Shown: piece after piece, positions 1 through 37,939 of the stretch | Layout of the letters: the number at the start of each line of letters is the position of its first letter | Numbering within the stretch: the first letter of the stretch is position 1 | IMG/VR virus record: IMGVR_UViG_3300044984_002279 | Location: 1 to 37,939 of that record | Length of the DNA: 37,939 nucleotides | Reading direction: 5' to 3' (one strand) | Source: a virus | Program-made: the position numbers and the translations under genes | Notes under the pieces: model-generated | What the model was told of the DNA's origin: nothing | What the model saw: only the letters and a program-made list of their open reading frames with translations | Databases searched by the model: none

Positions 1-1
1 T

Positions 2-124
2 CTAGAGCAGAAGATAACGCACAATGCGCACCCAAACTGGACTTACAGTCAAATCCTAAACGACCTGCGATGCCAGTTGGATGGCGAGTGGGCCCTGCTT
101 CGTAGGCAAGAGGTCCTGGGATGA
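2..124 (+). CDS. 3' end of an unidentified gene (5' truncated by the window)
   Basis: An open frame enters from the left edge (codons start at base 2) and runs 40 codons to TGA at 122-124, five bases before a strong promoter. The peptide is ordinary in composition (for example NWTYSQILNDL) and matches nothing I recognise. Its stop just before the promoter fits the spacing of the genes that follow, so it is probably a real gene tail. The 5' part and therefore the function are outside the window. Confidence 0.5.
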   Translation, partial: LEQKITHNAHPNWTYSQILNDLRCQLDGEWALLRRQEVLG

Positions 125-128
125 TAGG

Positions 129-157
129 TTGACAATAAATGGCTCCTGTGCTATAAT
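129..157 (+). promoter_or_regulatory. Strong sigma70-type early promoter, cassette copy 1
   Basis: Perfect -35 TTGACA (129-134), 17 bp spacer and perfect -10 TATAAT (152-157), with an extended -10 TG just upstream. The sequence from GGTTGACA to TTTATACAGT is nearly identical in six other places in the first 4.5 kb. It drives the small gene starting at 190. Confidence 0.93.
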
Positions 158-189
158 ATCTTTATACAGTGAGAAACAAGGAGCAGCAA

Positions 190-363
190 ATGGTCAATGT
201 AATCGTTATTGGTACTGACAGTCAACGCATCACCGTCCTTCAAGCGCCATCAGAGCAAGCCGAAAAGGTAGCCAGGGAATTCCTGAGCAAAACCGGGCTG
301 AAGTTTATCACTGACATCTTCAGCATGGGCGAATACCGAGTTTGGGCTGAATATATCGGTTGA
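190..363 (+). CDS. Small hypothetical phage protein (57 aa)
   Basis: The frame can open at a GTG at 169, but that codon lies in the conserved promoter tail. ATG 190 has a good Shine-Dalgarno AAGGAG at 178-183, so I use it. The protein has an alternating strand/helix pattern (VNVIVIGTDSQRITVLQA, then a helix) and no recognised domain. Its last codon and stop, GGT TGA, lie inside the next promoter's -35 box. Function unknown; expected to be expressed early from the promoter at 129. Confidence 0.75.
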   Translation: MVNVIVIGTDSQRITVLQAPSEQAEKVAREFLSKTGLKFITDIFSMGEYRVWAEYIG

Positions 364-388
364 CAATAAATGGCTCCTGTGCTATAAT
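360..388 (+). promoter_or_regulatory. Strong sigma70-type early promoter, cassette copy 2
   Basis: TTGACA 360-365, 17 bp spacer, TATAAT 383-388, extended -10. The -35 box contains the TGA stop of the upstream gene (361-363). The spacer is the same sequence as copy 1. Confidence 0.93.
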
Positions 389-420
389 ATCTTTATACAG
401 TAAGAAATAAGGAACTGGAA

Positions 421-780
421 ATGAACTCGACATCTATGACCAAGCGTGACGAACTTTATTGCGTGTATTGGGATATGTATAAAGACGCATATGGCGTTCG
501 TCCTCGTGGTATCAACACTGACTCTTGGACTGAGGTCCAATTCAACGATGCGTTGGATGAGTTGGAGCGTGTTATCGAGGCCAGCGAAACCGCTCGCAAG
601 GAAGATGAGGCTAGGGCTATCCTCAAGTTTGAAGACAGCGTGGCCAATCTTTTGACCACTGCTACAAACCGGGAGCGTGTGATTGCTTGGTTGATGCGGG
701 AAGCTGAAGCCGAGGGCGACCCCGAGTACTTCTGCTACAAAAAGGGTCTCCCATATGGCTACTTTAATCGGGCAGTTTAA
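421..780 (+). CDS. Hypothetical phage protein (119 aa)
   Basis: ATG 421 follows AAGGA at 413-417 and the cassette promoter at 360. The protein is charged and mostly helical by eye, with Trp- and Tyr-rich ends (LYCVYWDMYKDAYG near the start, YFCYKKGLPYGYF near the end) flanking an acidic helical middle. This pattern is common in early phage accessory proteins, but I recognise no catalytic motif. The next gene starts two bases after its stop, so the two are probably co-transcribed. Confidence 0.75.
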   Translation: MNSTSMTKRDELYCVYWDMYKDAYGVRPRGINTDSWTEVQFNDALDELERVIEASETARKEDEARAILKFEDSVANLLTTATNRERVIAWLMREAEAEGDPEYFCYKKGLPYGYFNRAV

Positions 781-782
781 AA

Positions 783-968
783 ATGAACACAATGACCGGA
801 ATTGAACTGCTAGCCAACGAAATCGCAAGCCTCAATAGTCAAACACTTGACGATCTCGCTGACCTGCTGTTGAAACAATACAAGACACGGGCCGAGGCGT
901 TTGAATTCAGTCTGTGGACGGCTAGGCTGGATATGATGAATACCCAAGTTGACATTATGGCTGTTTAA
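783..968 (+). CDS. Small hypothetical protein (61 aa)
   Basis: It starts two bases after the preceding stop, with no convincing Shine-Dalgarno, so translation probably depends on coupling. The sequence is helical (a Leu-rich stretch around LDDLADLLLKQY) and lacks Cys, membrane segments or known motifs. Function unknown. Confidence 0.65.
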   Translation: MNTMTGIELLANEIASLNSQTLDDLADLLLKQYKTRAEAFEFSLWTARLDMMNTQVDIMAV

Positions 969-992
969 GCCGCCTATACACAGGCCTCTGAA

Positions 993-1169
993 ATGTATAA
1001 CTTCACCCCCAATCAACTTGACACCATACACGATATGCTGGCGATCAGCACCGCATATCGCTGGTATCACGAACTTGATGAAAGCACTGGCATCAATACA
1101 ACTGATGTAGAGGAATGGGTGATCGAGTTCTTCAATGCCTACAACAAAATAAACCCGGGAACCTATTAA
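993..1169 (+). CDS. Small hypothetical protein (58 aa)
   Basis: An ATG at 993 opens a 58-codon frame ending TAA at 1167-1169, in line with the operon and filling the space before the next promoter. The peptide begins MYNFTPNQLDTIHDML and ends in an aromatic, acidic helix. No strong Shine-Dalgarno is visible. It has coding-like composition and no stronger competitor frame, but the function is unknown. Confidence 0.6.
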   Translation: MYNFTPNQLDTIHDMLAISTAYRWYHELDESTGINTTDVEEWVIEFFNAYNKINPGTY

Positions 1170-1177
1170 ATAACTGG

Positions 1178-1206
1178 TTGACAGTAAATGGTGCCTGTGC
1201 TATAAT
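1178..1206 (+). promoter_or_regulatory. Strong sigma70-type early promoter, cassette copy 3
   Basis: TTGACA 1178-1183, 17 bp spacer, TATAAT 1201-1206, preceded by GG as in the other copies. The leader (GTGATTAGTAAGGAGTT) is shared almost exactly with copy 4. Confidence 0.93.
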
Positions 1207-1238
1207 AGCTTTATACAGTGATTAGTAAGGAGTTGAAA

Positions 1239-1526
1239 ATGCGTACAAAAACTTTGGTCTACGGTCTCAAGAACAGCCAAAAGATCCGCGTGATTCTTAA
1301 CGGTGTGGGCATCTATATGACAGTAGGCGAAATTGCCGGCAAGTTCGCTACTTCGGCGCACTGCATTGCGGTGTGGACGGTGACTGAGACTCTGGTGCGT
1401 GACCGTCGTATTGCCCGAGAAAACGGTCGACTTATTCCTACTGGATTAGCAACGAGGTTGGATAGCAACAGCCCTGGATATCGTGGCACTGAGATTGACG
1501 TTCAGATCGACCTCCTAGAAGGTTGA
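1239..1526 (+). CDS. Hypothetical phage protein (95 aa)
   Basis: An upstream in-frame GTG at 1218 sits in the conserved leader. ATG 1239 has AAGGAG at 1227-1232 and is the better start. The N-terminal half (MRTKTLVYGLKNSQKIRVIL, then MTVGEIAGKFATSAHCIAVW) looks like a small winged-helix or helix-turn-helix fold, so a DNA-binding role is possible but unproven. Its final Gly codon and stop are embedded in the next promoter's -35 box. Confidence 0.75.
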   Translation: MRTKTLVYGLKNSQKIRVILNGVGIYMTVGEIAGKFATSAHCIAVWTVTETLVRDRRIARENGRLIPTGLATRLDSNSPGYRGTEIDVQIDLLEG

Positions 1527-1551
1527 CAGTAAATGGTGCCTGTGCTATAAT
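1523..1551 (+). promoter_or_regulatory. Strong sigma70-type early promoter, cassette copy 4
   Basis: TTGACA 1523-1528, 17 bp spacer, TATAAT 1546-1551. The upstream gene's TGA (1524-1526) lies inside the -35. Spacer and leader match copy 3 almost base for base, indicating recent duplication of the regulatory segment. Confidence 0.93.
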
Positions 1552-1583
1552 AGCTTTATACAGTGATTAGTAAGGAGTTAGAA

Positions 1584-1763
1584 ATGTCTGAGTTTACATT
1601 CATCGTCGGTACTGAAAAGTTCAAGTTCTCTGCGGAGACGGCATTCAAGGCCATGGAACTGTGCAATCGGCAGGTGATCGACAAGAAGGATCTGCATCCC
1701 ATGGCTTGGGACCCGGCTGGAAAAAACACGTTCCAATGCTGCCCCGGCAACTATTTCGATTGA
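1584..1763 (+). CDS. Small hypothetical protein (59 aa)
   Basis: ATG 1584 follows AAGGAG in the shared cassette leader; the in-frame GTG at 1563 is again leader sequence. The protein starts with a beta-hairpin-like segment (EFTFIVGTEKFKFSAETAF) and has two adjacent Cys near the C-terminus (QCCPGNYFD). No family recognised. Confidence 0.7.
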   Translation: MSEFTFIVGTEKFKFSAETAFKAMELCNRQVIDKKDLHPMAWDPAGKNTFQCCPGNYFD

Positions 1764-1775
1764 TCGGAGTTGACA

Positions 1776-2003
1776 ATGGATCGAGTTCAAATGATGGTCG
1801 CGGGTAGGTTAGCTGAAGTTGATGCTGATATGGTCAAGAAAATGATAAAGAAGGACGAGTTGGTGGCCAACGCTCTCCGCCTTCAACAGGATCGCAAGCT
1901 CAACTCGGTGTCGGCCTATGACGCTATGATGGCTGCCGATAAGATCACCATGCAGATTATTCGGTTGAATAGAACTATTCGTAAGACAGTGAGGTTCCTG
2001 TAA
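1776..2003 (+). CDS. Hypothetical helical protein (75 aa)
   Basis: ATG 1776 is preceded by a CGGAG Shine-Dalgarno at 1765-1769. The protein is almost entirely helical, Met- and Lys-rich, and ends in a basic stretch (RLNRTIRKTVRFL). Its stop overlaps the next gene's start by one base (TAATG at 2001-2005), so the pair is translationally coupled. Function unknown. Confidence 0.75.
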   Translation: MDRVQMMVAGRLAEVDADMVKKMIKKDELVANALRLQQDRKLNSVSAYDAMMAADKITMQIIRLNRTIRKTVRFL

Positions 2004-2278
2004 TGCGTAAGCTAGTTTGCCCCAAGTGTCAGGGATCCATGGAAATTAGCCTCGAAGCTGATGAGGTCAACTATTCTTGGAACAAGGGCAAGACACACAA
2101 GCCCTGCAACAACTGCGGTGGCCAATATCAATGGGGAAGGGCAACAGGAAAAGTCTCCGTTCGCCCAGATGGCGAGGCGTGCTTGCACGAATACACAGGC
2201 AAAAATATCGGCCGCTGTCTTACTGCATACTCTTGTCGGCATTGTGCTGAGGGATTTACCATCGACAGCGGTGACTAG
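2003..2278 (+). CDS. Zinc-ribbon protein (91 aa)
   Basis: Starts in a TAATG overlap with the upstream gene. CPKC (residues 6-9) and a CNNC pair about 30 residues later form a classic two-knuckle zinc ribbon, and a CRHC pair near the C-terminus (with an earlier single Cys) may form another site. The layout resembles small phage zinc-ribbon proteins with similarity to DnaJ-type zinc domains. The likely role is nucleic-acid or protein binding rather than catalysis; the partner is unknown. Confidence 0.75.
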   Translation: MRKLVCPKCQGSMEISLEADEVNYSWNKGKTHKPCNNCGGQYQWGRATGKVSVRPDGEACLHEYTGKNIGRCLTAYSCRHCAEGFTIDSGD

Positions 2279-2281
2279 GAT

Positions 2282-2310
2282 TTGACAATAAATCACTCCT
2301 GTGCTATAAT
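2282..2310 (+). promoter_or_regulatory. Strong sigma70-type early promoter, cassette copy 5
   Basis: TTGACA 2282-2287, 17 bp spacer with a slightly different sequence (AATAAATCACTCCTGTGC), TATAAT 2305-2310. The spacer is shared exactly with copy 6 at 2817. Confidence 0.93.
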
Positions 2311-2342
2311 AGCTTTATACAGTGATTAATAAGGAATTGAAA

Positions 2343-2528
2343 ATGCTTAACACACTTAATGACTTTATTGTGCGCGTTGAAACATTGACCGACATTGCCG
2401 ATGCGTACAAGGTTTTTGAAACCGAGTGTTCAAATTACCTACGAGGCTCTATTTATTTGTTTGCGGATGAAGGCGAACCCGAACCCTTTCGGGCTGCTAT
2501 GCACAATCTGGGCTTTGACTCGTACTAA
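2343..2528 (+). CDS. Small acidic hypothetical protein (61 aa)
   Basis: ATG 2343 follows AAGGA in the cassette leader. The protein is helical and acidic, with the ending FRAAMHNLGFDSY. No motif is recognised. The entericidin-like gene follows 14 bases after its stop and is probably on the same transcript. Confidence 0.7.
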   Translation: MLNTLNDFIVRVETLTDIADAYKVFETECSNYLRGSIYLFADEGEPEPFRAAMHNLGFDSY

Positions 2529-2542
2529 GAGGAGCAGGAGAT

Positions 2543-2692
2543 ATGACTAAGTTTCTTTACATTTTGATACCCGTGGTGTTGTCTATTATCTCTGCTTGTA
2601 GCACGGTAGCTGGTGCAGTGCGTGGCGCTGGCGAAGATGTAAAGTCAGGAACTGACACAGTGTCCAATTGGATTAAATCAACAACCAAATGA
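2543..2692 (+). CDS. Entericidin-like small lipoprotein (49 aa)
   Basis: ATG 2543 has AGGAG at 2536-2540. A short hydrophobic signal segment ends in the lipobox IISAC (Cys 19), so the mature peptide should be a lipoprotein of about 31 residues. The mature start CSTVAGAVRGAGEDVKSG closely follows the entericidin A/B pattern (C-N-T-V-A/R-G-x-G-x-D-I/V-K). Bacterial entericidins are small cell-envelope lipoproteins, EcnB being described as bacteriolytic. In a phage this could act on the envelope, but that is inference. The next gene overlaps by ATGA. Confidence 0.72.
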   Translation: MTKFLYILIPVVLSIISACSTVAGAVRGAGEDVKSGTDTVSNWIKSTTK

Positions 2693-2820
2693 AAAACTTT
2701 ATTTTAGGTACCATATTTGGCATTGTGATCGCCACAGTAGGTTTTAGTGGCATTGCTAAACTGCTGGATAACGGTGTCAACAAAGTAAAAACCACAGTCC
2801 AAGAACAAGCCAAAGATTGA
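2689..2820 (+). CDS. Single-pass small membrane protein (43 aa)
   Basis: Starts in an ATGA overlap (2689-2692) with the entericidin-like gene. One N-terminal membrane segment (FILGTIFGIVIATVGFSGIA) is followed by a short amphipathic tail (KLLDNGVNKVKTTVQEQAKD) that resembles the tail of the lipoprotein before it. Together they may form an envelope-acting pair. Its stop codon lies inside the next promoter's -35. Confidence 0.68.
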   Translation: MKNFILGTIFGIVIATVGFSGIAKLLDNGVNKVKTTVQEQAKD

Positions 2821-2845
2821 CAATAAATCACTCCTGTGCTATAAT
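2817..2845 (+). promoter_or_regulatory. Strong sigma70-type early promoter, cassette copy 6
   Basis: TTGACA 2817-2822, 17 bp spacer, TATAAT 2840-2845, with the same spacer as copy 5. The upstream TGA (2818-2820) is part of the -35 box. Confidence 0.93.
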
Positions 2846-2877
2846 AGCTTTATACAGTCGAGAACAAGGAACAGATT

Positions 2878-3069
2878 ATGTGGAACAAAGAAGGCAAGAC
2901 GATCACTGCGATGTATCAAGGGCAGCAGGTTACTGGCACCGTTGAACTCAGTCGCGTGAAATACGGCGGCAAGGTTCAACACACCCTGCTCTTGGACAAG
3001 CCGGTTCAACTCAGGTGGCGCACGGAGCCGACTGATCGCTTGCTGATCGACGAAGACGAGGTCGGTTGA
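2878..3069 (+). CDS. Small beta-rich hypothetical protein (63 aa)
   Basis: ATG 2878 follows AAGGA at 2866-2870. The alternating hydrophobic pattern (KTITAMYQGQQVTGTVELSR, then VQHTLLLDKPVQLRW) suggests a small beta-barrel of SH3 or OB type, common in early phage proteins. No specific family is assigned. It ends GGT TGA within the next -35 box. Confidence 0.72.
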   Translation: MWNKEGKTITAMYQGQQVTGTVELSRVKYGGKVQHTLLLDKPVQLRWRTEPTDRLLIDEDEVG

Positions 3070-3094
3070 CCAATAATTCCCGTTCTGCTATAAT
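3066..3094 (+). promoter_or_regulatory. Sigma70-type early promoter, diverged copy
   Basis: TTGACC 3066-3071 (one mismatch), 17 bp spacer, TGC-TATAAT with -10 at 3089-3094. The spacer and downstream region differ from the main cassette family. The upstream stop (3067-3069) is embedded in the -35. Confidence 0.88.
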
Positions 3095-3114
3095 ACACGC
3101 TTACTAGGAGATTT

Positions 3115-3351
3115 ATGAGATTTGAAGTCAAAGTGTGCGACAGCATCTACAATGTAATGTTCATTGCCCAGGTCGATGACATATACGTGTCGGTTTTCTC
3201 TCCTCTGGTCAAGTCCTTTACGAGTTCCATCAAGAGGGTTCACCCGGGCGAAGGCAACTGCGGTGAGCAGAACGAATACGAAGCGACTTACTCGGGAATC
3301 TGTATCAAGTACCCGGACTTTGTCAAACTGATGAACAACATAGACATTTAA
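3115..3351 (+). CDS. Hypothetical phage protein (78 aa)
   Basis: ATG 3115 follows TAGGAG at 3104-3109 in a short leader. The protein has a beta-rich start (MRFEVKVCDSIYNVMFIAQV) and three Cys without a clear zinc pattern. No family recognised. The gene after it (the RNA ligase remnant) starts one base past its stop. Confidence 0.72.
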   Translation: MRFEVKVCDSIYNVMFIAQVDDIYVSVFSPLVKSFTSSIKRVHPGEGNCGEQNEYEATYSGICIKYPDFVKLMNNIDI

Positions 3352-3352
3352 A

Positions 3353-3529
3353 ATGAAGCAAGAATTACAAAAATTTGTCAAGGAAAACCCGAAGCTGGTG
3401 ACGATGCGTGAAACGTCCCCGGGCCTGTTCGTGTTGAAGTACAAGAGGAATGTGTTCTACGACAATCTGTGGAACGACTACCTCGAGGAATGCCGCGGAA
3501 CAATCGTTGATGAAAACTTCAGTCTATAA
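3353..3529 (+). pseudogene. Truncated T4 Rnl1-type RNA ligase (N-terminal remnant, 58 aa)
   Basis: The frame from ATG 3353 encodes an N-terminus typical of T4 RNA ligase 1-like phage ligases: FVLKYKRNVFYDNLW followed by YLEECRGTIVDENFSL. In T4 Rnl1 the 'LECRG' segment precedes the catalytic K-x-D-G motif by about 45 residues. Here TAA comes right after 'NFSL', so the nucleotidyl-transfer lysine and all later motifs are missing. The following 150 bases do not restore the ligase in another frame. I read it as a deletion remnant, although a short stable product cannot be excluded. Confidence 0.75.
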
Positions 3530-3557
3530 CACAGACGAGCCCAACAAGGATCAAAAA

Positions 3558-3683
3558 ATGACATTGCTGCAGGACGAGTCAAAGGAATTGAGCAAATGGT
3601 TTGCTAGCCGAATAGATGCTATGTGGGTTTTGCGCAAGGTTTATAATGACAAGTCCTGTGCAGATACCGTACTAAATAAGTGA
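3558..3683 (+). CDS. Small hypothetical protein (41 aa)
   Basis: ATG 3558 has AAGGA at 3546-3550 with good spacing and is preferred. An in-frame ATG at 3510 lies inside the ligase remnant. The peptide is helical and charged (KELSKWFASRIDAMWVLRKV). It begins just after the point where the ligase is broken, so its upstream region may mark the recombination junction. Confidence 0.6.
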   Translation: MTLLQDESKELSKWFASRIDAMWVLRKVYNDKSCADTVLNK

Positions 3684-3703
3684 ATAACGCAAAAGGAAGC
3701 AAG

Positions 3704-3787
3704 ATGTTTGAACAAGCTGCTAGAACAATTTTTATCATGACCGTAATCGGCCTAACACTAATCGGATTGGCTAAGTTCCTACAATGA
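3704..3787 (+). CDS. Tiny single-pass membrane protein (27 aa)
   Basis: ATG 3704 has AAGGAAG at 3692-3698. The peptide is almost wholly one hydrophobic helix (TIFIMTVIGLTLIGLAKFL). The stop overlaps the next tiny membrane gene by ATGA, which argues that both are translated. Function unknown. Confidence 0.6.
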   Translation: MFEQAARTIFIMTVIGLTLIGLAKFLQ

Positions 3788-3873
3788 AACTCATCGTTGA
3801 TCTAACAGTGATCAGTCTGCTTGGACTGTTCGTGATTATGAATTTGGCATTGTTCGTCGCATCATTCTTTTAA
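3784..3873 (+). CDS. Tiny single-pass membrane protein (29 aa)
   Basis: Coupled to the preceding gene by ATGA at 3784-3787. A hydrophobic helix fills the peptide (LTVISLLGLFVIMNLALFVA). It may pair with the 27-aa peptide upstream. Phage membrane micro-proteins of this type can affect host envelope functions, but nothing specific is visible here. Confidence 0.6.
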   Translation: MKLIVDLTVISLLGLFVIMNLALFVASFF

Positions 3874-3885
3874 GGGGCATAAGAT

Positions 3886-4209
3886 ATGGAAAAAGTTATC
3901 AAAGGTGGGCAAGTGGCGGTGATCATTTCTTGTGAGTACGGCAGCGGCTGGTATTCATGGCATGGCATTGAGAACCTACTGTATGATCCCAAGATCGTTG
4001 CAATCCTAGAAGATACAACTATCGATAAGTTTGCAGCTTGGGAATGGATCAGATCCTATGCTAAAGCATTGTATCCTACTCAGTTCTTTAGCGGCGAAGA
4101 TCGACTCGCCGTGCGATGGGTTCCCGTCGGCGCTAAGTTCCGCATCAGTGAGTATGACGGAAAAGAAAGCATCCTTCTGCAAACCGCAGAACAATGGCTT
4201 ACTGCTTAA
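3886..4209 (+). CDS. Conserved-looking hypothetical phage protein (107 aa)
   Basis: ATG 3886 follows AAGGGG at 3873-3878. The N-terminus (GGQVAVIISCEYGSGWYSWHG) is Gly- and aromatic-rich and reads like a conserved phage protein I have seen without an assigned function. A helical middle and a beta C-terminus follow. No catalytic motif can be named. A short membrane peptide gene comes next. Confidence 0.75.
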   Translation: MEKVIKGGQVAVIISCEYGSGWYSWHGIENLLYDPKIVAILEDTTIDKFAAWEWIRSYAKALYPTQFFSGEDRLAVRWVPVGAKFRISEYDGKESILLQTAEQWLTA

Positions 4210-4229
4210 TCATTCATAAGGAGACGAAA

Positions 4230-4301
4230 ATGTTTGCATGGTGTGTGGTTGCAGTATTGGTTGGGTTTGCAGTCTTGTTCACTGTTACGGATGAGTGGTA
4301 A
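4230..4301 (+). CDS. Tiny membrane protein (23 aa)
   Basis: ATG 4230 has a strong AAGGAG at 4218-4223. The peptide is one hydrophobic helix (WCVVAVLVGFAVLFTV) with a short polar end, TDEW. The ideal ribosome site and clean stop support translation despite its size. Function unknown. Confidence 0.55.
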   Translation: MFAWCVVAVLVGFAVLFTVTDEW

Positions 4302-4316
4302 CACAAAAGACTTACT

Positions 4317-4466
4317 ATGAGATTAATAGCTGATGAAATTAATGGTGTGTATGTCTGGGTTGATGCTGCTGAAATTGAAGTGAGCCCTCATTTTGATTAT
4401 GAGGTAGATGCGGTTCGATGGCTAGAAGATTTTGAAGCCGCTCAAGCTGGCAAACAATTTGGTTGA
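4317..4466 (+). CDS. Small acidic hypothetical protein (49 aa)
   Basis: ATG 4317 opens 49 codons ending GGT TGA within the next promoter's -35. The protein is acidic with a beta start (MRLIADEINGVYVWVDAAEIEV) and a helical end. The Shine-Dalgarno is weak, but the embedded stop matches the cassette architecture, which raises confidence that it is a real gene. Confidence 0.6.
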   Translation: MRLIADEINGVYVWVDAAEIEVSPHFDYEVDAVRWLEDFEAAQAGKQFG

Positions 4467-4491
4467 CAATAAATAGAACCTGTGCTATAAT
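4463..4491 (+). promoter_or_regulatory. Strong sigma70-type early promoter, cassette copy 7
   Basis: TTGACA 4463-4468, 17 bp spacer, TATAAT 4486-4491, followed by the conserved ATCTTTATACAGT tail. The upstream TGA is inside the -35. It should drive the small HTH-like gene and the coupled RNA ligase. Confidence 0.93.
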
Positions 4492-4523
4492 ATCTTTATA
4501 CAGTAAGAAATAAGGATCAGAAT

Positions 4524-4709
4524 ATGTCAGTTATGAGCCAACTAAGTCAGCAAATCCAAGAGCGTTTAGAGCAAGGTGAGAGCGCCGAGAAAATTGCTAC
4601 TGCACTGGAAGTGCCCTTGGAGTGGGTTGTGTTGCAATCGTATGAGGACTCTGTCCCACTAAGTATGCTTGTACCGGGAACAGTGTTGCGGAAGCGGAGT
4701 GCGCAATGA
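4524..4709 (+). CDS. Small helix-turn-helix-like protein (61 aa)
   Basis: ATG 4524 follows AAGGA at 4513-4517. Residues 9-34 (IQERLEQGESAEKIATALEV, then PLEWVV) have the pattern of a short helix-turn-helix that many phages carry in small proteins. It overlaps the RNA ligase gene by ATGA (4706-4709), so the two are translated together. A regulatory or nucleic-acid-binding role is plausible but not shown. Confidence 0.7.
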   Translation: MSVMSQLSQQIQERLEQGESAEKIATALEVPLEWVVLQSYEDSVPLSMLVPGTVLRKRSAQ

Positions 4710-5725
4710 TTAGAAAGATGGCTACCATTCGTAAGATTGATGAACTCAGGCTAATCCCTGATGCCGATTCAATTGAAACCGCTGTCATCGGTGGATGGAC
4801 TGTAGTGGTCAAGAGAGGCGAATTTGTCGCGGGCGATCTTGCAGTCTACTGTGAAATTGACTCTTGGATCCCCACGCATCTTGCTCCCTTTCTAAGTAAG
4901 GGCCGCGAGCCGCTAGAGTTTAATGGCATCAAGGGTGAGCGGCTGCGTAGTGTCCGATTGCGCAAGCAATTGAGTCAAGGCTTGCTGCTACCAATGTCTT
5001 GTCTCACTAATTTTGGGGCTGACCTGTGGGAAGGTGCTGATGTTTCGGAGACTCTCGGTGTCGTGAAATACGATGCTCCCGTTTCCGCGCAAATGGCAGG
5101 CGATGCGGTTGGGTTGTTCCCCGGCTGGATCCCAAAGACTGATCAGGAACGCATTCAAAATCTTACCAATGAATTAGCAGAGTGGCGTACCCAAGACCTT
5201 ACTTGGGAAGTTACGGAAAAGCTAGATGGATCATCAATGACGGTTTTTGTGCGTGATGAGGAAGAGGGGGTTTGTTCGCGGAATCTTCAACTCCGCGATA
5301 ATGCTACGAATACAATGTGGCAAGTGGCTCGCCGCGAACAAATCATTGAAAAGATTAGGGCTTGCGGCCGCAACCTAGCTATTCAAGGTGAGATTATTGG
5401 TGAGGGGATTCAAGGTAATCGCTACAAGGTCCGTGGTCAGCAGTTTCTTGTATTTGACATTTACGATATTGACGCAGGCCGATACTTGACCCCTGCCGAG
5501 CGTATCACCTTTGTTGCTAAGCTTGACATCAAGCACGTTCCCGTGCTGAGGTCTGCGTTTTCAATCGAGGCACAAAAGGTAAATGACCTGTTGTTCACTG
5601 CTGAGGGTGCGAGCGTACTATGCGGAGTAGATGGTCCTGAACGAGAAGGATTGGTGTTCAAGTGTAATAGCAGCCAAGTGTCCTTTAAGGTGATTTCAAA
5701 TTCTTTTCTCCTGCGTGAAAAATAA
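4706..5725 (+). CDS. ATP-dependent RNA ligase, DRB0094/Rnl5-like (339 aa)
   Basis: All core nucleotidyltransferase motifs are present: motif I KLDGSS (residues 172-177, Lys172 the expected AMP acceptor), motif III-like LVFDIYD (248-254), motif IV EGLVFK (314-319) and motif V with SFKVIS (326-331, Lys328). An N-terminal domain of about 160 residues containing a beta-barrel-like segment (GGWTVVVKRGEFVAGDLAVYC is its core) matches the DRB0094-type RNA ligases, which seal nicked RNA. The start at 4706 overlaps the upstream stop; ATG 4718 is an alternative. Likely role: RNA repair, for example of tRNA cut by host defence, which is inference. The broken Rnl1-type ligase 1.2 kb upstream suggests replacement. 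Confidence 0.88.
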   Translation: MIRKMATIRKIDELRLIPDADSIETAVIGGWTVVVKRGEFVAGDLAVYCEIDSWIPTHLAPFLSKGREPLEFNGIKGERLRSVRLRKQLSQGLLLPMSCLTNFGADLWEGADVSETLGVVKYDAPVSAQMAGDAVGLFPGWIPKTDQERIQNLTNELAEWRTQDLTWEVTEKLDGSSMTVFVRDEEEGVCSRNLQLRDNATNTMWQVARREQIIEKIRACGRNLAIQGEIIGEGIQGNRYKVRGQQFLVFDIYDIDAGRYLTPAERITFVAKLDIKHVPVLRSAFSIEAQKVNDLLFTAEGASVLCGVDGPEREGLVFKCNSSQVSFKVISNSFLLREK

Positions 5726-5731
5726 TTTAGG

Positions 5732-5760
5732 TTGACACCTTTTTGATCCTATGCTATAAT
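5732..5760 (+). promoter_or_regulatory. Sigma70-type early promoter for the paralogue operon
   Basis: GGTTGACA with -35 at 5732-5737, 17 bp spacer, TGC-TATAAT with -10 at 5755-5760. The spacer differs from the main cassette, but TTATACACA follows at the same place as TTATACAGT. It is the only clear promoter before the coupled operon that runs to about 10.58 kb. Confidence 0.9.
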
Positions 5761-5786
5761 TGTGTTATACACACAGAAGGTTAGAT

Positions 5787-6050
5787 ATGACTCAAAATCA
5801 ACAACTCTTTATCAATAGCATCTGCACTGCTATAGTGGCAGGTGATTTTGCCATGTTCTCAAATCCTGCTAACTGTGGCGTTAACTTTAAGTGGGACGAG
5901 TTCGCTGACATGATGGCCGCACGGTGTCGCACTGATATCTTTATATATGTTAAGTTGACCAAGAAGAACACTGCAGAAGTACAGGCTCATGCAGAACTAG
6001 TTGGACGCAGGGTTGCTACAGAATTGCTGTGGAGAGCGAGGACGGTATGA
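5787..6050 (+). CDS. Hypothetical phage protein (87 aa)
   Basis: ATG 5787 follows AGAAGG at 5777-5782; the upstream in-frame TTG at 5760 lies in the promoter. The protein is helical with aromatic-rich segments (FKWDEFADMMAARC). The segment 'EFADMMAARC' loosely resembles the 'FAELIVREC' core of the paralogues that follow, so it may be a distant relative. It overlaps the next gene by ATGA. Confidence 0.72.
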   Translation: MTQNQQLFINSICTAIVAGDFAMFSNPANCGVNFKWDEFADMMAARCRTDIFIYVKLTKKNTAEVQAHAELVGRRVATELLWRARTV

Positions 6051-6256
6051 ACGAAAAGATTCGACAACTTGCCAAGTGCAATGAACGTATCCAAAACTTT
6101 TTTGAGACAGGGCCGGTGCAACGTGCTGCTATCGAGGAGTTCGCCGAACTTATTGTTCGGGAATGTGCTCATTTAGTTGACACTCTTAACGAAGCATACG
6201 GAGCACCCAGCACTGCTGGAAAATTTATCAAAGAACAGTTCGGAGTTGAAGAATGA
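6047..6256 (+). CDS. FAELIVREC-family small protein, paralogue 1 (69 aa)
   Basis: First clear member of the tandem family. It shows the family signature: MNE(K/R)IRQL start, EFAELIVRECAHLV core and IKEQFGVEE end. The variable part lies between start and core. The last codons GGA GTT GAA GAA TGA (6242-6256) contain the GGAG Shine-Dalgarno and ATG of the next gene, so the C-terminus is also a translation signal. No biochemical role is known for this widespread phage family. Confidence 0.82.
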   Translation: MNEKIRQLAKCNERIQNFFETGPVQRAAIEEFAELIVRECAHLVDTLNEAYGAPSTAGKFIKEQFGVEE

Positions 6257-6492
6257 TTGAAGATCGTATTATTGACGACAAGATTATGTTGAAAGACTTA
6301 CTGGCCCAAGCTGTATGCCTTGGTGTCAAGGCTGGTCGTGGAGAACTCGATTATCCTGGTGCTTGGTGTATTGTCAATGACATTCTGAACGAGACCGAAG
6401 AAATTCTAAGTCACCGTGAACGAGTGCTTGGCATTAGAAGTATGTGTGTTCAAGTGGTAGAAAAATTAAATCTTTTGGCAGATCAAGAATGA
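6253..6492 (+). CDS. Hypothetical protein inserted in the paralogue array (79 aa)
   Basis: Starts in the ATGA overlap of paralogue 1. It lacks the FAELIVREC core and is not a family member by eye. It is helical (IIDDKIMLKDLLAQAVCLGV and a long acidic helix) and ends in LADQE, so its joint to the next gene differs from GVEE. It may be a passenger in the array. Confidence 0.75.
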   Translation: MIEDRIIDDKIMLKDLLAQAVCLGVKAGRGELDYPGAWCIVNDILNETEEILSHRERVLGIRSMCVQVVEKLNLLADQE

Positions 6493-6737
6493 ACGAACGA
6501 ATCACAGCAATTATGCAAAAGTGTTTTGACATCACTATTGACCAGCGCGGCCGCGAAGAATGCACCGCGGACTACACTAACATCCAGATGTTTGTTCAAC
6601 TGATCGGGTTGGAGTGTATCAAGGAAATTGAAACTGCCGCTTATCACGATTCGTGTGAGGACTGGGAGTATGGGTATAACGCTGGGCTACGCAAAGCAAA
6701 AGAGTTGATTACAAAACATTTTGGAGTTGCTGAATGA
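6489..6737 (+). CDS. FAELIVREC-family small protein, paralogue 2, diverged (82 aa)
   Basis: ATG 6489 overlaps the upstream TGA. It keeps the MNERI start and the ITKHFGVAE end, but the core is altered to FVQLIGLECIKEI, so it is a diverged copy. The C-terminal codons GGA GTT GCT GAA TGA (6723-6737) again provide the Shine-Dalgarno and start for the next gene. Confidence 0.8.
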   Translation: MNERITAIMQKCFDITIDQRGREECTADYTNIQMFVQLIGLECIKEIETAAYHDSCEDWEYGYNAGLRKAKELITKHFGVAE

Positions 6738-6961
6738 ACGAACGAATTGAACAACTTGCCGATCAGGCCGGTGCCGATATTTGGGGAGACCAAGTAATGG
6801 CTAGTCGGCATTTTGATATAGAAAAGTTCGCCGAACTTATTATTCGGGAATGTGTTGGAGTTGTAGAAGGTGGAAGGTTCCTACACGATCAGGCACCAAC
6901 TGCTATCTTTGCTAAAGAATGTAGTGGTGCGATTAAACGACATTTTGGAGTTACGGAATGA
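6734..6961 (+). CDS. FAELIVREC-family small protein, paralogue 3 (75 aa)
   Basis: Canonical member: MNERIEQLADQAG start, KFAELIIRECVGVVEGG core, AIKRHFGVTE end. The variable middle differs from neighbours. The joint to the next gene is GGAGTTACGGAATGA (6947-6961), where ATG at 6958 starts paralogue 4. Confidence 0.83.
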   Translation: MNERIEQLADQAGADIWGDQVMASRHFDIEKFAELIIRECVGVVEGGRFLHDQAPTAIFAKECSGAIKRHFGVTE

Positions 6962-7215
6962 ACGACAGAATTCGTGAACTATACCTACAAGCCCATAGCA
7001 TACGTCATTATGACGGTGATCCTATGCGTGAGGGTAATCCTCCTACTGTTTATTGGCAGGGTGAAAAGAGTGCTGAAAAGTTCGCCGAACTGATTGTGCA
7101 GGAATGTGCCAATCATTGTGATTTACTATTAGATCATAAGATTAGTTCAGAATGGTCAAGAGGAACACACGATTGTTCCAGAGCGATTAAGAAACATTTC
7201 GGAGTTGAAGAATGA
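6958..7215 (+). CDS. FAELIVREC-family small protein, paralogue 4 (85 aa)
   Basis: MNDRIRELYLQAHSI start, KFAELIVQECANHC core and AIKKHFGVEE end. The variable insert between start and core is longer and rich in Pro, Gly and Trp. The GVEE-stop joint (7201-7215) starts the following, unrelated gene. Confidence 0.83.
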   Translation: MNDRIRELYLQAHSIRHYDGDPMREGNPPTVYWQGEKSAEKFAELIVQECANHCDLLLDHKISSEWSRGTHDCSRAIKKHFGVEE

Positions 7216-7529
7216 CAACAATTAATCTTGAAGAAATTCCGCAAGGTGTATTGGATGATATCGCTGATTGTTTTGAAGTAGTTACCTTTGAAAATTATAT
7301 GAAACCGGTAACTGCTGAATGTGAACTCAGACGATCAAACTATCGTAGGTTCGTTGCCAACAATGTTGAAGGCTGGGCGTTAGATAGTAAAACGTTTGAA
7401 TCTAAATTAATTACGGGAACTACAATGGAATGTTATCTTGTTCGGGGTGTTTTTACTGCCGATCCCGCAGATATCTATTCTGTCCTATCTGCCGGAATTG
7501 TGGTATCAAATTTTGGAGTTGCTGAATGA
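7212..7529 (+). CDS. Unrelated protein in the paralogue array (105 aa)
   Basis: This gene lacks the family start and core (it begins MTTINLEEIPQGVLDDIADC) yet ends in NFGVAE, encoded by GGA GTT GCT GAA TGA (7515-7529). The shared end is best explained by the need for a Shine-Dalgarno at this spot rather than by homology. The rest is a mixed alpha/beta protein of unknown function. It looks like a foreign cassette spliced into the array. Confidence 0.78.
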   Translation: MTTINLEEIPQGVLDDIADCFEVVTFENYMKPVTAECELRRSNYRRFVANNVEGWALDSKTFESKLITGTTMECYLVRGVFTADPADIYSVLSAGIVVSNFGVAE

Positions 7530-7756
7530 ACGAACGAATTCGAGAACTTTACGAACAGGCTAGACTACAGGCCAAAAGCATCGATGCGGATCTTGATCGA
7601 CAGGGTTGGATGGATCTGTATCACCAAAAGTTCGCCGAGCTGATTGTGCGGGAATGCTTGAATCAATGCTATAATCGTGGTATGAACGATGAATTGTATG
7701 CTGGGCAACTCAATGCCGCATGGTATATTGAACAACATTTCGGAGTTGAAGAATGA
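7526..7756 (+). CDS. FAELIVREC-family small protein, paralogue 5 (76 aa)
   Basis: MNERIRELYEQARLQAKSID start, QKFAELIVRECLNQCYNRG core and IEQHFGVEE end. It closely resembles paralogue 6 in the core DNA (AGTTCGCCGAGCTGATTGTG here). The GVEE-stop joint lies at 7742-7756. Confidence 0.83.
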   Translation: MNERIRELYEQARLQAKSIDADLDRQGWMDLYHQKFAELIVRECLNQCYNRGMNDELYAGQLNAAWYIEQHFGVEE

Positions 7757-8010
7757 ACGCACGAATTCAAGAACTTGCACTTGAGGCATTTGATCCGATA
7801 AACGCAATGGCATCTGAAGGTGTAGCAGATCGCCACACCTTTGACCAAGCATGGTTCCAACTGTATAACAAAAAGTTCGCCGAACTGATTGTGCAGGAAT
7901 GTGGGACTGTAATCAATAGTGAAAATTATCGACAACATTCTAAAGGTTGGAATGATGCCATTCAATGGGCAGATGGTATGATTAAAGAACATTTCGGAGT
8001 TGAAGAATGA
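7753..8010 (+). CDS. FAELIVREC-family small protein, paralogue 6 (85 aa)
   Basis: MNARIQELALEAFDPINAMA start, KKFAELIVQECGTVINSENY core, MIKEHFGVEE end. The joint GGAGTTGAAGAATGA (7996-8010) leads into a very short frame rather than another full family member. Confidence 0.83.
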   Translation: MNARIQELALEAFDPINAMASEGVADRHTFDQAWFQLYNKKFAELIVQECGTVINSENYRQHSKGWNDAIQWADGMIKEHFGVEE

Positions 8011-8117
8011 TTACAGTTTTTGAAGCAACATACGATGTTACAGAAAATCGCCTAACCATAAAGATTAGGCAAAAATATGCAAAGTATGCTACAATAGCAG
8101 CTATACAATGGAGTTGA
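8007..8117 (+). CDS. Very small protein (36 aa), possible cassette remnant
   Basis: The ATG at 8007 sits in the GVEE-stop joint and has its Shine-Dalgarno there. The frame runs 36 codons (MITVFEATYDVTENRLTIKI and a basic end) and stops at TGA 8115-8117, one base inside the next ATG. The beta-strand-like start resembles the beginnings of other small phage proteins, so it may be a truncated gene. Coupling on both sides supports translation. Confidence 0.5.
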   Translation: MITVFEATYDVTENRLTIKIRQKYAKYATIAAIQWS

Positions 8118-8359
8118 TGATGATTGATACTGAACAGATTTATTCACAGTGTGTGTACGATGTTGACAACAGGTACGTTACCCTGCGTTTGAAAAATTGT
8201 GGAGTTAGTCAAAGTGGTTCGTTTTGGCTCATAATGTCCGACACGTCCGACGATCCTAAATTGGATCAAGAAGTCTCAATCTTCTTGACTCCGGATGATT
8301 TGAGAGAAGTCATTGCTAGTTTGACAGAGGCGCTAGAGAAAAATGAAAGAAGAAATTAA
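8117..8359 (+). CDS. Hypothetical phage protein (80 aa)
   Basis: GGAG at 8110-8113 serves the ATGs at 8117 and 8120; an earlier ATG at 8108 would put the GGAG inside the gene. I choose 8117 because it overlaps the preceding TGA. The protein has a beta-rich first half (VYDVDNRYVTLRLKNCGV, SGSFWLIM) and a helical end (DDLREVIASLTEALEKNE), a layout common in phage proteins of unknown role. It overlaps the next gene by 17 bases. Confidence 0.7.
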   Translation: MMIDTEQIYSQCVYDVDNRYVTLRLKNCGVSQSGSFWLIMSDTSDDPKLDQEVSIFLTPDDLREVIASLTEALEKNERRN

Positions 8360-8546
8360 ACTAATGTGGTCTGATCCACGTTTTCAAGTCTTGGCCAAGG
8401 TGCTTCATCTCCTTGAGGGAGATAGAATTTGGGGCGGTCAGGATTGGCATTATAACCCTATTCATCCTGTTAAGTATCTGCCCATCAGGGATCAAGTTCG
8501 CCAAGCATTGGATGCTGTTAAAGCAGAGTACGGAGTTGAAGAATGA
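8343..8546 (+). CDS. Unrelated small protein ending in GVEE (67 aa)
   Basis: ATG 8343 lies inside the 3' end of the previous gene. The protein is Trp-rich and helical (MKEEIKLMWSDPRFQVLAKV, GGQDWHYNPIHPVKYLP) and not a family member, but it ends EYGVEE from the joint GGAGTTGAAGAATGA (8532-8546). Like the gene at 7212, it carries the shared end because that end is the ribosome-binding site for the next gene. Confidence 0.75.
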   Translation: MKEEIKLMWSDPRFQVLAKVLHLLEGDRIWGGQDWHYNPIHPVKYLPIRDQVRQALDAVKAEYGVEE

Positions 8547-8809
8547 ACAACCAAAGACTCAAAGCCTTGCTTGAGGAAGTTGGATTTGTTGGGTATCGCA
8601 ATGCCGCTGGATTTGTTAATATCCCAGTCCCTGCTTTTATTAGTCAGATGGATCAATTCGCTGAACTTATTATCCAAGAGTGTGCCAGGGTTGCGGTTGC
8701 AACACCTTGCCCAATTACAGACGAAGTCAGCCTGCAGTCTCAGGGGCACACCTGGGATATGGCTTGTGTCGAATCGGGGCGGGCTATTAAACAACATTTT
8801 CGGAGTTAA
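8543..8809 (+). CDS. FAELIVREC-family small protein, paralogue 7, frameshifted at its end (88 aa)
   Basis: It has the family core (QFAELIIQECARVAV) and reaches AIKQHF, but then reads RS-stop instead of GVKE-stop. One extra T in the run at 8797-8800 (CATTTTCGG instead of CATTTCGG or CATTTTGG) shifts the frame. The joint GGAGTTAAAGAATGA is still present at 8802-8816 and still starts the next gene at 8813. The product loses only its last few residues, so function may persist. A sequencing or assembly error is possible. Confidence 0.8.
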   Translation: MNNQRLKALLEEVGFVGYRNAAGFVNIPVPAFISQMDQFAELIIQECARVAVATPCPITDEVSLQSQGHTWDMACVESGRAIKQHFRS

Positions 8810-8812
8810 AGA

Positions 8813-9049
8813 ATGAACGATAGAATTCTCCTACTTGTCGAACAGGCAATGGTAACAACACCTGTGGCAGAAGGACCACTTAGTCACACATGGTTTGACA
8901 GAGAGAAGTTCGCCAAACTTATTATTCAGGACTGCATTAGTCAAACTGCCTTAGTGGGTATTGGCAATTTTAATAATCTTGATATTGTTTGGGCAGTTGA
9001 TGCATCTATTGACAATATACAAAGACATTTTGGTATCGTACCAGAATAA
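8813..9049 (+). CDS. FAELIVREC-family small protein, paralogue 8 (78 aa)
   Basis: MNDRILLLVEQAM start, KFAKLIIQDCISQ core (diverged) and IQRHFGIVPE end. It starts from the intact Shine-Dalgarno joint left after the frameshift in paralogue 7. It ends with TAA and has no GVEE joint, which matches the fact that no gene begins directly at its stop. Confidence 0.8.
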   Translation: MNDRILLLVEQAMVTTPVAEGPLSHTWFDREKFAKLIIQDCISQTALVGIGNFNNLDIVWAVDASIDNIQRHFGIVPE

Positions 9050-9063
9050 CCTAGAGAACTATA

Positions 9064-9255
9064 ATGTATATAACTAAAAAAGAAGTAGAAAGAATTTTAG
9101 AGGTTATGGCACCGTTTCCAGAAGTTGATAAATTTGATTTGGATCAAGACAATAGTTCTGGAATTGGGTCACTAACTACTTTAACTGTTCCTACTACATT
9201 GTATGGGATTAAGGGTAAATTTACAATTGAAATTTCTAATTTAGAGGATTGGTAA
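9064..9255 (+). CDS. Small hypothetical protein (63 aa)
   Basis: Starts 14 bases after paralogue 8 with a weak AGAGAA ahead of ATG 9064. It has a helical start (KKEVERILEVMAPFPEVDKF) and a beta C-terminus (YGIKGKFTIEIS). No motif is recognised. Its TAA overlaps the lipoprotein start by one base (TAATG at 9253-9257). Confidence 0.7.
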   Translation: MYITKKEVERILEVMAPFPEVDKFDLDQDNSSGIGSLTTLTVPTTLYGIKGKFTIEISNLEDW

Positions 9256-9494
9256 TGAAATATATTTTGATACTTTCGATAGTGTTACTAACAGGATGTG
9301 GGCCATATGCAAAAGAAACACGCTGGCCCGTTATGCCTGAAGGATTGCAAGATTGTAAAATCTATAATCTATCAGATGGTAATGGTCATGCGATTACAGT
9401 TGCTCGTTGTCCACTATCAGCGACCACGGTAAAGAATTCAAATAAGACTCCCTCCACAGCTATCACCATTGATAGTACGGAGTCGGCAAAATGA
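9255..9494 (+). CDS. Small phage lipoprotein (79 aa)
   Basis: ATG 9255 is coupled to the upstream stop; the in-frame TTG at 9249 is less likely. A signal peptide ends in the lipobox LLTGC (Cys 17). The mature part includes WPVMPEGLQDCKIY and ITVARCPLS, a pattern I recall from small lipoproteins of many tailed phages. It contains two further Cys that could form a disulphide in the periplasm. The C-terminal third is Ser/Thr-rich. It should be anchored to the outer or inner membrane; the role is unknown. Confidence 0.78.
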   Translation: MKYILILSIVLLTGCGPYAKETRWPVMPEGLQDCKIYNLSDGNGHAITVARCPLSATTVKNSNKTPSTAITIDSTESAK

Positions 9495-9511
9495 CAGTGC
9501 GGTATTGAATA

Positions 9512-9724
9512 ATGACCGTCATTAAAACTAGTATTGCAGAAGTAATGAATGATGATCCTAATAGTCCATTTTGGAAAAGGATTAATTCTACCCCAGAATT
9601 CAAAAAGTTTGAAAAAGAACTTGACAACATCATGTCGGTCAGTGTAAAATACGGTAAACCATATAACAATCTTACACATGAGGAATTAAAGAATGACATC
9701 AAAACCACTACTAACGTTTCGTGA
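9512..9724 (+). CDS. Hypothetical protein (70 aa)
   Basis: ATG 9512 opens 70 codons in an AT-rich, Lys/Asn-rich protein with no recognised motif (for example FWKRINSTPEFKKFEKELDN). Its last 32 bases overlap the next gene in another frame. Codon composition suggests a real gene, but the start lacks a strong Shine-Dalgarno. Confidence 0.62.
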   Translation: MTVIKTSIAEVMNDDPNSPFWKRINSTPEFKKFEKELDNIMSVSVKYGKPYNNLTHEELKNDIKTTTNVS

Positions 9725-9905
9725 TTGTCCATTCTGTGGACATGACTTAAACAGTGATGATATTATGGACACTGTTTACCCCACTGATCGCGAGCGTACC
9801 TCCTGGCAAGTGGTATGTCAAACATTAGCAGGTGGATGTGGGGCTACTATGTACGGTGAAACTGAAGAAGAATCAATGGACAATTGGAACAGGAGAGCAA
9901 AATGA
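9693..9905 (+). CDS. Lar-like restriction-alleviation zinc protein (70 aa)
   Basis: GAGGAATTAAAGA precedes ATG 9693. CPFCG (Cys 12 and 15) with Cys 42 and GCG (Cys 49) builds a zinc ribbon, and the end ESMDNWNRRA matches the 'AIxxWNRR' tail typical of Lar family proteins. Lar of the Rac prophage alleviates type I restriction; many phage Lar-like zinc ribbons are annotated only by this fold. An anti-restriction role is therefore possible but not certain. It overlaps the next gene by ATGA. Confidence 0.82.
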   Translation: MTSKPLLTFRDCPFCGHDLNSDDIMDTVYPTDRERTSWQVVCQTLAGGCGATMYGETEEESMDNWNRRAK

Positions 9906-10150
9906 AACAATTAATACGTGAAGCGTTTGAAACTTATACTTTGCCAAACTTTCGGGATGGTAAGGTTGTGTTTTTTAATGGGGAATACAATAACGATACA
10001 GTACAAGAACATTGGGAAACTTTTCAGGAAGGATGGGAATCCGCTGTTAAAGTTCTCCAAGCAAATAAAATCAATAGCGAGTACACTGATATACTGAGTA
10101 ATGGCGGATATGATCCACGCAATACTCACCCGTTAGGAATGCGTGAATGA
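9902..10150 (+). CDS. Hypothetical phage protein (82 aa)
   Basis: ATG 9902 overlaps the Lar-like stop; AGGAGAG at 9891-9897 is its Shine-Dalgarno. The protein is aromatic and acidic in the middle (VQEHWETFQEGWESAVKVLQ), a pattern seen in small phage proteins of unknown role. It overlaps the next gene by ATGA. Confidence 0.72.
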   Translation: MKQLIREAFETYTLPNFRDGKVVFFNGEYNNDTVQEHWETFQEGWESAVKVLQANKINSEYTDILSNGGYDPRNTHPLGMRE

Positions 10151-10356
10151 ATCACTATCTTAAACAACTAGCAGAACAAGCAGAACAGTACGCAACTAGA
10201 GCTATAAAAAATCTACCTGACGATGCTCCCGTAGGATTTATGGACTATTATACTGAACATCTAGTAAAATTGGTTATTACCGAATGTGCTCAGATAGCTG
10301 ATAGCTCTTGGGATATATCGGGAAATATGATTAAAAAACATTTTGGGATGGAATGA
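10147..10356 (+). CDS. FAELIVREC-family small protein, paralogue 9, distant (69 aa)
   Basis: It begins MNHYLKQLAEQAEQYATRAI, has the altered core EHLVKLVITECAQIADSS and ends MIKKHFGME. Length, core position and end identify it as a far-diverged copy lying about 1.1 kb downstream of the main array. The GVEE joint is reduced to GGGATGGAATGA, which still contains a purine-rich ribosome site for the gene at 10357. Confidence 0.75.
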   Translation: MNHYLKQLAEQAEQYATRAIKNLPDDAPVGFMDYYTEHLVKLVITECAQIADSSWDISGNMIKKHFGME

Positions 10357-10584
10357 ATGAGGTATTTCACGTTTGTTCAACCAAAGAATCTTGCAGGTGA
10401 CCCCGAATATATCACTATGAGTGAGGATGAAATTCGTAAGGAGTATTGGCCTCATTGGTATAAAAAAATGTGTGATAAGTATGAGCAGGCATACGTAGAT
10501 GAACATTATTCTTTTGAAGAGTGTTTAGATGACTGGAAGATAGTTCACTGGGCTTGGCAGGAGGGAAACCATAGTCAGTATTGA
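10357..10584 (+). CDS. Conserved-type phage protein (75 aa)
   Basis: ATG 10357 directly follows the stop of the previous gene, with GGATGGAATGA as ribosome site. The sequence (MRYFTFVQP start, ITMSEDEIRKEYWPHWYKKM middle, CLDDWKIVHWAWQE end) matches a small family I recall from many tailed phages, without known function. It is the last gene of the operon before an intergenic region with a promoter. Confidence 0.75.
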   Translation: MRYFTFVQPKNLAGDPEYITMSEDEIRKEYWPHWYKKMCDKYEQAYVDEHYSFEECLDDWKIVHWAWQEGNHSQY

Positions 10585-10599
10585 TCTATGCCCATCAAT

Positions 10600-10619
10600 T
10601 ATTTTCGCCGGCGCAAATA
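10600..10619. promoter_or_regulatory. Imperfect palindrome upstream of a promoter
   Basis: TATTTTCGCCGGCGCAAATA reads nearly the same on both strands (one mismatched pair). It ends five bases before the -35 at 10624. It may be an operator or the stem of a transcript-end hairpin for the operon before it; no T-run follows, so a terminator is less likely. Confidence 0.4.
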
Positions 10620-10623
10620 ACAC

Positions 10624-10652
10624 TTGACAAGCAATTAAATTGTTGCTATAAT
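10624..10652 (+). promoter_or_regulatory. Sigma70-type promoter with start codon at the expected transcription start
   Basis: TTGACA 10624-10629, 17 bp spacer, TGC-TATAAT with -10 at 10647-10652. The downstream ATG begins at 10659, seven bases after the -10, which is the normal transcription start position. A leaderless or near-leaderless message is expected. Confidence 0.88.
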
Positions 10653-10658
10653 ATATAA

Positions 10659-10895
10659 ATGACAACTACAGCAATCCCGGCCGATGGCATTGAGGGCATG
10701 TTGATCTGGGTGCATGGTCTAGACAGATTTATGTTTAGAGTTTACAATCCAAATCACACATTCAAAGATTATGACATCGACCACAGTGACCTTTGCGTGA
10801 CCATCAAAGATCAAGACGCTTACTTTTATGAACACGATAACGGGCTACTGACACTAGATCATAGCCCGGACACATTAGGCCACAATAAGAAATAA
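10659..10895 (+). CDS. Conserved-type phage protein (78 aa), probably leaderless
   Basis: The protein (IEGMLIWVHGLDRFMFRVYN, HTFKDYDIDHSDLCVTI and a Tyr-rich end with LDHSPDTLG) matches a small phage family I recall, whose members begin a few residues before 'IEG'. This supports ATG 10659 over the internal ATG 10698. With the promoter at 10624, the start codon coincides with the expected transcription start and no Shine-Dalgarno exists. Function unknown. Confidence 0.75.
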   Translation: MTTTAIPADGIEGMLIWVHGLDRFMFRVYNPNHTFKDYDIDHSDLCVTIKDQDAYFYEHDNGLLTLDHSPDTLGHNKK

Positions 10896-10899
10896 GAAT

Positions 10900-11028
10900 A
10901 TGCGTTATATAACCAATCAATTTCATTCAGTAGTCCTTCCCTATGAAGAAGGAATGATTGAATGGCTACACGAAAATTATCCAATGTCTAAATATTATAT
11001 TGTAGAGGTAAATGACGATGAAATTTAA
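10900..11028 (+). CDS. Small hypothetical protein (42 aa)
   Basis: ATG 10900 lies four bases after the previous stop, with AATAAGAA ahead of it. The peptide (MRYITNQFHSVVLPYEEGMI, ending YYIVEVNDDEI) has a coding-like composition. It overlaps the next gene by 11 bases. Function unknown. Confidence 0.6.
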   Translation: MRYITNQFHSVVLPYEEGMIEWLHENYPMSKYYIVEVNDDEI

Positions 11029-11308
11029 GAAAAAACCAGTTGTTATTGAAGCCGTAAAATTTGAGTATACCACTGTGGGTATCGACCGTTTAAGAGAGTT
11101 TTGCGGTAATAGACTTGGCAACGTTACTCAAGCGCGGCACATCAATGCTAAAGCAGAGGCCGAAATTGCCACCTTGGAAGACGGTGTAAAATTAAAAGTA
11201 GTTCACATTGCAACCGAAGGTGATTGGATTATTAAAGGTATACAAGGAGAGTTGTATTCCTGTAAATCAGACATTTTTGAGCAAACATATGAAAGATGTA
11301 CTGAATGA
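11018..11308 (+). CDS. Conserved phage protein of the MKFxKKPVVIEA type (96 aa)
   Basis: The start MKFKKKPVVIEAVKF and the end DWIIKGIQGELYSCKSDIFE, then TYE, match a very common phage protein usually left as hypothetical. In that family the protein starts at the Met before K-F, so I choose ATG 11018 over ATG 11012 two codons earlier. AGAGG at 11004-11008 is its Shine-Dalgarno. It overlaps the next gene by ATGA. Confidence 0.85.
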   Translation: MKFKKKPVVIEAVKFEYTTVGIDRLREFCGNRLGNVTQARHINAKAEAEIATLEDGVKLKVVHIATEGDWIIKGIQGELYSCKSDIFEQTYERCTE

Positions 11309-11562
11309 CTAATCAACACACTGATCTAATATATCGCCTACGTGAGAGGGCTAGGATCAGGCGTCAAATTCCATCTCGTAAATCGGTTGAAGAGGGCAAA
11401 CCTGACAGGATTTCTGATCTGCTAGAAGAAGCTGCCGCCGTTATAGAAACATTGACCGTTACTGCTGCACCACTGCAAAGAAATCCACCTCCCCCGCCAA
11501 TGTCTGATGAAATGTATGCTGCCCTAGACCGAGCAGATTATCAACAATCAATGGGAATATAA
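11305..11562 (+). CDS. Hypothetical phage protein with RIRRQIPSRKSV motif (85 aa)
   Basis: ATG 11305 overlaps the upstream TGA. The N-terminal half (LIYRLRERARIRRQIPSRKS, then DRISDLLEEAAAVIETL) matches a small helical phage protein I have seen repeatedly without function. The C-terminal part is Pro-rich (PPPPPMSDEMYAALDRADYQ). Likely a nucleic-acid- or protein-binding accessory factor, but this is guesswork. Confidence 0.73.
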   Translation: MTNQHTDLIYRLRERARIRRQIPSRKSVEEGKPDRISDLLEEAAAVIETLTVTAAPLQRNPPPPPMSDEMYAALDRADYQQSMGI

Positions 11563-11592
11563 TGTGTAGGGTTGATAAAGAAAAAATCTCCC

Positions 11593-11621
11593 TTGACAAA
11601 TAATACAAACTCTGTTACAAT
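11593..11621 (+). promoter_or_regulatory. Sigma70-type promoter for DNA ligase
   Basis: TTGACA 11593-11598, 17 bp spacer, TACAAT (one mismatch) at 11616-11621 with extended -10 TG. A 20-25 base leader carries AAGGAG at 11637-11642 before the ligase start. Confidence 0.87.
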
Positions 11622-11648
11622 ACGGTTTATTAAATAAAAGGAGTTTCA

Positions 11649-12995
11649 ATGTCGGCCTCGTGGATAAACAAGCTAATTGAGAGTGATAGCCGCCTTCATA
11701 AAGAAGATGTCATCAAGCAAGCCCTAGAAGCGGCTACCTTGGGCAGTACTAATGCTCAGACTTTTTTAGAACTCACCAACTTTTGTTATAACCCATACAT
11801 TACGTTTGGGGTAAAACAGATTCCCTCAACTATTCTTATCACCGAAGCTGAAAATCCTTGGGAAGAATTCAAAGAATTGCTTGTTCAACTCAGTCTTCGT
11901 GGTCTCACTGGTCACGCAGCACGTGATGCTATCGAGGATATTAGTGGGCGATTTGATAGCGCAGAATGGAATACCTTCTGCGCAGCGGTAATCAGGCGTG
12001 ATTTGAGGGCAGGTGTCAGCGATAAGACCATCAATAAAATCTGTAAGAAAACTGAGTACGAGATTCCAATCTTTGGGTGTCAACTGGCAACTAATAGTGA
12101 GGGTAGGCCTGAAATGAAGGGCATCAAGCGCCTTGAGCCTAAACTTGACGGTGTGCGTGTATTGCTGACTGTGATCCCTAGCGACAGTGGATTGACTACC
12201 ATCTGTTTTAGCCGTAACGGCAAACAGTTTGAAAATTTTCAACACATTGAAGAACAACTTCAAGCTAATTTTCTTAAACTATGCCGTGCTGCGAAGGGTA
12301 CTGATCAAGGGCGTGCCATGGCTAACGGAGTAGTATTTGACGGTGAAGTGATTGGTAATACATTCCAAGAACTAATGCGACAGGCCCGTCGTAAAACAGA
12401 TGTCCAAGCCGAAGATAGCGTTTTTAATATCTTTGATGTTATTCCCTTGCAAGAATTCCGTGAAGGACATTGGAATGCTCAACTAAATCAGCGTATTCAA
12501 CTACTTGAGGCAATGCGTCCCGTAATTGATACTATGCCCAATGTTGAACTGTTACCGCATATTATGGTAAACCTTGATACGGCCGCCGGAAAAGATCAAT
12601 TGGAACGGTATGCAAAAGATCAGGTCAATGCTGGGTTTGAAGGTATTATGATTAAAAATGTGGATGCTCCATATGAATGTAAGCGTAATACTTTTTGGAT
12701 GAAATGGAAACCTACTATCACAGTTGATCTGGAGGTAGTGGGTGTTGAAGAGGGTACTGGAAGAAATCTTGGCAGATTGGGTGCATTAGTTTGTGCCGGA
12801 GAAGATGACGGAAAAGAAATTACCGTCAATGTTGGTAGTGGTTTTAGCGATATTGACCGAGACAGTCTTTGGGCTGACCGTAATATGGTTATTGGTAAAA
12901 CGTGCGAGATTCTGTGTGATGTGATTACCCGCAATATGGACGGAACATACTCACTACGTTTTCCCAGATTCGTTCGTTTCCGTCTCGACAAGTAA
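11649..12995 (+). CDS. ATP-dependent DNA ligase (448 aa)
   Basis: Joins nicks in DNA using ATP. An N-terminal alpha-helical domain (about 1-140) precedes the adenylation domain with motif I EPKLDGVR (Lys165 the AMP acceptor), motif Ia SRNG (188-191), motif III FDGEV (230-234), the segment FNIFDV (259-264), motif IV EGIMIK (331-336) and motif V WMKWKP (350-355). An OB domain follows and ends in a motif VI-like basic tail (RFPRFVRFRLDK). Length and layout match T4-type phage ligases. It has its own promoter and a strong Shine-Dalgarno. Expected role: sealing Okazaki fragments during phage replication. Confidence 0.93.
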   Translation: MSASWINKLIESDSRLHKEDVIKQALEAATLGSTNAQTFLELTNFCYNPYITFGVKQIPSTILITEAENPWEEFKELLVQLSLRGLTGHAARDAIEDISGRFDSAEWNTFCAAVIRRDLRAGVSDKTINKICKKTEYEIPIFGCQLATNSEGRPEMKGIKRLEPKLDGVRVLLTVIPSDSGLTTICFSRNGKQFENFQHIEEQLQANFLKLCRAAKGTDQGRAMANGVVFDGEVIGNTFQELMRQARRKTDVQAEDSVFNIFDVIPLQEFREGHWNAQLNQRIQLLEAMRPVIDTMPNVELLPHIMVNLDTAAGKDQLERYAKDQVNAGFEGIMIKNVDAPYECKRNTFWMKWKPTITVDLEVVGVEEGTGRNLGRLGALVCAGEDDGKEITVNVGSGFSDIDRDSLWADRNMVIGKTCEILCDVITRNMDGTYSLRFPRFVRFRLDK

Positions 12996-13004
12996 GTTAT
13001 TGCG

Positions 13005-13244
13005 ATGAAGACCGTAGCTGAATACTTTGCCGAAAACAGATACAAACCAAAATACTTTCTAGGTGACCGAGTTACTGGCAAATGGAATAAGATTCCATTT
13101 GTTGGTACTGTTGCTAATGATAGTGTAGTTAGTGATAGTGAAGGTCCAAAAATCAGTATCTTTTTAGATTTGCCGATCAAATACAAAAATAACATCCATA
13201 CGATTATAGTTGCTAAACATCGGGATGTGAAATATTTTAAATAG
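13005..13244 (+). CDS. Small beta-rich hypothetical protein (79 aa)
   Basis: ATG 13005 is nine bases after the ligase stop with no strong Shine-Dalgarno, so coupling to ligase translation is likely. The protein has a pattern of a small beta-barrel (FLGDRVTGKWNKIPFVGTVA, then ISIFLDLPIK), as in SH3-like or ribosome-protein-like domains. Similar small proteins follow replication genes in T4-like phages, but no family name can be given. Confidence 0.7.
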   Translation: MKTVAEYFAENRYKPKYFLGDRVTGKWNKIPFVGTVANDSVVSDSEGPKISIFLDLPIKYKNNIHTIIVAKHRDVKYFK

Positions 13245-13252
13245 GATATAAT

Positions 13253-13471
13253 ATGGAAGCGCACGAATTAGTTGGTAAATCTTATGTATTTCCAGATGGA
13301 AATAGTATTTCTGTCTTTCAAGTTAAAGAGAGAGATGGGTTAGAACTATTTGTTACCTATCATATTCAAAATGGGCCTGGCATCCCTAGAAAGCACGTAT
13401 TATCTATGAATGAGTTTATGGGCTATTATGGACATCTATTCCAAGATCCAGGAATAACTGATGATACTTGA
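13253..13471 (+). CDS. Small beta-rich hypothetical protein (72 aa)
   Basis: ATG 13253 is eight bases after the previous stop; AGGATATAAT precedes it. Like its neighbour it is beta-rich (GKSYVFPDGNSISVFQV, LELFVTYHIQNG), and the two may be related. A TATAAT directly abuts the ATG but is too close to act as the promoter of this gene. Function unknown. Confidence 0.7.
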   Translation: MEAHELVGKSYVFPDGNSISVFQVKERDGLELFVTYHIQNGPGIPRKHVLSMNEFMGYYGHLFQDPGITDDT

Positions 13472-13485
13472 TGAGAGTTAAATAG

Positions 13486-13493
13486 TCTAAATA
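13486..13493 (+). promoter_or_regulatory. Candidate T4-like late promoter element (TCTAAATA)
   Basis: TCTAAATAC resembles the late box (TATAAATA in T4). The last A is five bases before ATG 13498, so initiation would fall at the start codon. Two bases differ from the T4 consensus, so this is a weaker candidate. Confidence 0.4.
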
Positions 13494-13497
13494 CTCT

Positions 13498-15045
13498 ATG
13501 GCTATTAATCGTATCTTAACTTTCTCCAATCTCGTATTATTCACTGCACTCTCATTAAGCGCCATTGCCGCTTGGTATAGCATTTTAGGCTTGATGGCAA
13601 TATTCGCCGCAGCCGCCATACCCATTATAATAATGGGCGGTTCATTAGAGATAGCAAAGGTTGTAACAACAGTATGGCTACATCGCTATTGGGCTATGGC
13701 CAGCTGGACTATTAAAAGCTACTTAGTTCCTGCTGTATTTGCGTTAGCATTTTTAACCAGTATGGGAATATTTGGGTTCCTAAGTAAAGCTCACTTGGAT
13801 CAAGGTGTACCGGCAGGTGATGTTATTGCTAAAGTAACAATATTTGATGAAAAGATTAAAATAGCAAAGGACAATATAGATGTCAATCGCAAGGCGCTCA
13901 AACAGATGGATGAGGCAGTGGATCAGGTCATGGGCCGCTCATCAGATGAAAAGGGTGCCGATAAAGCGGTACAGATTCGTAGAGGACAGCAGAAGGAACG
14001 TAGCAGACTACTCGCCGATATCGAAGCCGAGCAGAAAAAAGTTAGCCGGCTTGTGGAAGATCGAGCGCCCGTGGCGGCAGAGGTTCGCAAAGTTGAAGCA
14101 GAAGTTGGACCAATCAAATACATAGCAGCATTGATCTATGGGGACAACCCGGACAGCAATACATTAGAGCGGGCAGTAAGATGGGTGATCATCCTAATTG
14201 TGTGCGTGTTTGACCCATTGGCGTTAACATTGGTTATCGCCGCTAATACCAGCCGTATTTGGGAAAGAAAAATAGAAGAGGATAAGAATACAAAAAATCT
14301 TATCCCGCCAAGTACAGACCTCGTTATCCCCAAGCTACCTGACTTGATTGATACTGTAACTGACAAACCCATTACCGAACAAGCGGAAGAGGTATTTGAT
14401 TCGGCGCCTATAAATGAGTTTGATATCGCCCAACATCCATATTTGTTCTTTAAGGATAAAGGATTTCCCGAGCAATCGCCCGAGCCTCAAAGCAAGCCAG
14501 ACTGGCCCACTGAGTGGCAAGAAGAGCCTGAAGTGGAAGAAGTCATAGTTAAAGAGAGTGTGTCGGAACCTGTCATTAGTGAGCCAACTGTTGAGCCAGA
14601 AATTGTTATCACGATACCGCCTGTTAACATAATAACTGACGGAGTGACTACGGAAAAACCTTATAAGGAAATGCAACATGGATATGTTTCTTTTGAAGGT
14701 AAACATATGCACAAAAATGTGTTGCGAGAAATTAAACCAGAATTTTTTAAACTGACTGCTGACTCCGCAACCAAAATCAGTACCAATTTTGGTATAAAAT
14801 TTCCTCAAATTTCTAGTAAAGGTGATATCTTTGTAAGGGTAGATGCATTGCCAAACCGTGTTTACAAGTTTAGTGGTTCTAATTGGATAGAGATTAACAA
14901 ATCCCAAACAGATTCCTATTTACAAGATGAAGAATATATCCAATTCCTTATCAGCAAGATAGATAGTGGGGAATATGATATAGAACTATTATCGGAAAAT
15001 GAAAAAGCTCAACTAGAAGAGTTCTTGAAGAACCAAAAAACTTGA
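13498..15045 (+). CDS. Large coiled-coil membrane protein (515 aa)
   Basis: Three N-terminal membrane segments (about 9-47 as two, 74-96 as one) are followed by a charged coiled coil (about 105-205, with EKIKIAKDNIDVNRKALKQM and KKVSRLVEDRAPVAAEVRKV). A fourth membrane segment lies at about 227-250 (VIILIVCVFDPLALTLVIAA). The rest is an acidic, Pro/Glu-rich linker and a soluble C-terminal domain (about 385-515). The layout suggests an inner-membrane protein with a long rod and a cytoplasmic tail; similar proteins occur in large myoviruses. No Shine-Dalgarno is seen at the start. It may sense or remodel the host membrane, which is inference. Confidence 0.78.
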   Translation: MAINRILTFSNLVLFTALSLSAIAAWYSILGLMAIFAAAAIPIIIMGGSLEIAKVVTTVWLHRYWAMASWTIKSYLVPAVFALAFLTSMGIFGFLSKAHLDQGVPAGDVIAKVTIFDEKIKIAKDNIDVNRKALKQMDEAVDQVMGRSSDEKGADKAVQIRRGQQKERSRLLADIEAEQKKVSRLVEDRAPVAAEVRKVEAEVGPIKYIAALIYGDNPDSNTLERAVRWVIILIVCVFDPLALTLVIAANTSRIWERKIEEDKNTKNLIPPSTDLVIPKLPDLIDTVTDKPITEQAEEVFDSAPINEFDIAQHPYLFFKDKGFPEQSPEPQSKPDWPTEWQEEPEVEEVIVKESVSEPVISEPTVEPEIVITIPPVNIITDGVTTEKPYKEMQHGYVSFEGKHMHKNVLREIKPEFFKLTADSATKISTNFGIKFPQISSKGDIFVRVDALPNRVYKFSGSNWIEINKSQTDSYLQDEEYIQFLISKIDSGEYDIELLSENEKAQLEEFLKNQKT

Positions 15046-15070
15046 CTTTAATACAACAATGTGATATACT
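15042..15070 (+). promoter_or_regulatory. Sigma70-type promoter for the envelope/Clp block
   Basis: TTGACT 15042-15047, 17 bp spacer, TGA-TATACT with -10 at 15065-15070. The stop codon of the membrane protein (15043-15045) lies inside the -35, as in the early cassettes. Confidence 0.78.
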
Positions 15071-15101
15071 ACTGGTACTTAACAAACTATCGGAGTTTAC
15101 T

Positions 15102-15764
15102 ATGAAATTCAAAGTCCTTGTATTGGTTAGTGCTATTATGCTAGCAGGCTGTTCTTCTGCACCAAAGAAGGAAGGCCTTGAAGCTGGACCCATCACCCCT
15201 ATTAGTGCCCAACAACTGAGCACTAGTTTTAAACGCCAAGGGGTTAAAATTGAATGGGATTGTGCTTGGGGAACAGGGCTATTTGAAAGTACCTGTGTTA
15301 AAAATAGCATTAAAGCAATTGAGGTTACTGGCTATGCAAGTTCGTTTGGTAATAGCGAGGTGATGCGTGAACAGGCCTTTAAAGTTGCCCACGATACTGC
15401 TCTTGACAAGCTTATCCGATTTGTGCGGCAAGATATTGTTAGTACTCGGGTAACTGCAACTATGTCTAAGAATATTGAAAAGGCGCAGGATCGGGTTAAA
15501 CATCGTATCAAAGCGGATGAGGAAATATCAATGTCTGATGATGAGGCGTCTAAAGATACCAATTGGGCTGTACGTGAAAACACGAATAACACAGTCAGGG
15601 ACCTCAATGAAACCATTCGCACAAATGCACAAGGTGTGATCCGTGGTGCGAGGTCGGTAGATGAGAAAATTGTAGATCGCCAAACAGTAGCAGTAACTCT
15701 ACGCTGGGATGCTAATGGTGATAAGGCCGCAGAATATCTTCGTAAGCGTTTCGTTACCAACTAA
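15102..15764 (+). CDS. LPP20-like lipoprotein (220 aa)
   Basis: ATG 15102 follows CGGAG at 15091-15095. The frame could open upstream at 15042, but that codon lies in the -35. A signal peptide ends in lipobox LAGCSS (Cys 17). The middle (IEVTGYASSFGNSEVMREQA, then AHDTALDKLIRFV) has the 'GxA...A...A...A' helix pattern of the LPP20 fold found in FlgP-like lipoproteins. A charged helical region with EKAQDRVKHRIKADEEIS and a beta C-terminus (TVAVTLRWD) follow. Predicted to be an outer-membrane or periplasmic lipoprotein; the partner is likely the next gene's product. Confidence 0.75.
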   Translation: MKFKVLVLVSAIMLAGCSSAPKKEGLEAGPITPISAQQLSTSFKRQGVKIEWDCAWGTGLFESTCVKNSIKAIEVTGYASSFGNSEVMREQAFKVAHDTALDKLIRFVRQDIVSTRVTATMSKNIEKAQDRVKHRIKADEEISMSDDEASKDTNWAVRENTNNTVRDLNETIRTNAQGVIRGARSVDEKIVDRQTVAVTLRWDANGDKAAEYLRKRFVTN

Positions 15765-15766
15765 GT

Positions 15767-16768
15767 ATGAAAAACTTACTGCTAGCATTGTGTTTAATGC
15801 TATGTTCAGGTGCAACTATTGGTCAGCAATCACATACCATTAGAGTTAGTGGTAATGGTAATTCATTTGAACAAGCTAAACTAAATGCGTTTAAGATTGC
15901 GATTGAGCAGCACGTGGGATTTATCGTATCCTCAGAGCGTGAAGTACACAATCTAAAACTAGCAAGAGAAGAGATTTTGGTGTATAGTTCAGGCTATGTT
16001 GATAACTATACGATTGTATCACACCAGCAAGCAGGTAATACTATAGTATTGGTGGTGGATGTGGCAGTAGCATCTAGTAAGATAGCAAACAGAATTCTCT
16101 CACATTCATCTAGTATCCATCAATTTAATGGTGATCGGCATTCAGCACAGTACCAAACTTATTTAGCCAACCGTAATAGCGGAGACAATTTGCTACAGTC
16201 AGTGATAGCTGATTATCCAAAACACGCATTTAATATTGAGCAAAAACCCTATTCTCTACACGTTGATGCATTCCGAAATGCAGTTATTGTAATACCCTAT
16301 CAACTGAGTTGGAATTATAATTATATAGTATCATTGAGTTCGGTGTTGGCTGAATTGCATGAAGGTAGGCAGGGATTTTTAGCTAAGCCTGCTGGTCAGG
16401 TAGTAGTTATGGTGAAGGATCCAAAAGACTTTCTAATTGGATCCAAGACACATTTTAAATTTAATGATTTTATTAGAGTAAATAAACTAGTTGAAGGAAT
16501 GAACGGGGACAATGAAATTAGAATTAAAGCTATCGTGAAAAACAAATACAACCAGATTGTAGCAGAATCGTGCCATATTCCTAGCATGGTGACAGGTGAC
16601 ACCCCGGCATTTTTTGACGCCGGGCAACTTAACACTCTACTTATATACGGTAATCAACGTGAGAATGGAAATATTAGAATTGTCGTGACCCCGCAATCTA
16701 ACCTTTATCAGTCGTTGAATGACATTTTGGATTTACAATTAAAAATTGTAAATTATATAGCCTGTTAA
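15767..16768 (+). CDS. Secreted protein with FlgT-N/LPP20-like domain (333 aa)
   Basis: The start is two bases after the lipoprotein stop, with no Shine-Dalgarno, so translation is coupled. A signal peptide (MKNLLLALCLMLCSGATIGQ) is followed by a domain of about 90 residues (IRVSGNGNSFEQAKLNAFKI, VSSEREVHNLKLAREEILVY) resembling the N-terminal domain of FlgT of Vibrio and the LPP20 fold. The rest is a mixed beta domain of unknown type. FlgT and FlgP form the outer-membrane rings of the sheathed flagellum; here the pair may act in the envelope during infection. No flagellar role is claimed. Confidence 0.72.
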   Translation: MKNLLLALCLMLCSGATIGQQSHTIRVSGNGNSFEQAKLNAFKIAIEQHVGFIVSSEREVHNLKLAREEILVYSSGYVDNYTIVSHQQAGNTIVLVVDVAVASSKIANRILSHSSSIHQFNGDRHSAQYQTYLANRNSGDNLLQSVIADYPKHAFNIEQKPYSLHVDAFRNAVIVIPYQLSWNYNYIVSLSSVLAELHEGRQGFLAKPAGQVVVMVKDPKDFLIGSKTHFKFNDFIRVNKLVEGMNGDNEIRIKAIVKNKYNQIVAESCHIPSMVTGDTPAFFDAGQLNTLLIYGNQRENGNIRIVVTPQSNLYQSLNDILDLQLKIVNYIAC

Positions 16769-16786
16769 CATTAAAGTAAATTAAAT

Positions 16787-17992
16787 ATGCCTGTAGAAAA
16801 TAAAATAAGCCATTGTTCGTTTTGCGGCAACAACAAGGAAGTTGTTAAAAAACTTATTGTAAGTGAATCGGTAGCCATTTGTAGTGCCTGTATTGAGTTA
16901 TGTACACAATTGATTGAAGATGAATCTTCGGTAGAAGAGACCACTGCTATTGAGAAAATTCCGTTTGATGCAATTGCAATTAAAGAATTCTTGGATGAGC
17001 ACGTGATCGGACAAGATAGTGCCAAGATTGTTCTTAGTGTCGCTATTGCCAATCATTACAAACGAATTACTTACCCACCTACAAATTTGGATATTCAAAA
17101 GGGAAATATTCTTTTGATAGGTCCAACTGGATCAGGAAAGACTTTACTTGCTAAAACAGTTGCAAAGTATCTTAATGTTCCCTTTGTTGTAGCAGATGCT
17201 ACCAGTTTAACTGAAGCTGGATATGTAGGGGATGACGTTGAAAGTATGATTGGGATGTTGGTTAGTGCAGCAGGCGGTGACCCTAGACTAGCAGAACGCG
17301 GGATTGTATTCATCGATGAGATTGATAAGATTGCTCGTAAGGGTGAAAGTGCAAATATTACCCGCGATGTTTCAGGGGAGGGTGTTCAACAGGCTCTGCT
17401 TAAACTAGTAGAGGGTACAGTATGTAGGATTCCAGCAGCCGGTGGAAGGAAACATCCTGGTGGCGATATGATGGAAATTAATACCAAAAACATCTTGTTC
17501 ATTGCAGGCGGGGCTTTTGTAGGACTGTCTGAAGTGATTAAAAGCCGTATCAAGGGGACCAGTATTGGTTTCGGTGCCTCGCTAGCTAAGACACACGATG
17601 AAGCGGATCTAAGTGCAGTGACACCAGATGATTTGACTAAATTTGGAATGATCCCCGAATTTGTTGGTCGATTTACTACAGCAGTCAGTCTTACTGATTT
17701 GAATGAAGAACAGTTGCTGAGAGTGCTAACCGATATTAAAAACAACTACATTGACCAATACAAATATCTATTCTCATTGGATAAAGTTGAGCTAGAGTTC
17801 GATCAATCTGCGTTAAAGCAATTGGTTACTAATTGCTTGACGTTGAAGACTGGAGCTAGAGGTCTACACACTGAAATCGAACGTGCCTTAATGCCGCATA
17901 TGTTCAATGTTAAAAAATATCAACGTACTGGATTGGTCAAAGTTAACATCAATCAAAAACTGGTATTGGAACCTAAAGAGATGTTGCCCTAA
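16787..17992 (+). CDS. clpX: ClpX ATP-dependent unfoldase (401 aa)
   Basis: Hexameric AAA+ unfoldase that feeds proteins to ClpP. The zinc-binding N-domain keeps Cys10, 13, 32 and 35. Walker A is GPTGSGKT (112-119), the pore-1 loop GYVG (145-148), Walker B IVFIDE (173-178), the RKH loop RKH (221-223), the ClpP-docking loop IGF (260-262), a conserved Arg at GR (294-295) and sensor 2 GARGL (356-360). All elements for ATP use, substrate grip and ClpP docking are present. Length is slightly below the bacterial 420-425. It is followed by hsp20 and clpS, and clpP lies 4 kb downstream. It is likely active; it could work with phage or host ClpP. Confidence 0.97.
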
Positions 17993-18018
17993 ATACTATA
18001 TTTTTTTGCGTATTCTGA

Positions 18019-18029
18019 TATAATAAATA
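18019..18029 (+). promoter_or_regulatory. Overlapping -10 and late-type element upstream of hsp20
   Basis: TGA-TATAAT (extended -10, 18019-18024) has no good -35 at 17 bp. The overlapping AATAAATA (18022-18029) resembles the late-type box. Either sigma could start transcription near 18031-18035, giving a leader of about 60 bases. Confidence 0.6.
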
Positions 18030-18032
18030 CAT

Positions 18033-18060
18033 ATGTAGATGCCGATAATCGGGTCTACAT
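18033..18060 (+). promoter_or_regulatory. Hairpin at the 5' end of the hsp20 leader
   Basis: ATGTAGA pairs with TCTACAT, enclosing CCGAT/ATCGG, so a 12-bp interrupted stem forms (18033-18060). It lies at the predicted transcript start. It does not include the Shine-Dalgarno (AGGAGA at 18081-18086), so it is more likely an mRNA-stabilising 5' hairpin than a classic RNA thermometer. No T-run follows, which argues against a terminator for clpX. Confidence 0.5.
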
Positions 18061-18092
18061 TAGTCATCTTGCTTAATAATAGGAGAAATCAA

Positions 18093-18545
18093 ATGACAAA
18101 AACTTTAACCCTTCGGTCCCTCGACATTCCATCACTTCACAAATTCGGTATCGGTTTTGATACGATGTTTGATGAGTTGCAGAGAATGCACATTCAACAA
18201 CCCAACACAAACTACCCTCCATATAACATAGTCCAAATCAATGAGGACGAGTATATGATTAGTTTAGCTGTGGCGGGATTTAGCCAAGACAATCTTTCAG
18301 TTACCAAAGAAAAAAACTTCTTAATCATTGAAGGTACGTTGGGAATGAACAATGCAGAGACTGAAGAAATCAATTACTTGCATAAAGGTATCAGTGAGAG
18401 AGATTTTCGCAGAGAATTCAAGCTTGCGGATCACGTGGAGATAGAGAACGCACATCTAGAATTGGGAATTCTTAGTATTCGCCTGAAACGCGAAGTTCCT
18501 GAGGAACAAAAACCCAAGAAGATTTCTATCTCTTATAATAAATAA
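18093..18545 (+). CDS. Small heat-shock protein Hsp20 (150 aa)
   Basis: ATG 18093 follows AGGAGA; the upstream in-frame ATG at 18039 lies in the leader hairpin. The alpha-crystallin domain covers about residues 43-140, with YNIVQINEDEYMISLAVAGF and the C-terminal 'LELGILSIRL', equivalent to the G-x-L signature. The tail KKISIS carries the I-x-I motif used in oligomer contacts. It resembles IbpA-type bacterial sHsps and those carried by T4-like cyanophages. It holds unfolded proteins for refolding or degradation, which fits its place between ClpX and ClpS. Confidence 0.93.
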   Translation: MTKTLTLRSLDIPSLHKFGIGFDTMFDELQRMHIQQPNTNYPPYNIVQINEDEYMISLAVAGFSQDNLSVTKEKNFLIIEGTLGMNNAETEEINYLHKGISERDFRREFKLADHVEIENAHLELGILSIRLKREVPEEQKPKKISISYNK

Positions 18546-18558
18546 TATAGAGTAATCA

Positions 18559-18580
18559 GGATGCGGTGAAAACCGCATCC
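18559..18580 (+). terminator. Stem-loop between hsp20 and clpS
   Basis: Perfect 8-bp stem GGATGCGG/CCGCATCC with a six-base loop, followed by ATTTG only. The weak U-tract suggests partial termination or an mRNA-processing hairpin, letting some transcription reach clpS. Confidence 0.55.
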
Positions 18581-18601
18581 ATTTGTCAAAGGTAAACTAA
18601 A

Positions 18602-18907
18602 ATGTCAAAAACAGATACCAAAATTAAAATCAAACCCAATCTTGGTCTTCAAGAGCCACCACTATTCAGAATCATTTATATTAATGATGAAGTTACATCA
18701 ATGGAGTTTGTAGTAGAGTCACTGATAGATTATTTTAATTATAATGTAGACACTGCGGCAGTTATCACAAAGAACATTCACGATTCAGGGAGTGCGGTAG
18801 TAGCGGTCTTGCCCTATGAAATCGCAGAACAACGAGGGATCGAAGTTACCCTGGATGCTAGGTCACACGGTTTCCCACTGCAAATCAAAGTAGAAGCTGA
18901 GGGTTAG
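18602..18907 (+). CDS. clpS: ClpS N-degron adaptor (101 aa)
   Basis: ClpS binds N-terminal hydrophobic residues of targets and hands them to a Clp AAA+ partner. The conserved pocket elements are present: IYINDEVTSMEFV (Asn28, Asp29, Met34) and His60 in NIHDSGSAVVAV, followed by a typical core (PYEIAEQRGIEVTLDARSHG) and end (FPLQIKVE). Bacterial ClpS normally works with ClpA, which is not in this window, so the phage protein may use host ClpA or phage ClpX. Start ATG 18602 has AAGG in the preceding leader. It overlaps the convergent gene by four bases. Confidence 0.93.
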   Translation: MSKTDTKIKIKPNLGLQEPPLFRIIYINDEVTSMEFVVESLIDYFNYNVDTAAVITKNIHDSGSAVVAVLPYEIAEQRGIEVTLDARSHGFPLQIKVEAEG

Positions 18908-19587
18908 ACCTCAACTGAAATTCTTTTAGCCCAATATGGGTTTAATTTATAATAAGGATTGGTAACATAGTTGATATCGTTTATGACGGTATCAACATTT
19001 TTTTTGTATGTGCCAAAGGCCCAATGAGATACTTTATGCTCTGTGTCGGCCATCAAAGCGATAGCCGGTTCGTATTGAGCAAGGATACCAGGTGGCTCTT
19101 CTCCATAATATAACTCTTGTCTTGGTACAGAATTACTCACCAAGAGTATCTTAGTGACATCTAAGTGCCGTTGTAATTTTTCTAATGATTTTTTTAAGTA
19201 ATGAATATCGTCTAAGTGTGCGGCTATTGCCGAGCCCTTTAGATCAGGAATACCATACCATCCATTACATCCTAGAATGGCAACACCATCGATAATCACC
19301 ACTCGTTGATGTAGCACTGCGACATTACGAATATGATTACATACGTGGATAATGTCATTGGTCCTGGAATCAATATCTGGCATATTTTCATATTCCAGTG
19401 TTCCAGGGGAGTAGAACACTCCCTGATAAAATTTAGATAAATGCGTGAGAGTAATGGCGATAGTTCGTAAATCGTGACTTACATTTCCTGCTATAATGCA
19501 GTATAAGCTAGTAGCTTTATTTTCCCAATTAAAAACATCATCGGGTAATAAATGTAAGTCGCTGATTAAATCAAAACCTATCTCCAT
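18904..19587 (-). CDS. Degenerate calcineurin-like phosphoesterase (227 aa)
   Basis: It has the overall order of a metallophosphoesterase of this phage type, but the metal sites are eroded. The first box DLH (Asp10-His12) is intact, but GD is GN (34-35), GNHE is GTLE (62-65), the His of the fourth box is missing (SNS, 151-153) and the final GHTH is FGTY (191-194). It is therefore likely not catalytic. Compare the intact paralogue at 25015. It may have become a binding protein, or be a decaying gene still free of stops. It runs opposite to the Clp genes. Confidence 0.75.
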   Translation of the reverse strand: MEIGFDLISDLHLLPDDVFNWENKATSLYCIIAGNVSHDLRTIAITLTHLSKFYQGVFYSPGTLEYENMPDIDSRTNDIIHVCNHIRNVAVLHQRVVIIDGVAILGCNGWYGIPDLKGSAIAAHLDDIHYLKKSLEKLQRHLDVTKILLVSNSVPRQELYYGEEPPGILAQYEPAIALMADTEHKVSHWAFGTYKKNVDTVINDINYVTNPYYKLNPYWAKRISVEV

Positions 19588-19593
19588 TACTAC

Positions 19594-19929
19594 TTACTTA
19601 ACAATAGTCATTCTTGGTGCTTTAGGCTTAGGTGCCTTAGCTGCTACAGCTTTAGGTTTCGCAGCTTTTGGCCTGGCAGTTTTGACTGGCGCTGGTGCCA
19701 CTACAGGTTCAGATGTCACGGTTATTGGAGCTGTGGCCTCTACTACAGCAATAATAGCTGGTTGAACTACAGGTTCTTCTTTAACCACTTCCGGTGCGGG
19801 TGCCGGAGTCTCTATCTTATAAGGTGCCTCAGCTTCAACGAACGATGGTGTCTTAGAATCTCGGGTTACAACAAATCTGATTACTGCTATAATAACCGCA
19901 ATTATTGCTATTACAATGAGTGCTTCCAT
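19594..19929 (-). CDS. Membrane-anchored Pro/Ala/Lys-rich protein (111 aa)
   Basis: One N-terminal membrane helix (EALIVIAIIAVIIAVIRFVV) is followed by an acidic, Pro-rich part (YKIETPAPAPEVVKEEPVVQ) and a basic tail with repeated K-P-K-A/A-K-P units (TARPKAAKPKAVAAKAPKPK). The layout recalls TonB-like spacers or histone-H1-like tails, so the basic tail may bind nucleic acid or the cell wall. AGGAG precedes the ATG. It is probably cotranscribed with the degenerate phosphoesterase. Confidence 0.7.
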   Translation of the reverse strand: MEALIVIAIIAVIIAVIRFVVTRDSKTPSFVEAEAPYKIETPAPAPEVVKEEPVVQPAIIAVVEATAPITVTSEPVVAPAPVKTARPKAAKPKAVAAKAPKPKAPRMTIVK

Positions 19930-19991
19930 TTAAATCTCCTAAAAGACTATTTAATGTTTTTTTAAAGGATAGATATTTTTCTATAATTATG

Positions 19992-19999
19992 GATAAATA
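19992..19999 (+). promoter_or_regulatory. Candidate late promoter GATAAATA abutting the SprT-like gene
   Basis: GATAAATA with its last A six bases before ATG 20005. By analogy with T4, where transcription starts six bases after the box, initiation would be at the A of the ATG. Confidence 0.6.
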
Positions 20000-20004
20000 T
20001 TGTT

Positions 20005-20487
20005 ATGAGTAAACTTAATCGTCATATGACTGAGGCTTTGCCCACACTAAGCTTTCAAAAAAGATTATCTTATAGAACCTCTATCACTGAAGTTCGTAGT
20101 TTATTTAAACTACTCAACAAAGAATTGTTCAACGGAGAACTTCCTATTCCAAAATTTCAACTGGTGTATCGTTGGAAAGGCTATTGGGGAGAATGTTCTG
20201 CTAAAGATGATACACCGATCCCCGCGCGGTCTACGTGTACCATTACATTAGTTGACAAGTGGGCGTGTCGTCAATGGTTAATTACTATACTAGCACACGA
20301 AATGTGTCATCAATATCAATGGGATGTCGCTGGCTTAAGAAGAATACAACAAGGATTAGAACCTATAATGAGCCATGGGCCCAGCTTCTTTGCACATAGA
20401 GATAGATTAATAACACACAGCATTCCATTAAAACGCTCACCTAATCTGGGTAATTGGTTTAAATTTCAAAATCTATTTAAGTCTTGA
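20005..20487 (+). CDS. SprT-like zinc metalloprotease (160 aa)
   Basis: The zinc site HEMCH (His98, Glu99, His102) sits in LITILAHEMCHQYQWD, and His124 in MSHGPSFF is a candidate third ligand, as in SprT/Spartan family proteins. The N-terminal half has the usual helical, then RWKGYWGECSA strand region. Spartan-type proteases cut DNA-protein crosslinks; phage versions are poorly known. It sits between the Clp genes, which suggests a shared proteolysis role. No Shine-Dalgarno is present; the late box is immediately upstream. Confidence 0.83.
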   Translation: MSKLNRHMTEALPTLSFQKRLSYRTSITEVRSLFKLLNKELFNGELPIPKFQLVYRWKGYWGECSAKDDTPIPARSTCTITLVDKWACRQWLITILAHEMCHQYQWDVAGLRRIQQGLEPIMSHGPSFFAHRDRLITHSIPLKRSPNLGNWFKFQNLFKS

Positions 20488-20490
20488 TAG

Positions 20491-20498
20491 CATAAATA
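20491..20498 (+). promoter_or_regulatory. Candidate late promoter CATAAATA abutting the next gene
   Basis: CATAAATAC, with the last A of the box seven bases before ATG 20505. Predicted transcription start is 20504, giving a 0-1 base leader. No Shine-Dalgarno is visible. Confidence 0.6.
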
Positions 20499-20504
20499 CT
20501 CATT

Positions 20505-22016
20505 ATGCGCGAATTCATTACTCTTATCCAAACTCTTTCCGAAGCTAAATCTGCACCTTCTCTTGTTCCCGGAGAACTTAATAAGGATGAGAGAAGATTT
20601 ACGACGTTTATAGATTATATAAAAAATAGAAAACCGTTTACCACGTTGGCAGGTGATGAAGTAATTATTGATCCACGCGAAGCCAAGCGTTTTCAAGGTC
20701 TGTACGATACCAATATGTTCCGTGGTCAATTGAAGGCCAGAACAACAACCGGTGAAGAGATATCATTGAATCAACTAGCCAAAACAAGCGCATTTGGCGG
20801 CGCAGCAAAAGCCGCAGGTGAATCGGAAATGTCAGCCGGTAAAGAAGCACTATTGGTTAAGCCTGGCCAAATAGGTATTTGTGACAGAGATATCCCTGCC
20901 TCAGATTTTTATGATGAAATCGTAAATAACCCAGTATTGAACAGCACCGATTACGGAAAGGTAATCATTCAGCTAGCCGAATATATTAGAGCCGGCGAAT
21001 ATGTCATGGTACCACCTGAATATCAACAGAAGGACAAAGAAAAAGTTCTGAAGGCAATTATTGATTATGGTGGCGAGTATTTAGGGGTGTTGGCATTACT
21101 TTATAATAGAAGTCGGTTTCCCAAAAGAGCAGAGTTCACTAAATGGATGGGTGGTAATTTGAGTGAGTTAGTATTGAATTTTCCCGGGTCAGCAAATAAT
21201 AACATTGCTGATAGTTATGCTAATATTAGAAATTCAACTAATGAACACACACTAAACATTAGCAGTAAAGGCACCGGAGGTGGTGCTGCGCCTGCTGTCT
21301 CTGGATTACAGGTCCCTGAACATATCAACGCTAATCCAAAATACTCTACCGCAGTAGAATTCATTAAGCTATGTAAAGAGCCAGGCACTATTGCGCAGGC
21401 ATTCAAAGCATTGGATATAATCTTCAAATCCAATCCAAAATCTATAGATAAGAAATGGCATTCATTTTTACCATTCTCTACAAAACACCCCAACATTGAA
21501 TGGTTGGCTAAAGAAAGCTTGAATGCTAAAAAGAATCGGGTAGACAGCCCATTGCCCAAAGAATATAGGCCTCTATACGGCGATATTAAAAGTGATGCTA
21601 GTGAGGGCGGAAAACTAATATATGCTGTTAAAAAAGAAGTGTTGAGGGCCATTAATGACCATGACGCTATTCCAGCTTTTAAAGATGTGGTACTAGACTT
21701 GTTAGAAATGAATTTTATTCAGCAATATGCTGATTACAAAAAGGGAGAGATAACATTTGCTACCCAATGGCCAGCTAAGCTAGACGGGCAGATTAGTGTT
21801 GAGAGTAAATCAAGTGCGAAAGATCCTAGTTCTGGTGGGTTTAGCTTTAAATTGGGAAGAAGCGATAGCAGTGTTAGCCATGAACCCAATGAACCATATA
21901 TAGACGGTGAGGATTACACCATCAATGAACCTGCTGACTTAGCCGCTGCAGCGCAGGATATAGTTAATCCCACACGAAAAGCTAAAGAAACTGAAGTTCG
22001 TAAAAAGAGAAAATAA
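20505..22016 (+). CDS. Large hypothetical late protein (503 aa)
   Basis: Not assigned to a family. The N-terminal part contains ISLNQLAKTSAFGGAAKAAG, in which 'KTS-FGG' recalls a segment seen in some phage nuclease-like proteins, but no catalytic set is visible. A helical region (about 140-260), a Gly/Ala-rich linker (SSKGTGGGAAPAVSG), a second helical domain and a basic tail (KAKETEVRKKRK) follow. Its late-type promoter box suggests a virion or packaging role, though this is inference. It ends 13 bases before the clpP promoter. Confidence 0.75.
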   Translation: MREFITLIQTLSEAKSAPSLVPGELNKDERRFTTFIDYIKNRKPFTTLAGDEVIIDPREAKRFQGLYDTNMFRGQLKARTTTGEEISLNQLAKTSAFGGAAKAAGESEMSAGKEALLVKPGQIGICDRDIPASDFYDEIVNNPVLNSTDYGKVIIQLAEYIRAGEYVMVPPEYQQKDKEKVLKAIIDYGGEYLGVLALLYNRSRFPKRAEFTKWMGGNLSELVLNFPGSANNNIADSYANIRNSTNEHTLNISSKGTGGGAAPAVSGLQVPEHINANPKYSTAVEFIKLCKEPGTIAQAFKALDIIFKSNPKSIDKKWHSFLPFSTKHPNIEWLAKESLNAKKNRVDSPLPKEYRPLYGDIKSDASEGGKLIYAVKKEVLRAINDHDAIPAFKDVVLDLLEMNFIQQYADYKKGEITFATQWPAKLDGQISVESKSSAKDPSSGGFSFKLGRSDSSVSHEPNEPYIDGEDYTINEPADLAAAAQDIVNPTRKAKETEVRKKRK

Positions 22017-22029
22017 GTTCCAATACTAG

Positions 22030-22058
22030 TTGACATTATCGCATTTATTCGTTATAAT
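22030..22058 (+). promoter_or_regulatory. Sigma70-type promoter for clpP
   Basis: TTGACA 22030-22035, 17 bp spacer, TATAAT 22053-22058, both consensus. No extended -10. Leader of about 18-20 bases with AAGGA at 22073-22077. Confidence 0.9.
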
Positions 22059-22082
22059 GTTGAAACTTTTATAAGGAAATAT

Positions 22083-22670
22083 ATGAACTTAGTGCCAATG
22101 GTATTGGAGCAAACTAGTCGTGGCGAGCGTAGCTATGACATCTATAGCCGTCTTTTGCGGGATCGTGTTATTCTCTTAGAAGGAGAAGTGCATGACCAAA
22201 TGGCTAACCTAATCGTCGCACAATTGCTTTATTTGGAAAGCGAAGGTGAGAAAACTATTAGTGTCTACATTAATAGCCCGGGAGGTAGTGTGACCGCTGG
22301 AATGGCTATTTACGATTGTATGCAATTTGTAAATTGTGATGTGCAAACGATTGTTATGGGTCAAGCCTGTTCGATGGGGTCATTACTCGCAACCGCTGGA
22401 TCTCCCGGTAAGAGAAAGATACTGCCAAATGCTCGGCATATGTGTCACCAACCCAGTGGCGGGGCACGTGGGCAAGCTACTGATATGGAAATTCAGGTTA
22501 AAGAAATTCTTACTATGAAGAAGAACTTGACTGAAATATATGTCCATCACAACTCTAAGGGAAAGACGTTTGATGAGTTTGCTACTATGATGGAACGTGA
22601 TACATTTATGTCCGCCCAAGAATCGTTGGATTGGGGATTGGCTGACGAAATCATTGTCAAGCGTAGCTGA
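22083..22670 (+). CDS. clpP: ClpP serine peptidase (195 aa)
   Basis: Tetradecameric peptidase chamber. The triad is complete: Ser97 in QACSMGS, His122 in MCHQPSGG and Asp173 in ERDTFMS, at the same spacing as bacterial ClpP. The N-terminus [20 protein letters not shown] matches the mature bacterial start, so almost no propeptide is present. The axial-loop and hydrophobic-cleft regions that take the ClpX IGF loop look conserved. It has its own perfect promoter. It can be expected to pair with the phage ClpX or to mix with host subunits. Confidence 0.97.
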
Positions 22671-22672
22671 CC

Positions 22673-22686
22673 AGTAGGAACCTACT
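22673..22686 (+). promoter_or_regulatory. Small inverted repeat covering the ribosome site of the phosphatase gene
   Basis: AGTAGGAACCTACT can fold into a 5-bp stem (AGTAG/CTACT) with a four-base loop. It contains the AGGA ribosome-binding bases and ends at the base before ATG 22687. It could damp translation of this gene. Confidence 0.4.
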
Positions 22687-23148
22687 ATGCCCTGGATCGA
22701 GAATTGTTCCGCTGATGATATTCCCAAAGGATTGCACCACGCCGCCGGGATTAACAGTATGCTTATTCAAATTATGGATCCGGCAAGTAGGTTCCCTATT
22801 CCCAAACATCAGTTTAAGGAATCACACTTTTTTCGATTTCTTGATATTGAACGGGATGATCACTGCTTTGATGAAGAATGCCGAGTAAGTGACACACAAG
22901 CCCGCGACTTAGTAAGCCTGTTGCAACAGGCATTTGCAAAGCGAATGAATGTTGTGGTGCATTGTTTTGCGGGTATGTGTCGATCTGGGGCAGTGGTTGA
23001 AGTTGGGGTGATGCTTGGCTTTACTGCTGTTGAGAAATTTAGATTGCCCAATCTGTTAGTAAAACACAAGATGATGGCTGTATTAAATTTGCCCTTTGAC
23101 GAGAACGAAAAGACTGATGCCGATGCCTGGCGCCAAATGCTAGGTTGA
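22687..23148 (+). CDS. Protein-tyrosine/dual-specificity phosphatase-like protein (153 aa)
   Basis: The P-loop HCFAGMCRSG (His92, Cys93, Arg99) matches the HCx5R active site of Cys-based phosphatases, with Cys93 the nucleophile. Upstream DIERDDHCFDEE resembles the acid loop region. The size fits the minimal dual-specificity fold found in many large phages. Substrate unknown: phosphoprotein or small phosphorylated metabolite. It starts 16 bases after clpP and is probably on the same message. Its stop is inside the next -35 box. Confidence 0.85.
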   Translation: MPWIENCSADDIPKGLHHAAGINSMLIQIMDPASRFPIPKHQFKESHFFRFLDIERDDHCFDEECRVSDTQARDLVSLLQQAFAKRMNVVVHCFAGMCRSGAVVEVGVMLGFTAVEKFRLPNLLVKHKMMAVLNLPFDENEKTDADAWRQMLG

Positions 23149-23173
23149 CAATAATTACAACTTCTGCTATAAT
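23145..23173 (+). promoter_or_regulatory. Sigma70-type promoter
   Basis: GGTTGACA with -35 at 23145-23150, 17 bp spacer, TGC-TATAAT with -10 at 23168-23173. The upstream TGA is in the -35. Confidence 0.92.
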
Positions 23174-23200
23174 ACTTATATTGTAGATAAGGAGCTGGAC

Positions 23201-23335
23201 ATGAACTTCACGCTGATTACCCCGACTGGTCAAGTCTACACTTTTTACATTCGGGAAACAGCCGAATGCTATCAGCAAGCATACGGTGGAACGTTGATCC
23301 TGGCCAACATTGTTGAGACCGTGGAAATAATCTAA
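23201..23335 (+). CDS. Small conserved-type phage protein (44 aa)
   Basis: ATG 23201 follows AAGGAG at 23189-23194. The peptide (MNFTLITPTGQVYTFYIRET, then AECYQQAYGGTLI) has a beta-hairpin and helix layout that I recall from very small phage proteins. Too short for most automatic gene finders, but promoter, ribosome site and stop are all good. Function unknown. Confidence 0.72.
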   Translation: MNFTLITPTGQVYTFYIRETAECYQQAYGGTLILANIVETVEII

Positions 23336-23341
23336 AAAAGG

Positions 23342-23370
23342 TTGACAATAAATCAGCCCTATGCTATAAT
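23342..23370 (+). promoter_or_regulatory. Sigma70-type promoter, cassette-like
   Basis: GGTTGACAATAAATC with -35 at 23342-23347, 17 bp spacer, TGC-TATAAT with -10 at 23365-23370. It resembles the early cassette copies in the first 4.5 kb. Confidence 0.92.
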
Positions 23371-23402
23371 AGATACTTAGACAGTTAAACAACGGAGTTG
23401 AT

Positions 23403-23852
23403 ATGGGTACAAGATCAGTTATCGGTGTGATGATGGGCGACGTTTGTAAGGCAGTGTACTGTCATTGGGACGGATATATCTCGCACAACGGCGCGCTTTT
23501 GTATCGTTTCTATGACTCGGTGAAAGCAAATCAACTAATCGCAATGGGCAACATCTCTAGTTTGGGTGTTGAAATCGGCGATAAACACGAATTTAGTTCA
23601 CGTGTCCCCAAGTTCGGCGAGTCTGGATTCAATGCGTATTGCACTTTCTATAACCGTGATCGCGGCGAGGATGAGGTGTTTACTACATTGACCTCTTGGG
23701 AAGATTTTGTTGACTTCTTCACCAATGATAGCGGCGCAGAGTACGCATATATTATGCGTGACGGTGTTTGGTATACTTGTAATTCCAATAATACTCAATT
23801 GGTTTTGCTGGCTGACGCTATCGTCGCTGAGCAAATGACGGAGGGTTGCTAA
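23403..23852 (+). CDS. Conserved-type phage protein (149 aa)
   Basis: ATG 23403 follows CGGAG at 23393-23397. The start MGTRSVIGVMMGDVCKAVYC, then HWDGYISHNG, matches a family widely found in phages that I know only as hypothetical. A central beta region and a helical end follow. The His and Trp pattern in HWDGY is conserved in that family, but no reaction is known. Its stop overlaps the next start (TAATG). Confidence 0.82.
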   Translation: MGTRSVIGVMMGDVCKAVYCHWDGYISHNGALLYRFYDSVKANQLIAMGNISSLGVEIGDKHEFSSRVPKFGESGFNAYCTFYNRDRGEDEVFTTLTSWEDFVDFFTNDSGAEYAYIMRDGVWYTCNSNNTQLVLLADAIVAEQMTEGC

Positions 23853-24235
23853 TGAAGATACCCACAGTGGGCAGTATGGTCGAGGTTAAAACTCGCTATA
23901 GTCAGGGTCCGCGTATGATCCCGCCCCAACCCGACTACAATGTCTATGAGGGTAAGGTTCTGCCCTCGTATAAATGGCTGAATGATAGGCAGTTTTGTCT
24001 ATCAGGAAATACTGCTTGGCCCATCCGTGTTATAAATATGGATTATGTCGATGACATTTCTATACTGTCAGGCAGCTTTAAGGAAGTTGATACCGGTACT
24101 AGGATTATAGAAGTTGCCGGTAGCAAAGGTAGCAAGTATATTGTTACAAGTGACAGCAAGGGATGGACTTGCACCTGTACAGGATTTCAGTTTCGCAAGC
24201 AATGCAAGCACATATCAGAATTGAGTAAGGCGTAA
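23852..24235 (+). CDS. SWIM zinc-finger-containing protein (127 aa)
   Basis: ATG 23852 is coupled to the upstream stop; TTG 23846 is the alternative. A beta-rich N-terminal part (to about 75) is followed by a C-terminal SWIM motif, CxC...CxH: Cys107, Cys109, Cys118 and His120 in GWTCTCTGFQFRKQCKH. SWIM fingers bind DNA or proteins in many families. The role here is unknown; DNA or host-factor binding is likely. Confidence 0.83.
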   Translation: MKIPTVGSMVEVKTRYSQGPRMIPPQPDYNVYEGKVLPSYKWLNDRQFCLSGNTAWPIRVINMDYVDDISILSGSFKEVDTGTRIIEVAGSKGSKYIVTSDSKGWTCTCTGFQFRKQCKHISELSKA

Positions 24236-24237
24236 AT

Positions 24238-24798
24238 ATGAGCCCGGAACTAGATAATATACTGTGTGAAAAGTATCCCAAGATTTTTGTCAATCGCAAT
24301 AGTGATGTAAAAGAATCCTGCATGGCTTGGGGTTTTGAGCACTCCGATGGTTGGTTCAACATTATTGATAAACTGTGCGGCAACATTCAATCCCATATTG
24401 ACTGGAGTAGGAAAGAACGCGGACGAGCGTTGAGATTTAATCGAGCACTAAAGCGAGCCATTGCTGGAGATCGTACCAGCATCACTAATTTCTATTTTGA
24501 CAAACGAGAAGTTCCGGCCGATCACTGGATTAGTGACCGCATCAACCAACAAATTCAAGATGCTGCGTACAGAAAAGTTCCCGAAGTTGTTCAGCAGGTG
24601 GTGGCCGACCAAGTAAAAGAAAAATTCGGGACCCTAAGGTTCTACTACACAGGTGGGGATGATTACGTAGCTGGCTTAGTGGCTATGGCAGAATCAATGT
24701 CCGGCGTCACTTGTGAGATGTGCGGCACTTTGGGTAAAAAGCAAGGCGGTAGTTGGATCAAGACCTTGTGTGAACAACACCTAAAGAAAGATACCTGA
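24238..24798 (+). CDS. Conserved-type phage protein with C-terminal Cys motif (186 aa)
   Basis: Starts two bases after the SWIM gene. Residues 25-50 (KESCMAWGFEHSDGWFNIID) and the segment VKEKFGTLRFYYTGGDDYVA match a protein seen across many large phages. Near the C-terminus TCEMCGTLGKK and a Cys close to the end (TLCEQH) look like a zinc-binding set. The family has no known role. No signal or membrane segment is seen. Confidence 0.8.
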   Translation: MSPELDNILCEKYPKIFVNRNSDVKESCMAWGFEHSDGWFNIIDKLCGNIQSHIDWSRKERGRALRFNRALKRAIAGDRTSITNFYFDKREVPADHWISDRINQQIQDAAYRKVPEVVQQVVADQVKEKFGTLRFYYTGGDDYVAGLVAMAESMSGVTCEMCGTLGKKQGGSWIKTLCEQHLKKDT

Positions 24799-24816
24799 TA
24801 TAGGTTTCACCATATT

Positions 24817-24969
24817 ATGAGAAGTGTAATAAAAGAACTATTGATTATCTGCACCTGTTTAGCAATAGGATATGCCATATCTCATTACTTCCTACAACAC
24901 TATCGCCCTACAATAAATAATTGTGATGAGATTCAGGATCCTACATTAAAATCCCAGTGTCAAGGTTGA
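24817..24969 (+). CDS. Small single-pass membrane protein (50 aa)
   Basis: ATG 24817 opens 50 codons not covered by another gene. A hydrophobic N-terminal helix (VIKELLIICTCLAIGYAISHYFL) is followed by a short, Cys-containing polar tail (NNCDEIQDPTLKSQC). Its stop lies in the next -35 box, which matches the cassette architecture. Function unknown. Confidence 0.65.
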   Translation: MRSVIKELLIICTCLAIGYAISHYFLQHYRPTINNCDEIQDPTLKSQCQG

Positions 24970-24994
24970 CAGCATAGCAAGGCTATGATATAAT
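24966..24994 (+). promoter_or_regulatory. Sigma70-type promoter for the phosphoesterase gene
   Basis: GGTTGACA with -35 at 24966-24971, 17 bp spacer, TGA-TATAAT with -10 at 24989-24994. The upstream TGA is inside the -35. The leader is about 15 bases, with no clear Shine-Dalgarno. Confidence 0.9.
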
Positions 24995-25014
24995 ATATCT
25001 TTACGAAAGTAGTT

Positions 25015-25848
25015 ATGAAAATAGCACTGGCCAGTGATTTACATTTGGAATTTGGAGATATCATTCTCACTAATAGTGACGGGGCAGATGTCCTCATCCT
25101 ATCAGGTGATATATTGATTGCTGAGGATCTGCACGATCATCCCGTCCCTACTACTGAACCATCTATTAAGTTGGGCCAGCGCCAAGAAGCAGCCTATCGT
25201 TACCGTGACTTTTTAAAGCGTTGTAGCGAACAGTTTCCTCACGTGATTTATATTGCCGGCAACCACGAGTTTTATCATGGTAAGTGGCCAGGCAGTATGA
25301 AGACTCTGCGTGATGAGTGCGCCGAATTCTCAAATGTGTATTTCCTTGACAAGGAAAGCAAAGTAATCTCCGATGTAACCTTTGTCGGGTGTACCCTGTG
25401 GACGGATATGAATCAGGGTGATCCTATTACCTTACACACAATTGCAAGAGAGATGAACGACTTTAACATCATTCGCAATGATGAAAAGGGTTACACCAAG
25501 TTGAGGCCGGCTCAGGTTATGTCTGATCATCGTAAGGCGGTTGAGTACATTCGTGATACCGTAGAGAATGGGTCTGGCGAAAAGTTTGTGGTAGTGGGGC
25601 ACCACGCACCTAGCAAGCTTAGTACTCATCCTAAGTATGCAGATGATTATGTCATCAATGGTGGGTATAGTTCAGACTTGAGTGAGTTTATCCTTGATCA
25701 TCCCAAGATCAAGTTGTGGACACATGGTCATACCCATCATTCGTTTGACTACGTGATTGGCGAAACCCGTATTGTTGCTAACCCGCGTGGTTACATTGGT
25801 TACGAGGCACAAGCTGATTACTTTGAGCTAAAGTATTTTGAAATTTAG
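25015..25848 (+). CDS. Calcineurin-like metallophosphoesterase (277 aa)
   Basis: All five metal-binding boxes are intact: DLH (Asp8, His10), GD (31-32), GNHE (82-85, Asn83 and His84), GHH (195-197) and THGHTH (236-241). A two-metal phosphoesterase is therefore expected, hydrolysing a phosphomonoester or phosphodiester; the substrate is unknown. Length and the end NPRGYIGYE match a phage and bacterial group I recognise in outline. It has a strong promoter. The degenerate gene at 18904 is its non-catalytic relative. Confidence 0.9.
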   Translation: MKIALASDLHLEFGDIILTNSDGADVLILSGDILIAEDLHDHPVPTTEPSIKLGQRQEAAYRYRDFLKRCSEQFPHVIYIAGNHEFYHGKWPGSMKTLRDECAEFSNVYFLDKESKVISDVTFVGCTLWTDMNQGDPITLHTIAREMNDFNIIRNDEKGYTKLRPAQVMSDHRKAVEYIRDTVENGSGEKFVVVGHHAPSKLSTHPKYADDYVINGGYSSDLSEFILDHPKIKLWTHGHTHHSFDYVIGETRIVANPRGYIGYEAQADYFELKYFEI

Positions 25849-25872
25849 TTACACTAAGGTAACCAAAACATC

Positions 25873-25901
25873 TTGTAGTAGTATACCAGATGTAGTATAA
25901 T
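25873..25901 (+). promoter_or_regulatory. Sigma70-type promoter for the small DNA-binding protein
   Basis: TTGTAG (25873-25878), 17 bp spacer, TATAAT 25896-25901. The -35 is partial. It gives a leader of about 38 bases with AGAGGAAAC before ATG 25946. Confidence 0.65.
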
Positions 25902-25945
25902 CTTACTATGTTGTGAAAACAACTACTTTTAAAGAGGAAACAAAA

Positions 25946-26206
25946 ATGACTGAAACTAAACAAACTCGCCTACTGAAGGCACTTCAAAATGGTGAAGAAC
26001 TCACCGCAAAGCAAATTACCTATCGTTTTGGTATTGCTAATCCTACTGCTACCGTGAGCGACATTCGTTTTGCTGGGTTTGCAGTGTATGCTAACAAGCG
26101 TACAAACAAGCTTGGTCAAACGTTCACTAAGTATCGTTTGGGAACCCCCAGCCGTGCAGTTGTTGCCGCTGGCTATCGCGCATTGGCGATGAGCAACGCA
26201 GTTTAA
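25946..26206 (+). CDS. Small winged-helix DNA-binding protein (86 aa)
   Basis: ATG 25946 has AGAGGA at 25932-25937; the upstream in-frame TTG at 25913 is not used. Residues 1-50 (KQTRLLKALQNGEELTAKQI, then TYRFGIANPTATVSDIRFAG) show the spacing of a helix-turn-helix, followed by a wing (VYANKRTNKLGQTFTKYRLG). The end GTPSRAVVAAGYRALA matches a phage family with this fold. It is closed by a hairpin and an intrinsic terminator, so it is likely a highly expressed, monocistronic DNA-binding protein. Confidence 0.83.
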   Translation: MTETKQTRLLKALQNGEELTAKQITYRFGIANPTATVSDIRFAGFAVYANKRTNKLGQTFTKYRLGTPSRAVVAAGYRALAMSNAV

Positions 26207-26221
26207 TCTCGGGAGAGATTA
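26204..26221 (+). promoter_or_regulatory. Hairpin overlapping the stop codon
   Basis: TAATCTC-GGGA-GAGATTA is a perfect 7-bp stem starting at the stop codon of the preceding gene. It has no T-run; it may protect the 3' end of the message or help the terminator 14 bases downstream. Confidence 0.5.
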
Positions 26222-26234
26222 AGTAAGAAGGTTT

Positions 26235-26262
26235 AACGGGCACCTCAAGCCCGTTATTTATT
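26235..26262 (+). terminator. Intrinsic terminator
   Basis: AACGGGC/GCCCGTT 7-bp stem with a seven-base loop, followed by ATTTATTT. This is the clearest terminator-like structure in the window. Confidence 0.7.
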
Positions 26263-26277
26263 TCTAACGTGGAATGT

Positions 26278-26796
26278 ATGATGGGTATTTTTCATAGGAT
26301 CATGGATAAACTGGGTAGGCATCGGCTTATTACTAATAGTAGGACTGGTGCGGATTATCTGCATCGCTATTACCTGTTTCTAAAAAATCGCACATGGTTC
26401 CCCGTTAACGTCGCTCTACATACTATTGTGCAAAGTGATGATCCCATATTTCACAATCATCCGTGGCCCTATCTAACCATCATTCTTAAGGGTGGCTACT
26501 ATGAACACACTCCGTTGTTCAACGTCGCGGGTGAGAAATTTGCAGAGATATGTCATTGGCGTGGTCCAGGATCTATCATATGGCGAAAAGCTAAAGAATT
26601 CCATTGGCTGGAATTGGAAAACAACAAATCAGTCGCCACCCTATTCTTTATGGGAGTGCGTAGTCAGGAGTGGGGATTTCTAGTTGAAGCTAAAAAGAAC
26701 AAACATCGTTGGGTTAAACATAGTCACTATTTGACTAGCTGGAAGCCATATCATGCCAAATACATTGCTAGTCGCAATAAAGCTAACAGCAAATAA
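26278..26796 (+). CDS. Cupin-like protein (172 aa)
   Basis: ATG 26278 or 26281 can start; no strong Shine-Dalgarno. A cupin-like core is visible: HNHPWPYLTIILKGGYYEHT, an acidic connecting strand, then RGPGSIIWRKAKEFHWLELE with His and Glu in the expected places for metal binding. Cupins cover many enzyme and binding functions, so the substrate cannot be named. It follows the terminator, so a separate promoter is expected but I do not see one. The basic end (HAKYIASRNKANSK) is probably disordered. Confidence 0.68.
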   Translation: MMGIFHRIMDKLGRHRLITNSRTGADYLHRYYLFLKNRTWFPVNVALHTIVQSDDPIFHNHPWPYLTIILKGGYYEHTPLFNVAGEKFAEICHWRGPGSIIWRKAKEFHWLELENNKSVATLFFMGVRSQEWGFLVEAKKNKHRWVKHSHYLTSWKPYHAKYIASRNKANSK

Positions 26797-26804
26797 CTGT
26801 CATT

Positions 26805-27185
26805 ATGCCATGTAACCCGCCGCAATTTTCTATTGACGAACAGTATTTGTGTATGGTTAATACTGTTACATACCGTAGTCTATTATCCAATCCAGAACAA
26901 CCAACTGATGATGATTTAATTAAGATTTTAAAAAACGAGCACCAGTGTAGCTATTCATCCGATGATGATCACCCCGAATTCAAGAAGCTTAGAGCCAATT
27001 TGGGCGAGAAGTGTTATATTGCAATACAACGTGGATGGTGGAATGGAGATATAGTAGTGAAACCATTTAAGCTTAATGGAGTTTTATTTAGGAAGGGCTC
27101 GTCTTTCCATTGCGGGGGTGCCCTAGCAGATACTCTTAAGGGTACATTTAACTCCAAAGAACGGCATAAAGGAAATACCGAATGA
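26805..27185 (+). CDS. Hypothetical protein (126 aa)
   Basis: Starts eight bases after the cupin-like gene's stop. Contains IDEQYLCMVNTVTYRSLLSN and a central GWWNGDIVVKPFKLNG segment with a beta pattern. Four Cys are scattered without a zinc spacing. Family not recognised. Coupled by ATGA to the MazG-like gene. Confidence 0.7.
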   Translation: MPCNPPQFSIDEQYLCMVNTVTYRSLLSNPEQPTDDDLIKILKNEHQCSYSSDDDHPEFKKLRANLGEKCYIAIQRGWWNGDIVVKPFKLNGVLFRKGSSFHCGGALADTLKGTFNSKERHKGNTE

Positions 27186-27460
27186 ATGAAAATACCAAAG
27201 AAATCTTGATAATTTTGCAGGAAGAATGTGCTGAAGTTTCACAAGCTATTAGTAAATGTTTTCGTTTTGGCCCAGATCAATGTAAACCTGATAGTGATCT
27301 AACCAATATACAAGCCCTACAAAGTGAGTTGGGTGACTTACACGCTATGATTGAATTGTTGACAAAGGCTAATATTGGTGTCACTACTAGTGGTATCAAA
27401 GAGGCTAAAATTAAGAAATTTCAAAAATTAAAGCTTTGGTCTACCCTTACTATTACATAA
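27182..27460 (+). CDS. MazG-like nucleotide pyrophosphohydrolase (92 aa)
   Basis: The all-alpha NTP-PPase signature is present: ILQEECAEVSQAI (Glu15 and Glu18 in ExxE) and LQSELGDLHAMIELL (Glu49 and Asp52 in ExxD), which bind Mg2+. This small phage type may split NTPs or dNTPs, or affect (p)ppGpp-linked pools; the substrate is not defined by the sequence. It overlaps the upstream gene by ATGA. Confidence 0.85.
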   Translation: MNENTKEILIILQEECAEVSQAISKCFRFGPDQCKPDSDLTNIQALQSELGDLHAMIELLTKANIGVTTSGIKEAKIKKFQKLKLWSTLTIT

Positions 27461-27463
27461 ATA
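27456..27463 (+). promoter_or_regulatory. Candidate late promoter CATAAATA abutting the next gene
   Basis: CATAAATAC, with the last A of the box five bases before ATG 27468. The TAA of the MazG-like gene is part of the box (27458-27460). No Shine-Dalgarno follows. Confidence 0.55.
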
Positions 27464-27467
27464 CAAA

Positions 27468-27818
27468 ATGGAACTTTTAATTTTCTTTGTCCTCGGATGG
27501 TTAGTAGGGTCACTGCTTGCTGTTCGGTCTGTGCTAAAGGCATTACTTCGCGATAGGATTAACGAACTAGCAGAACAAGATGATTTGCCGGAATCTGCAA
27601 ACAGTTCGAGGGTTAAAATCCCAATAATGTCCACTTCACTTTACAATAATGAGATTTTGTTGTATAATAACGAAAACACATTTATGTGTCAGGGATCTTC
27701 ATTGGAAGAATTAGCCAGTAACTTAGTTGAGCACCAGCACATAAAGATTGCTTATGTGGTACACGAACATCGGCATTTATGGTTTATCGACGGTAAAATT
27801 AAAGCAAATGTCAAATGA
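27468..27818 (+). CDS. Membrane-anchored hypothetical protein (116 aa)
   Basis: One N-terminal membrane segment (LLIFFVLGWLVGSLLAV) is followed by a cytoplasmic part with helix (LKALLRDRINELAEQDD) and a beta domain (NNEILLYNNENTFMCQG, then IKIAYVVHEHRHLWFIDGKI). No family is recognised. The start lies immediately after a late-type box without a Shine-Dalgarno. It overlaps the next gene by ATGA. Confidence 0.72.
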   Translation: MELLIFFVLGWLVGSLLAVRSVLKALLRDRINELAEQDDLPESANSSRVKIPIMSTSLYNNEILLYNNENTFMCQGSSLEELASNLVEHQHIKIAYVVHEHRHLWFIDGKIKANVK

Positions 27819-28348
27819 AAGTTAAAATCAATAAGTTCCCCCGTAAAAGTCTGGATAGAAAAATTGATATCCAGATCGAGCCATTTGATACATGGAGTTT
27901 AGATCATACACTTGCCCTAATCATACTGCCAGCACTCTTACAACTGAAGGCTACCAAACACGGGGTACCAGGTGAGTTTGCCGAGGTAGGTGGTGAAGAT
28001 TACAGTGAGCAACAATCATTTGATTTTTACTCAGAAACGTACACTGAAGCATTTGAAAAAGGATGCGACCGATGGGAAGAGGTACTAGACAAGATGATTT
28101 GGAGTTTTCAACAACTTGCACTAGAAGATTACGACTCAAAATATCATCACGGTGACGGTAAGTTTGATTGGGTTAAAAGTGATGTAACATACACTGATCC
28201 AATAACCGGAAAAGTAGAATCTACCTATCAGATCATCACCGATAATTCTACCAATTGGTTTGATGTTGATGGAATGGTCATGCACGAAAATAGGATACAA
28301 GAAGGTCTCGACTTGTTCGGTAAACACTATCGAGCACTTTGGGACTAA
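27815..28348 (+). CDS. Conserved-type phage protein (177 aa)
   Basis: The start PFDTWSLDHTLALIILPALL (27-46) and the segment DKMIWSFQQLALEDYDSKYH match a protein carried by many large phages without a known role. The family is acidic with conserved Trp and Asp positions. No catalytic set is known to me. It is translated from an ATGA overlap. Confidence 0.78.
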   Translation: MKVKINKFPRKSLDRKIDIQIEPFDTWSLDHTLALIILPALLQLKATKHGVPGEFAEVGGEDYSEQQSFDFYSETYTEAFEKGCDRWEEVLDKMIWSFQQLALEDYDSKYHHGDGKFDWVKSDVTYTDPITGKVESTYQIITDNSTNWFDVDGMVMHENRIQEGLDLFGKHYRALWD

Positions 28349-28350
28349 GT

Positions 28351-28596
28351 ATGAATGGCACATTGGTATTTCGTCATATAAGTGATAGCCTGCAAAGACC
28401 AATCGTAAAAACTAAAGTTAGTCAACAAGATTACACGTGTTTTTGTGAGGGATATCTATTTGATGCCATCAAAGGAAAACGATTTGGACAAGCGTTTTGT
28501 GAAAGATTCAAAATTGTAGATTACATTTTAATAATTGAACCTTCCACAGAATACTCAAAAAATTATATTATAAAAGCAGGATACGTAACTAAATGA
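28351..28596 (+). CDS. Hypothetical protein (81 aa)
   Basis: ATG 28351 lies two bases after the previous stop; the TTG start at 28339 is inside the upstream gene. It contains [20 protein letters not shown] and a beta-rich end. No family recognised. Overlaps the ferredoxin gene by ATGA, so both are co-translated. Confidence 0.68.
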
Positions 28597-28919
28597 CACA
28601 CCTAGTAACAGAAGATTGTATTAAATGCAAGCACACTGATTGTGTGCCAGTATGTCCAGTTGATTGTTTTTATGAGGGGCCTAACTTTCTAGTCATCAAC
28701 CCCGACGAATGCATTGATTGTGGAGTGTGTATTGCTGAGTGTCCGGTTAATGCTATTATCGTAGATGATAACAAAGAAGTTGCGAATATACCTTTTTGGT
28801 ACGAACTTAATGCTCGACTATCTGCTAAATGGCCCAACATTACTAAACGAAAAGACGCATTGCCCGATGCTAAAGAGTGGCAGGGTAAACCTAATAAAAT
28901 TAAGTTGCTTGAAGAATGA
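28593..28919 (+). CDS. 7Fe ferredoxin, FdxA-like (108 aa)
   Basis: Small electron carrier with one [3Fe-4S] and one [4Fe-4S] cluster. The Cys positions 9, 12, 17, 21, 25, 40, 43, 46 and 50 match the Azotobacter FdI pattern shifted by one, with ligands for the 3Fe site at 9, 17 and 50 and for the 4Fe site at 21, 40, 43 and 46. The end [13 protein letters not shown] matches proteobacterial FdxA. It is probably host-derived. Possible partners are redox enzymes for nucleotide or Fe-S metabolism; none is present in this window. Overlaps dCMP deaminase by ATGA. Confidence 0.93.
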
Positions 28920-29353
28920 ACGACCGATATATAACGCTGTATATGGACATTGCTGATAGAGTTTCTCAGATGTCCGTTGCCCGTAGACTTATGGTTGGCA
29001 GTGTAATAGTTAAGAACAACTCTATACTAAGTTATGGCTGGAATGGAATGCCTTCTGGTTGGGATAACAACTGTGAAGATGAGATTCGTTATCCTGATGC
29101 ACACGGTATTACATTAAAAACTAAACCTGAGGTGTTGCATTCTGAAAGTAATGCGCTAGCTAAGGTGGCTAAATCTACTGAAAGCAGTGATGGTGCTACC
29201 ATGTTTTGCACCCACGCACCGTGTATGCAGTGTGCGAAATTGATTTACCAATCGGGTATTAAAAGTTTGTACTACCGTACCCAATATCGTGACACTGCGG
29301 GGATAGAGTTTTTAACTCGGAGCAACGTGGATGTACATCAACACGGAATATGA
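28916..29353 (+). CDS. dCMP deaminase (145 aa)
   Basis: Converts dCMP to dUMP for dTMP synthesis. The zinc and catalytic motifs are HSESNAL (His75, Glu77) and PCMQCAK (Cys103, Cys106); Ser replaces the common Ala between His and Glu. Length and the [20 protein letters not shown] start match phage and bacterial dCMP deaminases. The start overlaps the ferredoxin stop. The next gene starts 23 bases before its end. Confidence 0.93.
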
Positions 29354-29531
29354 AACTGAAGTTCAGATTCAATATGGTCAGCTAAAGCAGATGATCGACT
29401 GGTGTACCACGCACTGTAGCGATAAGTGGGGATATACCATTCTGAACGAAGCTGGAGAAGAGCCCGGTTATTATTCCTTTAAGTTTGCATCCAGTAAAGA
29501 CTACGTTACATTCCTGATTTGGAAAAAATGA
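29331..29531 (+). CDS. Small hypothetical protein (66 aa)
   Basis: ATG 29331 lies inside the 3' end of the deaminase gene, in another frame. The peptide (VQIQYGQLKQMIDWCTTHCS, then EPGYYSFKFASSKDYVTFLI) looks like a small alpha/beta protein. It overlaps the next gene by ATGA. Function unknown. Confidence 0.65.
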   Translation: MYINTEYETEVQIQYGQLKQMIDWCTTHCSDKWGYTILNEAGEEPGYYSFKFASSKDYVTFLIWKK

Positions 29532-29791
29532 AATACTACACTTTTAATCGCGAGTCAAATAACTTTTCTGATATCATTACTGACATTGGATTTAAATCAT
29601 ATATAAAATATAAGATATCTTGGAATCATCATCTATTATTGGGATTTTCCGATGACATCAGTGAGGGGGTTCTAGGATATCTCATTCTTAAATACGGTGA
29701 TGATATCGTAACTCTGGTCCCTACTGATTACACACCCATAGCCAACAAAGACTATGTGATGAGTAGGAAACCACTTCCTACAATAAAGTAG
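29528..29791 (+). CDS. Hypothetical protein (87 aa)
   Basis: ATG 29528 overlaps the upstream TGA. It contains FKSYIKYKISWNHHLLLGFS and a beta-rich end (VTLVPTDYTPIA). No family recognised. Its 3' end overlaps the convergent minus-strand peptidase gene by 14 bases. Confidence 0.65.
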   Translation: MKYYTFNRESNNFSDIITDIGFKSYIKYKISWNHHLLLGFSDDISEGVLGYLILKYGDDIVTLVPTDYTPIANKDYVMSRKPLPTIK

Positions 29792-30518
29792 ATATTAGCT
29801 TAGCTTCAGGAATTCTGGTCTTGGTATTCTTACTACCAAGCAACACCACTGTTCTAATTCCGTTAATTGTTTCCAACATCATTACAATGCAGCCTCCACT
29901 TTTGGAAATAAACCCAGTCTTACTTACTAAAAAGTGAGACCCTTTACCTACTAGTGGATTGGTGTTCCTAAACTCTTGCCAACGATTCTTTTTACCAAGC
30001 CATTTAACTACATCTTTATTACTGGCTTCTACAATGGTGGGATAGTTTTTAGCCGCTACCACTAGCTTAAGCAAATCTTGGGCGGTACTGGTGTTATTAT
30101 TTAGTAAGCCAGTGGGATCAGTGAAGGTGGTGTGGGTCATAATTAAGGCCTCTGCCTTTAAATTCATAGCAGATATACATTCTCGTGGACCACCGGGATA
30201 ATAATCACATAGTATTTTCGCTGCGTTATTATCCGATTTAACCATAGCTAAATCAATCAGAGTTTGTCGGGTGAGTTCTTTGTTGTATAATTTTTTAGGA
30301 ATCACTTCAGTCAATGATTGCCCACTGTCTAATACTATCATCACCGTCATTAGCTTGGTAATGCTAGCGATAGAACGAATATCGTCCGTGTTGACACCTT
30401 CCAATACCATTCCAGTTGAATCAGCCACTGCCCAAGAATGAGCAGTAACTTCGGGTAATGGGCCAGCAACAGATGATAGTGCGAATGTGGCTAGGCAGGC
30501 AGCTAGTATTTTATTCAT
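29778..30518 (-). CDS. D-alanyl-D-alanine carboxypeptidase/endopeptidase-like protein (246 aa)
   Basis: Penicillin-binding protein fold of the S11 peptidase family. Active-site motifs are SxxK (Ser52-Ile-Thr-Lys55), SDN (95-97) and KTG (200-202), and a signal peptide ends around SSVAG (about residue 19). This predicts a periplasmic serine enzyme that trims peptidoglycan. It lacks the long C-terminal domain and membrane anchor of DacA-type enzymes, like the shorter PbpG type. It is the last gene of the minus-strand envelope operon. A role in cell-wall change or lysis is likely but inferred. Confidence 0.87.
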   Translation of the reverse strand: MNKILAACLATFALSSVAGPLPEVTAHSWAVADSTGMVLEGVNTDDIRSIASITKLMTVMIVLDSGQSLTEVIPKKLYNKELTRQTLIDLAMVKSDNNAAKILCDYYPGGPRECISAMNLKAEALIMTHTTFTDPTGLLNNNTSTAQDLLKLVVAAKNYPTIVEASNKDVVKWLGKKNRWQEFRNTNPLVGKGSHFLVSKTGFISKSGGCIVMMLETINGIRTVVLLGSKNTKTRIPEAKLISTLL

Positions 30519-30545
30519 ACACGATACTAGTATATTAGGGTAATA

Positions 30546-31082
30546 CTATGAGGGAAGTATTAACAACATTGCCTGCAGCATAGTTGCACAACCAACTAAA
30601 CCTACAACTAGACTAGCCCAAAACAACGCCATATTAACCGCTAAAATACTAGCCGTCAACAGCACAATAGCGATTTGGAACAAGCTACCTGAATAGTTAA
30701 ACCACGGTGCTTTCACTTTAGCTATTGCACGTTCTGCTTCTAGCTGTCTGGCTTTGGCCATTAATTCAACCTTACCTTCACCAGTGACTGGATCGCTTTC
30801 GTATGATGCGGCTTTGGCAGCATATTTTTCTGCCTTATCTTTGTTGCCTGCATCAGCCGCTTGGGTTGCTGCCAACTCGTATGCAGTTTGTTTAATACTT
30901 TTAGCCTGATAGAAGGACCAAATATCACTCGCTACGATAGTGTTATTCAGTATTTTACCACTATTTCCACTAATCATAATAGTGTCGATGGCTAACAATG
31001 CTGCTAATACCGTAATGACCCATCCAGCTTTATCTTTGATTTTAGCTTCACGTTCGGATCTACTTGGGTTGTTGTCTGTCAT
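30546..31082 (-). CDS. DUF4337-like membrane protein (178 aa)
   Basis: A first membrane segment (WVITVLAALLAIDTIMI) is followed by NNTIVASDIWSFYQAKSIKQ and a charged helical middle with Ala-rich repeats, then membrane segments near the C-terminus (LFQIAIVLLTASILAVNMAL, FWASLVVGLVGCATML). This order and the 'ASDxWxFYQAKSI' motif match DUF4337. The function of that family is unknown. It is 27 bases upstream of the peptidase gene. Confidence 0.82.
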   Translation of the reverse strand: MTDNNPSRSEREAKIKDKAGWVITVLAALLAIDTIMISGNSGKILNNTIVASDIWSFYQAKSIKQTAYELAATQAADAGNKDKAEKYAAKAASYESDPVTGEGKVELMAKARQLEAERAIAKVKAPWFNYSGSLFQIAIVLLTASILAVNMALFWASLVVGLVGCATMLQAMLLILPS

Positions 31083-31093
31083 AATTTATTACC

Positions 31094-31204
31094 TTATTTA
31101 GATTGGTGAGAGGTATGCCCCTTGGGCGCTTGATAATTAAAATAAATTGAGGTGAATGCGTATAATAGAATTAAAATGGCTAAGGTGCGTGGTATATTAT
31201 TCAT
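31094..31204 (-). CDS. Tiny single-pass membrane protein (36 aa)
   Basis: Reads MNNIPRTLAILILLYAFTSI, then a Tyr-containing polar tail ending HTSHQSK. The ATG overlaps the stop of the upstream gene (31201-31204, ATGA), and the frame fills the gap between two membrane genes. One hydrophobic helix. Function unknown; likely part of the same envelope unit. Confidence 0.65.
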   Translation of the reverse strand: MNNIPRTLAILILLYAFTSIYFNYQAPKGHTSHQSK

Positions 31205-31644
31205 TGTGCAAACCCCGCAACATAAACGATAATAGAACTTGCTACCATACACCACCAAAATAGTTCATTTATTCGTTTTAAATCACCCTTCATTAGTTTA
31301 GCATCGGCTAAATCTTCTTTCTCTACTTCTTTTTTCAACCGTTCATACTCTATCCAGGCCTTGTCACCGTAATCAGTGATGATATGGCTTTTGAGATTAG
31401 AAGTTGCAGTTGCCGCTGCAAATTTATTTAGCATTTTTTTATAGGCTCGTTGTTCCTGTTCGGAACTCAGGGCATCTACTTGTTTCCTTTCTTCTACCCG
31501 TTGTTTTTGTGCAGACCTCACTGTTGCGTGATTATCAGCTTGGATTTCTCCGATGAACTGTGCCCCCTCTTTACCTATTTTATATGTTTCTTTTAAGGCA
31601 GATAAAGCGGAACGGGCCCCAGTGTTAACTTCTGTTGCATCCAT
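31201..31644 (-). CDS. C-terminally membrane-anchored coiled protein (147 aa)
   Basis: Long charged helices with heptad-like patterns (VEERKQVDALSSEQEQRAYK, then YERLKKEVEKEDLADAKLMK) end in a membrane helix (WWCMVASSIIVYVAGFAQ). AGGAG precedes the ATG on the minus strand. First gene of the minus-strand operon; a late-type box lies about 50 bases upstream. Role unknown, probably a membrane scaffold. Confidence 0.75.
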   Translation of the reverse strand: MDATEVNTGARSALSALKETYKIGKEGAQFIGEIQADNHATVRSAQKQRVEERKQVDALSSEQEQRAYKKMLNKFAAATATSNLKSHIITDYGDKAWIEYERLKKEVEKEDLADAKLMKGDLKRINELFWWCMVASSIIVYVAGFAQ

Positions 31645-31694
31645 AATGCTCCTTTTACTACTTTATTATTTTTATTTTTAGTAGTATACTCTAA

Positions 31695-31702
31695 TATTTA
31701 TT
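31695..31702 (-). promoter_or_regulatory. Candidate late promoter AATAAATA, minus strand
   Basis: On the minus strand the sequence reads AATAAATATTA, followed about 50 bases later by the start of the 147-aa gene with a normal Shine-Dalgarno. It could drive the whole minus-strand envelope operon. Confidence 0.5.
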
Positions 31703-31754
31703 GAAATAGTGTGAGACCTTTATAAGCATATTTTACCCGATAATAGTGTAGACT

Positions 31755-31794
31755 GATAAATATGAAATACGATACTCTATCTACCCAATAAATA
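31755..31794 (+). promoter_or_regulatory. Two late-type boxes in the divergent intergenic region
   Basis: GATAAATA (31755-31762) and AATAAATA (31787-31794) lie in the 184-base space between divergent genes, ahead of the AbrB-like gene. They may give longer late transcripts than the sigma70-type promoter that follows. The AT-rich region holds no other gene I can support. Confidence 0.4.
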
Positions 31795-31823
31795 TTGCTA
31801 ACATAAAGTTTATCGTTTATAAT
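31795..31823 (+). promoter_or_regulatory. Sigma70-type promoter with start codon at the expected transcription start
   Basis: TTGCTA 31795-31800, 17 bp spacer, TATAAT 31818-31823. ATG 31829 is six bases downstream, so a leaderless message is expected. No Shine-Dalgarno is present. Confidence 0.65.
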
Positions 31824-31828
31824 TACAT

Positions 31829-32014
31829 ATGACAACGCACCCAAACGACTCCATTCGATATGAAGTCATAACTCAAGAAGACCCCGAAACCGGCGATCTT
31901 ATCCTCCCAATTCCTCAACAGATATTAGATTCTTTGGGATGGAAAGAAGGAGACAATGTGGAAATTGATATGGGGAAAGATGGTACCATTTTTATAAAGA
32001 AATCGCCTGTATGA
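31829..32014 (+). CDS. AbrB/SpoVT-type DNA-binding protein (61 aa), antitoxin-like
   Basis: The swapped-hairpin AbrB pattern is clear: YEVITQEDPETGDLILPIPQ, ILDSLGWKEGDNVEIDMGKD, then GTIFIKK. Such proteins are DNA-binding regulators or the antitoxin half of toxin-antitoxin pairs. The next gene does not resemble a toxin, so here it is more likely a lone regulator. Probably leaderless from the promoter at 31795. It overlaps the next gene by ATGA. Confidence 0.87.
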   Translation: MTTHPNDSIRYEVITQEDPETGDLILPIPQQILDSLGWKEGDNVEIDMGKDGTIFIKKSPV

Positions 32015-32418
32015 CTACGCATATCACTCCTGATATTCTAGCATCAATTACCTTGAATAGTTTGAACTCCAACTCAGCCATAATGGCCCCTTCATCAACT
32101 AATGGTGCAAACTGGTCTACTGGCTATTCAATTACAGCCGGCAATACAAATCCCTGGCATACTAATGCGATTACTACCACGCCCTTACAACACGCTTTCA
32201 ATATAAGCGGTGATGCCACAGTTGAGGGTGATATTATAATTAAGGGTAAAAGCTTACACCAAACTCTTACTAAGATAGAACAACGATTGGCTATTTTGCA
32301 TCCCAATCCAGAGTTAGAAGCAAGTTGGGAACAATTGAAAGAACTCGGTAATAAGTACCGGGAGTTAGAGAAAGAACTAATGGAGAAACAAAAAATATGG
32401 AATATTTTAAAGAAATGA
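32011..32418 (+). CDS. Conserved-type phage protein (135 aa)
   Basis: ATG 32011 overlaps the AbrB-like stop. A Ser/Thr/Asn-rich N-terminal half is followed by FNISGDATVEGDIIIKGKSL and a long helix (QTLTKIEQRLAILHPNPELE, then WEQLKELGNKYRELEKELME). This C-terminal segment is shared by proteins of T4-like phages that I know only as hypothetical. The GDIxIKG strand pattern resembles virion-associated proteins, so a structural role is possible. Confidence 0.77.
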   Translation: MTTHITPDILASITLNSLNSNSAIMAPSSTNGANWSTGYSITAGNTNPWHTNAITTTPLQHAFNISGDATVEGDIIIKGKSLHQTLTKIEQRLAILHPNPELEASWEQLKELGNKYRELEKELMEKQKIWNILKK

Positions 32419-32420
32419 TA

Positions 32421-32449
32421 TTGACAACTATTAACTTTTTTGATATAGT
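32421..32449 (+). promoter_or_regulatory. Sigma70-type promoter for IF-1
   Basis: TTGACA 32421-32426, 17 bp spacer, TGA-TATAGT with -10 at 32444-32449. The leader is about 48 bases and has no strong Shine-Dalgarno near ATG 32503. Confidence 0.75.
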
Positions 32450-32502
32450 GTAAGTTATGAATATATCAATGTGTTTTTTTAACAGTGCGGACTTTTACAT
32501 CT

Positions 32503-32718
32503 ATGTCTAAAGAAGATTCAATTAAACTTGAAGGTCAAGTAATTGATGTGCTACCCAATGCAACATTTAGAGTTGAGCTAGGCTCAGGTGGTAAGGTATT
32601 AGGATATATTTCGGGTAAGATGCGTAAGCACGACATTAAAATATTGTTAGGTGATACGGTTGAACTTGAATGTAGTCCGTACGATCTAACCAAAGGGCGT
32701 ATTATTAGGCGCCGATAA
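32503..32718 (+). CDS. infA: Translation initiation factor IF-1 (71 aa)
   Basis: The S1-type OB-fold sequence matches bacterial IF-1 along its whole length: [46 protein letters not shown] and the end [16 protein letters not shown]-1 binds the 30S A site and helps start-codon selection. The in-frame ATG upstream (32485) is not needed. A phage-encoded copy could replace or compete with host IF-1, possibly favouring phage mRNAs including leaderless ones; that link is inference. Confidence 0.95.
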
Positions 32719-32742
32719 ATCATCTTAAAGTGACTGGTCTAA

Positions 32743-32750
32743 GCTAAATA
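32743..32750 (+). promoter_or_regulatory. Candidate late promoter GCTAAATA abutting the Fe-S carrier gene
   Basis: The last A of the box is six bases before ATG 32756. It has two mismatches to the T4 late box, so it is the weakest of this set. No Shine-Dalgarno follows. Confidence 0.4.
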
Positions 32751-32755
32751 GATGT

Positions 32756-33082
32756 ATGACTATCACAATTACTGAATCGGCCGCTGAAAAAATAAAATCA
32801 ATAATAGCAGAGGACCCTGAACCAAATACAAGATTACGAATGTTTGTTCAGGGTGGAGGTTGTTCAGGGTTTAGCTATGGGTTTGCCATAGATACTGAAC
32901 AGAATGAAGATGATTTTGAAGTTGAATCCAACTCAGTCTCTATCCTAGTAGATGCAATGAGTATGCAATATTTAAACGATGCAGTTGTAGATTTCACAGA
33001 CGATTTATCAGGATCGCGCTTCTCTATCTCTAACCCACAGGCTCAAAGCACCTGTGGATGCGGCTCATCTTTTAGTATGTAA
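32756..33082 (+). CDS. A-type Fe-S carrier, ErpA/IscA-like (108 aa)
   Basis: Scaffold or carrier that delivers Fe-S clusters. The three conserved Cys are present: Cys36 in QGGGCSGFSYGF, and Cys100 and Cys102 in STCGCGSSFS. Length and the start ITITESAAEKIKSII are typical. T4-like cyanophages are known to carry such genes. It could mature the phage ferredoxin or host proteins. It lies just after IF-1 and before the tail genes. Confidence 0.92.
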   Translation: MTITITESAAEKIKSIIAEDPEPNTRLRMFVQGGGCSGFSYGFAIDTEQNEDDFEVESNSVSILVDAMSMQYLNDAVVDFTDDLSGSRFSISNPQAQSTCGCGSSFSM

Positions 33083-33112
33083 CCATTGCCGTAGACTAAT
33101 CCTTTAGTATGT

Positions 33113-33120
33113 GATAAATA
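33113..33120 (+). promoter_or_regulatory. T4-like late promoter GATAAATA for the tail-fibre genes
   Basis: TGATAAATACTAAATAAGGA: the box at 33113-33120, predicted transcript start about 33126, then AAGG at 33127-33130 and ATG 33139. The same box-plus-ribosome-site unit recurs at 36252, giving good mutual support. Confidence 0.75.
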
Positions 33121-33138
33121 CTAAATAAGGATAAATTT

Positions 33139-34269
33139 ATGGCGATTTCAGGCTTACAAGTAATCAATATTGGATTACAAAATGAATCTACCGGCAGCGA
33201 TTCGTTATATACCGCATTTAGCAAATCAAAGACAAATTTCGCTACAGTATTCGCTTGTGCGAGCCCGTATAACACCTTTACAGGCAATACGGGTATTACC
33301 ACTACCACTAATTCTACTACCGGTACAGTAGACATATTAAACACCGGGGTAACGCAGCTAATAGCTGGTACTGGTATTAGTCTCGATCAAACCACCGGAA
33401 ACATTACTATTTCATCTACCGGTGGCGGTGGAGGAGGTGGCGGAACAGTTACTAGCGTAGGCATTTTGCCCGCATCTAATACCAGAATCGTAGTATCTGG
33501 TTCACCTATTGTCAGTGCCGGCAACATTCAACTTGACTTGGCTGTTAGTGGAGTAACTGCTGGTGTATATACCACCCCGACACTAACAGTTGACGCATAT
33601 GGTAGAGTTACATCAGCGGCTAGCGGATCAGTCGCAGGTACGGTTACTAGTATAGCAGTTTCGCCTGGATTTGGTATTCAAGTTACTGGTAGCCCTATAA
33701 CCACTGCAGGAACTATTTCTATTCAAAACACCGGTGTTACTAGATTAAGTGCTGGTACTGGAATCACACTTAGCAGTAGCAGTGGTAATGTGACAGTATC
33801 TACTTCAGTGACAGGAGGAACTGTTACTAGTGTTGCATTGTCAAGTTCTACACTAACCGTATCTGGCAGTCCTGTAGTATCAAACGGAACATTAGTTGTT
33901 GACTTACCTAGTGCAATTACATTAGCCGGGAACATAGCGGGTGGTAATCTACTTAGTAATGGCATAATGGCTTTGAATGGTAGTGAAGATTTAGCAGATG
34001 CCGGTGCTGCGAATGTAGCAGTGACCGCAAGTTACTTTAGCACTGCTGCAGCAGAAACTGCCACATTAGCTGCAGGAACAGTAGGACAGTTAAAAACATT
34101 TATGATGGTAGCAGATTTAGGCGACATGGTTATTACTGTCACTAATGCTGGTTGGAAAACTAGTGGTACCGGAACAATGACTTTTGGCAGTATCGGGACC
34201 TCTTGCACCTTACAATATATAAACAGTAAATGGTTTTGTATAGGCAACAATGGTGTGGTGTTCGCTTAA
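33139..34269 (+). CDS. Tail-fibre-like structural protein (376 aa)
   Basis: Low-complexity, beta-rich protein dominated by Gly, Ser, Thr and Val. An eight-Gly linker (95-102) follows a head-like N-terminal part; at least three GTVTS(V/I) repeats follow, each with a 'SGSP-x-x-S/T-x-G' turn (VSGSPIVSAGN, VTGSPITTAGT, VSGSPVVSNGT). The C-terminal 90 residues differ and include KTFMMVADLGDMVITVTNAG. This resembles phage fibre shafts and tips. A late-type promoter is upstream. It probably acts in host recognition. Confidence 0.8.
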   Translation: MAISGLQVINIGLQNESTGSDSLYTAFSKSKTNFATVFACASPYNTFTGNTGITTTTNSTTGTVDILNTGVTQLIAGTGISLDQTTGNITISSTGGGGGGGGTVTSVGILPASNTRIVVSGSPIVSAGNIQLDLAVSGVTAGVYTTPTLTVDAYGRVTSAASGSVAGTVTSIAVSPGFGIQVTGSPITTAGTISIQNTGVTRLSAGTGITLSSSSGNVTVSTSVTGGTVTSVALSSSTLTVSGSPVVSNGTLVVDLPSAITLAGNIAGGNLLSNGIMALNGSEDLADAGAANVAVTASYFSTAAAETATLAAGTVGQLKTFMMVADLGDMVITVTNAGWKTSGTGTMTFGSIGTSCTLQYINSKWFCIGNNGVVFA

Positions 34270-34282
34270 ATCGGAATAAAAT

Positions 34283-36196
34283 ATGACAACAATTACAATC
34301 ACCGAGCTTACTAATATTGGCTCAAACATAGCGTATACCACCTTAGTACCTGTAGTTAATATGACAGGTACTCCCGAGACACAAAAAGCCAATTTACAAA
34401 TTGTAGGGAACTTGATTCTCAATCAAGCAGGTGGTAATTTTGTGGCGGCAGCAAAGGCTAATACAGTAGTAAATGCAGCACAAGCAAATATCACTAGTGT
34501 TGGCACATTAACTGGGTTAAATGTATCTGGAAACGCAAATTTAGGCAACATTACATTTAATAATGCTACAATGTCATCTAAGGTAGCTGGTGCACCACTT
34601 GAGATTGTTGGTAATGGTGCCGGAAATATAAACTTAAGTTCGAATAGTATTATCAATATATCAACTGCTAACATTACAAATCCAGATGGCGGAGTGCAGT
34701 TGATGTGGGTTGATCCAACTAACCCGGCCGCTCTACAGGTAGCCGGATTAGCAGTGAATACTGGCTTCGGTGTGCTTGCTAACAATCAAGGTAATGTTCA
34801 AATTCTAGCTACTGCTAATGCTGCAAATGGATTGACCCCAGCTTGGACATTTGGTAATGATGGTAACTTAACATTACCAGCTAATTCATTCCAAGTTAAC
34901 TATGCTAACGGTAATCCTGTACCATTAGGTAGCGGGACGTATAATAATAGCAATGTGGCTTCATTTTTAGCTGCTTTTGGCAGCAATTCAATTTCTACAA
35001 TCGGTGACATAACCGGTGCCAATATTTATGCTAATAACATTTCAAGTCCGGCGAACACGGTGTTTACTATATATGCGAATGCTAAGATTCATAACTGGGA
35101 GTTTGGAACAGACGGTACATTCTATGCACCGGACAATGTTGTTGTGGGTGGTCAAAATCTATTTGTCGGCACCGGCGCAAACCTACTTCCATTCACTTCT
35201 GCCACGCTAGTTATTAGTGCTGACAACATAGCATTTGTTCAAGCTGTGGTAACTAATGTGTCGGACATCGGTAGTGCTGATTGGGTTGCATATGGACATC
35301 ACGGCAACGATGACGGCGGCTTCATCGATATCGGATTCACTAGTGCATCATTTGACGATCCCGACTTTACTATCACTGGTGCAGGTGACGGATATATATT
35401 AGTAGAAGCATATGTACCTGGGCAGGCTCCCTTCATAGGTGGCGGCAATTTAATATTAGGTACTGGGGTAAATGGTACGCAAAAAGATATTATATTTTCA
35501 ACAGGAGGATTCACGCTAACAGATGAGTTTATGCGAATCTCTGATGCTAACAATGCGATAGAATTCTATGATTTAGGTAACATCAGTGGTGCTAATGTTA
35601 TTAGTATTGAGACACTCATAGCTAACGCTGAAGCAAATGTACTGACATTAACCACATCAAATATCAGCTCTCCTAGTAATATAAATGTTACTGCTAGTGG
35701 CAATACTTGGCAGTTTAGCAATGACGGTAACTTAACACTACCGGGTAATACATCAAGCATTAACAATACTAACGGCACACCTTATGGGTCAACTGTAATC
35801 GTTACCGCTGCCGCAACAGGAGCGCAGACAATTACTAACGCGGCAAGTGCCCAAGTTCTAGCTTGGACTGAAATCTCTGATACTTCAAATTCTTTTGCTA
35901 GCAATATCTTTACCGCACCATTTAATGGATTCTATCAAGTTAATTTGTCTTTATACTGGGGGGCCGGCGTTACGCAATCTGCTGGATTTGTGTCAGCAGT
36001 GATAAATCCCACAGGATCCTTTACCACGGTAGATTTACTAAACGGTCCTGCTGGTTCGGGAGCAATACAAAATGTCAGTCGATTAATACAATTAGCACAG
36101 GGTGATGAACTAGCGTTTCTATGTGCTCAAACTACCGGCAGTGATCAAACTCCAGCGGTAAATGGAACTACACTGAGCATATATCGTATTGGATAA
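34283..36196 (+). CDS. Tail-fibre-like protein with C1q-like C-terminus (637 aa)
   Basis: Asn/Gly/Thr/Ala-rich, beta-structured protein containing three copies of a W-x-F...G-(N/T)-(L/F) repeat (AWTFGNDGNLTLPAN, NWEFGTDGTFYAPD, TWQFSNDGNLTLPGN). The last 120-odd residues (AWTEISDTSNSFASNIFTAP, FNGFYQVNLSLYWGAG, then LIQLAQGDELAFLCAQT) match the order of a C1q/TNF-like jelly roll, a fold used for trimeric binding tips. It starts 13 bases after the previous fibre gene. Likely a fibre or collar protein for receptor binding. Confidence 0.8.
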   Translation: MTTITITELTNIGSNIAYTTLVPVVNMTGTPETQKANLQIVGNLILNQAGGNFVAAAKANTVVNAAQANITSVGTLTGLNVSGNANLGNITFNNATMSSKVAGAPLEIVGNGAGNINLSSNSIINISTANITNPDGGVQLMWVDPTNPAALQVAGLAVNTGFGVLANNQGNVQILATANAANGLTPAWTFGNDGNLTLPANSFQVNYANGNPVPLGSGTYNNSNVASFLAAFGSNSISTIGDITGANIYANNISSPANTVFTIYANAKIHNWEFGTDGTFYAPDNVVVGGQNLFVGTGANLLPFTSATLVISADNIAFVQAVVTNVSDIGSADWVAYGHHGNDDGGFIDIGFTSASFDDPDFTITGAGDGYILVEAYVPGQAPFIGGGNLILGTGVNGTQKDIIFSTGGFTLTDEFMRISDANNAIEFYDLGNISGANVISIETLIANAEANVLTLTTSNISSPSNINVTASGNTWQFSNDGNLTLPGNTSSINNTNGTPYGSTVIVTAAATGAQTITNAASAQVLAWTEISDTSNSFASNIFTAPFNGFYQVNLSLYWGAGVTQSAGFVSAVINPTGSFTTVDLLNGPAGSGAIQNVSRLIQLAQGDELAFLCAQTTGSDQTPAVNGTTLSIYRIG

Positions 36197-36251
36197 CCAG
36201 TGGTGGGTTACAACTCATTGAACTGCTAACAGATATAATGTGCTGTAGTGT

Positions 36252-36259
36252 GATAAATA
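36252..36259 (+). promoter_or_regulatory. T4-like late promoter GATAAATA for the third fibre gene
   Basis: TGATAAATACTAAAATAAAT, then AAGGAA at 36271-36276 and ATG 36284. Same arrangement as at 33113. Confidence 0.75.
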
Positions 36260-36283
36260 CTAAAATAAATAAGGAATCATTGT

Positions 36284-37939
36284 ATGTCAATAATAAGAAA
36301 AAATCCAGCAGCGGCAGGCTTATCAGATCCCAGTCTAGTACGAAAAGCGGAAGCTAGCTTAGCACAAGATGTGTTACTTACTAAGGGTAAACCGGGCGTT
36401 GTTAATGGAGCCGTGGTACTGACTAGTACCACGTTGACCACTACTAGTAATTCCTTCACAACGACAACCAGTGCTAACAATCAATCCGCAGATACCGTTA
36501 CGGTATACAATACTGCAGGGGCAGTGTATGTTAGTTCAATTGACCAAACTGTTAGACAAAATATCGTTAACAATCCTGTAGCCGGAGTCGGTCGAATTAT
36601 AGCCGGTACTAATGTAACTATCACCAGTACTGAGGCCAATGGCACCGGTAATGTGACGATTAATGCTACTGGTGGCAATGGCAATACAGGCAATGTTACA
36701 TTTGATGATAATATTGTTATTGGCACCGGCGATGAATTTGGCAGTACCGGATTGTTTTTGGCCCCTGGAAATGGCAGCATTGCCAATAGCGCAGTACAAT
36801 ACTTGAGAGTGCGTGGCGGCGATGCTCCCACACACATTCACCTTGACACAGGCAACAATCAATTTTATGACCAATACTTTGGTGATGATGCCAAATATGT
36901 AAAACTTGAATTGGGTGATACAGGCAATGTCGTAATCGGTACTGATGATGCCAATGGTAATCAGTACAATTGGTCATTTACTAGTGACGGTAATTTAATC
37001 CTAGCAGATGGCAACAGTATAATTACGAGCATTGCTAATAGTTCGCTGGATCCAAATAATGCAAATGTCAGCACAATGGTCTTTACACCGGATCAAAATT
37101 ATACCTCACAATCATTAGTTATTGACCCAACTGGTCCAAGTCATATTCACTTACGAGCACCAGGTGCAAATATTGACGAACCAGATGCTAATATATTCTT
37201 AGGCGGTGAAACATCAAGTTTTGAAGTAGGTTATTATAACGGAGCTGCTCCTAATGTATTCGTACACAGCGGCGGTAACACTTGGACATTTGATACTACT
37301 GGTATTCTAGTATTCCCGCGTGATACTGGTCCTAATACGACTGATCCTATCTTAACTATTACAGGTGGTGCAAATCCAAAAATCTTGTCAGAAGATGCTA
37401 GTTTAACAGGTCCTGCTAATCTTGAGATTACGGCTCTTAATACTATATTCACTGGTTTCACTGGGGACGCAATTAAGATTTATCCTGATGATGGTGAAAT
37501 TAGTTCAACAGCAAATCTTCAGATTTGGGCTAACTCGGGCGGCAATACTGAATACAGTTGGACATTTGACACTACTGGTAACTTAACTACACCTAGTAAC
37601 TTAGTGATTGGCCCAGGGCCCGGTAGTGGTTCAAGTATATTTCAATATAATGAGGGTCTACAAATTCTAGGAGAAGGTGCTAACTCCGTTGTACAGATGG
37701 GTTGGACAGCAAATACAAGCGCGCCCGATAGTGTTACAACAATAGCAATGAATTACCCAGGTGGTGGCGAAGGAAATGTATTGATTGCTGTAGGTAATAA
37801 CGCAACTACAGTAAACTACTGGCTCTTTGACAATACCGGTAATTTAAGATTACCAGGTAATACTTTCGCAGTTAACTACGCTAATGGTACTCAAGTGTCC
37901 TTAGGTGGTGGCAACGTTACTTGGTCACAGATAGAAGAT
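36284..37939 (+). CDS. Tail-fibre-like protein, 3' end outside the window (552+ aa)
   Basis: From ATG 36284 the frame stays open to the last base (552 codons), so the gene is longer. The start (MSIIRKNPAAAGLSDPSLVR) resembles a small attachment domain. The rest is beta-rich and contains at least four W-x-F repeats (NWSFTSDGNLILADGN, TWTFDTTGILVFP, SWTFDTTGNLTTPSN, YWLFDNTGNLRLPGN). The segment after the last repeat (NTFAVNYANGTQVSLGGGN) is paralogous to NSFQVNYANGNPVPLGSGT in the 637-aa protein, showing that the two genes share modules. Confidence 0.8.
   Translation, partial: MSIIRKNPAAAGLSDPSLVRKAEASLAQDVLLTKGKPGVVNGAVVLTSTTLTTTSNSFTTTTSANNQSADTVTVYNTAGAVYVSSIDQTVRQNIVNNPVAGVGRIIAGTNVTITSTEANGTGNVTINATGGNGNTGNVTFDDNIVIGTGDEFGSTGLFLAPGNGSIANSAVQYLRVRGGDAPTHIHLDTGNNQFYDQYFGDDAKYVKLELGDTGNVVIGTDDANGNQYNWSFTSDGNLILADGNSIITSIANSSLDPNNANVSTMVFTPDQNYTSQSLVIDPTGPSHIHLRAPGANIDEPDANIFLGGETSSFEVGYYNGAAPNVFVHSGGNTWTFDTTGILVFPRDTGPNTTDPILTITGGANPKILSEDASLTGPANLEITALNTIFTGFTGDAIKIYPDDGEISSTANLQIWANSGGNTEYSWTFDTTGNLTTPSNLVIGPGPGSGSSIFQYNEGLQILGEGANSVVQMGWTANTSAPDSVTTIAMNYPGGGEGNVLIAVGNNATTVNYWLFDNTGNLRLPGNTFAVNYANGTQVSLGGGNVTWSQIED

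Follow-up and report, generated by a model that had tools for sequence, protein, structure and literature searches.

A conserved pair of genes for an exported lipoprotein and a secreted protein with a FlgT_N-like domain in large, mostly uncultivated phages

Background

The closest parallel to the phage gene pair described here (P1, a lipoprotein, and P2, a secreted protein) is the H. pylori operon of HP1456 (Lpp20) and HP1454, rather than flgP and flgT of Vibrio. In the available portion of PMC11756786, HP1454 is a secreted protein with an Lpp20-like first domain, encoded in one operon with HP1456, and the genes of the HP1455 region are named only as an operon; neither motility nor the motor was affected when hp1456 was deleted, and there was no barrier phenotype, which is a warning against inferring a flagellar function from the fold. 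According to the accessible text of PMC12222027, FlgP, FlgT, Lpp20 and dodecin have a common SHS2-like fold, and ring formation by SHS2-like proteins is tied to an insert that separates the helix from the second strand. The available part of a review of jumbo phages (PMC7824862) mentions neither LPP20 nor FlgT, and no phage-coded FlgT or LPP20 protein was found described in the open-access literature as represented by titles and the beginnings of abstracts.

Like HP1456 and HP1454, P1 and P2 would be a lipoprotein of Lpp20-like fold and a secreted partner with an Lpp20-like first domain (the top PDB match of P1 is Lpp20, 5ok8, and the list for P2 includes HP1454, 4kzs), but the likeness is one of predicted fold and layout, with no sequence relation seen, and the H. 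pylori operon has no phage context. Vibrio FlgT (PF16548; 3w1e, 8z5n) resembles the N-terminal domain of P2 (94.8% probability between profiles, 60 residues superposed at 2.3 A), but the remainder of P2 is unrelated, the score of P2 (15.8 bits) falls short of the 28.8-bit cut-off, and its setting is not flagellar. Campylobacter FlgP (9hmf, chain A of which is apparently FlgP, judging from the accessible text of PMC12222027) has an SHS2-like fold with a hairpin inserted between the helix and the second strand, as in the P2 model, but in the phages P1, not P2, is the constant lipoprotein, and P1 has no profile match to two FlgP sequences. Cor, one of the short outer-membrane lipoproteins by which phages exclude superinfection, is phage-coded as P1 is, and P1 matches it (PHROG 1119, E 0.0043), but only over the signal region (residues 1-22), and the Cor profile of 78 positions contrasts with the 220 amino acids of P1 and the presence of a second protein.

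The gene pair and its features

The stretch of DNA that was analysed, referred to as the window, is the whole of a 37,939-base virus record (IMGVR_UViG_3300044984_002279). P1 (15102-15764, 220 amino acids) and P2 (15767-16768, 333 amino acids) are separated by a 2-base spacer; both ORFs lie exactly where the initial annotation had placed its lipoprotein and secreted-protein pair. Their neighbours encode DNA ligase, RNA ligase, ClpX, Hsp20, ClpS, an SprT-like protein and a ClpP-fold protease, the best PHROG match of which is head maturation protease. The features are as follows.

13498..15045, + strand: upstream membrane protein, a neighbour with four hydrophobic segments and a 135-residue loop predicted to be periplasmic
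15042..15070, + strand: sigma-70-type promoter-like site, TTGACT-17-TATACT with an extended -10 TG, 10 of 12 matches, overlapping the stop of the membrane protein gene
15102..15764, + strand: P1, lipoprotein of 220 amino acids, Cys17 in 77 of 77 aligned members
15102..15152, + strand: P1 signal peptide and lipobox cysteine, residues 1-17, by sequence and a lipobox regular expression
15288..15428, + strand: first half of the predicted SHS2-like core of P1 (strand 63-80, helix 86-109), by structure model and Lpp20 match
15429..15650, + strand: predicted helical insert of P1, residues 110-183, by structure model
15651..15755, + strand: predicted final two strands and C-terminal helix of P1, residues 184-218, by structure model
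15767..16768, + strand: P2, exported protein of 333 amino acids, by ORF and signal peptide
15836..16081, + strand: FlgT_N or SHS2-like domain of P2, residues 24-105, by Pfam, profile-profile and fold comparison
15917..15988, + strand: predicted hairpin segment of P2, between the SHS2 helix and the second strand, residues 51-74, by predicted secondary structure and conserved length
16223..16765, + strand: predicted beta-rich, immunoglobulin-like C-terminal region of P2, residues 153-333, with conserved Cys269 and Cys333, by model and alignment
16787..17992, + strand: clpX, downstream neighbour, by family match and position

Conservation and distribution

Relatives (L001-L147) were gathered from IMG/VR with single proteins and small alignments, one search retaining 80 of 86. 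P1 is present in all 148 screened records, many of which are repeats of one contig, and so is P2 except in L006 and L023, where the contig end falls within or just past P1. One hundred loci were taken as representative, a count that excludes records lacking P1 or P2 and in which uniqueness was judged by the last 150 residues of P2 only, near-identical contigs (such as the window, L001 and L002) being retained. In 99 of these the gap between P1 and P2 is -41 to +24 bases, most commonly -4 (39 loci), +2 (26) or -1 (16); the pair is therefore translationally coupled or nearly so. The gap of the remaining locus (L144, 4225-6807) is 1530 bases and contains other ORFs between a fragment of P1 and a P2 without its first 50 residues: this is a broken copy of the pair, with both genes damaged. 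That P1 and P2 form a conserved unit, in which pairing is obligate and far above chance, is well supported. For the alignments, sequences of fewer than 190 (P1) or 290 (P2) residues and those more than 90% identical were removed, which reduced 95 P1 sequences to 77 and 95 P2 sequences to 85.

The carriers of the pair are large, mostly uncultivated phages. It was seen in about 100 metagenomic phage contigs, several of them 300-370 kb, and was found by profile searches in all 10 large contigs tested; BFVD contributes three uncharacterised relatives from uncultured phages, and tblastn with five queries returned no relative from 50,697 phage records. A search of genome contigs with the P1 alignment gave no bacterial relative of P1, and the P1 profile gave a single marginal row (E 0.0093) against 274 genomes. 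The source contig of L084 (524,565 bases) carries the pair twice, at sites about 411 kb apart, and the membrane protein twice as well, which could reflect duplication or chimeric assembly.

Export signals and cysteines

P1 begins with a signal peptide and the lipobox LAGC (Cys17 in the window). The lipobox cysteine is present in all 77 aligned members and is followed by S, A or G in every one; the lipobox regular expression matches 93 of 99 distinct P1 ORFs, and the six that it misses comprise two truncated ORFs and others with a variant lipobox or a misread start. In E. coli, S, A or G after the lipobox cysteine sorts a lipoprotein to the outer membrane, and by this rule P1 would be sorted there; an outer-membrane location of the pair proteins is thus likely from their sequences. 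P2 has a lipobox-like pattern in 43 of 85 members by a simple pattern (50 of 101 in another count) and an ordinary signal peptide in the others, and some of these lipobox-like matches are false positives, at least 10 having leucine after the cysteine inside a hydrophobic stretch. The predicted signals support well the view of P1 and P2 as an exported pair. Residues 54 and 65 of P1 are both cysteine in 71 members and neither is in six, never one alone, and residues 269 and 333 of P2 are both cysteine in 79 of 85; these pairs would suit periplasmic disulfides.

Domains and predicted structure of P2

Against Pfam FlgT_N (PF16548), the window P2 gives E 0.021 and 15.8 bits (17.4 in a second scan), below the 28.8-bit gathering cut-off. 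Ten relatives rescanned against FlgT_N included one at 19.5 bits and nine without a match, and at E<=0.1 the 85 members include 13 that match LPP20 (best 2.1e-4) and 10 that match FlgT_N (best 4.3e-5). Once signal peptides had been cut away, hhalign matched the P2 profile to nine FlgT sequences (from 11 fetched loci, the remainder being wrong-strand or an unsuitable ORF) with a probability of 94.8% (E 5.5e-8), against maxima of 1.0% for 30 column shuffles and 0.5% for five unrelated neighbour families; the alignment covers 77 columns and passes through the hairpin region with a single gap. The same profile matches a bacterial protein that exceeds the FlgT_N cut-off with E 1.1e-11. A relationship of the first domain of P2 to FlgT_N, as the initial annotation had proposed from sequence pattern, is therefore well supported by the profile comparison together with the structural comparison below. 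The relationship ends with that domain: residues 111-333 of P2 against the nine FlgT sequences gave probability 0.0, and the middle and C-terminal domains of FlgT were not matched. P2 alone has no PDB sequence match, and PDB profile searches with P1 and P2 gave chance-level rows only.

The predicted structure of P2 (pLDDT 88.0) has as its first Foldseek match in the PDB the Campylobacter motor scaffold (9hmf chain A, E 0.0029) and as its second Vibrio FlgT (3w1e, E 0.0070). VIA-align, in which Z below 8 can reflect a common arrangement only, gives dodecin (Z 7.9), FlgT (Z 7.7, 60 residues, 2.3 A), the LPHT ring 8z5n (Z 7.2) and HP1454 (4kzs, Z 6.5); the FlgT and HP1454 rows, within about 1 Z of dodecin, are ties, so that dodecin, not an outer-membrane protein, is as good a fold match of P2 as FlgT is. 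The fold matches of the P1 and P2 models (Foldseek E 0.003-0.012) are suggestive. In the model, helix 34-50 is followed by a hairpin (strands 53-61 and 64-73) and then by strand 76-89, and although the hairpin is poorly modelled (block mean pLDDT 61 and 52), its segment is 24 residues long in 84 of 85 members. Judged by the model, P2 keeps the segment corresponding to the ring-linked beta-hairpin of FlgP and FlgT, and by analogy with these proteins it is plausible that P2 self-associates through the hairpin and is a candidate ring former. The hairpin lies in the most conserved domain of P2: mean pairwise identity is 42% over residues 24-105 and 43% over the hairpin, versus 24% in the C-terminal part, a difference that would be expected were the far end to contact partners that vary. 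Matches of the C-terminal region to glycoside hydrolase family 2 and to Brr2 (Z at most 6.7) were read as a common immunoglobulin-like arrangement rather than as a sign of an enzyme.

Predicted fold of P1

The P1 model (pLDDT 76.8) was the best of five by a wide margin. Foldseek against the PDB ranks H. pylori Lpp20 first (5ok8, E 0.012, probability 0.98), and so does VIA-align (Z 6.0, 87 residues, 4.5 A), with Tip-alpha near Z 5; the predicted insert between the helix and the second strand is helical, with no hairpin. By sequence alone, P1 gives one chance-level row against the PDB, and the window P1 has no match to Pfam LPP20 (PF02169), which is likewise absent among the 25 listed of the 46 families matched by the 77 P1 members (E<=0.1). 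Against an LPP20 profile without signal peptides (22 of 30 fetched loci used, the remainder being wrong-strand or an unsuitable ORF), P1 reaches 8.5% (E 0.0039), with a maximum of 0.3% in 30 shuffles; 83.4% obtained with signal peptides was mostly signal peptide and was set aside. Thus P1, which the initial annotation had called LPP20-like, appears so by predicted fold, the sequence link being marginal and the Pfam profile giving no match. Sequence kinship between P1 and P2, which fell from 92.6% (hhalign) with signal peptides to 6.6% without, was dropped. P1 matched the FlgP set, which contained only two sequences, with probability 0.5%, no better than controls. PADLOC gave P1 one weak ZorA match (E 0.0019) over a helical stretch, read as helix similarity, and its defence models gave none for P2 or the upstream membrane protein.

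Promoter and leader

A sigma-70-type site about 60 bases 5' of P1, scoring at least 10 of 12 and nearly always with a 17-base spacer, is present in 53 of 75 loci, versus 4.1% of shuffles (which, here and for the leader, preserve base composition but not dinucleotides) and none of 85 loci upstream of P2. In a wider frame the site precedes P1 in 69 of 94 loci, clpS in 61 of 68, the membrane protein in 9 of 73 and clpX in 4 of 75. Within the window alone, such sites are not above shuffle (16 found versus 16.9 expected). Because the promoter-like site before P1 is conserved, the pair apparently starts its own transcript, which would probably be read by the host RNA polymerase; early production of the pair is plausible from the promoter type, a reading against which counts the position of the pair directly behind tail genes in L009 and L142. 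The conserved site before clpS (the 18602 region of the window and its relatives, the 61 of 68 loci given above) is like that of P1. A 240-amino-acid version of P1 in the ORF list, with a TTG start at 15042, is most likely an artefact because this TTG belongs to the -35 hexamer of the promoter-like site. A TTAACT leader lies within 45 bases of the P1 start (about 20 bases before it) in 30 of 76 loci versus 3.1 expected, and is reminiscent of the known translation enhancer in the leader of T7 gene 10.

Neighbouring genes

The upstream membrane protein directly adjoins the pair in 70 of 89 loci with enough sequence and is present in 9 of 10 large pair-bearing contigs, far from the pair in five of them. 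Related proteins are encoded by Mosig (a Pelagibacter phage), XacN1 (Xanthomonas), RAS14 (Stenotrophomonas) and SCTP-2 (Salicola), in the last of which the relative likewise precedes clpX; a profile search found the pair in 0 of these 4 complete phages. Since it also occurs in phages without the pair, the membrane protein is only a possible partner. The membrane protein shares a C-terminal motif of about 40 residues with a second protein encoded in the same genomes.

An outer-membrane lipoprotein so often adjacent to a membrane protein with a 135-residue loop predicted to be periplasmic, the latter retained in large contigs even when not adjacent, could be a lysis device, P1, P2 and the membrane protein together breaching the outer membrane, in the manner of spanins, as the infection ends. 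P1 does have weak PHROG spanin matches (E 0.008-0.02), which cover only the N-terminal 22-36 residues of signal peptide and lipobox. Such a role is nevertheless unlikely: the pair has its own host-type promoter rather than a late one, no lysis gene was recognised in the immediate flanks that were read, the predicted folds are Lpp20-like and FlgT-like, and the membrane protein is found in XacN1, RAS14, SCTP-2 and Mosig without the pair.

Immediately downstream of the pair, the gene is clpX in 72 of 88 loci; in 8 it encodes a ClpP-like protease, and 8 have other genes there. Among the 100 representative loci Hsp20 is encoded in 70, ClpS in 68 and DnaK in 39. The window has a run of proteolysis and chaperone genes at 16787-22670 (clpX, hsp20, clpS, the ClpP-like protease and the SprT-like protein). 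These frequencies would suit envelope quality control, with the pair, ClpX, ClpS, Hsp20 and DnaK constituting a phage stress-response island that sustains folding and export, but that is improbable given that the pair persists without Clp or chaperone neighbours in at least seven loci (L010, L026, L027, L045, L139, L142 and L147) and that Clp proteins are cytoplasmic whereas the pair is exported. In six loci outside the ClpX setting, a one-helix peptide of 42 residues overlaps the start of P1:

L010, 5876-6004: 42-residue peptide
L142, 3973-4101: 42-residue peptide
L026, 5879-6007: 42-residue peptide
L139, 5142-5270: 42-residue peptide
L144, 4100-4228: 42-residue peptide
L027, 995-1123: 42-residue peptide

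With such varied neighbours, the pair evidently travels as one unit among three or more settings. The window has its own copy of the 42-residue peptide at 2689-2820, 12 kb from the pair, and the peptide matches Synechococcus phage S-SRM01 under a feature named membrane protease subunit.

Flagella and possible hosts

The initial annotation had likened the two genes as a pair to FlgP and FlgT of the flagellar outer-membrane base. What stands is a FlgT_N domain, a lipoprotein with Lpp20 as its top PDB match and a conserved unit of two genes; the specific FlgP/FlgT pairing does not, as P1 matches FlgP (two sequences) at 0.5%, P2 has no match to the rest of FlgT and only 1 of 11 FlgT_N proteins was recovered. 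The 11 are the genomes, out of 274 from the gammaproteobacterial class, in which FlgT_N exceeds its cut-off; the P2 profile matches six genomes of the 274 at E<=0.01, and only G067 belongs to the 11. Because so few were found, P2 appears by profile to be nearer to non-flagellar FlgT_N-like proteins. The strongest match of the P2 profile (E 1.3e-19) is a bacterial protein of 500 residues with a FlgT_N-like domain (L274, 820-2322) and no flagellar gene in its 3.4 kb flank, and in G067 no flagellar gene was recognised in the short flank of the FlgT_N-type protein; the domain thus extends beyond flagella.

Phage DnaK (from L007) is closest to that of freshwater Burkholderiales (Limnohabitans and Rubrivivax; 71-76% in the top Burkholderiales rows, about 73%), a weak hint of a Burkholderiales host. 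Three Limnohabitans genomes contain no FlgT_N at E<=0.01. The 'Moraphages', which carry DnaK, were considered as the lineage and dropped, their predicted hosts being Bacteroidota in the available part of PMC12619734.

A flagellar role of the pair is unsupported. That P2 is a decoy of host FlgT that disturbs the motor ring would make use of its FlgT_N relationship, but is very unlikely, considering that P2 lacks the rest of FlgT, that the DnaK comparison, though a weak host assignment, points to Burkholderiales of which three Limnohabitans are without FlgT_N, and that FlgT_N occurs in so few gammaproteobacterial-class genomes, with one of 11 recovered by the P2 profile. A block of superinfection and a change of the membrane, also suggested initially, fit the data better than interference with motility.

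Proposed function

The reading that is tentatively preferred, drawing on the computed export signals, obligate pairing, FlgT_N relationship, hairpin length and promoter-like site, is that the pair is a phage-made outer-membrane complex that remodels the envelope of the infected cell, perhaps for superinfection exclusion. P1 would be anchored by its lipid in the inner leaflet of the outer membrane, with P2 beneath it and itself lipidated in perhaps half of the phages. The FlgT_N domain of P2 would self-associate via the conserved beta-hairpin, like the FlgP and FlgT rings, and its variable C-terminal domain would face a partner. Host RNA polymerase would transcribe the pair from its own promoter, so that production would probably be early, and the remodelled outer membrane would most likely shut out other phages and preserve the envelope up to the moment of lysis. 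A more specific form, in which an FlgT-type protein and an Lpp20-type lipoprotein assemble beneath the outer membrane of the host into a lattice of rings or discs that seals the cell against other phages, a viral machine built from components that surround the flagellar motor in bacteria, is rather doubtful. At a guess, superinfection exclusion or envelope protection would suit a pair that is exported, directed to the envelope and strongly promoted better than would a part in lysis, in motility or in the virion.

A virion-associated or assembly role is highly improbable, for although in L009 and L142 the pair lies behind genes that we take to be sheath-like and tube-like, and the C-terminal motif of the membrane protein is weakly common to a PHROG virion protein (E 0.0026), signal peptides and lipoboxes are unexpected in virion proteins assembled in the cytoplasm, and most loci sit among Clp and chaperone genes.

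Conclusions

P1 and P2 constitute a widespread two-gene viral module, apparently directed at the outer membrane, that is unnamed by the annotation libraries used. FlgT_N is wider than flagella, and its Pfam name is thus not to be taken as a function. If the pair forms rings, a virus would be using the same domain as the outer-membrane rings of bacterial flagella, and there would be a direct route to testing the control that long-lived large phages exert over the envelope of the cell in which they reside.
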